From NCBI GenBank assembly GCA_000697665.1, contig KL197716.1, positions 312,631 to 370,408 on the forward strand: a DNA stretch of 57,778 bases, given 5' to 3'. A program made the position numbers and the translations under genes. Below are positions 1 to 57,778 of the stretch, piece by piece. Below the pieces are notes generated by a model. That model was not told the DNA's origin. It was given only the letters and a program-made list of their open reading frames with translations, and searched no databases. This DNA comes from Jaapia argillacea MUCL 33604. Its lineage: Eukaryota > Basidiomycota > Agaricomycetes > Jaapiales > Jaapiaceae. Within the stretch, counting starts at the first letter, position 1; every line of letters begins with the position of its first letter.

Positions 1-775
1 TCGTGATCTCTCTCGTCCTGAGTTGCTCTCGGATGTCGTTCACCCTCGTGCTCTCAATCTAAGCTTGTCCTCGTGTCGCTCTCTAGTGTCCCCTCGGAAT
101 CTAACTGTCTTGGGCTTCAGACCTCTTTATCTTCGGATTTCCGGTATTTCTTACTTTCGACTTGTGTTGACGTTTCCCAGCCTTCACGTTCTATCTCGAC
201 GCTTTCTTTTCGATTTGTTCCGATCTTATTTCGTTCCGATTAGTGTTTTCCTTTCGTTCCTATCCCGACGTATTAGTTTCAGTCCGTTTTGATTTGATTT
301 CTTCGTTTTCCTATCGTTTTAGTTTGTTTTCGTCACACGTCTTACAGTTAGTTTCGTCGTATCGTATCCTTAGATTTCCGAGTAGTCCGACTCGATTCCC
401 GACGTTCCGGACACCTGCGCAAGTACTCGCCATAGCGCACCCTACCCTCGGGATTACTCCTCCACTATCGCTGTGTCGAGTTGAGTTTCCTTTTTGTGTT
501 CCAATTACTGGACACATCACTTCCAGACCTTACCAAGTCTGTCCTATGCATTCCCACATCCCGAAACACTGATCCCTCCCGTTCTTCAGTTTCTATCTGA
601 AGACGAACAACTACCCCTCACTCAGAACTTACGAACCCCAAGTACCCCACAGCATAAGGTCTAAAGGTCAAGGACCCCCATGAGGGACATCTAAGCTCAC
701 ACTATGAGGTGACTTTGAGCCCCGATGAGACCCAGTGTTGGTGGCGCCAGTTACGATAGATTCAACACAAGAACG
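1..775. other. No supported gene; pyrimidine-rich DNA
   Basis: The first ~560 bases are rich in T and C on the plus strand, with runs such as TTTCGTTTTCC, and hold only short unrelated reading frames. No coding similarity was recognised. The segment lies downstream, in transcription direction, of the gag-like reading frame on the minus strand and may be part of the same decayed element. No paired LTR could be shown within the window. Confidence 0.35.
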
Positions 776-2152
776 TCATATTGACAGAGCTTGAACTGCC
801 ACAGCACAAGAATCAGGAATTCTTTTATCACAATCGACAGCGATCCCACGATTCAGAGCCACCTTGTGGCGCAGGGAGCGAGAACCAGAATTCAAGTCCG
901 GCATAGGTGCGCTTATACCTAATACAGGATGCCGACGAGACAACAGCCTTCCAGTACCATCTGCTGCAGAGTTGAAGGGAAAGTCCCCAAGTCGCGATTC
1001 AGCACGCTCAGACAAGATGTTCTCAGGGGCAGAACAGGTGTGATCACCTTGATTGCCTGATATCAGCCCTCTTGTGGTTGACAATGGATATGCAGATTGG
1101 TGATATGCAATTTTATTGTATGTAGAACAATCACCACTACTCTCGACTGAAGGGAGAGTGCCCAGTGGTGGCCCTCTCGCCAACGATAGTGGGTCTACCA
1201 CAGAGTAATCACAATTACCCACAGCCAAAGGGAGAGTGCCTATTGTCGGCCCCCTCATCAATGACAATGGATCCTTCGGGGAGCAAACAGTATGCAAGGA
1301 GGTAGTCCTCCCCTCGTGCACACAGGGCAGATCATTACTAGCCGTTGAAGAGAGGGTGCCTATGGTCGGCCCCATCATTATCGGTGGCGATTCTTTCGAA
1401 GAATCGAGGACATCCGAGAGTAGTGTACTCAGCGGGGTCATATGGGTGCCATTAGAAGGGATCGAAGAGAGAGCACCTGAGGTCAGTACTCTCTTCGATG
1501 ATTGCACAAACGTGGAGGAAGAGGGGTGGACCGATGAGAAGAGACCCATAGCGGGTTGTCTCCGCTCAGTAACCTGAACTTGATCACTCGGAGGTTGAGA
1601 ACTAGGAGCGTGGGAGGAATTGTGGGCTGCCAACGCGACCATCTGTGATCCTTGAGCAGCAGAGCAAGTACTCACTAATCTTGCTAGGACATCATCAAGC
1701 TCATCCCAAGAAGACTCCATCTTCCTACTCACAAGCGATACCTCACTGTTGAGTCTACTCAGTTCTGTCTGAACTCCAACCCTACGCCCACGGAACCCAT
1801 CGCCTCAACCCGGTAACAATGATTCGTGAGGATTGTAAGAATCGGAGACTGATTGATTGCAGGTGCCAAGTCGGTGACGAGAATCAACAATAGTGCCATC
1901 AGATGGTACACTTGAGCGGCGAGGTGAATGGGGAATTTGAACGCCTAAGTTCGGCTTGGGGAGGGAATGAGAATCAACTGGGCTGGCATCTAGAGCACCC
2001 AGGTGGCGACGGCGAGACAGAACGACGCAACGATTCACATGAGGGTCAGGTGGCTCTTCGAGAAGAGAGAACTGGTTTGGGGAGGGTTGCTGGGACCCTC
2101 AGGTAGGCAAATTCAAGGTGCTCGAATAGGAGTCATAGTGATATGTTGCCAT
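776..2152 (-). pseudogene. Gag-like reading frame with two in-frame stops
   Basis: From an ATG at 2152 one minus-strand frame stays open to 776 except for two TGA codons, one near 2101 and one at about 1804. It would encode roughly 458 residues. The product is rich in Ser, Pro, Arg and His. It has an internal degenerate motif of the type RGPTIGTLPS (MMGPTIGTL, MRGPTIGTL, ARGPPLGTL) repeated at about 40-residue steps. Composition and the repeat-rich setting suggest a retrotransposon gag or a lineage-specific structural protein. No zinc knuckle, protease or reverse transcriptase was seen downstream, so this is inference. The two stops argue that it is no longer translated in full; an alternative is an ordinary gene with introns I did not resolve. 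Confidence 0.4.
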
Positions 2153-2683
2153 AGTATAGTCCGGCTGTCGCTATAAGTTGTAGAGACTTATTCGAAAGCC
2201 TATAGCTGTAGGGGTTCAAAATAAAAAGAAGACAAGTTCAAAAAGGTGTAAGGAACTCAATTGATCATTCGTCAGCCGCGCCAGTAGAACTGTTACCCAT
2301 CTTATATTGACAGGCCGTAACATATACTAGAGCGACAAGAGCGAGCGATAGCAAGTGAGTGAGATCGTAGACAACGTAGGTGTGAGACAATCTGGGGAGA
2401 CAAGAGAGTGCGCTCACATGCATGAATGAGAAAGGAACCAAACACAACCAAACTTCCAGCCACAACCTCAGCCACCTCCCTAGCCAGATCCCAATCCTTA
2501 CAGATGGAATCCTGGATCACATATAATTTTTCTGTATTTTTCTGCCCTGTATTGGTGCACATGTATGTGGTTGAAGCCCAAATCCCATCAGTTGCCACAG
2601 CGTGTGACCTTTGTCCCGAAATGTAGTTAGAATCCGAAAAAGGAGTTAGATCACGAATTGGGAAGGAAGTTGATGGGATTCCC

Positions 2684-2730
2684 AAAAAGTAGTTAGGTCG
2701 TCTGAAAAAGATGCTAGCTAACTACTTTTT
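2684..2730. repeat. 13-bp perfect hairpin
   Basis: AAAAAGTAGTTAG at 2684-2696 is the exact inverse complement of CTAACTACTTTTT at 2718-2730, with a 21-nt loop. It sits in a gene-free stretch and may be a relic of a small inverted-repeat element. No function can be read from it. Confidence 0.5.
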
Positions 2731-3179
2731 AGGACAATTTGAAATTCCAGGCATGACTCCAGAGCCAAACAGGGGAGGGATTGTTGGACTGGTGGCGCAA
2801 CTCAACACCTTCTGTATTGGGTAGCGCTTCTTTCCCCAATCTGGTAAAGCCCAGCACGGCAACTTCCATCCCGACTTGCAACTTCGAGTCCTCTGCTTTA
2901 CAGTCTCCCCAAGTCAGAGCACCTCCCCCCCTCCCTGTCCCCTTCAGATAAATTTGATATGTATTTATTATAGAACTATAAGAACCCCATCTAACCAGGA
3001 AATTGGATTTTTCTGCACCCTATCCAACATGGAACCAATGGGTGTACATTCATTGAAATGGAAATGCTCTTCAAGAGAATGAAGAAATTAAATCTTTGCT
3101 CATAACACACCGGTAAAGAATACAGAATAGTGCAAAATAATATTATAGGGTTGTGTATGCTTCGCACAACAGGCCATGA

Positions 3180-3285
3180 AAACCTATTAGAAAAAGTTAT
3201 AAAAAAGTACAATAGTCAGACTCAAACCCATGCATCATCGAAACCACAGCCACAATGTAACTGTTACACCATAGTGTCTTAAAAA
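3180..3285 (-). mobile_element. Possible tRNA-derived SINE head
   Basis: On the minus strand the segment reads as a tRNA-like head. An A-box-like TGGTGTAACAGTTA lies at about 3260-3273, followed ~30 nt later by a B-box-like GGTTTGAGTCTG near 3217-3228, and then by a T run (CTTTTTTAT) that could end Pol III transcription. The boxes depart from consensus and the segment does not fold into a convincing intact tRNA by eye, so it is read as a SINE relic. Homologous copies elsewhere would be needed to confirm it. Confidence 0.35.
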
Positions 3286-3414
3286 GGTGCACCACTTATT
3301 GCCCTATGTTACCCAAATAATGGCCACCTTCTAAATTCGGTAAGGACGGAGGCAAAGGGGAGCGCTACCCGGTTTGGAGGGCGTCGAGTCCTGCCACAAA
3401 ACCAGGATTGTTCA

Positions 3415-4118
3415 ATTGGTCCCACTGAGATCAGGCACAGATTACATAATATTACCAAAAGTAGAGATTTACGATGGCCTGAGAACTTCCATGGCGATTT
3501 CTGTGGGGGGACATTCCCACAGACATACCACAAGCCATGGTCTATGAGCGGGTCCTGTGCTTGGGGGACCAGAGACCAAACAGTGCCCAGTATGGTAATT
3601 TGGCTGTAATTGGCTGGACTCCCCCTCTGTACTTGCAGTTTGGGCCTCTCATGTTGAGTAGGGATGCCCAGAAAATTTACTGGGAATTAAATAGCCTCTT
3701 TTTACCTCTGAGAATTTTCTTGGCACCCTGCAAATTGCTGGTTGCTTTCTGGTTTGGAGTGTTGAGGTTTCGCAGTTCGCTTAGTCAGTAACATTCACTA
3801 GTCTGTCCATCTGAACTTGTACATGGAGGAGTTAGTATTTGGGTACCCTAGGGATAATAAAGCTCTCTCAGTGATGATACTTTGAAGTTTAAATAAGGGC
3901 TTGTCGACTGCATAAGGGTTGTACTATGGAAAGAACATATGAGCTGTGTTTGGCATCATCTCAGCATCTCTACAGTTTCCCAGTCCCAGACCAGGTTAGA
4001 CCCACTGGACTCCTTGAGGTCCTTCTGTGGACTAGCGAGACCTTGAGACTTGGCTTGAGGACCTGAGGCCTAGAAATGTCTCGCCACATACTCCAAACCT
4101 AATCTCAGTGGGACCAAT
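3415..4118. repeat. 17-bp inverted repeat about 700 bp apart
   Basis: ATTGGTCCCACTGAGAT at 3415-3431 is matched exactly in inverse complement at 4102-4118. Similarity extends weakly on both sides. The enclosed 670 bp hold no recognisable gene. This may be a decayed foldback or terminal-inverted-repeat element. Confidence 0.4.
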
Positions 4119-4145
4119 CGAACTAGGACAGTTCCCAAAACCCTA

Positions 4146-4329
4146 CACTTACGGATGACTACAGATGCAATCGAGGGTATCTTCATCTTAATCAATATTT
4201 ATGGTTCATGACAGTCCATCGATGATTCAATGTGTTCCTCAACGAGCAGTTCATTTGGAGCACATGGTCTCGGTATCTTATCTTTGCGGCCATGTTGATG
4301 GAACGGAGATGGATATGATAGCTATACTT
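4146..4329 (+). repeat. Direct repeat, left copy
   Basis: This stretch begins CACTTACGGATGACTACAGA and ends in GGAACGGAGATGGATATGA. It matches 8336-8520 in the same orientation with substitutions and small indels; similarity stops abruptly on both sides. The two copies bracket the kinase gene at 4889-8159. The right copy lies in the intergenic region shared by the kinase and uricase genes, so the left copy looks like a displaced promoter-region duplicate. Confidence 0.7.
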
Positions 4330-4888
4330 ATATCACCATGTGACAAACCCTTGACCGGTTGCAAAACACACCAGAAAGACCCCCAGTCCATTATCATTTT
4401 GTCAAGAGACAATCTATCATCACAACATAGAGATGTTTTACCAAGAAGCATCGCCAGCATGGTTCTCGTCAGTCCTTCATATGATAGGCTCCACAGCATA
4501 CTTTTATAGGTCAAGTAGACGAGATAACGAAAATTTAATTCCATCAAGGAATGTCGGAAACCCCATGCTGAACGCTGAGACACTATCTCCGATCCCTCAA
4601 AAGGTCCACAGGGAGACAGCCTATCCATAAATGAGTCTGTGGAAGTGCTATTCCCAGAATTGATCTACAGTCTTGATAGTGAGATCTGGTCTTCACGCGG
4701 AGGGTGCTGAATCTCTGACAAACAATCCCAGCACACACATATCCTGTCCCCCAGGCACCCACAACAACAATGACACTCTGCTAGTACCCTACCCATTCAA
4801 TTCCACATGTTGTCTGCCAACAACAATTTTGTGTCTGCAATCCTGGGTTGCGAACCACCCTGACAGCCAAAATCGACATCCCTACTTG

Positions 4889-7800
4889 TCATGATTGCTC
4901 TCTCTGCTTCGATCGCTTCCTCTCCGATGGTGACATTGGTGATGATCCCCTCCGTTTGAGTACTGAAGCCTTTGATGGCTCAGATGTGGATTCGGCAGTG
5001 TCGGACAAGGGAGAAGTGCAGGAAGATTCTTCTAGAGGTTCATAAAATGCTTGAGGTCAAGAGCACATTCAGTAATTGGTGTAGCCACCATGGCAGGATA
5101 AGTATGTAATACTCACCAATGGAAAATGGTTGATAATGTGGGTGTTGCTTCAGTCTGAAGAATATCTCGTTCATGTTCGGCCTTGTAGAAACCTCATGCT
5201 CAAGGCATTTATCCACTAACTGCCACAGCTCGTCATCCAACCCGGCAGCGACAACGCTTGGACTTGTCGGACGAAGTGGTTTCTCACCCGCAAGTACAGC
5301 TCCAACGACTTGTGAATCGGTTGTAAGGTGATCATATGGTGGATAGCCAGTGTACATCTGGAGGTAGATGTCAGAACGTAGAGCGTTGAGTATCGATGTC
5401 ACAACGAACATGGATGACCAAGCAACCGAATGCAAAGCAGTCGCTCTCCGTTGTGGGTCGCTCATTTCTGAAAAGTTCTGGAGCGGAAAAACGAACGTGA
5501 CCAAGGGCAGACTGATGGGAGGGTGTCATTGTCATCGTTGTAGTCAATTGATCACCGTGCCTCGCGAGCCCAAAATCACACAACAAGGCCCTGCCGTCAT
5601 CCGAAATCAGAACATTATCCTATGCGAGAAGTCAACTGTTGAATCCCTGCTCATGGCGAAAGATACCCACTCACCCCTTTGAGATCACCGTGGATGTAGG
5701 ACTTGCCTGATCGCCCAGAGTGTAGATAGTCCAGGGCATCGGCTACCTGTGAAATCTAAAGAGTCAACATCTCTCTACTGTATATCACCCGATCCTGGTC
5801 GAAATTGTACTCACTAGCTTATGTCGACCAAAATGCGGATTTCGTCCGAGAAATTCCATGGAGTTGCCGTTATCGCACCAAGGAGACACCAGGAAGAACC
5901 GCGAGGTCTCTATTAGGACGAAGCCATAGAAAGGCAGAATATTAGGATGATTGAATCGGGACCAAATCTTCATTTCCCTATGAAACGACTAGCACACCGG
6001 AGGGATCAGGCACATGAAACAAAGAACATGGCGGAACCCACATACTTTCATTGCCGTCTCTCGGTCATTGACTGACCAGTTCAAGAAAACCCTGAGCTGC
6101 TTCAGCCCAATCTTCATTCTACGTCCCTTCCACTCGAGTTGGCCGGTGTAAACATCGCAGGTTGACCCTCCACACAACGGAACAAGGGACATTGTCACAC
6201 GATCAGACAAATTGTGAGGCAAGTCTCTGTGTGATGGAGTGAAAGCTAGTCTCGCTGGTTGCTGTGACGTGCAGACGAGGTGAAGAACGAGATGATTCAG
6301 ACCATCGACTGTCATGTATGAATAGGATGCCTTACCAATATTGAACTATGGCTCACGTCAAGAGGGGGATGAGGCACCCGGGGTATTGAAGTGGAAATAA
6401 CACCGAGACTCACTCCCACCGAGGTTTGCATTGGTATTCCGGTGATAGAGGATAAAGGGTCCCTCAATCGCAATCGCATGGCCTGACATTCGTCGCAACC
6501 CTCCCCACGAACAACCCCTTGATCTCCCCACGAAATCTGACCCCCAACTCCCACAAACATTACATCTTGACCTGTCTCGAGGTAGGACGTCACGGCTGCG
6601 TAGAGATTTAGCTCGAACCTACTCAACTGTAGATGACACGTATGGAAGGATTGCGCCAACTGAGCATGGAATCGAAGGATGGAGGGGCTATCTGGGATAT
6701 CCGGGAGGTTGGCAAACGGCTGAGTATATCGATGAACAGCGGAGAACCACTTGGACCATGCAGCTTGACTGTTTTTCAGAACAGCCCTTGAGGTTCCCAC
6801 GTTATGAACGACGCAAATGGTAAACCAGAAGATAGCACCCAAAGCCACAATACTACTCGTGGGTGGATAATGAGGGACCTTGCTAGAAGCTGCCGTCCGT
6901 AGTTCTTCAAACTGCTGCCAGTTCCAGGAAGAGAGATTTCCAGTCAACTCTCGCCGCCAGACTCGCGGATATCCATTGATCCAAGTGAAATACATGGGAT
7001 CAGGGGTGCCGGCCTGTAGCTTTCCCCTCAACTCCATTTCAGAGTTATCCCACGTGTGGCCTGACAAGCTGGCAATCGAGACGTGGATATCCTCTAATGT
7101 GCCATCAGACAATGCCTCTGATCCGTGGTTGGTCGCAGTTAGCCATACGATTGCATGGAGTAGTTGGGGATGCTCTGTTCCTAGATCATCCTTCGGTTTC
7201 TGGGAACGTGAAAGGAGTGGTGGCCGGTGCCGACGATCTTGTGGATAGGAAAGCCAGGGTGTAGGTTGTAATTTTCTACCAAAAGACTCGGAGTAAGATA
7301 AGACCATTTGTGCAGTTGGCTTCACTCACCGACCATGGCAATTGGCCTGGCGGAAACACAAAACTCCCATATCTGACATATTGTAGAGCCAGAGGAAGAA
7401 TGCAAGCCAAATTCTCATGTCTTCCACGGCAACCAATGGCACTGGCGGGGCGCAATTATGACCTACATCCCTCATGTTCCTGTCGAACGACTTGTAGACC
7501 TCATCCGATACAGGGGCTGGCGTGCCAGGAAGTTTTCGTAATGTTCCAATCCAAACCCCAACAAGGAACCCAAGATTGAAAGTCCGAAAAGGGCGGAAGC
7601 CTTGCGAAAGGACGAGATTGTTCTCATCCTCTAACGTGCAAACGAGCCATGCGATAGCCAAAAAGCGCCAGCTGGGCGTACCGACAGAACTCACACGTTT
7701 CCTGTATGGCGTGGCCTCCAATGAAGCATCTTGCCCCACAGGCGTCCCACGGGCAAGACGCTTCTGCAAGGCAGCCAAGGCCTCTTGCAAGGCCCAAGGC

Positions 7801-8159
7801 GTCACACCTTGTAGGGTGGCAGGGTCAGGATGGTAGTTCTGCTGTGCCCACGCCTCGTCGCCATCCTCCCACAACCATACGTCGTCTTCTCCGCCTCCTT
7901 CAATCAACGATAACCAAAGTTGTCTTTTGAGTCGAATATCGAGGGTAGGGTGGAGAATGTGCACCACCTCCCACAGAAACAATAATCTATATGGGGTGAA
8001 ATCTGAATCGTCTTCCAGAGAGGCGATGCACTCCAGATCGTCTTTCAATGGAAACGACGAGGACACAGAATCGTCGACGGATGGCGCCGACTCAGGCTCA
8101 GATGGATCTATCGAAGGCGTTTGGGGTTGCGGAGATGGTACTGGAGATAAATCGTCCAT
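4889..8159 (-). CDS. Protein kinase with a long unknown N-terminal region
   Basis: Eight exons (7330-8159, 6336-7275, 6046-6261, 5815-5988, 5675-5755, 5410-5619, 5117-5357, 4889-5049) keep phase throughout and give about 950 residues. The first ~590 residues are not recognised; they are Trp- and Leu-rich after an acidic, Ser/Pro-rich start. The C-terminal third is a full kinase domain: a glycine loop (CGGSTCDVYTG), a lysine strand (IGLKQLRVF), the catalytic loop IHGDLKGDNVLI (HGD in place of HRD, with Asp and Asn kept), DFGLA, and an APE in FSAPELF. It resembles the expanded TKL-like kinases of mushrooms. The tail is Ser-rich and ends in basic KRRG and ERKRSKQR clusters that could act in nuclear import. 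The donor of intron 2 is uncertain (6335 or 6356 side). It is divergent from uricase, about 0.5 kb away. Confidence 0.8.
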
Positions 8160-8335
8160 GCTAGTTTCCTGGGGCCAGATGGGAAGAGATGGTGAGGGTG
8201 CGATAGGATTGACACAGACGCCCAGTGTAGCCTAAGCCACAGCCTGCAGTAAGATGTCACATCCATTCGACAACCGTGACACAATCGTGACATGCCACCA
8301 TGGTCCGTGGCCCTTTTAACGAGGTAGACGGGGTT

Positions 8336-8520
8336 CACTTACGGATGACTACAGATGCAATCGAGGGCCCTTTTCATCTTCATCAATATTCATGATTCAC
8401 GACTCCTCTATTTTCCGTCGATGATTCAACGCGACAGTTCCTCAGGGAGCGGTTCGTCCGGGGCACGTGGTCCCGGTATCTATGTTGACGGAACGGAGAT
8501 GGATATAATAGCTATAGCTA
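8336..8520 (+). repeat. Direct repeat, right copy, in the kinase/uricase intergenic region
   Basis: This copy pairs with 4146-4329. It ends about 155 bp before the uricase start codon and begins about 175 bp upstream of the kinase start codon, so it probably carries upstream control sequence for one or both genes. It has a short insertion (around CTCCTCTATTTTCCG) missing from the left copy. Confidence 0.7.
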
Positions 8521-8675
8521 CCTCCGAAGCCTGGAGTCCCTTGCGTTCCAGACTCACTGGCTTATCGCTCCGAGGATACATATAGCTGCTGTCTCTTATC
8601 TCGAATGCCTTCGCCCCCAGTTTTTCTCCCACCAATACGACTCAAACTTCGAATCAAGCTCAACTGCGAATAACT

Positions 8676-11600
8676 ATGTCGGCGGAACCGGGATACCTCA
8701 GTCACGCTCGCTACGGCAAAGACAAAATTCGAGTGTTCAGGGTTGTGAGGGAGGGAGAATGGCATCACGTCGTTGAGTACAATGTTACGGCTTTGGTGGA
8801 GGGGGATATCGAGATCAGGTAAGCTTCAACTTGTTGTGTTTCTTTCGATGGTGGTAGGATCGATGGTTTGAGTCTGATAGTTGTGATCTCGGAGGGAGAG
8901 GTTGGGGACGATCTACATTTTCATCTCCGATCCGGATCTGCATTGGCTGACTTCGCTGATCATTTCAGTTACACCAAAGCAGACAACAGCGTGGTAGTAG
9001 CCACGGATTCCAGTACGTCTGACCTACTTCCCACAATATCCACCGTCATCTAATGGACCTTCCTCGCACGTAGTCAAGAACATCACATACTGTCAGTCTC
9101 TTCGCTCTACCGAAGGGGTTGACCGCTGAATCAGTTCACCACGACCCTGCGTAGATGTCGCTAAGACTTCGCCGTACATCCTCCAACCAGAACGTTTCGC
9201 TATCCACCTCGGAACTCACCTAGTCTCGAAATACGCCCATTTGCACAAGGCCTTTATCACCGTTGAAAGTTTGAGGTGGAGTCGGATCTTGGTTGGGGTA
9301 GGTTCTCTTCTTTCCTTCCTTCCATCACTTCCTGACTTGTTTCGGCGTTTCAACTTTCTGTTTTTTTGCTCCTTTTATCGCCACCAAACCTTTGTGATCC
9401 CTTCGCCTCCATTGACCTCACTCGTATGATGTAGGACAAACCCCACACCCACTCCTTTACCAGGGACGGAGACGACAAGCGTATCGTGAACGTCGAGGTC
9501 GATGCTACTGCAGGAAAGGATAAACTAGTTGCGAAGGTCGAGAGTGGCCTCAAAGATCTCCTCGGTCTGTCTTCGTCCCTCCCCAAATCTTCCTACTGGG
9601 TTTCTCCATACTGACATCTTTGGCCCTTACAGTCCTCAAAACATCGGGTTCTGGATTCACGAATTTCGTCAAGGACGAATATACGACTCTCATACCTGTT
9701 GACGATCGTATCTTTTCGACGACCATCGACTTGACCTATAAGTTCGCTCCCTTCCCCGTCCCTCCCCCTGCTGGTAAGACAATTCCAAACTCGACCTCGA
9801 AGGAGATGACCCACATCTCCCACATCTCCCACTTCCCCTCCCTCGCATCCAATCCTCGCTGAATCTTAAATCCTTACGTTTTCAGACAAGTCCAAGCCCG
9901 AATGGGCAGGCCTCCAATCCGCTGGGACTGGTGATGTATGGGATAGTGAAAAGGCCGCCGAACACGTCAGGAAAATCACTTTGGAAGTGTTTGCTGAAGA
10001 CGAGAGTGAGAGCGTCCAAGTGCGTCTCCCACCTTCCCCTTCCCTGCTCATAACCTCACCCAACATCGAAATCGGATTTTTTCATGCACCTTCTCTTCGT
10101 CTTCTAGGCTACCCTGTACAAGATGACTCAAAAGATACTCACCGAGAACAAGTTCATCCAATCAGTCACGTATGCCTTACCCAACAAACATTACGTTCCC
10201 GTTGACATGAAGTATATCGGAGTGGACAATTTGACCCCGTAAGTCCTCACACACTCTCTACTTCTCTGCAATTTTCCTTCATTTTGCTTGGGTTGGGGTT
10301 TGTGTAACTCGCTTTTCGGTCTACCTTGGTCTAAGCTGAGGTGGATCGTTTCGAGATGCACACCTTGGCGTTGCTTGGTTCTTTTGGTACCGTACACTCG
10401 GTCATCTCGGGCTCATTTTGACTATTGGCTGTTCCGTCCCAATCGCATCGAGGTGGTATAGCCCTAAACGTGTGTACTGCGCTATAACCGCCCGCCGTTG
10501 GGGCCCTTCAGCGTCCTTGTACAACGCTTTCCACTTTTTATTCATTCGCGTGGTTATCGTTCGCCGATTTCACTTGCGTTCGTAGTCCTGTGGGTTGGTC
10601 GAGCCAATCATATGGTCTACTTGACTTATTTGGATCATGCGTTTGGAGAGTCAAAAGCACGCCTATACCACGCCTCGCACTGCATGTTTTCCGATCCTCA
10701 CTTTACTACTTTGGTTTGCCGTGGGTGCATGTTGCTATTCACGGGATCCGTGGGATACATGACGTATATTTCCTTGTTGCTTTGGAAACTTTGGGAGAGT
10801 TCTGTTTTCGGCACCTTCTTCGTTCTTGGAATGGTCTTGGTTTCGGGGCGAGTTTAGCGCTTGAACGTTGACCGGCGAGGTGGCCATCTTGGTTCATCGT
10901 GAGTCATGTTATAACCTTCGCGCTCTCCGTGCCGACTCTTTCGCTTTCACTCGGGCGATGCTCTGAGATGAGTAAAACGGGGGGGCTATTTTCGGTGTTG
11001 AGATGGTCAAAGTTGATGGTTTTGTGAGACGGGGCTATTCAATTGAGTTATCGAGGTTATGTTCATTATTTTTGCCTTCCTTGCTTCGATGCTTTCATTA
11101 TCCGTGCGAGGAGGTTTGTCCTCCATGCCTTCCGATAGGCTCGGTGCCTGTGCTGTGCTTCGTCTTCGACGGGGTCCGGTTGGTGAGATGGGATGGGATC
11201 GTTCTCGAGATGGTGTTGTCAGACGAGTGGTCGACCCTTGGGAGAAGAATGGGCGATATAGGTGATGCAGTTATCCCAGGCGATTAGGATGCCGCCGGGT
11301 AACGTGAACTGCGTGTTTCGTTGATCAATCCATCAACACGGGCACGTACACGGGGCACGAAGCTCCGAAAGGAAGGCAAGGAAGGAAGGGTATTTGAATG
11401 GTTCACACAGCTTCGCTCATCTCCATCACATCGCGAGGACCACCCTTTTTTGGTTTTGTACCCTCTTCCTGTTCTCTGATTCATTCCATCGTCTGGTTAT
11501 CATTCCTGTCTGCCGTTTTCTTATTCCTCCCGCGTTTTCTCTTTGTCTTGTGCTACTTCGCTTCAGCGCTGCGTTGCGTTAGGCGTGCTTCTAGCCAAGG

Positions 11601-11781
11601 GTTGTTATGCTGATCCATGTGGTTACTCTGCTTGCAGGGAAAAGGCAGAGGTGTTCGTACCAATCGCCGCTCCGAGGTGAGTGTTTTCGATTGGATGAGA
11701 TAAAGATGTGAGGTTGTTGATGACGTCATTCGCACGCTTGTTTTTAGTGGGTTGATTTCAGCAACTGTTTCCCGTAAATGA
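8676..11781 (+). CDS. Urate oxidase (uricase)
   Basis: Ten exons (8676-8818, 8969-9012, 9074-9091, 9155-9297, 9435-9564, 9633-9773, 9886-10019, 10108-10238, 11638-11676, 11748-11781) join in phase to 318 residues, the usual length for the family. Uricase oxidises urate to 5-hydroxyisourate in purine breakdown, normally in peroxisomes. Diagnostic stretches are YTKADNSVVVATDS, FAIHLGTHLVSKYAHLHKA, SGSGFTNFVKDEYTTL, SVTYALPNKHYVPVD and DNLTPEKAEVFVPIAAPSG. Exon 3 is only 18 nt. Intron 8 is about 1.4 kb against 55-140 nt for the others. The last exons encode the conserved P-S-G-L-I tail; the protein ends in SRK, which is not a standard PTS1 (SKL-like) signal. A read-through of the last donor would end the protein early at APR, but the AG|GTGAGT donor and the conserved tail favour splicing. 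Confidence 0.95.
10239..11637 (+). other. 1.4-kb intron of the uricase gene
   Basis: The donor GTAAGT at 10239 and acceptor CTTGCAG ending at 11637 join the CC of one exon to the G of the next, giving the proline of DNLTPE. The interior is T-rich with short open frames in all phases, none recognised. It may hold an insertion, a nested transcript or a regulatory element; I see no terminal repeats. Confidence 0.75.
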
Positions 11782-12080
11782 GGGGGGAAAGAAAGTGCTG
11801 GTATGTGGCTGGAGAAATATTAGGGTGCGAGGATGAACGTGGAATGACTGTATGATATTACTTGGCAAGGGTGAAATTGCAGTTAGCGGTATCGATCGTT
11901 GAGATCTTTGCGAAGCGACCCGAAAAGGACAAGCGCAAAAGAAGCCTTTTGATTAGTCATGACGTCATAGGGAGGCGTGGTCATAATGACATGGATAAAC
12001 CCAACCCACACTTTCTCTTTCTTTCCTCCACTCAAGACCAACACACATTGCAAACGGAATCATACACCGCCGAATACACT

Positions 12081-15000
12081 ATGGGAGGCGACCACAAATG
12101 TCCAGTATGTCAAGCCACTTTCACTCGACCTCAACATGTCCAAAGACATATGCGATCCCGTAAGTTTCTTGGAACCACTTCCCGATTTATATTTTATGGA
12201 GTAGTGGCCCCCGCCCCCGCCCCACTCGCCTTCTCTCCTCCGTATCCACCGTGTTCCAGTCGGCATACTCACCCATATCCATTCATCATGTTCCAGACAC
12301 TGGCGATCGACCATACAAGTGCCAACACTGCGGTGATCAATTTGCGAGAAGGTTAGTCTAGCTTTTACCCGCTCATATCTGTTAAATTTCTCATGCATTG
12401 GCGCTAGTGACCTTCTCTCGAGACACATTAATAAGTGTCATGCTAACGAAAAACCACCCACGACGACCGCTCCGAATGCTCGTCGGAAAGGCTCCGCAGC
12501 TGCGTGTCGAGCGACGACATCAAAGCAAGCTTGTGACCAATGCGTCCAGTCTTCGCTGCCCTGCGATGGAGCGAACCCATGTTCAAAGTGCGTACAGCGA
12601 AAGTGCCGATGTACGTACGTCAAATTCCACAGGCAGACGGCACCCGTCGGTCCTGGTCATCAGCAGGTGCGGACTTCCATGGGAGGCGATAGCGTCGGGT
12701 TAGACCATGTCCTTAATTTGGGTGGTCATCCCGGTTTGATCGGAGCCTATGGGCTTGAACTCGGTACAGGCAGGTTCCAAGACGATTTCTTGTTGAATCC
12801 CGCGCCTGTTGCCGGACCGTCTCACCTCTCCGGCACAGGGTTACCGCCCATGTCCATCGACCACCTATACGCACAAACGCAACCATCATCCTCGCATCAT
12901 TTCTCCTTCCCACCTCTCTACCCCCAACAACAGAATGCCGGCCCGATGGACTTTCACGAATCTGCGAGTAGTACGAACCCGAACGATATCGATTTCGTTA
13001 CTCGTTATCGGGCACAAGCCGATCTCCTCCGCCGAGCAGGTGTACAAGTTCCTCCACCTCCTGCAGGTATGCAAGAGTCTCCGACATCGTCCAACAACGT
13101 CCTCCCGGGACTCTACTCCTCCGACGGGCAGAGGTACGGTTTATCGTCTGCAGCTTGGCCTCAATCGCAGGATGGCTCGACAAACCAGAATGGGATCTCG
13201 TATACACATGTACGAGCACCCCAACAATACGGTCAACAGGGAGGTCAAAATAGTCAGCCAGGTTCGTTATTCGCTTCGCCCGATCCTTCCTCTTCGAGAA
13301 TTCCCGATCCCACCAGTGTCAGCAATTCAGCATCACCCGTTCCGGGGGGCGGATCTGCCCCCTACCCATACGCCCAGCAACAACAACATCACGCACCCCC
13401 AATCCCACATCAGGGGCATCCCAATCATCACACAGCAGGACAACGACCGATGTCGTCACATGGAGCATTGATGAATCATCATGGTCATCGAACGAGGAGG
13501 GAGAGTATTAGTGTGGGGAGTGATTATGATTCAGGGTATGAATATGAGAGTAGTAGTCAGGGGCATGGAGGTGGAGGGGGTGGAGGGAGCATGCCTGGGA
13601 GTGCGAGGAGTAGTAATGTCCATTTACCGATGCTGCCTTCGTTATCGAGGCAGAGCGGTGTGAGTCATGCGCATACTGGGTCCACGAGTAGTGCGGCTTC
13701 GAGTTCGCATGGGCATGGACAGGGACAGGATGGAGATCGGAACGATGGAGGACATGGGGGATTTTCCAGTCAGTTTGGATTGATGTCTTTGGATGACCCG
13801 AACGTCCTCGCTGGTCTTTCAAGCGACGCTCCTCCTTTTTTTTCCAGCGAGGCTATGCAGGGAATCTTGGATTCGCAAGGAGGGCCGAGAAGAAGTGGGG
13901 AGGATGAACCGACGCCTTTAGCTGGTCCTGGTGGGAAACTAGCTACTGGCGCTGGAGGAACGAATTCGGGAGGATTGGGACAGCTGAGTAGTCGAGAGTT
14001 GGAGACGAGGGAGTTGAGAGAGTTTTGGAAGCAGTATATGCGAACCCCCTTGAGCGGGCCTGGAGGACCACTAGGTCTTAGCGACCTGACGTCGTCGTCC
14101 TCAGCCAACCTCGCCCCAAACGCTCTATCCAACTCAAATTCCGGTTCGAGCCAAGGAGGGAATGGTTTGTTGGGTGCGAATGGTCGGCCATCACTACCGA
14201 AACGGGGGTTGAGTCGGGTTGTTTCGTTACCGAGTGTCAAGACTCCTACAGGCGGAAATGGCGATATGCAAAGACCTTTATTCTTCCATCTTAACAACCC
14301 TCCCGCTCAACATAATTTCTACGACGATGCCAGCCTTCCTCATCCTCATTCTACTCTGCACGACGTACGGTTCCACGATAACGATCATGGCAATGATGGG
14401 CGGTTCGATACTCATGGACATGATCACGCCTATGACCCCCCGAATCGAGGTCGAGGAGTTGGGCCACAGAGAGGTGGACATTCGGCTGGGGAGAGTAATA
14501 TAAGGACGACGTTGAATTTTGGCGATAAGGATGACTTGAGGAGTTATGAGGAGGCCGTGCTTGCTAGGAAGGGGTTGACGAGTTTGAATTTGGTTCCGAG
14601 GAAGTTTAGGGGTGGTGCGAGTGGTGCGAATATGGGTGAGAGGTTTGGGGGAGCTGGGAGAGGATACATGGGAGGGAGGTTACCGCCTATTGGAGGAGGA
14701 GCGGGGATGATGATGAATAATTCGAATCAAGCGACGAGTCGACCTTCGTCTGCGATGAGCAGTACGAGTGGTACTGGGAGTGGAGGTAGTCATGGAAGTG
14801 CGGGTAGCTCGTCATTGGCCGGCGCGCTGAGAGATACGGCGTCCGTTCCTCCTAATCATTATGGGAGTCGACCGGGAACAGCAGAGGGGCAACCTGGGAC
14901 TGCTCAGAGCGATGGAGGTCGAGGTGGGGGTTCGGATGGGGAGAGTGGGAGTATGAGGCCTAGTGTGAAGAGGTTGGCTAGCCAGACGCTTGGACCCGAG

Positions 15001-15306
15001 TATTCGAAGAGGGCTCAGCTTTCCAGGTCAATTCCCGGATCACAGGTTGGCGGAGGTGGTGATGGTGGGCTGTCAAATTGGGGTATGGAAGAAAATGCTG
15101 TGGCTGATGGAGAGTTTGATGGCGATGGTGACGATGGCGACGATGAAGATGATGGAGTTGGGCATTATCCTCAGCAAATGAATAATCAGAGGAAGACGGA
15201 GAGGTCGAGGAGGATGAGTGCGCCTTCAATTTCGCATCCACTGGCAGCTCCGAATTCCGCTCCGATGCGTGTTCCACTTTCAGCGTCGGCCGCGGTATAT
15301 CCGTAA
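12081..15306 (+). CDS. Transcription factor with two C2H2 fingers and a Zn2Cys6 cluster
   Basis: Three exons (12081-12159, 12297-12351, 12408-15306) give about 1010 residues. Two C2H2 fingers lie at residues 5-56: CPVC...H-x3-H (Cys7, Cys10, His23, His27), then the linker TGDRPYK and Cys35, Cys38, His51, His56. A fungal binuclear Zn2Cys6 cluster follows at 87-113 (ACDQCVQSSLPCDGANPCSK onward). The rest is low complexity: His-, Gln-, Gly- and Ser-rich stretches and an acidic block near the C-terminus (DGDGDDGDDEDDG). The protein is predicted to be a nuclear DNA-binding regulator; targets are unknown. The start was chosen because finger 1 begins at residue 7, with no upstream in-frame coding signal. 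The zinc clusters are split by introns, which supports a real spliced gene. Confidence 0.9.
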
Positions 15307-16050
15307 TTCATCTCTGCCAGAACAAGACGCCGCTTTCTCGTCGACAAAATTCGAATGTTTGGACGCCCGGTTTATAGATCGGACGTGATATTATACCTCG
15401 AGATCAGCTACGTTTTTTTCTCCTCTCCATCTTTTTCCCCGAGGGCTTTTTCACCCCTCGGTTATACGTGCTTTCTAGCTTGTACACTGCGTATCGCTGC
15501 TTTCCCTATCTGTTATCGTGTCCCTGCTTTGCGAGCTGGGCTCATAGTTTTGGACACACTTTTCTATTTTTCCCCGTTTCTACAATTTGCGAATTCCCGC
15601 CTGTGTCGAGTTGTACAACATATGATCGTGATTCCCGACTCGAAGCGCTTTATGTAACCACACTGTATCGCTACTTTACGACTTGATCTCGATGCTTAGA
15701 TTACTCATAAATCTCTGAAGGTCCTCGGAATCTACCCTCGGAAATCTACGTCTTGGCCCGTGTTGATTGTTTCAATTGCAATTTAGAGCGGCGATCGCGG
15801 CAGCAAAGCTGCAGGCTGCCTCAAGGCTGCCATCACAATCTCTGCAACTTTGGGTGAGCTTGGGTGTCGGGGATCGGTGTTCACGTTCTGTTTCGCACAC
15901 AATGATATCCTCGGATATCATTGGATTCACTGATTCGACGGGTGTCACTTTGTCTACTAGCGCTAGTACTCAGTAACTTGGCTCGCACACACGACGCCTT
16001 CGATCGGGGATCAGTGGTTACGTTCTGTTTCGTACTTATGATCATGTTAT
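15307..16050. other. Intergenic; contains a short imperfect tandem repeat
   Basis: This covers the region after the zinc-finger gene. A segment near 15866-15935 (TCGGGGATCGGTGTTCACGT...) recurs imperfectly at 16003-16083 (TCGGGGATCAGTGGTTACGT...), about 137 bp downstream. The second copy overlaps the 5' part of the membrane-protein gene, so the repeat may be a duplicated first exon or leader. No other feature was recognised. Confidence 0.5.
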
Positions 16051-16051
16051 G

Positions 16052-17511
16052 ATGGTTCTCTTTGGATTCACGGATTCGATGGCAAGCTCGTTCCCGCATT
16101 GCATCTTGCCACTCTCATCGCCAGCGCTGCATGGATCTCTCTTTGGTACCTCCTCTTGGGCGGATGTTCCTCGTGGCGATATGGTTAGAAACACTTCTGT
16201 ATGGTACGAAGAGTCCAACTGTCGTCGTCCCTCAGTAACTGATCCGCTTTACAGGCGCCAAGTACGTCCTAACGCCCACTCAGCAGGTCGTCTGATGCTG
16301 ACTCGTATGTTCCAGCTGTGTGCTCTTCGCGGCATGTATGTGGGTGCTGGAGTCCGGAAGACAGGAGGTCCACAGGTGCGCTCTCTGAAACTGTTGACTT
16401 GTGACTTTCCGTCTGAACCGCCACGAAGGCTCCTGTTCATATCGACATCACTTCTGTTTGCCATGTCCTCTGCGCACATCGCTTTGTCCCTTGTTCAGCT
16501 CCTGCAAGCTTTCGGTGATCCCGCCGTCTTGGCTACACCACGCGGCTCCGATGTATACTGGATCAATGAAGCAAACCCTATATATTCTGCCAAAAATATG
16601 GTGTACTGCTTTTCTGTGTGTTCTTTCGTGTTTGATTGGAGGTGTTGCATAAATGACGTACGATTTTCCAGGTTTTTGCTCAAGATATTCTACTGGTGAG
16701 CAGAGGTGCAACGTGTCATATCTATGTTCCTCAGCGCGACTCAGATCTGGAGGCTATATATGGTCTGGGGTCAAAGTTGGAAAGTTTGCATCCTGCCAGT
16801 CGGTCTTGTTTTCTTACATCTGGTTCCCGATACTGACGCTTTGTGGACTAGGTTGTCTTTGAAATTGTACACATTGGTGCGTGCTAAGGCTGCGAAACTC
16901 ACCGGAAATCTTAATTTCAACTCTTTCAGTCGCCATTCTCACCGCCGCCACCCTCCTTACAAGGCCAGGAGTGGATGTCTTCGGTCGTGCCGTTCAGGCT
17001 TGGGGTCTTTCTGGGTGGGCATTAGATGTTCTCGTGAACACTGGTGTGACTTGTGCGATTGCCTACAAGCTGTGGTTAGTCAACAAGAACCTGCCCGATC
17101 CCGTTTACCTCACTGCTATGTTCACCGTTTTGGAATCTGGTGCCATCTTCGCGGGGGCGACCATTATTCTGTTTTGTTTGGACGCAGCGGGAAGCGTTGC
17201 TGGTAATGTGGGGATAAGTCCCATTGCCCAGTTAGCCGTGAGTAAACTCTCAGTCAGTTTACGAATTCCCCCTGATATCGTCGGCTTAGACCACGACTCC
17301 TCTGCTCATCGTTGTTCGCCTCAATTTAGCCAAAACAGTCTCCAAGCATAGCTCGGCAGAGGATTCCCTTTTGACGACCAGGGCCAGCAGTGGAAGGATT
17401 GAATTTGATGTGCCACACTCCGAGTCTACTACACAAGTGACGCATGATCATTCGTTGGAGCTTGACACCGCCCAATCCGTCGTTTCCTTGGGAGACACAC
17501 ATAGACAATGA
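16052..17511 (+). CDS. Seven-helix membrane protein of a basidiomycete family
   Basis: The 5' end is unresolved; the given start is approximate. Recoverable exon segments encode hydrophobic helices: LIASAAWISLWYLLLGGCSS, CVLFAACMWVLESGRQEVHR, a long middle exon from about 16432 with ANPIYSAKNM, then VFAQDILL, ATQIWRLYMVWGQSWK, VAILTAATLLTRPGVDVFG, WALDVLVNTGVTCAIAYKLW and ESGAIFAGATIILFCLDAAG. The final exon begins after an intron at about 17240-17290 and ends at the TGA 17509-17511 with a Ser/Thr-rich cytoplasmic tail. The order of helices and the WALDVLVN and ESGAIF motifs match a large, functionally uncharacterised basidiomycete family. It is not a STE3 pheromone receptor by its motifs. 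Its last exons were copied in the neighbouring tandem duplication. Confidence 0.75.
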
Positions 17512-19544
17512 GCGAGAACGTCGTGGAGGTGTGTTTTCTCGTTCATTTCTACCCTCGGGCTCGCCACAACTAGTACGATAGATGACCATATTGCTCGCCT
17601 ACACATAATACCCGTAGCTACTTCCTCACGCAGCTTTTCCTTACGAAAGGCGTGTACATCTGTATGTTTTCCTCGTTTCGATCCATGGACGGTGTAAGAA
17701 CAAATCACGAGCCAAATAATGGAGAGAGGCAGCCAAGCAAAGGGTGACCCGGGTTGAATCGCCCGCGCAGGGCATCGGTGCAATTACCGTTGTTGGATGT
17801 CTGAGTATTTGTGTTCCTCGGGAAGATTGGACAGAGTGGGAAAATGCAACATTACGCAGCGGATAATCTAGGTATGGTCAGTCAGTGATAAGAACGAAAC
17901 ACCTCAAGACGTAACACTGGCACGCACGAAGTCATATACGCTCGTAACTCCGCCAGGTCAGTGGCGGAACTCCAGTCTGGGTTGACCACTCCAGGCGGAA
18001 ACATCCTGGCTTCTACCCCACCAACTGACTCCCGGTTCATATGCCAGACCCGTTTATCCAATTCCTCCCAGAGAAGGAATAGTCGTAGACGTGGCAATGA
18101 CTTTGCCAGGTCCGCAACGAGAGTGACTAAGGATCATGATAACCTGGGCCTGTAATGGGACGTTCTGAGGACGAGTTTGAAGTACAGTAGGGAGGAGGCG
18201 TTTCGGAGGCATCGAAAGACTGCTCGCTAACGTTGGGCAAAACGGGTGAGATCAAGATGGAGGCGGAGGCAGAGGCAGAGGGTGAATGCACACACTCACA
18301 AGGCACTCTGCAAGCGACGCACGCTCATAGATCTGCACACTTCTGAGGGTGAAAATCAAAAACTGGGTTTGGCTGATGGAGTGACCAAAGTCAGGGAAGT
18401 TGGCCAGGTCGGCCATCGATGAGAGGGATACTGTGAAATCAAGGACTAGGGGTGTGGTCGCCGAAAGCATTCGTAAGAACGCAAGCATGTCCGGCTGAGA
18501 TTGGGTGGCATGGAGTGTTTCCTGCCGCTGTACAGACAGTGTTCTGATCGGACACGTCAATCCAAGATGGACAAACGGCGTCCAATCCAATAGGACGGTA
18601 TCCAAGGAGGTCCAGTACGGATTCGAGCCGGTACTGACAGCAGATAGTTGTGCTACCTGACAATTGTCAATGGATAGGGTGCGCGCGGTGGGGAAGAGTG
18701 CGAAAAGGATGGGGAGGGATAGTTTACAGCCCTTTAGCTGCAAATGTTGGACTTGAGGAAAGACATCGCATTCTCGAACATCGGGGGGTAGAAGGTTGGA
18801 GAACTCGAGGGTCACGGATTGTAAAGTCGACTGAAAGGGTCGTAGAGCGAGTAAGGTGGGATTTAACCGGTCAGAAACCGATAGGCGGATTCGACGGAGG
18901 GGGCAAGTCATGCGGGATATCGTTGTGAGGGTTGAGGGAGAGACGTGTATGCCAGCGTCAAAGCGTAACAGTCCTCGGCACCCGGTGAGGGCCTCGCCAA
19001 TACTTGGTTGGAGAGAAATGAATTCCTCGAGACGATCCGTCGAAATTTCTTCGAGGTTGTTAGCGCCCCGAATCAGCGACGCTACGTGCAGTAGCAAGCA
19101 AGCTAGCCTTGGCATTCGCGGGTCGATACAGACGATTCTGAGAGATCGTGTATGGACGACCCACGGTGCCGAGGATGGACTACTCATAAACCTTTCGAAA
19201 GACACCAAATTCTTGTAAGAGAGTGCTACAGAGGTCATAAAGAAAGGCATCCCGGCCTGGTAAAAGTAGTGATTGACCATCACAATGGAGGAGAAATCGC
19301 GATCGCGACCCCAGAGCATATCGCGACCATCGTATAATGTTCTCAGGATGTAGAACAAGATATCATAACCAAGGTCGAGGAGTTGCATGATATCCTGGTG
19401 CTCGTCGTGGCTGTTATCAGGCCCACAATTTGGATCAGTAGCATGCCAGGTCGATCGGCCTCCGCAACAACCTCCGAATTCCTACCGTCCACTCCCGCAA
19501 CCGGTACCGTGGTACACGGGACAAGTTTGAACTCCTGGTCAATA
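17196..19544. repeat. Segmental tandem duplication, unit 1
   Basis: Unit 1 runs from inside the seven-helix gene, through its 3' flank and F-box copy A, to a stretch resembling the ATP20 leader (CTCCGAATTCC ... GACAAGTTTGAACTCCTGG). Each block has a match in the same order in unit 2 (19557-21640). Sequence identity by eye is roughly 75-85 percent, with a ~270-bp stretch (17345-17620) missing from unit 2. Confidence 0.8.
17882..19388 (-). pseudogene. F-box/LRR-like protein, copy A, truncated by a premature stop
   Basis: Exon 1 (18300-19388, ATG at 19388) and exon 2 (from 18226) are joined across a phase-0 intron. Copy A would end at a TGA at 18134-18136, giving 393 residues. At this place copy B reads CAA (Gln) and continues; in copy A the same frame stays open for another ~84 codons to 17882 with clear homology (VTLVADLAKSLPRLRLF, ELDKRVWHM). 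The N-terminus MQLLDLGYDILFYILRTL is a short F-box-like helix and the rest has irregular leucine-rich repeats (LRRIRLSVS, VQHLQLKGC, CPIRTLSVQ). Such proteins often act as SCF ubiquitin-ligase adaptors; that is family knowledge. It could still be made as a shorter protein. Confidence 0.7.
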
Positions 19545-19560
19545 CGGACTGATTAATGAT

Positions 19561-19690
19561 TGCTGGTAATGTGGGCATCAGTCCCGTTGTCCAATGAGCC
19601 GTGAGTGAATTATTAGTTGGCTGATCTCCTGACATCGTTGGCTTAAACCGATTCATCTGCTCATCGTTGTTCGCGTCAAATCGGTTTGGC
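19561..19690 (+). pseudogene. Fragment of the seven-helix gene at a duplication junction
   Basis: This stretch matches 17199-17345 of the complete gene: the end of its penultimate exon, the intron starting CCGTGAGT, and the start of the last exon (CTGCTCATCGTTGTTCGCGT). It has a stop in the former coding frame (CCAATGAGCC against CCCAGTTAGCC) and no upstream exons, so it is a dead by-product of the duplication. Confidence 0.8.
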
Positions 19691-19925
19691 CATCCCACGC
19701 AGCTTTTACTTTTCAAAGGCGTGTACATCTGTATACTTTCTTCGTTTCGATACATATGGTGTAAAAACAAGATCACGAGTCAATGAACTAATAGCGAGAG
19801 AGGCAGCCAAGCAATGGCCCACGGGTGACCCAGGATAAATCGCCTGCCCAGGACACCAGTGCGGTTACCGTTGTCTGGAGGCCGAATATTCTGTTCCTCA
19901 GGGAGATTGGAGAGAGTGGAAAAAT

Positions 19926-21428
19926 TCAACAGTAGGCAGCGGACATCCTGAATGTGGTCAGTGAGTGACACAAACGGAACACCTCAAGACGTAACACCGG
20001 TACGCACAAAGTCATGTACGCCCGTAGCTCCTCCATGCCAGGAGCGGATTTGCAGTCCGGAATGACCACTCCTGATGGAAGCATCTTGGCTTCCACTCCG
20101 CCAACCGAGTCTCGGCTCATATGCCAGACCCGTTTATCCAAATCCTCCCGAAGATGAAGTAATCGTAGGTGTGGTAATGTCTTTGCCAGGTCCGCAACGA
20201 GAGTGACTAAGGATTGTGGTAACCACGGCTCATCATCGGATGTGCTGAGGACGAGTTTGAAGTAAACAAGGGAGGAGGCATTCAGGAGGGATCGAAAGAC
20301 TGCTCGCTAACATAGGGCATGACGGGTGAGCTCAAGATTGGGACACAGATGGAGGGTGGATGCACTCACGAGACACTCCGCAATCGACTCATCATCGTAG
20401 ATCTCCACTCCCGCAAGGGTGAAGATCAAAAACTGGGTTTGACTTATGTAATGACCAAAGTCGGGGAGATTGACTACGTCGTCCACGGATAAGAGGGACA
20501 CTTTGAAATCAAGGACTAAGGGTGTGGTCGCCGAAAGCATGCGTAAGAACGCAAGCATGTCCGGCTGAGATTCCTGCCGCTGTACCGACAGTGTCCTGAT
20601 CGGACACGACAATCCAAGATCGACAAACCCCGTTCCAGTTATCGTGACGTCATCCAAGGAGGTCCAGTATGGAGTCCAGCTTTTACTGACAGCAGAGTGT
20701 TTTGCGACCCGAAAACCATTCATATATAGGGTCCGAGCGTTGGGGAAGAGTGCGAAAATGATGGAGAGGAATGATGAGCAGCTCACTACCCGCAAATGTT
20801 GGACTTGAGGAAAGACGTCGGATTCTCGAACATCGGGGGGAAGGAAGTCACAGAATTTGAGGGACACGGATTGCAAAGTCGATTGAAAGGGACGGAGAGC
20901 ACGCAAGGTGGGTAATCGGCCAGAGGCCGATAGGGAAATTCGACGGAGAGGGCAAGGCATGCGGGATACTACTGTGACGGTTGAGCCACAGACGTGTTTA
21001 CCAGCGTGAAGGTTTAACAGTCCTCGGCACTCGATGAGGGCCTCACCAACGCGTGGCTGGAGAGAAATTAGATCCCCGAGACAATACGAGGAAAGCTCCT
21101 CCAGGTTGGTAGCGCCCCGAATCAGCGACGCTACGTTCAGTAGCAAGCAGGCTAGTTGTGGCCTTTCCTCTCGGGACGGCGCGTAAAAAATAGAGACAGT
21201 GAGCGATCGCGTATGGATGATCCACGGTGCCGAGGATGGACTGCTCATGAACTCCTTAAATGACATCAAACTCTTGGGAGAAGTGAGCGACACGGAGGTC
21301 ATCAAGAAAGGCATCACAGCCTGGTAAAAGGAGTGATTGAGTAGGACGATGGATGAGAAATCGCTGTGATCCAAGAAATTGGCCAAGATGTGATACACGA
21401 TATCGTAGCCAAGGTCGGAGAGCTGCAT
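19926..21428 (-). CDS. F-box/LRR-like protein, copy B
   Basis: Two exons (20370-21428 and 19926-20306) with a phase-0 intron give about 479 residues. The N-terminal MQLSDLGYDIVYHILANFLD is F-box-like, followed by an HSFYQAVMPFLM segment and a run of leucine-rich repeats up to the C-terminus (VADLAKTLPHLRLLHLRE, ELRAYMTLCVPVLRLEVF). The likely role is substrate recognition in an SCF-type ubiquitin ligase, inferred from family architecture only. An in-frame ATG 18 codons upstream (21482) is less likely, because the related copies begin at the MQL/MSL position. It is the intact member of the tandem pair and is divergent from ATP20, with 229 bp between start codons. Confidence 0.8.
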
Positions 21429-21657
21429 GATATCCAAAGATATCCTGGTGCTAGTCGTCGCTGTGATCAGGGGAGACAGCAAGTAATTCTGAGCTTTTCA
21501 AATTTCAAGTTGATTCCGTCACCGGGGATGGTCCACGAACTACCTCCGAATTCCCACAGTTCTCCGATTTTGCAAGCCGGCTACTCCCGCGACCGTTGTG
21601 CAGGACAAGTTTGAACTCCCGGTCAATAACTCCCAATTCCCTGACCCATCGTCGAGC

Positions 21658-22379
21658 ATGTTCCGACCAGCATCCATTCGTTCTGCTCTTCGTGCCAGGA
21701 TTACTCAGGCTGAGTCTCGTCGTTTCGCCTCGTCGTCAACCGAGTCGGCACAAAAGAAAACTCAGGATTTTCTCGCGACTGCCCAGAAGTATGCTTCACA
21801 GGGTTTAGAGACTGCTGGGAAGCTCTTGGGTCCTGTTGGCGAAAAGGCAGGGAATTTACTAGGCGGTGAGTTGAACTCCGAGTCTCATCTCTTCAAAGAC
21901 CAGGGCTGGGTGGATTTCCTCCTCCTTCTGGTTTAACAAGTTTTCTCGTTTTTGGAGCATCCCCGCTGAGCTGTCTATTCGTCTGTTCAGGTTACCGCCA
22001 ACCGCTGCTATACAACCTCTCCGTCACACGCGAGATCCTGAAGCAGGTATACGTAGCTGAACGTCTGCAGCCCCCCACTTCCCTGGGAACCATCGGCAAC
22101 GCGTATTCCACCATCTTTGCCCGAGCGCGTAACCCCGCGTACTGGAGGGAAATCTTAAACAATGGAGACTGGGCAAAGTTGAGCGTGTATGCTGCTGAGG
22201 CGTACGGTATCTTCAAAGTGAGTTGGCACCTTCCAGTTCAGTGGAAGGCGATATTGCGTTCTTATGGCGCGGCCTTCCGTCCTTCCGGGTGTCTGTTGCG
22301 CTATGTGCTGATGCATCCCTCCCTTTAGATCGGAGAAATTCTCGGACGAAGAAGTCTTGTCGGGTACAATGTGCAATAG
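21658..22379 (+). CDS. ATP20: Mitochondrial ATP synthase subunit g
   Basis: Three exons (21658-21865, 21991-22217, 22329-22379) give 161 residues. Subunit g lies in the membrane part of the F1Fo ATP synthase of the inner mitochondrial membrane and promotes dimer formation and cristae shape. The N-terminus is basic and free of acids (MFRPASIRSALRARITQAES), as expected for a mitochondrial presequence. The conserved core reads YNLSVTREILKQVYVAERL, IFARARNPAYWREILNNGDW and AYGIFKIGEILGRRSLVGYN; the last part contains the family's C-terminal helix with the G-x-x-x-G type spacing. Its leader sequence was copied into the duplication junction at about 19436-19544. Confidence 0.93.
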
Positions 22380-22581
22380 ACATTTCTTAGACTGTCTACA
22401 CTTGCAAAACTGTATGCTTCTCGCACTATGCATAGACACCAGCTTCGGCTCCATGAGCCCCTCCACGAAGCGGTAATTGATTTGGGGCACGTTCCGTGCT
22501 TGTTTCTTGCTCTTCCTCCTGAGAGTTGATGGACACAACACTCGCCCGAAACATCCCGCATACGAAATCCATAACCCAAGC

Positions 22582-24726
22582 TCATACGAGAAAGACTACT
22601 AACACCGACATAAGACCCATAACCACCATCCGTCCTCCATCCACAAGTCCACACCCACGTCCCGCCGCACCTTTCAACCCTCCCGATCCACTCCCACTCG
22701 TCCCATTCACAGACGGCGCGGGAGGAGGAACATACCCATAAAGACTAGAATTACCCACAAAGAACTTATCCGAATCCCCACTCTTCGGATTCAAATAAAC
22801 CAAAGCCAACCCCGGTCCTGGAACCGTCACCGCACACCCACCACTCCCACAATCCTGATACGTCGTTACTTGCACACCTTCCAACTCTCCTAAAGGTCCT
22901 ACAGTCTGACCAGCCCAAGAAATGTTCGTTCGTTCATAAACGGAAGGAGCCACCAACAGCCGATACCCAATACTCGTTATCCCCGCGCTCTTGGGTATTT
23001 GGAACGTCTCCCCTTGTCCATCATTGGCGAAATTGAACAAAACGACTTTGCCTTGTTTCTGTCCTGCCTTGTCATAAACACCATACCCAGCTACACTCGC
23101 CCCAGGCGACGTGATAGAGTTATTGACATTTAGGTCGACGATGACGCTACCTGTCGATGAGATCGTTTCGGCTAGGACCAGTTCGGTGTAATAGGGTGAA
23201 CCGGTTGACCACCCTGGGGATGTGGGGGATGTTGGGGAGGGTGGGTCGAAAAGGTTGTAGGTTACGTTGAATTCGCGGGTGTGGAGGTAGGCGCCGGAGA
23301 AGTTGTGGGTTGCAAGTTGGAGGGCTATGTCAACTGCCCAAAGGCTCATGGCGAACTAAGAGGTAGGAAGGGAAGGTAAGAATAGATGGGAAGGTTTTGT
23401 GGGTGAGGCAGGCTTACGGTATCTGAAATGTTTGAGCCACCGCATGAGACACTGTTGTACTCTGTTAAGAGGACGGGTACGTTGGCGAGCTTCGCGTCGT
23501 TAATACCTTGGATGTTCCACGAAGCGAAAACCGGAACTATTGGTGAACAGTAAACCATGAGTGGTTCAACCCTCTCGTAGAGCGCCAGAAGTCACGCACC
23601 ATTCATATGTGACAAGAAGTAGGAAATATTAGTATTTACTGCGTTCGGTCCGGCGCATATATGTGTAGGATAGTGTTGAAGGCTGAGAATGTGCGCACGT
23701 CAGTGTTAGGGGAGGACGTAACGCGATGGTTGAAACAACACACGTATAGTATTTATATGGGTAATCTTCCAAGCCTCCCTTGATAATTTGGTCAAGATCC
23801 CTGCGCAGGGTGGTGAGTACATGAGAACGGCCTAGTAAGGACGAAGTACCATCCGCAACATATAGTTGGACCCCCGAGTAGAGTTCGATTCAGAGGGTTG
23901 CCAGCGGGCGAGGTTTTCATGTCGGTGACGATTTTCTTGACATCGGTGATCTGGGTAGGGGGTGACTGTTAGACGGGCGTGGTACCTTGAAAAGAGTGCA
24001 CGTACATAGTCAGGGATGGTGTAGCCAGGAGTGGTGCCGTGGCCTGAATACAAATCCGGTTCCTAGGAAAAGTCGTTAGAATCTCATCCGGCGGAAGTAA
24101 GAGAACAATCCATACTCACGTTTCCAAGTAACATAGCATCCAGTCTATTCCCCAACTTCTGCGTCGCAGCCTGAGCCAACAACACCACGTTCGAATCGTT
24201 CGCCGGGTTCTGCATGCTTAACCCAATGGTAAACATCATACTCCCAACTCCATCGTACGCCTTGTTCAACACGTCGAAGAATATAGGGCCGAAATCGACT
24301 GGGACGGCATTGATGTTGGCGTTGGGGTTTGTTAAGGTGATCATGTTGGACTGCGCCGGGACGTATGTGGAACCATCCATGGCGTTACCACCCACACGTA
24401 GGCGGAGAGGTTTGGAAATGCGAGCGCGGATGTTGGAGAGGTAGTTTAGGAGTGCATGTGGGATGCCATCCGGTGTTTCTCCCCCTTCAGAAAAAACGGA
24501 GGAGACAAGCAATTGGATCAGCCCGATTCCCCAGTTCGACAATGAAAAGCGTACAAATAGTGTTGAATGAACTCAGTTCAAACGAGATCCCAAGGAAGTT
24601 ATCTTGAACTACATTTTGGAGTGCGACAGCTGGCGGTTTGTCGGGGAGGGTAAACTGGATAGGTGTTGCTGCGTTTGCGAGGGAGAAAAGGACAGCAGAG
24701 ATTAATAGGAACAGTCCCGTACGCAT
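22582..24726 (-). CDS. Secreted glycoside hydrolase family 79 enzyme, probably GPI-anchored
   Basis: Eight exons (24555-24726, 24120-24484, 24006-24062, 23850-23950, 23744-23800, 23600-23682, 23418-23536, 22582-23355) join in phase to about 575 residues. Residues 1-20 form a signal peptide (MRTGLFLLISAVLFSLANA). GH79 enzymes are beta-glucuronidase-like retaining glycosidases. The family's strand LRLRVGGNAMDGS is present, as is the acid/base motif GNEPDLYSGHG and the nucleophile region VPVLLTEYNSVSCGG; the beta-sandwich C-terminal domain follows (FNFANDGQGETFQIPKSAG). The end is a Gly/Ser-rich linker and a hydrophobic stretch (MVVMGLMSVLVVFLV) without a basic tail, which fits a GPI-attachment signal. 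Many N-x-S/T sites support secretion. The exact sugar specificity cannot be read. Confidence 0.9.
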
Positions 24727-25376
24727 TCTGAAAAAAACAGCCAGCGAGTGAAGGACAGGATATACAGTATTGTACTTGAGGAATTCAGAAAGTGCCAGAC
24801 AAACCACCGCGCGTTTTGCCCCAACGGACTGGGGACTCCTGGTCGAAGAATGAGAGAAATGGATGTATGCGTTCGATTTTGGTTCGAGTCTTGTCCTTTT
24901 TATTCAATCACCGATACCAAGAAATGCCAAGGAGACCAAGAATGCGCTTACTGGAGACCGTTTCTTGGGTCCTCCAAGCTCGAAAAAACGAAGCAACAAG
25001 GTTTCTGCAACGTACACGACTTTCTTGCGCAGGACTTTGGATAACCAGACGACGTCAATGACGACAAGGCAGCACCAGGTGGATGGACGTGGTTGCGTAC
25101 GAAATTGGGCTGGGTCGGCTACTAAAAATCCGGTGATATCCTTAGACACCGTCCAATATTCGAAACCATTTTCTGAACCTTATGCTTAGCGTCAAACATT
25201 CTGGCCTTCCTCCACGTTTCTCGACATCCAGCACGTTGAGGAGGCCCATGCATGACTGTTGGCCCTAGTCTGCTAGCTGGCGGCTCAAAAGGTGCGTATA
25301 ACCTCTCAATTCCCCCTTGTTGGACTCTGTGTTAACCACGCGTTTTCTAGCAGTCCCACGTAATTTCCAGAAGGCG

Positions 25377-26216
25377 ATGTACTCGCTTTTATCCCGCGCC
25401 CTTCAAATTTGCTCCACCCTCCTAACCTTGCCACTCTGCTGCTGCTTCGAAACCATCGTGACTATCGCCGATTGGTGGCAAGTCAGGCACACGGGGTGGC
25501 TACCTGGAAAAGTCAGGTTCCTCCCATTCGGACTCGTCTTGAAAGTCGGATGCGTTGGCACGGCATCCGAGGCGGACATCCTCAGGTTCATCTCCAAGTC
25601 CACTCGTATACCCGTACCCAGAGTTATACTCAGCGCCACCGGGTTGGGAAGGCATTACACACTTATGACGAGAGCGGTGGGAAGGAATTTGCAGAATGCA
25701 TGGCAGGACATGGATGCTGAGCAGCAGACGAAGATCATTTCGCAACTACGCGACTTCGTTGATCAGCTTCGTGCGCTTATGCCTCCCGACGCCCACCGCA
25801 TCTCCGGTTTCGATGGTGGTCCCCTCCTAGATTCTCGCCTACCGGGTTCCCAGCCTTGTGGTCCTTTCTCGTCGGAGAAGGACTTTAACGAGCATCTTCT
25901 CGACTGCACCCGAGTGTATGTTTGCGACGAAATCGTTGACGAGATCCGCCCTCAGCTATCACTTGATCACCGTATCTACTTCACCCATGCGGACCTCGCA
26001 GCCCGGAACATCATCGTCGACGGCGATCAAATCGTCGCGCTATTGGATTGGGAGAACTCTGGGTGGTTCCCTGAGTACTGGGAATTCGTCAAAGCGCGGC
26101 ATTACCCGGCTCTCGATAAGAGTTGGGACGATTCTATCGCGACCTTTGCGCATGATTATACCAAAGAGTGGATGGTCGACCGGCGAATGTCTGATTACAT
26201 TGTCGGTGCCATCTAG
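25377..26216 (+). CDS. APH-like phosphotransferase (aminoglycoside/choline kinase fold)
   Basis: This is a single-exon product of about 279 residues from the ATG at 25377; an in-frame start at 25317 would add 20 residues but precedes a plausible acceptor, so the shorter form is preferred. The catalytic motif HADLAARNIIVDG (H-x-D-x4-N) and the metal-binding stretch ALLDWENSGWFPEYWEF are typical of the APH fold. Upstream, the N-lobe shows FGLVLKVG with a likely ATP-binding lysine and SEADILRFISKST. The family is large in fungi and transfers phosphate from ATP to small molecules; the substrate is not known. The N-terminus is hydrophobic (STLLTLPLCCCFETIVTI) and could be a membrane segment. Confidence 0.85.
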   Translation: MYSLLSRALQICSTLLTLPLCCCFETIVTIADWWQVRHTGWLPGKVRFLPFGLVLKVGCVGTASEADILRFISKSTRIPVPRVILSATGLGRHYTLMTRAVGRNLQNAWQDMDAEQQTKIISQLRDFVDQLRALMPPDAHRISGFDGGPLLDSRLPGSQPCGPFSSEKDFNEHLLDCTRVYVCDEIVDEIRPQLSLDHRIYFTHADLAARNIIVDGDQIVALLDWENSGWFPEYWEFVKARHYPALDKSWDDSIATFAHDYTKEWMVDRRMSDYIVGAI

Positions 26217-26451
26217 ACAACGAAAATGATACACAGGTGAGCGCGTCGCTAGCTCATTACATGCCTAACTGTTATTAACGATTAGTAGCATAGTGCGACC
26301 TCCATTTCCCCTCTTCCAATATCCAGCTTCGTACACCCATATCGCCCTAATCCAGGCTAACTTCCATACCTCACGACACAAAGACTCTTGAGACCTGAAT
26401 CTGTCAGTTGGAGTCGCGACGAATCCAGTAGAACACCACTTACCCAGTCCC

Positions 26452-26988
26452 TCAATTATAGTAATACTTAATATAAGCCCGTAATCTTCCATCTTCCAAG
26501 CTCCCCTGCGTGTTCCTACTCGCCAACCTCAAATCCGGCAACAAATCATCAATCCCCACCATCCTCCCCGGCGCGAGGTCTCGTCGAATGTAACCACCCG
26601 GCTTCAACAACTCGATCATCTCAAACACATAATCTCGACAATTCCACGCTTCGAACTTTGAGACCGGTGCGTACCCTTTGAGCATCGCCTTTACGATATC
26701 GAGGTCCCGATGTTTAACCGTGCCAACTTGTACACCCCCCAGACATTTCCGCGTAGATTCGATGTTGACTTCCATGTAAGGCGCCGACCATTGTTTTCTG
26801 GGACGGTCTCGGTAGATCCGGTCTACGGCTTGGAAACAAGGTCCGGAGTTGCCTTTCGTTATGATGATGAGAGCCCAGTGAAGATGTTGTTCTGAGCCGA
26901 CGCCGTAATCGTCCCTTTTGTATTGTACCACGACGATGGGGTACTTGGGGTTGGTGAATTGGGACAAGAGTGCCGACATCTGCAACAT
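26452..26988 (-). CDS. Hypothetical protein, basidiomycete family of unknown function
   Basis: This is an intron-free frame of 178 residues. It has a compact conserved-looking core: HWALIIITKG, FQAVDRIYRDR, CLGGVQVGTVKHRDLDIV and AWNCRDYVFEMIELL. I recall similar arrangements (His-Trp-Ala, then a GGV-x-GKV strand and a WNCRDY motif) in uncharacterised mushroom proteins, possibly with a papain-like layout of His and Cys; this is a weak inference. The start is the first Met of the frame; MSALL three residues later is equally possible. It faces the APH-like gene tail to tail. Confidence 0.55.
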   Translation of the reverse strand: MLQMSALLSQFTNPKYPIVVVQYKRDDYGVGSEQHLHWALIIITKGNSGPCFQAVDRIYRDRPRKQWSAPYMEVNIESTRKCLGGVQVGTVKHRDLDIVKAMLKGYAPVSKFEAWNCRDYVFEMIELLKPGGYIRRDLAPGRMVGIDDLLPDLRLASRNTQGSLEDGRLRAYIKYYYN

Positions 26989-28139
26989 CCGGGATTCGCG
27001 TCAACACTTTGATAGAGTTACGCTTGGAATAGCTTTCGACAGACGTACCTCAGATGGAAACTACTTGAGCTTCGAAGTCAACGTGGTGGTGGTAAGAAAA
27101 GATCGAAAATATAACGAGAGACCCACTCGGCTGGTAATATACTCCCAAACACGTGTTTTGAACTTTTCACAAAAGAGACATCGTGGGTTCCTCGGCATGA
27201 AACTTACTTCACGTACAAAAAAGCACCATAAGGCGGTCAGCGCATTACTGCCTCACGAATTGGTCAATGACTTTGTTGGTGTCTCTGTTGAAACAGATCA
27301 GTGGGCTCGGTGGAGTGATAGATGGATCTGGAGGTGATGGTTCCATGACAACCAGAGATCCACAAGGTGTTTATTACATATACTTGCGACTAGGGTTAGG
27401 TGCTGTTAGATGGTCTCCACCTCCGTTCCGACGGATCTGCTCGGGATGGGTGGGTGATCTGGACGATTGATCCGTCTCCGTGTATCGTTGCGCTCTCACT
27501 GCGGCTGGTTGAGAGACGGAAATGGGGGGTAAACAGTTGGGAGTTTTACGGGCAAAACTCACGAACGTGGGGAAGGCAGTCGAGAATCGACCAGACGTTC
27601 CATTGCGCAACGATAGGGAGGATAGGCAGAATACGTTGCCTGTTGATATCGTGATAGCGTCCAATCTAAACCTTGGTGTGTTTGGCATAGCGCTGATTGA
27701 GAGCCGAGTTGAGAGGGAAGTCGACGTCCAGGCTCTGGAGTTGACAGAAGTAATAAATACGAATCAAATGAAAGTGGGCGCCAATGTCATTGGAATGATG
27801 GCAAAAGAAGCTCGTGTCAAAGAGATAGGGAGATGAACGACTCAACCGGTGAATGGCAAGGAAGACGGTTGACTGCGGTCAACGCATAGATTGCAACCGG
27901 CTGGTCGCCATCGCATCATAAGCGTCTTGCATGAACGACGGCCGCTAGTAGGTTGCAATTTGAAAGGCTAATTCGGATATCCCGTCGGATATTGGAGGAT
28001 TTGGATGATCCATTCCGACGGGATTTGACTGGTTGTCGATCAGAGACCTGGAGTCCCCAGACTGCTGAGAGTCTCCGTGTACGTCTCTGGATATCAAGGG
28101 AAGCATGACGTTGACGTTTGTCGGTCTTAGCTGGAAGAA
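26989..28139. other. No supported gene
   Basis: Only short, overlapping frames in both strands are present, without recognisable motifs or convincing splice structure. There is a small palindromic stretch near 27971-28020 (ATCCCGTCGGATAT ... ATTCCGACGGGAT). Confidence 0.4.
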
Positions 28140-30430
28140 ATCGTTAGATGGTGGCTCCGAGCCGTTGGATGGCCCAAGAATCTTGATGGGACCAACTCAC
28201 GGAGTCCCAGAACCTACGACCAGGTAGGTATACATCGAGGTGGGCTGACATTATACTTAGATGGGGTCGTGCCAGGCGAACATGTTGGGAAGCATTGACT
28301 ACGACACCCCAGGATCCGTGGTGTGCCACGATAAGCGGAAACGGTGGGGTCAGGGGATCAGAATTGAAGAGGCGCGATATTGCCAGTTCAGGTATAGCAT
28401 GGGGGATTTTCTGATAAGAGAAAGTGTTTCTGTGGCTCAGAGCATCCATCAGAAACCATTAGCAGGTCGATAAGGCTTTTGGCGGAGGTACTTGGGCCAC
28501 AAAGACGCTAAGTTAATATCTGCAACCACATCACACGGATGAAGCCACGCGTCACGGGTGGCACCTGATCAAGTCGCGCTGATAAGAATTGGAAAATCGG
28601 CCCCGCTTCCTCGAACCAACTTGAACAAAGGTCAACAATGAACGTCCCTTTATCAAAAACCCTCTTGTTTCCTTTCTCTTTCAACCGCATCTGGCCCCCT
28701 GGCTTGTTCTTCACGTTACCTCTCATCTCAATAAGCTTTTCACGATGCCTCGCGGTGCGTCAGAACTACCCTTCTCAGTCCCCTGCTTCGATAAGATTGA
28801 TTTTCGTAAGCAGCAGTCAAGAAGAAACAAAGACTGTCCACCATCAAGAAAAGAGTCTCATTCAATCTCGCACTTCAAGATGATTTGATTCCCAAACCAA
28901 CTCAGTGTGCTTTTGACTACTCCGCTCCACGGCTTATGATAGCCCTCGGATTCGAAAACGTCCAGAATGCCCGTCGCAAATACAGGAAATTGAAGGCTTG
29001 TTGTATCTCGATGCCCGATTTGGCTGTTCGGCTGATAGATCAAATTTTCTACTTCTAAAGAAAGAGGTTATGGCCCTGGCTGCCCGGTATCTGACGATGG
29101 GGAAGCCGTGGACATTACAAGACCCAGCCAAATTCAAGATCTTCAAGGAAGCGGTATTCTGCCTCCTCATTATGACTATAGGAATGGAACTCACATTGCA
29201 TATAGGCCCTACAGCGTTACCCTGTCTTTCAAGGATTCGAAAATGATTGGTCAATTGAATACCTGGTCAAACTTGAACTACGAAATGATGTTCAACGTAA
29301 GTTTTTATTTATTTATTTTCTTTTCGCATAAAACGATTTATGTTGCGTAGGCCAGAAGAAAGCTCAATCGGACAAGGAAATTGAGGAGGATGATGAGGAT
29401 GAGGGCGGGAGAAATGATGAATCCGAAGGGTATGTCAAGTCTCCACCGCCCCGTAAACCATTTGTTCCAAGAAATGAGGTGCGCATTCCCACATAACCCA
29501 TTTGACGGTAATGTCTGATATTGTTTGTGGTGACAAACAAGCGCCCACGCCGTGCAGTAGCCACCTTGAGCACCACCTCGTCGTCGCCACCAGCCCCCGC
29601 ACCTTCCACCCAGGCTTCTTCATCATCCTTCCGCTCTCGCCCACCCACCTCGATCAACGGTATCAGGACCGTGAACAAATCAGGTTCCATTTCATTTTCG
29701 CAGTCACCTTCGCAGTCCTCCTTCCCTTCGAATCCACCAGGGCAAATCACAACTGCCGTAGAAGAATTTCTCTACTCCATCAGAGCTGAATCCACCTACC
29801 CATTCTTTGAAGATGCCGGTATCAAGACTGAGGAGGACCTCGAGATATTCCTCAGTTGGGAAATCGAGAGACAGGAGGGATTGTTTGATCGGGTTGTAGA
29901 TGGGAAGAAGATGTCGTGGCTCCAGGTGAACCAGATCCGGAATGGCTTGGGTCATGGTTTGAAGAAGTAGGTCTACTCTGGGCTCCTACACGAATGGATG
30001 ATGTGATGTATATTTGTATTTATGAGTTCTCCCTGATTGTGTATTTCCGCAAGATTCACCCTGATTCAACTGTTTGGAATGGCATGGTGTGATGAGATGA
30101 TATATGAAGTTGGACGTGATTTAGCATATTTTGCTGATACATGAATAACTATGATGCTCGTGTTGGCGTTCGTCGACACACTCATGCTTGCCCTATGCCA
30201 AGAAGATGTACCTCACATCGGAGGAAACAATCTATCACTTAACTACTAACATATCACACGAATGAGGATCTGATATCACCCTCGCGAACCACCAAGAAAT
30301 CACCGAAAATAATCGTCTCAGCGAAACATGGGCACGCATCCTGACGACGATGCAAAGTCAACCGAAAACAGATTAAAACTTATAAGTATTATTACCTTCC
30401 TAAGGGCAGACGCCACAATGCACGGAAGAA
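28140..30430. repeat. Second tandem duplication, unit 1
   Basis: Unit 1 contains an upstream block (ACATCGAGGTGGGCTGACA; TAAGAATTGGAAAATCGGCC), the acidic gene copy 1 and a downstream block (GAGGATCTGATATCACCCTC; GGGCAGACGCCACAA). All recur in order about 2.25 kb later. Divergence is substantial, so the event is not recent. Confidence 0.75.
28745..29970 (+). pseudogene. Acidic SAM-like protein, copy 1, probably broken
   Basis: Copy 1 parallels the gene at 31036-32313 exon by exon: an N-terminal KKRVSFNLALQDDLIPKPT segment, MALAARYLTMGKPWTLQDP, ALQRYPVFQGFENDWSIEYL, an acidic block (EIEEDDEDEGGRNDESEG), and a C-terminal SAM-like region (VEEFLYSIRAESTYPFFEDA, ending at 29970). The donor that copy 2 uses after KKFR (GTGAGT) is GGCTTG here, and reading on meets a TAA within about 20 codons. 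It may use a GC donor or be dead. The ATG at 28745 needs a short intron to reach the conserved frame, another difference from copy 2. Confidence 0.6.
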
Positions 30431-32610
30431 GGAGGTATCAAACGAATTCCCCGAGCATTTGGACGGTGAAGTGAGTCAGAGATGCGAAGGTCCGGGTGGA
30501 CTACATCGAGGTGTGTTGACAGTTTAGATGGCAATGGACACTTATCGCAGGCGAAAATAACGAGACGCATAAGGGATGTCAAGAGCCATCGTTTGCCTCG
30601 GTACACAACAGCGCGCCGGAGGGTGGGACAGGCAGGCTTGGGGCGATCGTTTCGCTTCCAGCCTTCACTACAGTCGGCGAAAGCGACGTAGGAGGATCTA
30701 AGCCCAAGGGCAGACCGGCAGAATAGTGGAGTCTCCGTGGTTGAAAATAACCTGAGTAGTGAAAACCTGTTTGCAATTGGCAGAGGGTAGTTGCAGTCCT
30801 CGGTGAAAGCGGAGTTGCATGTCTGTCACATCGTCATGTGTGCGAGTCACAGACGTGCTGATCGGAATTGGAAAATCGGCCACAGTGCCAACACTGAAAG
30901 GGACACTCGAACAAGCAGGAACAATGAACGCTCTTTCTCGAGAAACCTATCGTTTCCTTGCTCTTTCGACCGTCTCTAACCCTCTGGTTTTTTCTTACCT
31001 GTCGTCTCAGCAACTGAAGCTCATCACAAATTACCATGCCTCGCGGTACGTCAGAACTCCCTCAGCCCCGCAATTCGGTAAGATTGACGTTTGTAAGTAG
31101 AAGTCAGACAAAGCAAAGATCCAAGATCATACCTCGGAAACGAGTCTCATTCGGTCTTGCACCTCAAGCCGATCTGATTCCCAAACCAACCATAACTGCT
31201 CACAGGTATCCCGCCAAACGGCTCAGAGCAGCTCTCGGGTTCCACTCGGATGTCAGTAGATACAAGAAATTTCGGGTGAGTTATATCTCGACGTGGGATC
31301 TGACGTCTTGATTCATGGATGGACATTTCTGTTTCTGAAGAGGGAGGTTATGGGCCTGGCTGCCCAACACCTGACGATGGGGGAAACATGGAGATCTCAA
31401 GACCCTGACAAATGCAAGATCTTTAAAGAAGAGGTATTCTTTCTCCTCATTATGTCTATCAGAATGAGACTCACGTAGCATGTAGGCTCTCGACCGTTTC
31501 CACGTCTTTCGAGAATTCCGAGACAATTGGCCAATCGAATATCTGGCTACCGCCGGGCTAAAAGCGTATATCAAAACACGTCAGCGTAAGCTTAGACCTA
31601 CGGCTTTCTTTCATTGTTCGTGGACAATATGTGATTTGTGTTGCATAGGTCGGGAGGGAGCTCAAAGGGACAGGGAGGACGTCAATGGGAGCGAGGATGA
31701 CTACAAAGATGATGAATACGATGACAACGACGAAGACGACGAAGACGATGAAGGTGACGAACAAGATAATATCATGTCTCCGCCTCCGTCCAAACAACCA
31801 GCTCCAAGAAACGAGGTGAGTATCCAAGTTCAGTTCCTTGGATGATAATATCTGACCAGAATACATTTCGTGGCGACGAAAAAGCGCCCTCGCCGTGCAG
31901 TAGCTACTTCGGGCTTCAACTCGTCATCCTCGTCAGTCCCAGAACCGTCACCGCGGGCTTCTACGTCATGCCCCTTCTCTCGCCCGTCCCCATCGAACAA
32001 CACAGTCAAGAGCATGAACAATTCAGGTTCCACCTCATGTTCCCAGTCAGCTTCCCAATTCTCCTATCCTCCGAACTCCCCACGGCACTTCACGACCCCA
32101 GTCGAAGAATTTCTCCATTCCATGAAACTCAAATCCGCCTACCCGTTCTTCGAAGATGCCGGTATCAAGGAGGAGGAAGATCTGGAGGTCTTCCTCAGTT
32201 GGGAAGTCGAGAGACAGCGGGGTCTGTTTGATCGGGTCGTAGACGGCAAGGCGATGTCGTGGCTCCAGGTTAGCCAGCTCCAGAATGCTTTGGGCCACGG
32301 TTTGAGGAAGTAAATCGATTCTTGGTTCCCACAAGAAAGAATGTGCTGTATGTGTGTATTTCTGAAATGTACTTTATGATCATGTTTCTCCGTACTAAGG
32401 CGCCTCGAATCGGAGGGAACGACATAGGAGTACCCACCACGAATGAGGACCTGGCATCAACGCCGCGGACCAAAAAGCAATGGCTGACGATGGCATAATC
32501 GTCTGGATGAACGCCCGCGTCCTGAAGGAGATACACCAAGCCGATCGAGAACAGGCTCGGGTAGAAGGCGAGGGGATAACATACCCGAGGACAGACGCTA
32601 CGACGCAAGG
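30431..32610. repeat. Second tandem duplication, unit 2
   Basis: Unit 2 holds the intact gene copy and the same flanking blocks as unit 1 (30500: ACATCGAGGTGTGTTGACAG; 30860: GGAATTGGAAAATCGGCC; 32440: GAGGACCTGGCATCAACGCC). It ends just before the poly-C tract. Confidence 0.75.
31036..32313 (+). CDS. Acidic protein with a C-terminal SAM-like domain, copy 2
   Basis: Five exons (31036-31275, 31341-31433, 31486-31585, 31649-31815, 31885-32313) keep phase and give 342 residues. The N-terminus carries basic RKRVSFGLAPQADLIPKPT; the middle has ALDRFHVFREFRDNWPIEYL and a strongly acidic stretch (DDEYDDNDEDDEDDEGDE). After a basic KKRPRRAVAT segment and a Ser/Pro linker the C-terminus reads VEEFLHSMKLKSAYPFFEDA and ends in a second helix pair, like a sterile alpha motif. 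This suggests a nuclear protein that binds partners through SAM; function unknown. The last intron ends in AAG rather than CAG/TAG; the same AAG is kept in copy 1. Part of exon 1 may be a retained intron. Confidence 0.7.
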
Positions 32611-32617
32611 GGTCCGT

Positions 32618-32714
32618 GACGCACTTTCAACGTAACTACACCCCCCCCCCCCCCCCCCCCCCATCAGCATGATTGTAGCACAACGCCAGGTCTACTGACC
32701 GTCGAAAGTGCGTC
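32618..32714. repeat. 22-nt poly-C tract between inverted repeats
   Basis: C22 lies at 32641-32662. It is flanked by GACGCACTTTCAACG (32618-32632) and CGTCGAAAGTGCGTC (32700-32714), an inverted pair matching at 14 of 15 bases. The pair may mark a ~97-bp hairpin element; the homopolymer may be of uncertain length because such runs are hard to sequence. Confidence 0.7.
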
Positions 32715-34556
32715 GGTGATGTTCCCTCTTCGCTCTCCAGGAATGGAGGATCACGTCAGTTGTTCTCGTCACAGAAGTTAGAGTTTCCATCGTTGCTTCG
32801 TAGTCCCCGGGGACGAAAACCCTCCCGAGAAGCAAACCAAAATCGGTGTCGGGGCAAAAATATATGAGAATAGTGGAACGATCTCCCCTCTGTCGGTTGG
32901 GTTTGCAGATGGGTCGGTGATGAGGATACGAAAAAGGGATAAATTGACCAGAGTCTATTCATCGGCTTTGGTGTGAATATGTGCGTCAACATGACTCGAT
33001 ATGACATCTCGACGGTGATTGAGATGGCACCGAGAAGTGTTCAGGTACATAGACTTGAGCCGAGTGAGGAGCCCCGGCTCAGGGGGGAAATCACCCTAAT
33101 CCTTCATTGAGGGGGCGAGATGATAGCTTTAGGTGGTTTGGTGTTATTTAGTAGCAAGCATCATAAATCGAGGGATGGCCATGATGGTGTCAAGTGGAGT
33201 GCGGGGTTTAAAACCATCAACCTGCCCTAAGTCCAGGACCGACACCCCACGACGTCGCTGCGCAGCGACTTTTCCTTGTCCATTCCGCGAGGGATGACCC
33301 AACGACTGCCATCGCTGTGTCAGTCGTTGTACTCCGGATCGCTGGTCGCGCGCGACTTACGTCTTCACGTACGTCTCCCGATGACGGAACAGCTTATCCA
33401 GCAATGGCGTTGTCTTGCGCTGTCGGTGAGTCTACTTACCCCTCTCCAACTTCCAAGGGTCGCGATGGCTCATGCATGGCTGGATGCCTAGACATTCGAG
33501 TGACAGGACTCCAGTTATGGCATCAGCTGTAACTATTGACAGACACAAGTTGTGCGCCATTAGAACCCAGGGCTTTGTCCTGGTGTTCGTTTAGGCTGCT
33601 GTCTTCCTGTCAAGACTGAGCAGTCATCTCTACAAATCAATTACCCCAGGTCATTTCTGTCTCTACACACTTTGGATTGCCAACCCACCTCTGCGAGTGC
33701 TGAGACATGCAGGTGAGCAAGTTGGTATTCGTGTTGGGAGTGAGTGAACTGATCTTGTTCGTTTTCACGTAGGAGGTCGTCTTTCTTGTTCGTTCAATTG
33801 TACTTTTGCTGGTTATACTGGGCTTGTGCAATACGAGATTGATTCCTCTTCTGCGCGATATGAGCGATTGAGTAGTGTTGTGCAACGGAACGGTAAACGA
33901 AGCTGAACTTCGTTGGCAACAGGGAGAGTCGACGTCATCGTCGTGGACAGACTCGTGTGGCAACGGTGTTTTGTGCCATTGAAGTGGTGACGCCGAACCC
34001 TAATGGCTTCCAATGCTGAGACCTGACAAGTGGAGACCTCAGGCTGGGTGGAGGTGAGACGATCGAAGTAGAGCCCCATCACTATCCCGGCGCAACTTCC
34101 CCCAATCATGACGAGTCGTTGAGATATATTCCAATCGTGTCGCCCAACATATCAACACGAGGTGCGCCGCCCCTCGATCATATCATCCATCTCACAACAT
34201 ATCAGTTGCTCAGTTGCTCATCCACTTTTCGTCTACTAAAAACACCCTTGGAAATCAGGCTGGAGGATCCACATTGAGATGTTCATGTGCAAGAACATTG
34301 TCGCGTTGGTAATGATACACACCCTCCTAGGCGGGATTTCCACGCCTGGCCCACTCCGCATCCCTCGACTGCTAATCAAATGATAAATGATGTCGGCGGA
34401 ATCGTGCACACCGCGATCCCTCCAAGCCAAACATCCGTGGTATACTATGCCTTGAATCAAAACCTCGTCATCAATATCTCGTGAGACCGTCGGTGGAAGG
34501 AAACGACTCACTAATATATTGGTGGATCAAGCCATCTAGGCGACGACGCAAAAGAG
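32715..34556. other. No supported gene; short repeat
   Basis: Small frames on both strands have no recognised motif. A segment at about 32949-33055 (GACCAGAGTCTATTCATCGG ... TTCAGGTACATAG) resembles 35950-36045 (GACCAGAGTCCGTCCATCAG ... TTGAGGTACACG), so another duplicated block exists here. A minus-strand frame at 34236-34511 is not supported by any domain. Confidence 0.4.
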
Positions 34557-35150
34557 TTACCTCCGCCTCCTCCGTCTTCGCGGTCGGGGGGGGTGGAGTC
34601 TTCGATAATGGTAGTGGTTAAGAAGGAATCCAATGCTGTGGTGGTTGGTGAGGGGCTTCTGTTCGATGCTTGGTACGCCTTTATATAGGTTGTCGGTTGG
34701 GGTGTGTGTCAACTGCATTGGCCGTACGACTCTTGCTTCGTCCTCTGAAAGAAAACAAAAGAATAGGAGCGGGGATGATGGAGAGTGAGACGTACCATTC
34801 CTTTGCCCGGAACCCCCGAGCCCAGATGCAGGACAACAGCTATGCGAAGAAACAATTATTGGAACGAGACGTTGGCCGAACCAAACGCTGAGGTTTGCGT
34901 TAATCACACCCCCGGCGACGTATGCAAAATCAGGGGTTAATCGCGATATGATTCTACGAAGACTCAAAAGGAGTGAGGCTAAAAAATCTATTTGATTAAG
35001 ACCCAACGTCGTCTTGAGGTACTCACTCAAGCTCCGAGGAAAAGGTATCAAAGGAAACCATTCGCTCAGGTCGAAGGGCACAAGCGTTGAGTTTCTACCT
35101 GGTGACTGATAACTGGATTCCGGAAACGACGAATCCCACAAAGAGTCCAC
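34557..35150 (-). CDS. Uncertain hypothetical reading frame
   Basis: This 197-codon frame begins MDSLWDSSFPES. Residues ~40-90 look protein-like (LSEYLKTTLGLNQIDFLASL, FAYVAGGVINANLSVWFGQR), while the C-terminal half is Ser/Pro/His-rich, ending in an Arg run. A donor near the middle (after VWFGQRLV) may mean that only the first half is coding. No family was recognised. Confidence 0.25.
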   Translation of the reverse strand: MDSLWDSSFPESSYQSPGRNSTLVPFDLSEWFPLIPFPRSLSEYLKTTLGLNQIDFLASLLLSLRRIISRLTPDFAYVAGGVINANLSVWFGQRLVPIIVSSHSCCPASGLGGSGQRNGTSHSPSSPLLFFCFLSEDEARVVRPMQLTHTPTDNLYKGVPSIEQKPLTNHHSIGFLLNHYHYRRLHPPRPRRRRRRR

Positions 35151-36706
35151 TCGAACGGATCTTGGACGATCGGATGGTGGCTTGGCTTATTGTCCGAGAT
35201 GTAACTTTTGTGGTCTTGGACTGGAACACTGGAACGTGGGGCCAGAGTTGAACTCGGTTTCTTGAACGATGAACAATAGTCGCCAAGGCGTTCCATGTTT
35301 GACGCAATGTGATAACCAGCCGGAGGTTCGTTTGGGCCTCAGAATGGGAAACAGAAGTGTCGATTAGTTGATTGCTTCGTGTGGGAGCTTTTGTTCCTGA
35401 TAAACGGCGAGTTGCCCTATGACGAATGTACGGCGAACAATGGAACGTCCGAGGCAGATTCTTTTTGTTTGACGACGGAGCATGCTCACCTACCCTTACC
35501 CAAACACATTCCATCTTACATCTAGGACCGGAGGGGCATACAATCACGACCCGCAATGCACACCTTTTATCTTTGACAAAATTACCCGCCATTGGTGACG
35601 AGAACTGGTCCCTTTGCATCGATTGGTACAATGTCGTGAGGAATGGAGACGAGCATGGTGGAAATATGGGGTGAATAGGAATTTTCGCGGGGAGGCGTGA
35701 GGAGTGATGGGCGACGTTGGGTGACGTGGAGGGGGGGGTCCGAAATCCTGATATGCGTTCTGGAGAGAGGTGTAAAAACCCTGATTTTGATCAACATCTA
35801 AATGCCTCAAAATTAGGATTTGGCCACTTACACAGAGGTCGTTGAGCACTGCGTCTCACTTATTCCAGATCGAAGCCTAATCAAACCGTTGTGTTCATAC
35901 TTCAGAAACTAAGTCCTCGGGTTGTCTTGTCGACAAAGGAGTACGTGGACCAGAGTCCGTCCATCAGTTGGAGCATGTACGTCGACATATCTCGATCTGT
36001 AATCTCGAGGGAGATTCAGATGAGATATGTTGAGGTACACGTATGATGTACTTGCGCGGGGTAGATGGGTGACGGGGCCCGGCAAGGGATGAGAAAGGGT
36101 TGTAGCGGGTTGTGAGCAGAGGAGGAACCATAGCGCAACGCATTGGGGGAGGGTAGATTAGGAGGGTTCGCGGCGGGAGGTGATGTAACAGGGAGAGTGT
36201 TACGAGGGGTAGGGTTAGGAGACTTGGCGAGGAGGTACGTCAGATTGATTTCATCAGGGGCCTCGAGCGAAGACGAATTGGCGTCCGTCGATCATAGGCC
36301 CACGAGGTGTGGGGCGGAATTATCATGATCATGATGGATGATCATGAACTCTGATGAAATCGCATGGAACCGGGTTGTGGTCCGTGCGCAGCTGAGGGGT
36401 TTGGGCAGTCGACTTGGAGGATTTGGTGGAAGGTGGCGGTGAAAGGATTTATGAAGGGTGAGCTGTTGACGAAGGAGCAGAGCTAGATGAACGTCGACTC
36501 TTCGAGGAATTGAGGTGGAGGAAGCGAAAGGAGGAAGTCGACATGTCGGCATTACCCCGCATGGGCCGGTCTGGACAACGTGGCAACTGAACAGCGAAAG
36601 CAGCGCCCGCTCCGTTCCATTTCACCCGACGCTCCTTTCCTCCTCCTCCTTCCTCCCTTTCCTCCTCTTCCTTCTCCTCCTCGTCCTTCCTGGCTTGCGT
36701 CGCACA
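35151..36706. other. No supported gene
   Basis: Short frames only. The block at 35950-36045 is the partner of the repeat near 32949. The last ~200 bases are pyrimidine-rich (TCCTCCTCCTTCCTCCC), as is common just upstream of fungal start codons, and probably form the leader of the next gene. Confidence 0.4.
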
Positions 36707-39700
36707 ATGTCGTCCTCACCAACCCCCGACCCCCAAATCCAAACAAAATCCTCCCGTTCCTCCTCCCAATCTACCGGTTCCTCAATTCCAATCCGTCCAA
36801 ACCCACACCCATACGCCATAAAAACGACATCCACAGCTCTCCTCGCTCGATCCAACTCTTCCGGGCATAACATCTCCAGTACGACCAAGCACAACTACGT
36901 GCCCCTCTCCCCCTCTTCATCCGCTTCTACTTTTGGAGTGGGGAGGCATGGGAGGAAGGATAGTGGTGATGTTGGCAAGAGTGGTAGTAGTGCGTCTGGA
37001 GGGGCTGGGGGAGGGGGAGGGGCGTTTGGTGGGATACCGATGGATTATACTAAAGGTTCTATTGGGAGTCATCGGTATTCAAGATCGGGCGATAACTCCG
37101 TTTATCAACAACGAGACCGACGCGATACTCGTCGCCAGGGAGAAAGCGAAAGGGATAAAGGAAGAGAAAGTCCAAGGCCTTTACCGACACCACCCATGTT
37201 CCCTACTCATAACCCCTCCGATTCACTCGAAGAATTGAATTTTGGGTTCCCGACTGTTACGAGCGACACTCCTATTTCGTTGGGTAGGAGGAGTGGGAGA
37301 GCGAGTTTGGGGAAATTGGCTACTGCTAGTCAGACGAGTTTGAACTCGCAGCAGACGAACTTGACGGATTCATCTTTGACGAACTTGACGTCGTCATCCC
37401 AAACGGACCTCACTTCACTCTCTTCAACGACGTTCACATCATCACCTACATCCTCCGCAGCCAACTACCCCCCAACTCCTTACACCCAATCCCCTCCTTC
37501 CCCCGCTCCCTCCGCTCCCATGCCTTCAGCGAAACGCGACCTCCCTTCCCCACCACCCCGCTCCAACTCCCCTACCAAACGCGAGTTACCTACCCCTCCT
37601 CAAAGAGTCTCACCTCAACCCAACAGACTCTCTCCTTCACCCATCCCATCCTTCCCCACAGACCTCCCTCCGAACCCCAAATTATGGACTCCAACTCAGG
37701 TCGCTGCGTACCTCTGTGCGAGTTTGGGTGATCAATTTGGGCAACCTGAAATGCGGCTGGAGGTGGAGATTGAAGGAGGACATGGAGAAGTCGTCGATCT
37801 TGAGAGAGAGAAAGTGGAGAAGGAGATGGTGGAGTATGTGCTTGGGAATAGGATTGGAGGGAGGGTGTTTTTGAGGTTGGGAGAGGGCGATTTGGATGGG
37901 TATGTCGTCTTTTGTTCTCTCTTTCTGCTTTTTTATAGGGTGTTCTTTGGTTGGCTGTCGTTCGTTCTTCTTTCATCCTCGTTCGTTCGTTCATCCATGC
38001 AATCATCCATACCACCCACCGCCGTTCATTGATCCATCCATCCATCCATCCTCGTTCATTCATTCATTCATCATCCTCGAACCCTAACTAACCCCCAAAC
38101 CCAACAGGTTCGAATACCGCCAAACTCTCTTATCAGCTTCTAGGAATCTGAGGCAGGGGGTTATTAAAGGGAGGATATGGGGTGGTGGATTGGGCGTTGT
38201 TAGGGATGGAGATGAAGGTGGTTCGTCACCCATACTCGACGGAGGGTCTCCCATACTCGCCGGCGGAGCTTCCGGTTCGCCCATCCTAAGTGAATCCCCT
38301 CCGCTAGTCGGTTCACCTGTACTTGGGGGCGACAAGAACTTGATTGAGGAACCACCCCTGTTTACCAACCACGGATGGAACTCGTCTTCTTCCTCGTTTT
38401 CGGAGGATGGGAGGGGGAAAGGAAGAGGACCGAAGATTGTGAAGATGAAATTGAAGAATCCGGAAGATGTGGTTGATGGGAGTATGATTGGGAGGTTGAC
38501 TGCTAGTGCTTTGGGAATTGCGGAGGGTGAAGTTGGTGCTGGTGGGCATGGGAGGAGTGGGAGTGTTGGTGCCAAGGCTGGTGGGAATGGGGTTCCGTTC
38601 ACTGGTCATGCTAATGGGAATTCGACTGGCTTCACCGCTCATGCGAACGGAAGTTCGAGTTCTCTTGGTCGTGAACCCACCTCGAATAAAGTGAGGAATA
38701 TGGTGGAGACGTTTGAGAGGAAGAGGAGTGAGAGTGTTAGTAGTTCTTCTAGTGTTTCTAGTTATGGTGGGGAGGAAGGGAGGAGGTCTCCGAATAAGTT
38801 GGTTTTCACAGGTGAGTCAACTCGGATCGAGGTTGCGTTTGGGATGGGGTGGTTGACGAATGGCGTTTTTTTTTGTAGGGGAAGGTCCGGGTAGGTTCGT
38901 GTTTGGAGGAGAGGGGAGTCCGACGAAGAGTGGGTTTGGGAGGTTGGGGAGGAATGGGAGTGTTGGTGGGGAGGGGAGGGTTAGTAGGAATGGGAGTGAT
39001 GAAGGGTTGGCAGGAGGAGGGAGTCCGAGGAAAGGAGGGAAGGGGAGACCTTTACCTGACCCTCCTGCTCATCCTTCTATCCTGCCTGAAGTTGGTCCTG
39101 GGTTGGCGGAGACTGGTGTGGGATTGGATGTTGGTGGTGTGAAAGGACTAGCGGAGACGACGGCTCCCCTCCCTCCTTCTTCCGACTCTGTCAAACCCGA
39201 AGAATCTACGAAACCCAAGGTCGAAGAGTCTACGAAACTCGGACCCAACCCCGAAGAAGAAGAACCTACAGTTGAAGAACTCCTCGCCTCCCAACCTCAT
39301 CCCGTGTCAAGTTTACCAGGTTCGTGGAATTGGGGAGCGAGAGCTTGGGAGGAGATGGATGCTTTGGCTGGTGTTACTGTTAAACGTGCGCCTGTTGAAC
39401 CTGGAGCGAAGGGTCAAGAGGGCGGAGAGGAGAAGGAGAAGGGAGTTTATAAGACTTTTGGGAGGAGTTCGAAGGGCAAGGGGAAGATGTTGGGAGAGGG
39501 AGGTGGGAGGGAGGAGAGGAGGGTCGTCACTGCTATCTTTGCGCCTTCTGTTGAGAAGGGAGAGGTGGTTGAGACGCGTGAAGATGTTGAGGATGGGTCT
39601 GCTCAAGTCCATTTGAACGGGTCGGCGAAACAGGATGGTTTGGTTGGTGAGGAAGAGGTGGAACGGAGACGGCAGAGCGAAGCTGATTTGCAAGCTGAGA

Positions 39701-40131
39701 TTGTGAGGACTCGGGGTTTGCTTGAGGTGTTTGGGGAGAGGTTGGTTGAGGTTGAGAGGAAAGTTGGGGAGTTGGAAGGGGTCATGGCTGCGAAGAGCCA
39801 GAGTGAGGTTGTGGAGGTGCAAGTTGGGGTTGGAGCGGAGGTTAAGCAGAAGGCAGAGCAGGAGGTTCAGGTCACTCCCTCGCCTATCGAAGAACCCACG
39901 CCGAATGACCAGGAGAAGGAGAAGAAGAAGACTCGCGCTGTCGTTCCTTCGCGTAACCCATCTTTCCTGGCTAGGACGTTGAGGCATCTCTACTCGAGCC
40001 CGAAGAAGCAAGAGAGGTTGTCGGAGAATATGGAGGTGTCGGATATACCTTCGTATATGCTATGGGTTGGGTTGGGAGTGTGTGCGGTTGTGCTTAATGT
40101 CGTTGTTAGGAAGTTAAGGGGGAGGCGGTAG
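36707..40131 (+). CDS. Large protein with a SAM-like domain, coiled coil and C-terminal membrane anchor
   Basis: Three exons (36707-37899, 38108-38811, 38879-40131) give about 1049 residues. The N-terminal ~320 residues are Ser/Thr/Pro-rich with several proline-rich motifs (RPLPTPP, RDLPSPPP, KRELPTPP) that could bind SH3 domains. A SAM-like domain follows at about 325-420, from LWTPTQVAAYLCASLG to GRVFLRLGEGDLDG across the first intron and FEYRQTLLSASRNLRQGVIK, with an acidic insertion in its middle. A coiled coil near 890-940 (RRRQSEADLQAEIVRTRGLL) and a single C-terminal hydrophobic helix (YMLWVGLGVCAVVLNVVV) before KLRGRR suggest a tail-anchored membrane adaptor, perhaps at the ER or cell cortex. 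The ATG at 36707 was chosen because upstream sequence is a pyrimidine-rich leader. Confidence 0.8.
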
Positions 40132-40790
40132 GCGAGTTGAGTTGTTGGTGAAGGTGAGTTTTAGCGTTCTTTGGTCTACACGATCGACCAACGCTCACGG
40201 TTCGATGGTGGTTTAGCTTTCTCGGTCGACCCGCTGCCAAACAATACATCTGTCTATGGTGTCCATATACATACACGTCGTTCCTCAATCTCGATTCACG
40301 ACTTCTCACGATGCTTTACGACTTTACGACCTTCTTCATCGCTCGATCCGTTTCTTTCATTGATCACGGACATACATGATAACATCCACCTCTTGATTCT
40401 CTTCCCACTCCTCGACTCCCAAGTTTCGTTCACAGTTTAATCTCGACTCTCGATTCTCCTGTCGTTGAATCCCCATCCCGTACCGTGAAGAGTCGACCCC
40501 GTTTTTGTTCTGACTTCCTGTTGTCATATATCCTACGTTCTTTTACTCGTACTTAGCCCCTAAAGTTTGTTCTTGTGCCGTATAGTAGTTACGTTTGGAG
40601 CGTTTGGTGGTAACTTATTGTAAAGGAGTGTTTTGTGGTTGGTAGTGAATTCAATACATGTGCTGGTGGAAATGTTGGGAAGGTGGGATGCAAGGTGGGA
40701 TGTGGTTCGTCAGTAAGGCTCCACTGATGTCATGAAATCGTCCCTCTTAAGGTGGGATGGTCCCTCCGTCGATCTCGTCATTCATCAATA

Positions 40791-41286
40791 ATGTCTCCAG
40801 TGAGTCCCTCTGTCCTTGGAAGTATACGAGACGGTGGGTTGAATGAGAATCCACTCGGTTCAGAAAAAGATAAAATCCAAGCAGGGTGAGCCCATCGAAG
40901 TCGGAGATAAAGTCGTTGTACCCTTCAGAGGGAAAGCGTGAGGGTGTGGTAAGTTCATGTCTCCCTCCAACAGCACGGCTATTCAGCCTCGGACATGCCT
41001 CTGGCGTGGCGTCGCTAGGTGGAAGCTGTCATCACTAGCAAAGATGATATGGACAAGGCGGAGGAGTTGGACGTGACAGTCAAGAACCCACCCAAGGTGA
41101 ATAGGCTGAACTTGACGAACTGAGAACGTGCTAAGTCACTGTGTGGTAAAAGGTTGTATTCACTGATCAGGTGTGCCAATATCGTTCTACGTATGTGATG
41201 AATGGTGGGGAAACTGACTAGGGGTTTGACAGCATGGACACACCGTCTCTCATAATCCTGGGACCCTAACGCATGTCGAGGACTGA
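40791..41286 (+). pseudogene. HVA1/DUF2945-type Tudor-like small protein, frame apparently broken
   Basis: Three coding segments in order match this small fungal family: GEPIEVGDKVVVPFRGK (exon from 40864), VEAVITSKDDMDKAEELD continuing VTVKNPPK (about 41020-41096), and HGHTVSHNPGTLTHVED ending in TGA at 41284-41286. The likely start is ATGTCTCCA at 40791 followed by a GTGAGT donor. I could not join the segments in one frame: after PFRGK the frame meets TGA, although KREGV is present one base out of phase before a GTAAGT donor, and the exon before HGHTV does not splice in phase. Either the gene has one or two small indels, or I missed a short exon. Confidence 0.6.
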
Positions 41287-42330
41287 TCTTCCGTGAAACT
41301 TCACTGTGTCAGTGGTGGTGTGGCAAGGAAATAGTTGTGGAACGCTGCAAGTATCGTCGCGGGTCAATGGAGCTGGTTTCCAGTTTCTAAACCTGCAGAA
41401 TGAAATTCCGTATCCATCCTGAGGGCACGTCGATCGAATGTCGGAACGGTAAGGTGAAGCGCCTGCCGGGGACTAGGAGGTGGAACGAGTTCCAGGTCCA
41501 GTCAATCGAATACGATGTAGAAGCGAGTATGTCCATCCACACACCCACGCACCCGCCGGAAGGGACTCGCTCCCTGTTGTGCTCGGCGCCTGGTACCCCC
41601 GTCAGGCCCTCAAGAGCCCTCAAGAGCCCTCAGGATTGCCTCCCACACTACCGTCCGCTTTGCGCCTGGATGTCCCAGCTTCCAGGCGTCTCCGATGAGC
41701 TCATCTGCGCCGATCCTCTTATTGTTCGAGGAATCAAGCTCAAACAAAGTTTTGATAGCCTGCCCATCCTTTTTGTTTCGGCGCCGCCCTGATTTCCCGG
41801 TGAGAACTGATCTTCCGACGATGATGTTTCCTGTCCGACAGAATATGTCAGGACGAGGTAGGTAGGCCCCGGGTGGGTGGTGAAGTCGCGAATGTCAGGT
41901 CCTGCCGATGAACCGCGTGATTGTCTTGGTGAAGCCGTGACAACGTATCGATAGACTTTGCCGCGGCTTTTTGTTCTCATTCTCTTCTTCCGGTCTTACA
42001 TTTTCCTCCCTGCCCCGGACTGCGACATGGGCTCATTTATCGCAGTATCATTTCCAACATCGCTTGGGTCTGTCTCAGAACGGCTCAGAACCTGTTCCTT
42101 GCGATGCCCATCTTATTGTGTGCAAAACGTGACATTTGTATGTTCGTTCTACGACACCTTCCCAATCAGGCAGGAGCTCCGAAGCAGACAAAGACGACAT
42201 ACCTGTGGTCTTACTCGGCTATAATACTTATTGTCTTCTCCCTCCGGAACGACAAAACACCTGCTGAACCCGTTCGGCAACATGAGCTTTGCTAAGGCAC
42301 CGGAATATGAGGGGAGGTAGGCACCGCATG
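41287..42330. other. No supported gene
   Basis: A 130-codon plus-strand frame at 41400-41792 (MKFRIHPEGTSIECRNGKVK) is not recognised and shows a local GAGCCCTCAA triplicate repeat near 41609-41634. The remainder is probably the upstream region of the pheromone gene. Confidence 0.35.
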
Positions 42331-42338
42331 TATAAAAG
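42331..42338 (+). promoter_or_regulatory. TATA box of the pheromone precursor gene
   Basis: TATAAAAG stands 87 nt upstream of the ATG at 42425, followed by a C/T/A-rich leader (TCACCAACCAATCCACATCC). A strong TATA box and a short leader fit a small, highly expressed gene. Confidence 0.6.
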
Positions 42339-42424
42339 GGAGACCGACGAGCAGCTAACCTCACCAACCAATCCACATCCATTTCATCGTCTCTTCAGTC
42401 TTCCTTATCATCCTCATTCTTACA

Positions 42425-42598
42425 ATGGATACCTTCTTCACCACCACCATCATCGAGGACGTCACCCCCATCGACCGTGAGGACGGTGGAGGTGGAGGCA
42501 ACTCTTACTGCGTCGTCTGCAACACCACCCCGATCAACACACCCACCAACGAGGAGGACGGTGGAGGGGGAGGAAACTCCTACTGCATCGTGGCCTAG
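42425..42598 (+). CDS. Lipopeptide mating-pheromone precursor with two core repeats and a CaaX end
   Basis: This is a 57-residue intron-free frame. It ends in the CaaX box CIVA and stop, the signal for farnesylation of Cys54, removal of the last three residues and carboxyl methylation, as in basidiomycete pheromone precursors. The core EDGGGGGNSYC occurs twice: first followed by VVC in the interior, then by IVA at the end. Acidic pairs (RED, EED) just before each Gly run fit the charged N-terminal processing site of these precursors. The mature peptide would be near GGGGGNSYC-farnesyl. Such peptides bind STE3-type receptors. No receptor gene is visible in the window, so the gene may be part of a B/PR mating locus beyond it or an unlinked pheromone-like gene. 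Confidence 0.85.
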   Translation: MDTFFTTTIIEDVTPIDREDGGGGGNSYCVVCNTTPINTPTNEEDGGGGGNSYCIVA

Positions 42599-43372
42599 AT
42601 GGCGCGATCTTTAACTTATTCGACTTCTACATTCGTGGGTTACCTCGCTTGACTTTCCCTGGTCTTCGTTTTGTTGATAAGCCACCCGACGACTGTAGGA
42701 CATTCATTTGTATTTGGACTCACCAACGCATATTTGTGGGGGACGGAGCGGGTCGAAATGCGGCGTGCACAATTCCGCCAGCATCGTTTGTTATTCATTT
42801 CCTGTATTTGGAGGGCTTCGGAGGATGGGGTCGGGAGATGGATAGGCGTGTAAATTCCGCCTAGTGGGAGGGTGTATCATTATTCGTTCTTCAGCAATCA
42901 TTGTATTTCGCCGCATGCGACAAGATATCTTCACAACATCTCGTTTTCGAATGTAAGAGGCGTGAGGGTTGACCATCCAAAGCTATTACATTTTGATTGA
43001 CCGTGTGTAGATGACGTGAACATGACAATGGATTGAATTCGCGCCTCCGCCAGATCGATAGACCAACGGCACAGGGAACCCACATCCGTCGTCTGGTGAA
43101 GTTCTTCCGGTGATGGTCCGCCGTGGTGAGAGCTTGAGCGTACCGGTCAATTTTTTAAGCCGCCGAACCGGCTTGCGATGGAAGAGTCAACGGTCTTCGC
43201 TACGTGCAAGACTAGGACATCTTCATAGAAGATAAATCTGAAGCGAAGGCGTGTGAGTGATAATCGGAATTAAAACTAGGGTAGCAACTGGTGAACGTAC
43301 CGCTGAACCTAGCGCGAGGCACCGATCTAAGGTCCAAGAAAATGCGAGACGGAAATCATCTGCCGAGGGGCA
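42599..43372. other. No supported gene
   Basis: This stretch is the 3' flank of the pheromone gene and the region after HUS1, which is convergent with it. No motif or repeat was recognised, and no second CaaX peptide frame was seen. Confidence 0.4.
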
Positions 43373-44800
43373 TCAAAGCCCTCCATCGTCTAGGAGGGCT
43401 GGGACGTAAAAAGTCAGGACTCCTCCAGCATCTGCGACGTCGCCGATGTAAACGTAGAGGATCAAGCAGTGATTGTGACATATACCTGTAACGAAAACTT
43501 GAGAATGATAGGGGAAAGGGTGAAAGAGACCAATACCAACAAGCGATCGTAGCGTTCGAAACAACATGACTGTTCAAGAATTTGAGGAAACTCTTGATCG
43601 ACACCGTGACGCTGTATATCCGATTTCGATCTTTGTCCTTTTCTTGTTGAACTGTTTCCTCGTCAACGAGGGCCTTCTCTTTCCCTTTTCCTTTGCTCCT
43701 GGCTTTACCTCGAGCGGCGCCTGGTTCTGCGTCGGATTCCGGTTCAGTTTCGGAACCTGAAGGTGGGTCGACTTCCGCTGCCTTGGAGATGTTAGCAGAT
43801 TCGTCCCCGTCCTCGTCTCGGGCTGACCGGCAAAAAGAGTCAGGCACGCTCAGTAGGAAGCCTTCCCATCGATTCATCCGACGAACTCACCCATCTTAGG
43901 AACCACACAGTTCTCCCATCTGACTTGAACGCCAACGCCAACCGTCTTCACACCCATCTCAAAGATTCCACTGTTCGAAGCAGAGATTACGAGAGTTTGA
44001 GAAAGCTGTTTCAGGTGATCCGTGGGAGGGCGGAGATTGGGGAGAGGGGGTAGGAGGATGTGGACCTATAAAAAAGGGTATTAAGTAACAGATGCTAGAG
44101 TGGACGAATGAGACAGACATCTGGTTCGGGACATAAGGGCTCTGTCAGCCTTTTCACGTCGGCTGGTTTCAGAACCTCGATGTTCACGTCGTAATTTAAA
44201 CTTTTTCGCCGACCCTGGCGCGTGGTACCAGTGAGTTCGAACGTTAGGACAGCCTATCAACGACACCACAGTCAAGGAAGGGACATCAATGTCTGGGCGG
44301 AGTGGCACTTGAGTATAGAGATGAGACATACTTGATCGTTTTTCTTCGCCAGTTTCATGATGACATCGTCTGAGCCTCCTCCACTAATACCATTCGTGGC
44401 ACCACCCATCGCACTGACAATCCCACCCAGAGCTTGGAGCAGAGAACCCGAGGCCAGCGACAGGGTGATAACGTTCTCGGCATTAGATTGAATGCGGTAT
44501 GAGGTGAATATTGAGGGTACTTTGATTTGGCTGAGGGTGGCGCCAAAGTTCAAGTAAAAGATTACGGCAAGATGCAGACAAGACGTACGACCAAACTTGT
44601 ATCCCTCCTTCATTGACATCGCTGTTGCAGATGATATGCATCTCTGTCGGGGTAAACTTGATGATACATTTCTTCTGGAGCTTCTCGATTGCCTGGATAA
44701 TTCCTGGACGCGACCATATCAAGCGACCAGTTTACCGGGGAAAGAAGTTGCACTCACGGTGGAAGGTTGTGGGGCTATCGATGCATGCTCTGAATCGCAT
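43373..44800 (-). CDS. HUS1: Checkpoint clamp subunit Hus1 (9-1-1 complex)
   Basis: Seven exons (44758-44800, 44589-44703, 44332-44530, 44119-44253, 43891-44065, 43541-43822, 43373-43485) join in phase to 353 residues. Hus1 forms the PCNA-like Rad9-Rad1-Hus1 ring loaded at damaged DNA to activate the checkpoint kinase. Matching family stretches are IIQAIEKLQKKCIIKFTPTE, NSDVNEGGIQVWSQIKVPSI, YRIQSNAENVITLSLASGSL, KKNDQAVLTFELTG, DVKRLTEPLCPEPDVHILLP and the C-terminal YVYIGDVADAGGVLTFYVPA. An insert of about 50 acidic and basic residues (GSETEPESDAEPGAARGKAR) sits between the DNA-clamp strands, making it longer than human Hus1. The donor of the last intron is GTTGGT, weaker than the rest but the only one that keeps the frame. 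Confidence 0.92.
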
Positions 44801-45229
44801 ATTCGTAGGCGACAGAAATTGGTGGCGATTGTCTCAAGTTCAGGAGAATAAGTTCGCTGAATGGTGGTCAACAGCAGGATTGCCGGGCGCTAGCCTCTTG
44901 CCAGGGTGTGACATGGGTCCATGTGATCTCGTCACGCGTTTCCTCGCCCGAACAACACCACTATCTCGCTTTGCCTCATGTTCCGCACTCATCATCCTAC
45001 AATTTCTTGCCTCGAGTCTTTTTTTCGAAGTTGATACCTCGCCAGCAAATTTTGCTGCTCCCCGGAAGGCGGGACACTGACGAACTAGCCACCGCCCCAC
45101 TTGGAGGAGTGGTACGACCGGGACAAGCAGGTTCGACTTCCGCCAAGTTGGTGAGCGCTAATTAGTGCTCTCGTTCTCTTAAGATCTTCGATAGACATAC
45201 TGAAATGACTGGTGGATCAGGCATATAAC
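44801..45229. other. Divergent intergenic region between HUS1 and F-box copy C
   Basis: About 430 bp with no recognised element, expected to hold the promoters of both genes. Confidence 0.4.
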
Positions 45230-46660
45230 ATGTCTCTCCTCGATCTCAGCTATGACGTCCTCCTCCACATCCTCCTTCGCTTGGATGATAGGTCGCTGTC
45301 TGTCATTGTTCTCGTCTGTCACCAGCTCTACCATCTCGGGATGCCTCGTTTAATGCGACACGTCTCCATTACCTCTATACGAAGGCTGATCCAATTTTGC
45401 ACCTTCATGGATAGTGAACTATCGTCCCAATGGCTTCCCCACATCCGATCCTTGACCGCATCATTTATTCCCTATCTAGCGGAACACCAGCAGCACTCCC
45501 GCCCTTGGGCTGCCCGTGTGGCGATCCTCGTCCGCACCTCGCTGAAACTCGAAACGTTTGCGTCGGACTGCATCGAGGAGCTATTGTCGCTGGAACCAAC
45601 CATCGGCGACGCCCTCACGGAATGCCGTTGGTTGGCGAGGATCTACCTCCTCGGAGCTGGCAACAGGGCAATCGAAACATTATCTCGCATGACCAGTCCC
45701 ATTTGCAAAGTTCACCTCGCAGCCATTCAATCTCTGAGTGGAGCCGACATATTCTCTGCCCTCACTCCTTTCCACTCGACTCTTGAATACATCCACATCG
45801 CTGATTTTACGCTCCTCTCGAGTGATTCGCACCCGAGAGCCCGTTTTCCGATGGTTCGGAATATCTCCATGTTTTTCTGTACCTCGTCAGTCGACACCCT
45901 CCTCAAGCTGTTTCCTGAAGCTCGCTCCGTCTGGCTATACTCCTGTCGGATGTCCTCCAGCGCTAGTAATTGGGAAATACCTTGTTGGGGCTCGTTGGAA
46001 AGCCTCGAGCTACACGGCACCGATTTGTCAGATGTGATCTTGACATGTCCCATCGACAATGTCATCCTCTCCCCATTGGACGGGTTAGGTTTACTTACCG
46101 GACAAAGCGACACGATACCTTTCCTAAAACTCATCAAGGCTGCATCTCCGTCAAACCTCGAGATCCGGGTCACCACAGCCTTCATAGGCGAGCTCCTCGC
46201 TTATGACCTCGGATGCCTCATCCCACAAAGAGAATGTTTGGTCCTTCGAATCATTGATATGGACAGTCAAAATGCCGATTACATCATGGCTTGCCTTGTA
46301 ATTCTGTTTCGTTATCTTCCTTGTCCTGTCCCTAACCCCCTTGATCAGGAAACTCTTATCACCAGTTTCAAGTCTGCCTCCACTCTCTTTTACTTCCAGT
46401 TCAGTTTATCTGGAATTCCCGCTAGTCCTCGCCTCTTTCCTCACAAGAAACTCGAGGCACGAATCCAGACCCTCGCAAACATACTACCCACTCTCCTCGC
46501 AGTCTTCCTCAACGACGATGAATCGGAAGAGTTTTGGCATATTCGTCGAGATGCCGAGGGTCAGGCACAGATGAGACATCTACCCGGGAAGATGTGCTTA
46601 GCGAATTATAGTTTTTGGCATCAAGCATCGACCAGTTTTCGTGAATATCTGTCTTCGTGA
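45230..46660 (+). CDS. F-box/LRR-like protein, copy C
   Basis: The start MSLLDLSYDVLLHILLRLDD at 45230 aligns with MQLLDLGYDILFYIL of copies A and B; an in-frame ATG 6 codons upstream (45212) is possible. A 51-nt intron (46298-46348, GTAATT...CCCTAAC...GATCAG) lies where the other copies have theirs; it is a multiple of three, so the frame reads through it, but position and branch-like CTAAC favour splicing, giving 459 residues. After the F-box-like helix come leucine-rich segments (IRSLTASF, LESLELHGTDLS, CPIDNVILSPLDGLG) and a conserved C-terminal block LANILPTLLAVFLNDDESEE with FWHIRRDAEG. It is dispersed from the tandem A/B pair by about 24 kb and in the opposite strand. Confidence 0.8.
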   Translation: MSLLDLSYDVLLHILLRLDDRSLSVIVLVCHQLYHLGMPRLMRHVSITSIRRLIQFCTFMDSELSSQWLPHIRSLTASFIPYLAEHQQHSRPWAARVAILVRTSLKLETFASDCIEELLSLEPTIGDALTECRWLARIYLLGAGNRAIETLSRMTSPICKVHLAAIQSLSGADIFSALTPFHSTLEYIHIADFTLLSSDSHPRARFPMVRNISMFFCTSSVDTLLKLFPEARSVWLYSCRMSSSASNWEIPCWGSLESLELHGTDLSDVILTCPIDNVILSPLDGLGLLTGQSDTIPFLKLIKAASPSNLEIRVTTAFIGELLAYDLGCLIPQRECLVLRIIDMDSQNADYIMACLVILFRYLPCPVPNPLDQETLITSFKSASTLFYFQFSLSGIPASPRLFPHKKLEARIQTLANILPTLLAVFLNDDESEEFWHIRRDAEGQAQMRHLPGKMCLANYSFWHQASTSFREYLSS

Positions 46661-47596
46661 GCGTCTCCAAGGTGTTTTCTTTCACCCAAGAAGCTTACAT
46701 TTTTTGGAGACTATCTGTAGAGCCGGAAGGTCGCGACACAGATTCACCCCTCAATCTTACCCAACCGCAGGAATCTATCTAACCTGTCTCAACGGACAAT
46801 GCGTCTCTCACGTCCGCTGTGGCGCATCCACGATTATATGCTCTCCAAGAACGGTTCAGGGCCGGACCCTGGCACATTGCCATCGCTGCGCACTTGATTA
46901 CCAAGTTGTCTGTATTTTCTTGTACTCTTCCTCGCCATCTCAATTTGTTCTCAATACGGATTTTGTTCCCTGTCCTCGGCGTCTCCGTCGCTTCATGCCT
47001 CTTCTTGAGGTTTTCGGACTTGACATTTGTAGGTCTCACATCCCAAGTCGAATGAACAACTAGATGCTAACTAGTCTTTATGCAGGTCAAACGAAAGGTG
47101 TATAATTATATGTTTCATCGACCATTCGTATCTCAACCAATTTGATGAGATCCGTTCATCCATGCATCCTGGGCCTGAATACTGAACGCGAGGATCCAAT
47201 GCTACAAACCATGCATAGGAAACGATCAGACGACGCAAGACCGATCTCCCTTTCCGGTCATTTCTTGAATGACTCACGAACAATAACTTAAAGTCCTTCC
47301 GATTCCGAAGCTTTACCGATGACACACATTTTGCAATGTACATCGTTCCCAATTCCAACGCACCAGTACAAGACGGCAATGCTTCGGTCGTGTGAATCGA
47401 GAGAAGGCAGATGGGTATTGTGACCGTTTCTTCGTCCGAGCATAAGATTAAGAACCACAAGGCATCTCAAGGGTCGAAGGCGTTCGCAATAAGCATTACA
47501 GTCTGAGTATCCAAGATATTGATACATTTATATTGACATCGTAACTTCATTCCGTCGGAACTCGCACCCAACTCAAAGCCAGAATTTCCACCGAAC
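46661..47596. other. No supported gene
   Basis: Short frames on both strands, none with a motif. The region is the 3' flank shared by F-box copy C and the convergent thioesterase gene. Confidence 0.4.
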
Positions 47597-48543
47597 TCAT
47601 AATCTCGACTGAATGGTAGGCTGCATTTTGTTCAGAAATGCAGAAGCGATGGCTCGGCCTGTATCCTTGTCGAAGATCTGAAAAAAAAACGCGAGTTCAT
47701 AGAATCCGTCAAAGCTTGAAAAAGAAAGGACGACGACTAACTTCACAACGAGATGTCATAATCCGCGATCCCATCGTAACCGACGTACTCATGATCCGTA
47801 AACATGCACCCCTGCGCAGCCAAAAGCATCGACATCGGTAGTATAACAGAAATGAAAGGGCGAGCTTACATCGAAGCGGGAGAATGAAAGAATATGTTCA
47901 TCGCTTGAGTGACCCCAACCCCATTCGCTTTCTGCATCAGGCCGAGGACGACCAACGGTGTACTACAACAGCTGCTCATCGAAAAATGTCTGTCAGATGA
48001 ATTTGAAACTGCATCGGGATGTCCACTGACTTGTCGATCAAGTAGGCGATGCAACCACCGTGTAGCATCCCAGCTCCATTCAACATTGCTTTCAGGCCAA
48101 GAACCGATGTCAAAACTCTTCCGATCTGATGGACTCTGGTTCGAAGACATACCTTTCGACACCCTCACCTCAGCAACAGTAGTAGCCTCCATCCTCCCCC
48201 TCTTCTCTTCACTCCTCTGCATATTAACCTCGACGAACTTCACCACCCTACCCACTCTATATCCGAAACACTCCTCATCTCCAACCCCATAGGACGCAAA
48301 GGTGTTATTGTTGAGTTGTTTGACATACTCTGGGACGTTCCCCGCTATCTCAGAAGCATCTCCGCTATTCGGTAAGGATGCAGGATCGACCCAGAATTGT
48401 GTGTTGCCTAAGATTGGGGGTGAAGGGGTCGGGAATACGGGGGAGAGGACTGGAGTTCTTTGACGGTGATCGACATGTGCACTGGAGTGACGCTCGACAT
48501 GGGGACCAACCGCGGATGCCTGGTGAATCGATCTCGAAGACAT
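47597..48543 (-). CDS. Hotdog-fold acyl-CoA thioesterase (PaaI/ACOT13-like), peroxisomal
   Basis: Five exons (48153-48543, 48031-48115, 47870-47971, 47742-47811, 47597-47677) give 242 residues. The enzyme would hydrolyse acyl-CoA thioesters. The hotdog active-site stretch NGAGMLHGGCIAYLIDNC holds the HGG motif, followed by STPLVVLGLMQKANGVGVTQ, MNIFFHSPASMGACLRIMST and SRCEIFDKDTGRAIASAF. The C-terminus is SRL, a good type-1 peroxisomal signal. The N-terminal ~60 residues are Ser/His/Pro-rich and not conserved. The start MSSRSIHQ at 48543 was preferred over an in-frame ATG 43 codons upstream, which would add a hydrophobic stretch (LGLSVLLFCLPLLSLAT). Exon 2 begins after an unusual GAAGAG acceptor. 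Confidence 0.88.
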
Positions 48544-49180
48544 AGTGGCGAGCGATAAGAGGGGAAGACAAAACAACAACACGCTCAAGCCCAAAGAATA
48601 AAGATATCCGGCTGACCCCAAGCGAGAGAACGAGAGTCTTATTGTCCGCTTATTGTTCTGTTCAAGTTCCAAGACCCGGCGAGATACTATCCCTTTCTCG
48701 TCCGAGATGACACATCAGAAATCTGTGACTTTTGAAGCAATCATATCCTCCAAGACGATGAGGATCCAAGAGACGGGGACACCAGCGCCAGCAGCGTGTT
48801 CGACGGGATCGGAATCATGTTTAACCGCCTGTCGTCGGCGGTGGTGTCGAACCAGAGATCCGGGTTCTATATGCCATGTTTCGAGTTATGAATAGTACGA
48901 ATGGGACGGAACAGCAAGAACGGTGGAGGACAGCCAGCGCATACAGTAGCGTATGGGTCACCGCAGAATCGGAGTGTCGGAGAGGGTGCCGTCACTCTGT
49001 CACAGTTACAGTACGTTACTGTATGTGATGTGTGACAAAGTGACGATTGATCCTTTCGCAGCATCGAACTTACACTAAAGCGCCTGGCGTTGACCTGGAC
49101 CCCAACACTCCACAGTTTTCACATTGAGAGGGATCTTGTTCAGAGGATCCCTTGCTGACACCTGATATAGGTTCTCGAAT
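48544..49180. other. Divergent intergenic region
   Basis: This lies between the thioesterase gene and F-box copy D. A small inverted repeat-rich stretch (TGTCACAGTTACAGTACGTT, ACTGTATGTGATGTGTGACA near 48995-49036) is visible. No gene is supported. Confidence 0.35.
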
Positions 49181-50595
49181 ATGAATTTTCTTCACATCGG
49201 CGATGATATCCTGCTCCACATTATCGGTACTTCTCTTGATCACGAGACTTCAAGTCGACACCCATTGTCCTTGTCTGCCGAAGGCTTTATCGTCTCGAAA
49301 TACCATTCCTTGTGGAAAATGTCTACGTTTCCTCCATAAAATCAATCATCCAGTTTGTCAAATTCATGGACGGCAAATCCTCGTCCCGCTGGCTCCCTTA
49401 CATCCGACCCCTGGTGACATTCTTTCCCCCACATTCACTCGAGAACCAACGATACTTTCCTTCTTGGGCTTCTCGTGTTGCAACTATCATCCGCCTCTCT
49501 TTACAGCTCGAAGTTTTCCAATCGGATTCCATTGAGGATCTGTTAGAGGCTGAACCAATGATTGACGAAGCACTCATCGAGTGCGATACTCGAAATGTTA
49601 GCGTTCATGCGCAGTCCTATTCGCGAGTTTAACATCACTGCGAAAGATCCGTTGAAAGGGATGAACGCCTTCTCTGCACTCAGTTCATTTCACTCCGCAG
49701 TCACCTTTGTACGAATCGCTTGGCTCTCTTTACTTCCGAACGAGTCCCAGGTCCAACTTGAAATCATATTCCCGAAGGTTCCTGACCTCGTATTATTGTA
49801 TTCCACCTCGCCCACACCTACCCTACTGCGGATATTCCCTAACGCTCGCTCCGTATTTTTGGCTTCCTGCCAGATGTCCTCCGACTCCAACATTTCAATT
49901 ACACCATCCTGGGGCAAGTTGGATCATCTCATTTTCCGGGATGGATCTGTCGGAGATGGCGTTGTCGTGCCCTGGTACAGGCGAATTGTTTGTCTCTTGT
50001 TTGGATGGAGAGGCCGGGACGTCTGGACTTTCAGATTCAAAATCTTTTCTCAGGTTGGTCGAGGATACATACCCACGACATCTCGACGTCTTGGCGACTC
50101 AAGCCTCAACCATCGAGCTATCCGAGTGCGAGTTGGGCCGGTTTATTCCTCGAACGGAAATGTTCATGCTTCATGCCGTCGATATGAAGTCCAACCAAAA
50201 CGCCGATCGTGTCATGGAGTCCGTCGTATGTCCCCTCCCTACAGACCTCAGTGTATATGTCATCTGACTGTTCCCTAGAGGGAATGATTGTAGACAGTCT
50301 GAAATCAGCCTCCTGCCTGTTTTATCTCGACATTAGGTTGAGGGGAAGTCCCACAGGCCCTGCTTCATTTCCAAACGAAACGCTTCAGGAACGAATCCAG
50401 GACCTAGCAAATGCATTACCATCCCTTCTCGCCGTTTGGCTTTGCGATGACGATGGGAAAGAGTTTTGGAACGTTCGTCGAGACGCAGAGGATAGCGGGA
50501 AGGCGGAGTTGAGAAAGATGGCAGGTCAAACGTGTTTGGATAATTGGAGCTTCCAATATTATCCCGCAAGTTTCCAAGATCATCTGGGAGCGTAA
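49181..50595 (+). pseudogene. F-box/LRR-like protein, copy D, with several frameshifts
   Basis: Homology to copy C is continuous but moves between frames: MNFLHIGDDILLHIIGTSLD (49181), then one frame over for VENVYVSSIKSIIQFVKFMD (about 49312-49580), then another after a ~70-bp deletion for LAFMRSPIREFNITAKDPLK, then a third from about 49935 for LSEMALSCPGTGELFVSCLD. After the family intron (about 50222-50279) the end reads DSLKSASCLFYLDIRLRG and LANALPSLLAVWLCDDDGKE to 50595. At least three frame changes within what is one exon in the other copies make this a pseudogene, unless the assembly has errors. Confidence 0.75.
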
Positions 50596-51966
50596 GTGCC
50601 TTCTATCTCAACTCCAGATGGGTCATAACACTGAGATTTAGACTGTCGTGGTGTCCCTAGACGAATACCGAACCTCACAACATTGGTTGAAGCATGGTCT
50701 TTGGACTGATAATAATGCAGAAATGTTTGTTGTCATATTGTATCCTCGTTGACGAAATATACTGGCGACCCAACTATCTAAATGTGAGAATGTGAGTGTT
50801 CGAGGTGGGGGATGTTGGTGTTGGTGGCCGGTAGCTGACATTTGGGCCGGTAGGACTTCCAGGCTATGAACAGCCTCGCTCACATAATATATCCAATATC
50901 GAGGCACCCTGAGGGGCTCGTCGCGGTGAGCGAGGGACAAAAGCAACCATTGGGATAATTACCCAGACTCGATCTCATACACACGAAGGGGTGACAGTCG
51001 CTCAGTTTGTTTACCATTCCTCAAATCATCGTGGGTACCAGGTATTCCGATCCGACAAGTACGCTTCCTCTCTAGTCGCTCCCTTGGTGGGTTTGGCGGG
51101 CGCTCGACGGAAGGCTGCCTTTTGTTAACGTGGGTCAAGCTGGCGATGATGGTCCCCGTGTATCTAACAGAGGTGACGATCCGGTAACTTCTGAAATAGC
51201 CTCAGCGAGAGTTTTGTTAGCCTCGTCTCGTTTTTGTCTTGGTGGTTTGACGTACTGTTACCCCCTGATCTTCAGCATCGACGAACTCATTGCGGAGTCT
51301 CATGTCGCCACCATCTTGTCCTAATTGGTTACTGCTCTTGGGTGGGTGTTTTGCGTTTTCGTACCAGAAGACCCTTTGGAACTGAGCATCACATCACACT
51401 GAGGCACTGGCAGGGATGATGGCTCTAGGAACTAGGGGCCTTGTGGGCGACTTCCATGAGAACTCACATCCTCACTGATCCCCCTGCTTTAAATGGACGC
51501 ACCATTCTAGGTCCCAAGGTCATACATTTGCTCTGGGCCTCCAGAAACAACGTTGAAATGGATAATCTCGCTGAATCACCAAAGAATTCTGAAAGGAGCT
51601 TGGCGAAGGAATTAACAAGCATCATCGCGAGGTGATCGACATCCTTTCCCCCCATTCTTAAAACCAGAGGGTGAAGAGGGAGATTTTGAAGGGTACATAT
51701 CGACGACGTCGAGCAAAGTTCCAGCGGAAGCAAATATTTGCATCCCAGACCATCTTCGAAAGGATACGATATCCTGCATGTGTCCTTCCCAAATATAACC
51801 AAGGTGACGTGGGAGGTGAACTTCAACCCAGAAACAATACTGAGGGGCTTTCACATCACATTGGGTAACAGAGACAACGTCATTTACTGCGTAACTTGCT
51901 GGACTACCTGCAGAATCACTTCGAATATACAATTGAAACTTAAGGACGCGTCTGAACATAACAGGC
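50596..51966. other. No supported gene; possible decayed coding segment
   Basis: Between 51540 and 51960 plus-strand frames contain protein-like stretches (WASRNNVEMDNLAESPKNSE; YDILHVSFPNITKVTWEVNF; ILRGFHITLGNRDNVIYCVT) split by stops and frame changes. No family was recognised. The rest is featureless. Confidence 0.3.
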
Positions 51967-52330
51967 TACTGTACATTTTCGACCAACCCGGCAGGGGTTG
52001 TGACCTGTGACCTCTTGGACACGAAGCAGCGCGGCGGCGAAGGGGCTCGGGACGTGTGACTGACGGTCAAACTTGCGGCGGCGGGAGTGGTATGTGTGGT
52101 CCCCAAGGCACACTATCGCATCCCAAATCGTTCTGTTGGTTTTACGACGCTTCTGGAGCTAGAATAAATGCGATTGGACCCCGCGGGGCTGAAAAAACTG
52201 GAAAATTGGGCCGCGGGAAGGTCTGTCACACCCGGCAGAGGTCCTGGTGACCTGTGACCAAAGCCACGAAACGGCGAGTCTGAGGGCCCTGTGACCTGTG
52301 ACCCACTGGGTTGGTCGAAAATGTACAGTA
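51967..52330. mobile_element. 364-bp TIR element (MITE-like)
   Basis: TACTGTACATTTTCGACCAA CCC at 51967-51989 is repeated exactly as its inverse complement at 52308-52330, a perfect 23-bp pair. If the outermost TA is the duplicated target, the inverted repeats are 21 bp, as in Tc1/mariner-type elements. Subterminal copies of GTGACCTGTGACC lie inside both ends (near 51999 and 52291) and once in the interior (near 52248). There is no transposase frame, so the element would be non-autonomous. Confidence 0.8.
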
Positions 52331-52454
52331 CGTACGAACACAACATTGAGGTCAGTCACCTGAGGTCACCAATTTTAGATCTAAAATCGACAAGCTCGCT
52401 TTGATTGAAGAGCATCCAACCTGCCCGATGCCAGGTATCTGTCCAAGGTCGACC

Positions 52455-52727
52455 TCAGGCTGCTGCCTTCCTCTGAACAATGTCAGGCAACACATCCTTC
52501 ACATCCAGCTCCAAAATGACGGCACCTGTAGCTGGCCTCCTCATCGCCCTGGCAGCTATTTCAAGCTGATCCAAGAAATTCTGGAGGTGTGTGACATTGA
52601 GGACAAGATCTTGGTAGTAGGCTTGTGAAGCCCCAGATGTGCTTGTCAAGATGCTAATTACTTGAGCACAGAGTTGGGCGAGGATGACCAGATCGCCAAA
52701 TGCCCTGAAACTGAACACTACGGACAT
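52455..52727 (-). pseudogene. Fragment of a fungal STAND-type N-terminal helical domain
   Basis: The minus-strand frame reads FRAFGDLVILAQLCAQVISI, then GASQAYYQDLVLNVTHLQNF and LDQLEIAARAMRR. Regular hydrophobic heptads and the GD-x6-QL pattern resemble the N-terminal helical domain found at the start of many fungal NLR-like and ankyrin proteins. It stops after 90 codons, lacks downstream domains, and lies opposite to the STAND relic, so it is read as an orphan fragment. Confidence 0.4.
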
Positions 52728-53088
52728 TCAGAGCAATCCAAGTGGAAGGTTAATCAGCTGGGAACAGGTCAATGAAGCTTTTGAGCCTTACAGCACCATG
52801 GAATTTGGAAATGCACAGTGAATTACAGTGCTTATGCCATCGGTCACTTATTGACCCCAATGGGGTGATGGGCGCCTTGTGAAACTGTGGGCGCTCAGTG
52901 GTTGGCTCTTTACAGGCAGTGCAACACCATTGTCTGTGGACCTGAAATCACTTGCTCTCGTTTCCTCTGCCGATTCTTATAGCAGGCATGTATCCATAGT
53001 CTGCTCATCTGCGCATAATCATATAGACTGACCTGCAGCCTCCAGGTGCTTGTGCATCTTGTCTTGATCTCCCCGATCTGCTTGGCCT

Positions 53089-55350
53089 AAGATGAGGAGG
53101 AGAGAGAAATTTCTTCGCACTCTCACACCAAAGTTCCTACCATCACGATCTCCCTCCCCTACCCCTCCACCTCCACCTCCACCCAATCCAACACCATCAC
53201 AACCGTCATCAGAGCTTGTACCTCTTCTGAGAGACCCTGATCTGCCTACCTTCGTGACTTCTGTGGGACAAGATGTCACTGCAGCTTTGAAAGACATTGG
53301 GGAGGTTCTTGGGCACTTCCCATTTGTGAAGACAATTGGAGGGCTGACGGTTCAGATTCTCAAGATTGTAGAGGTTAGTCGTCACAATTGTCTCCAGCAT
53401 GCAAACTGATTCAATGACTTGCAATCATAGCAAGTGAGGGATAACTCCGAAAAATGGGAGCAATTGGGTGACTATACATGTTGAACTTTCCATGTACTTG
53501 AGACTCGGCTTTTAAGTGCTCCTGGTGGCGTGGACTTGGACATACAACAATCCTGTGACGAACTTGCAAGGTCGGAGCCTTATAGAGTTGATATTCCAAA
53601 ATGTCTCTTAACCAGAATTTGTCATAGGAATCTGAAGCAAGTTCTCGACAGGGCAAAGTCCAAACAGAATGAGAGCCTTGCTCTGCAGTTGGGACACCAC
53701 CAGCTCGATCAGGAGCTCCAGACGGAGTTTTATACACTTCTCTGTGAACTTCGTGACATATTTCAGGTAAAATCATAGGGACAAGTTGACTTCAGTGGCA
53801 TCACTGACAACCCAATGTGTCAACAGCTTGACATTAATTTGAGCACAAACCTGAAGGCTTCTGCAATTGAACAGACCGTGACAAAGCTTCTGGAGAAAAT
53901 TGAAGAAGTGGATGCCCACGTGAAAGATGGGATTCTCTTCCAACAGCAGCAGGGTATGTCGGTCCTCCGAATTTGGATGCCAGGGCTGACATCGTTATGG
54001 GGAAATAATAGTCAAACTCCTTCTCCTTGGTCAGCTTCGAACATTTGCGGTCAGAGGCACAGAGTGGCAACCCAAGCTTGCTTGCTATAAGGACACTCAT
54101 GAAGAGATCCTTCATGAAATCGAGGAGTGGTGTGTACTGACCACCACCCCCATTGCATACCTTTGTGGTGTAGCTGGACTCAGGAAAACTACCATTGCCC
54201 ACACTGTTGCTCACTCACTCCACAACCACCAACTCCTTGGAGCTAGCTTCTTCTTCTCTCGCGATGACACTCCCTGTTGTACTGGATGCAATGTTTGGGT
54301 GACCATTGCCTATCACCTCGCCTACCATCACCAATCGTTCCAGACCTGCCTTTGCAACATTTTGTAACAACCCATTCCATCAACATTGGAGCATCAATTT
54401 GATGAACTTCTCTGGGGCCCATTAAAGGCATCAGATCCACCCACTTCGCCCCTCATAATTCTGATGGATGCATTGGATGAATGCAATGATGCTGTTGGCA
54501 TCTTGCGGTCAATTTGTTGAGGACTGGATTGCCTGAGCGGCCACATCAAGTTGTTCCTCATGAGCCGCCCAGAGACCCAGTTTGACAAAATAGTGCATCC
54601 TATAGATACTCTGCGTCTCCGCATCGATCTCAACACACCCTCGAATCTGCAGGACATTGGAAGATACTTTGATGACTGATTGGGAACTATCTATGCTGAC
54701 ACCGAAGGTACCAGGTTATTCTCTTGGCCAAACCCCCAGCTAAGCCAACACCTCCTGGAATGTGCAGGCGGCCTCTTCATCTGGGCTTTGATTGTGTGCG
54801 ATTTCCTTGAACAATCCCCTGATCTGGATGCAGACTTACCTCTCATCCTCAATCCACCCCTTGATGCAATGGATGACCCTGAAGAAATGCTTTGGGCTGT
54901 CTACCGTGTTGTCCTTGAACAGGCATACAGTCACTTGAAGCAAACAATTTACCAGGATAGTTTCTGTCCTCTCCTTGCAGCGATCATGTCTGTCACAGAG
55001 CCTCTCACTCTTGTGAATTTGACTAGCCTTGTTGGGATTAAGGACACTGTTGCAAAGGCCATTGTTGAATCATTGCATGCTGTGCTCCGCTCCCCTCTCA
55101 ATCCTGTATCAAGATTTGATCACAATGAAGCAACTGTTCGGGTCGTACACCCCTCCTTCTATTGATATGTTACCGATCCTACGAAGAAGTCTCCCTTCCT
55201 TGTTAGCATTCATCGCACTCACTTGTGGCTTGCTTCCCAATATCTTGAACTCGTATGTCAATCCAGCTGCCAGATAGATGCACTCTTGGGGAAGTCAGCT
55301 GCATCACCTGGTCCAGCTTGCCATTTGTCCCTTCAGGTGGGACTTGATTC
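53089..55350 (+). pseudogene. STAND/NACHT-type NTPase (fungal NLR-like), decayed
   Basis: Exon-like blocks in order: an N-terminal helical domain (SVGQDVTAALKDIGEVLGHF PFVK; 53089-53373), QVRDNSEKWEQL, SIEQTV-like coiled segment (KASAIEQTVTKLLEKIEEVD), then the NACHT core. The P-loop at 54167-54193 reads GVAGLRKTT, with Arg where the family has Gly. The strand FFFSRDDTPCC and Walker B IILMDALDECND follow, then MSRPETQFDKI and a winged-helix part (CAGGLFIWALIVCDFLEQSP; LLAAIMSVTEPLTLVNLTSL). Breaks: TAA at 54365-54367, two frame changes near 54505-54550, TGA at 54677-54679, and TGA at 55163-55165. Intact relatives bind and hydrolyse NTP and act in fungal self/non-self responses; this copy cannot be made whole. 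Confidence 0.75.
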
Positions 55351-55399
55351 ACTAGAAGCCTAACCACAGAGCACATCTGATATTCTGTCAAAGACAATA

Positions 55400-55925
55400 G
55401 AGAATGCAAATGCCCACGAACTTTACGTGATTCACACCTTGCTTTCGACGAAGACCACGATCAACCTCAACTCATTGGGGGCGATCTTGGATACCACATT
55501 TGTTGCAAGCATATCCAAGACAGACTCTCAGGAACTCATTGATCTGCTACAACAGGTGGGTTACCTATAACCTACAAACAACTAGTATTCACATCGCTAT
55601 ACTTTTATACCTCCACAGATTTTACAATTCTTTGATGAGCATAACTATTACTGTCGTCAAGCTACCTCCTTGTTCCCACTACCTTTCAGCAAAGACCAAT
55701 ACTCCCCAAGTTCATGAACTATTCTTCACAGGATTTTGATCTCAGTGGTGGTGGCGTTGGAAAATCTGCCTCAAAGCTTCTTCCTTACAGGCATTGAACT
55801 CAGTAACAGAGATCCAGTTGGTGGCGGAGGATTTGCTGACATCTATCTCAGGACATGGCTTGGCCAAACAGTGGCTATGAAGTGCACGAGGATTTTTTAT
55901 GGATGGGGTATTACGAGAAAACGGC
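55400..55925 (+). pseudogene. Kinase N-lobe fragment downstream of the STAND relic
   Basis: A helical segment (SISKTDSQELIDLLQQ, then after an intron at about 55556-55619 ILQFFDEHNYYCRQATSLFP) leads to LPQSFFLTGIELSNRDPVGG, GGFADIYLRTWLGQTVAMK. The last part is the glycine loop and lysine strand of the mushroom TKL-like kinases. Homology ends near 55925, where repeats begin; the catalytic loop is missing. A TGA near 55717 interrupts the frame. It may be the remains of a separate kinase gene or of a STAND-kinase fusion. Confidence 0.6.
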
Positions 55926-56280
55926 AACCCATTCAGCTATTTTTTCCAGTAGTAATGGCCAGCGGACCATGCATATCGACCATTGTTAATGTGCCAGTGG
56001 ACTCGGCCAACATGTGTCCACGGCCCAGCAGACATGCCATTGGTATTGTATCAGCTGACTTATACCGTTAGGCCGCTGAACCAGTAGTAATGGCTTAGCC
56101 GACCTTAGTAGAATATATGCCGACGATCAGTCCACTGTACATTGATAATATACTGGTGGACATTCCATTAGTAATGGCTCAGCTGACCTATACATTTCAC
56201 AGTGCCGGCAGCAGATTATCCACTTTTTGGGTGGGTGCTGGGGACCTGCTCATGCTATGAGACCCAATAGGATTGTAATA
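55926..56280. other. No supported gene; imperfect short repeats
   Basis: GTAGTAATGGC-type words (near 55950, 56085 and 56167) and ...GCTGACYTATACC...-type words (near 56056 and 56180) recur imperfectly at about 95-135 bp spacing, suggesting a decayed tandem array. Confidence 0.4.
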
Positions 56281-56526
56281 GCAATCCTTTGCATTTTGAG
56301 CAATGACCCCTGGTTCGCGGTTGTCAGGCATTCCGTGGTAATGTTTGCAGGGACCAACAGTAACCCAGCAAACTGGTATATTGACAAGAAATTATATGCA
56401 GAAGCAATCCTTTGCATTTTGAGCAATGACCCCTGGTTCGCAGTTGTCAGGCATTCTGTGGTAATGTTTGCGGGGGCCCAGCAGTAACCTGGCAAACTTC
56501 TATATGTGCCAAGAAATTATATGCAG
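56281..56526. repeat. 123-bp tandem duplication
   Basis: The word GCAATCCTTTGCATTTTGAG begins at 56281 and again at 56404. The two 123-bp units agree through GAAATTATATGCAG with a few substitutions. 123 is divisible by three, but the frame has no recognised product. Confidence 0.85.
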
Positions 56527-56670
56527 CTGACTGCATGTTACAGTAGAGTGATCGCAAGACTTGTAGCTGGTGGGAATGCTATCAGGCTCTATCTCAATGT
56601 AATCCAACGGTCTCAATTCTGCAGGCAATAACGGCACAAAATTCATGGTTAAAAATGCTGCAGATATTCT

Positions 56671-57115
56671 CTATTCTACTGCTGATGCATGCCGGTGCAA
56701 TGCCTGGGTATGTGCGACATCGTCAATATGTGTCTAAGTACAGGCGACATGGTCAAAGGTTATTTCCGTGATATTGTACCTGCCGGTAAAGGCGGGCAGG
56801 TCAAAATACTCTCCCAGATGCTTAAAAGCCTCCATTCTACTGCCAACACATGCCGGTGCAATGCCTGGGTATGCACAACATCATAAATAGGTGTCTAAGT
56901 ACAGGTGACATGCTCAAATGTAGTTTCCACAATATTCTACATCCCGGCAAAGGCCTGCAGGTTGAAATACCCTCTCAGATGCTTAAAAGTCTTCATTCTA
57001 CTGTGGACATATGCTGGCACAATGCCTGGGTATGTGCGACATCATAGATCAGTGTCTAAGTACATGCGATGTGCTCAAATGTGGTTTCCACAATATTCTA
57101 CATCCTGGTATCAGG
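56671..57115. repeat. 161-bp minisatellite, about 2.7 units
   Basis: ATGCCGGTGCAATGCCTGGG at 56689 recurs at 56850 and, as ATGCTGGCACAATGCCTGGG, at 57011, an exact 161-bp period. Within each unit follow GTCTAAGTACA, GACATG(G/C)TCAAA and a (C/G)AGATGCTTAAAAG word. The period is not a multiple of three, so short frames over it are not genes. Confidence 0.85.
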
Positions 57116-57778
57116 TATTGTCTCAGGTCGCATACCTGGACCCCCCCTATTTCGTTATATTTCCACACATTCCATGTCTCCCTCATGCCCTACTTCCGCT
57201 CGTTTTCCCATCGCTCTGATTAGTCGTATGAACCCTCTGTACCATTGCGTTTATAGGTGTCACTCTCAGCATTTCGGTCTGCTCTATCATTGTTGTCCTT
57301 TTTGCCGCTTCTGTAATGCCTATTGATACTTTCAGATTGACCTTCTGGAAGACCCTTAGAAGCCTAAAAGTGTCAGTATTTGAAGGAAATTGGGAATAAT
57401 GTGGTGGGCGGATAGTCCCTTGGCAATAGCTCTCCATTTATTTTCTCAAGGGTTGTTTTCCCACCCAAAACATGTCTGGAAAAATCCAGGTCCTTCAAAG
57501 AGACCATTAGGACCAATCTACCGCTTCAGAATTCCTTAGGAAATGACACTTCAGACACTACAGACCAATGATTCACCTCTGAAAGAAGTATGATACCCTC
57601 AATTGACCAATATTAGGGGATCTAGGATAACACGCATCATAAGACAATTCCTAGGATGGTCTAAAAGCATGAGGGAATTTTTGGTCATTTTTCCATGATT
57701 TTAGAGGCCCTGGGAGGATAAAGAGAGAGCGATCCTGAGGAGGAGATCAGACTGTCCAAGGCAAAAGAGGACAAGGAA
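57116..57778. other. No supported gene
   Basis: This end of the window holds short frames only. The last 300 bases are A/G-rich on the plus strand (GAGGAGGAGATCAGACTG). No terminal repeat or coding similarity was recognised. Confidence 0.35.

Follow-up and report, generated by a model that had tools for sequence, protein, structure and literature searches.

A pheromone-like precursor gene with two identical cores and its relatives in Jaapia argillacea

Pheromone-like peptides outside the mating-type locus have been described in several Agaricomycetes. In A. bisporus, four precursors of such peptides are reported, which are G-rich, scattered and unlinked to the receptor at what was formerly the mating locus (PMC8305134). 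At least three of the four are expressed and have an intron in the 3′UTR, and for three the same report notes a likeness to non-mating-type peptides, GGGSGNGAYC of C. cinerea and GGGSGNNAYC of L. bicolor (PMC8305134). Four resembling precursors are described for P. cinnabarinus (PMC4101180). Pheromones that are not closely associated with receptors have been argued to be unlikely to be mating-type-specific (PMC3140503), and two non-mating STE3-like receptors of S. commune are referred to as orphans (PMC8161036).

Basidiomycete lipopeptide precursors with several cores are already in print, in these descriptions as mating-type genes of Pucciniomycotina (red yeasts, Microbotryum and cereal rusts). 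The rhodotorucine A precursors of red yeasts (RHA genes) contain tandem lipopeptide cores with CaaX-like spacers and are encoded by several genes; the RHA2 genes of two related species are reported to differ only synonymously, and the MAT A1 pheromone genes to lie in inverted repeats (PMC3236058, PMC3068285). The enzymes that mature rhodotorucine were unknown in 2010 (PMC3068285). MFA1 of cereal rusts is described with three tandem pheromone repeats, and the same is reported for Microbotryum (PMC10977897). The hpp1 h-type precursors of Trichoderma and its relatives contain repeats of a CaaX-like motif and a single free CaaX end, and their maturation is called uncertain (PMC3068285). Precursors of Tremella, which belongs to the Agaricomycotina and not to the Agaricomycetes, are compared with the maturation of rhodotorucine A in an account that does not state several cores (PMC3068285). 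In the open-licence literature, we found clear examples of multi-core precursors only outside the Agaricomycetes.

Here we describe a gene with two cores from J. argillacea. The window that we analyzed, a stretch of 57,778 nucleotides, corresponds to C8:312631-370408 of a genome of 43.7 Mb in 95 contigs. On its forward strand, positions 42425..42598 contain a pheromone-like precursor gene with an intron-free coding frame, whose translation is MDTFFTTTIIEDVTPIDREDGGGGGNSYCVVCNTTPINTPTNEEDGGGGGNSYCIVA (57 amino acids) followed by a stop codon. Translation confirmed the preliminary description of this locus in its main points, namely the 57-residue frame, the C-terminal CaaX box CIVA, the double occurrence of EDGGGGGNSYC and the sequence VVCNTTPI after the inner copy. 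The inner core GGGGGNSYC (42485..42511, +) is preceded by ED and followed by VVC-N, and the outer core GGGGGNSYC (42560..42586, +) is followed by IVA and the stop codon and thus has a free CaaX end. The TATA box mentioned in the same description is the sequence TATAAAAGG at 42331..42339 (+), which starts at −94 from the ATG. Further upstream, the hexamer TATTGT occurs at 42229..42234 (+), with a second copy at 42114-42119. The earlier statement that the gene lacks introns holds for the coding frame only, as the layout downstream of it predicts a 64-nt intron in the 3′UTR (GTGGGT...TGTAG, 42635..42698, +).

To assess how often such sequences occur, we searched the whole genome. A degenerate GGGNSYC pattern had 20 matches in the 43.7 Mb, compared with 0 for a reversed control pattern. 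The inner and outer core of the window gene account for the matches at C8:355121-355141 (window 42491-42511) and C8:355196-355216 (window 42566-42586); of all 20 sites, two-core genes contain 14, single-core genes 4 and broken copies 2. A protein search of the genome with the window protein gave 15 matches, in which other whole genes reached E values down to 7.9e-32, and a single-core query gave 24 matches. Two further protein queries revealed no additional family locus among the best-scored candidates. Since the reversed control pattern had no match and other whole genes match the protein, a chance origin is ruled out. The earlier view of the gene as a pheromone-type precursor with a CaaX end and two identical cores is supported.

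Intact two-core genes number at least seven and are found on contigs C8, C1 and C11. Besides the window gene, they are C8:415478(−), C8:416582(+), C8:428370(−), C8:429451(+), C1:2898848(−) and C11:279149(−). In addition, the genome contains at least seven single-core or diverged relatives and at least three broken copies; all family counts are lower bounds, as the protein search scored the best candidates only. An intact GGGGGNSYC together with a CaaX end is present in the single-core genes C8:438404, C41:97618, C72:69098 and C61:129676. Diverged single-core forms are C7:351356 (GRGGRNSYC) and C41:178346 and C41:179624, which have other cores. Among the broken copies, C8:380555 is truncated by a stop within the inner CVVC box, and C1:1483090 has six glycines and a frame that leaves the CaaX end. 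A decayed relative in the window itself (34547..34633, −) has lost its start codon, and its frame is broken before the end of the core. In total, GGGGGNSYC is encoded by 11 intact genes on six contigs, seven of them two-core and four single-core. The window gene has an MDxF-type start; of 16 family genes, 15 begin with MD and one with MY. A CaaX box ends 14 of them and is missing only from the broken C1:1483090 and from C8:380555, which is truncated. Glu is found at position −2 of 19 of the 20 exact cores, again with the exception of C1:1483090 with its six glycines, while residue −1 varies (D, C, S, G or W).

The two-core genes on C8 are part of a cluster that has grown by duplication. The divergent pair at C8 415-417 kb recurs in inverted orientation at 428-430 kb with 84% identity over 1.95 kb, and the surroundings of C8:380555 and C8:383282 contain duplicated sequence related to window 45.2-50.8 kb, which includes an F-box ORF. 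Several further observations concern this sequence. The stretch at window 45230-46660, with the F-box ORF next to the precursor gene, has a related stretch at 50295-50491 (67% over 198 bases), and sequence of this region recurs beside two family loci on C8, L018 and L077. The non-coding stretch at window 50922-51379 is 65-68% identical to the intergenic region shared by the divergent pairs at C8:415-417 and 428-430 kb; no pheromone-like gene was recognised alongside it in the window, and parts of it recur at C8:383282 and C8:395659. Around C8:383282 (L077), sequence like window 49359-50766 is followed by part of this intergenic element and then by a short piece that resembles the 3′ flank of two-core genes. 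Judged by this arrangement, L077 looks like the site of a lost two-core gene. Two pairs of long direct repeats in the window, 17627-19421 with 19696-21471 (77%) and 28572-30025 with 30851-32365 (68%), are probably tandem gene duplications. When 20 window ORFs were compared with Pfam, four were matched (F-box, GH79 C-terminal, APH and DUF6914) and 16 were not. Outside C8, the single-core genes C41:97618 and C72:69098 (loci L022 and L023) are 82% identical over 1.2 kb including their flanks and may be either paralogues or diverged haplotypes. C41 carries two further genes with altered cores at 178-180 kb.

The preliminary description had read the gene as a pheromone precursor and had proposed to search the flanking contig for STE3 genes and to compare the locus between mating types. 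We searched the genome with the STE3 profile (PF02076) and obtained 62 matches, which we grouped into about 17 receptor loci, all of them on C50, C47, C20, C75 and C23. The large number of STE3 genes, with MDxF...CaaX genes next to them, fits a mushroom-type basidiomycete of the Agaricomycetes. None of the 62 matches is on C8, nor on any other contig of the family (C1, C7, C11, C41, C61 and C72). The gene is therefore not an ordinary mating-locus pheromone gene; the mating-type reading finds no support, and linkage of the window gene to the mating type is rejected on the basis of this search. A true pheromone gene of the B locus that has moved out of the locus would be of the same gene type, and the STE3 repertoire of about 17 loci, as grouped here, is large. 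We nevertheless regard such a move as very improbable, as the absence of STE3 from the family contigs argues against it and the same core is encoded by all 11 intact genes, which could hardly tell mates apart. Moreover, three pheromone-type genes that adjoin STE3 on C50 and C47 have different cores, e.g. GNGTQWWC, and upstream TATTGT is absent from these three genes. A search of the genome with the pheromone profile PF08015 placed two genes over the cut-off, both on C50, and two below it, one of which is a family gene (C8:438407). The window gene itself scored 12 bits (E 0.48), short of the cut-off of 22 bits.

As far as they are described, the non-mating-type precursors of A. bisporus, C. cinerea, L. 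bicolor and P. cinnabarinus resemble the window family in the MDxF-type start, the CaaX end, the presence of several similar genes and the lack of linkage to a receptor. By eye, and compared with the published consensus sequences GGGSGNGAYC and GGGSGNNAYC, the core GGGGGNSYC shares the richness in G and the end N-x-(x)-Y-C (PMC8305134). The 3′UTR intron is a further likeness to A. bisporus as described (PMC8305134), in our case as a predicted layout. On the basis of these accounts, the window gene fits the Agaricomycete non-mating-type class in the testable features, with the charged dipeptide before the core only partly kept. What sets the window family apart from the class, again by description, is the presence of two cores and of a shared 3′ element. 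The core string GGGGGNSYC itself was not found in the open-licence literature, and with shorter core strings PMC8305134 was the only fungal pheromone paper matched there. Overall, the window ORF looks like a real gene with a selected variant of a known pheromone-like gene class, rather than a chance frame or a mating-type gene.

The upstream motif and the 3′UTR layout are common to most of the family. In 13 of 16 family genes, TATTGT is found 125-212 bases upstream of the ATG, compared with 2.3% of random window positions, using an interval that was set after inspection of the family. Likewise, the intron layout is predicted in 13 of 16 genes, a count that includes the truncated C8:380555, searched with a shifted interval, compared with 5.4% of random window positions. 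The genes without a predicted intron are C11:279149, C1:1483090 and C41:178346. Because the genes are related and the rules were written after viewing the family, both features are descriptions more than tests.

Next, we analyzed the constraint on the two cores. At the protein level, the seven two-core genes have GGGGGNSYC in all 14 of their cores. The DNA of these cores requires a minimum of 9 base changes among the inner and 13 among the outer ones, all of them synonymous, even though non-synonymous changes would make up 78 of the 108 weighted single changes in the core. We then compared three pairs drawn from the six CVVC-type genes, chosen so that the pairs are connected by non-overlapping paths on a FastTree tree (supports 0.735-0.982). 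The synonymous and replacement changes were 4 and 0 in the inner core, 5 and 0 in the outer core, and 17 and 19 in the rest of the gene. In these three pairs, both cores together differ significantly from the rest of the gene (Fisher p = 0.006), and the inner core alone does not (p = 0.11). Within each gene, between 1 and 5 of the 27 bases distinguish the inner from the outer core, and in two genes it is only one base. The cores are therefore not fresh copies, and the duplication is not recent. Partial gene conversion between the two cores could also cause their likeness.

These data bear on the option, raised in the preliminary description, that duplication of a unit left the inner copy behind as a relic, which would then have no function. 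A tandem duplication is indeed visible (TPI...CVV is repeated), and the canonical Ala is missing from the inner box of six genes. However, the inner core has kept its protein sequence in all seven intact genes with synonymous changes only, and the two-core form is common to genes on C8, C1 and C11. A core released from constraint has a different look: in the truncated C8:380555 the second core, which lies behind the stop and is untranslated, reads DGGGGNSSC with two residues replaced. Since all 14 intact cores are unchanged while the second core of the truncated copy is decaying, we give the relic option little credence.

The next question is whether the inner core could be matured. As its other option, the preliminary description had suggested that the inner copy is processed by a cut behind a CVVC-like box, which may be the case. 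The inner CaaX-like box is CVVC in six two-core genes and the canonical CVVA in the C11 gene, and the residue after it is Asn in all seven. Their free ends are CVVA, CVIA or CIVA. Tandem cores each with a CaaX-like box are also the arrangement described for rhodotorucine A, from which the window family differs by description in not being of the mating type and in lying outside the Pucciniomycotina. MFA1 of cereal rusts, likewise of another subphylum, is described at the STE3 receptor of the mating locus, unlike the STE3-unlinked window gene. The ascomycete hpp1 differs in its short (LI)GC(TS)VM motif and in the Kex2 sites reported for one species (PMC3068285). According to the open literature, the two-core architecture is new in Agaricomycetes.

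The spacer of the window gene, NTTPINTPTNEED, contains neither Lys nor Arg, and there is hence no Kex2-like site in it. In rhodotorucine-type precursors a basic residue follows the inner box, which is absent here. Cysteine has been counted among the X residues of pheromone CaaX boxes (PMC10607315), and therefore CVVC could serve as such a box if freed. The two cores would most likely both be released, giving identical farnesylated peptides. If only the outer core were matured, the inner one would be a conserved part of the pro-region, used in recognition, transport or docking of the prenyl transferase and then discarded. Such a role would agree with the free CaaX end on the outer core alone, with CVVC in six of seven inner boxes and with the lack of a known processing site after them. 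It is nonetheless unlikely in view of C8:438404, C41:97618, C72:69098 and C61:129676, four relatives that share the core and the CaaX end and lack an inner copy; an inner core is thus not a general requirement. Furthermore, the inner copy keeps the whole peptide, the Glu at −2 and the CVV that follows, like the outer copy.

A single cut before the inner core would instead yield a single long lipopeptide, bivalent through its two core motifs and carrying one farnesyl group. Within each two-core gene the same dipeptide precedes both cores, and the cores are spaced 25 residues apart in six genes and 26 in the seventh, a regularity that would suit such a product. We consider it improbable, given that the outer core retains the Glu-X found in the single-core relatives and that mature pheromones are described as having about 9-11 (PMC3140503) or 9-15 residues (PMC4136793).

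Downstream of the coding frame, the two-core genes share a sequence element, GCGTG-N2/3-AATTCCGC. It has 13 exact matches in the genome, compared with 0 for the reversed control. All 13 are downstream of, and on the same strand as, two-core genes or the truncated C8:380555; each of the seven intact two-core genes has at least one of them. When close variants are included, seven of these eight genes have two elements, and the C11 gene has one. This element, which the accounts of known precursors cited here do not mention, is apparently new. A covariance model gave 13 matches on 25 sources at E up to 10. A copy of the second element was detected downstream of the decayed relative in the window (34322..34355, −; 23.8 bits, E 7.1e-5), and a weak match (E 0.63) was obtained at L006 beside an STE3 gene. 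The model had no match in seven single-core loci (L012, L022, L023, L025, L026, L062 and L069). A comparison with known RNA families gave three matches, all under the families' gathering scores.

In the window, the first element, GGCG-TGCACAATTC-CGCC, is located at 42762..42779 (+), and none of its four drawn pairs forms in the predicted fold of a 335-nt stretch. The second, TAGGCG-TGTAAATTC-CGCCTA at 42843..42863 (+), is a predicted stem-loop with five of six pairs formed in the same fold. As a whole, the 335-nt stretch folds no better than shuffles (z +1.43). In eight second-type elements a seven-pair stem has 92.9% of its cells paired, a value reached by 4 of 500 shuffles and compared with 39-50% in shifted controls; these are 8 of 15 elements, a small and related set on which the structure itself had been drawn. 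Their covariation score of 0.255 was reached by 3 of 500 shuffles, and three pairs changed on both sides by 15 of 500. The corresponding values were 39 of 500 for cells changed on both sides and 33 of 500 for further pair types. The elements left out of this count pair less well, six first-type elements having 4-5 pairs adjacent to the loop and the C11 element 3. Such modelling gives a mixed picture of the element as a putative RNA stem-loop, and it could also be a DNA dyad.

Taken together, we somewhat favor the reading that the window gene encodes a non-mating-type precursor of a pheromone-like lipopeptide, in a family where single-core and two-core genes encode one signal and both cores are used in the two-core kind. 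The family would have spread by local and distant duplication while encoding this signal in both kinds of precursor. The predicted signal is GGGGGNSYC with a farnesylated and carboxymethylated terminal cysteine. For the outer core, maturation would follow the usual CaaX pathway together with cleavage at the conserved Glu-X that precedes the glycines. Cleavage behind the CaaX-like box of the inner core (CVVC in six genes and CVVA in one, each followed by Asn) would release that core, so that one two-core transcript could give rise to two identical peptides. The peptide may be received by an STE3-like receptor outside mating-type discrimination. The observed part of this explanation comprises the gene, its family, the constraint on the cores, the lack of STE3 on the same contigs, and the common promoter motif, 3′UTR intron layout and 3′ element. 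We infer that the gene is transcribed, that each processing step takes place, that the inner core is prenylated and that an STE3-like receptor receives the peptide. Counting against the explanation are the inner box CVVC in six of seven genes, which is unlike the free ends, the PF08015 score below the cut-off, and the C11 gene without a predicted 3′UTR intron. More tentatively, in an Agaricomycete lineage a self-type pheromone-like peptide may have become a two-peptide polyprotein, in which an internal cut at CVV(A/C)-Asn would yield a second prenylated peptide. A stem-loop family of its own in the 3′UTR (loop UGUNAAUUC) would then mark two-core transcripts off from their single-core relatives and place them under joint control; we hold this possible and somewhat doubtful.

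By the open literature, the two-core form would be the first multi-core lipopeptide precursor found for Agaricomycetes, and it raises the question of how a CaaX box inside a precursor is processed. The peptide GGGGGNSYC, present in 11 intact genes, can be synthesised and is a concrete candidate ligand for non-mating STE3-like receptors of mushrooms.
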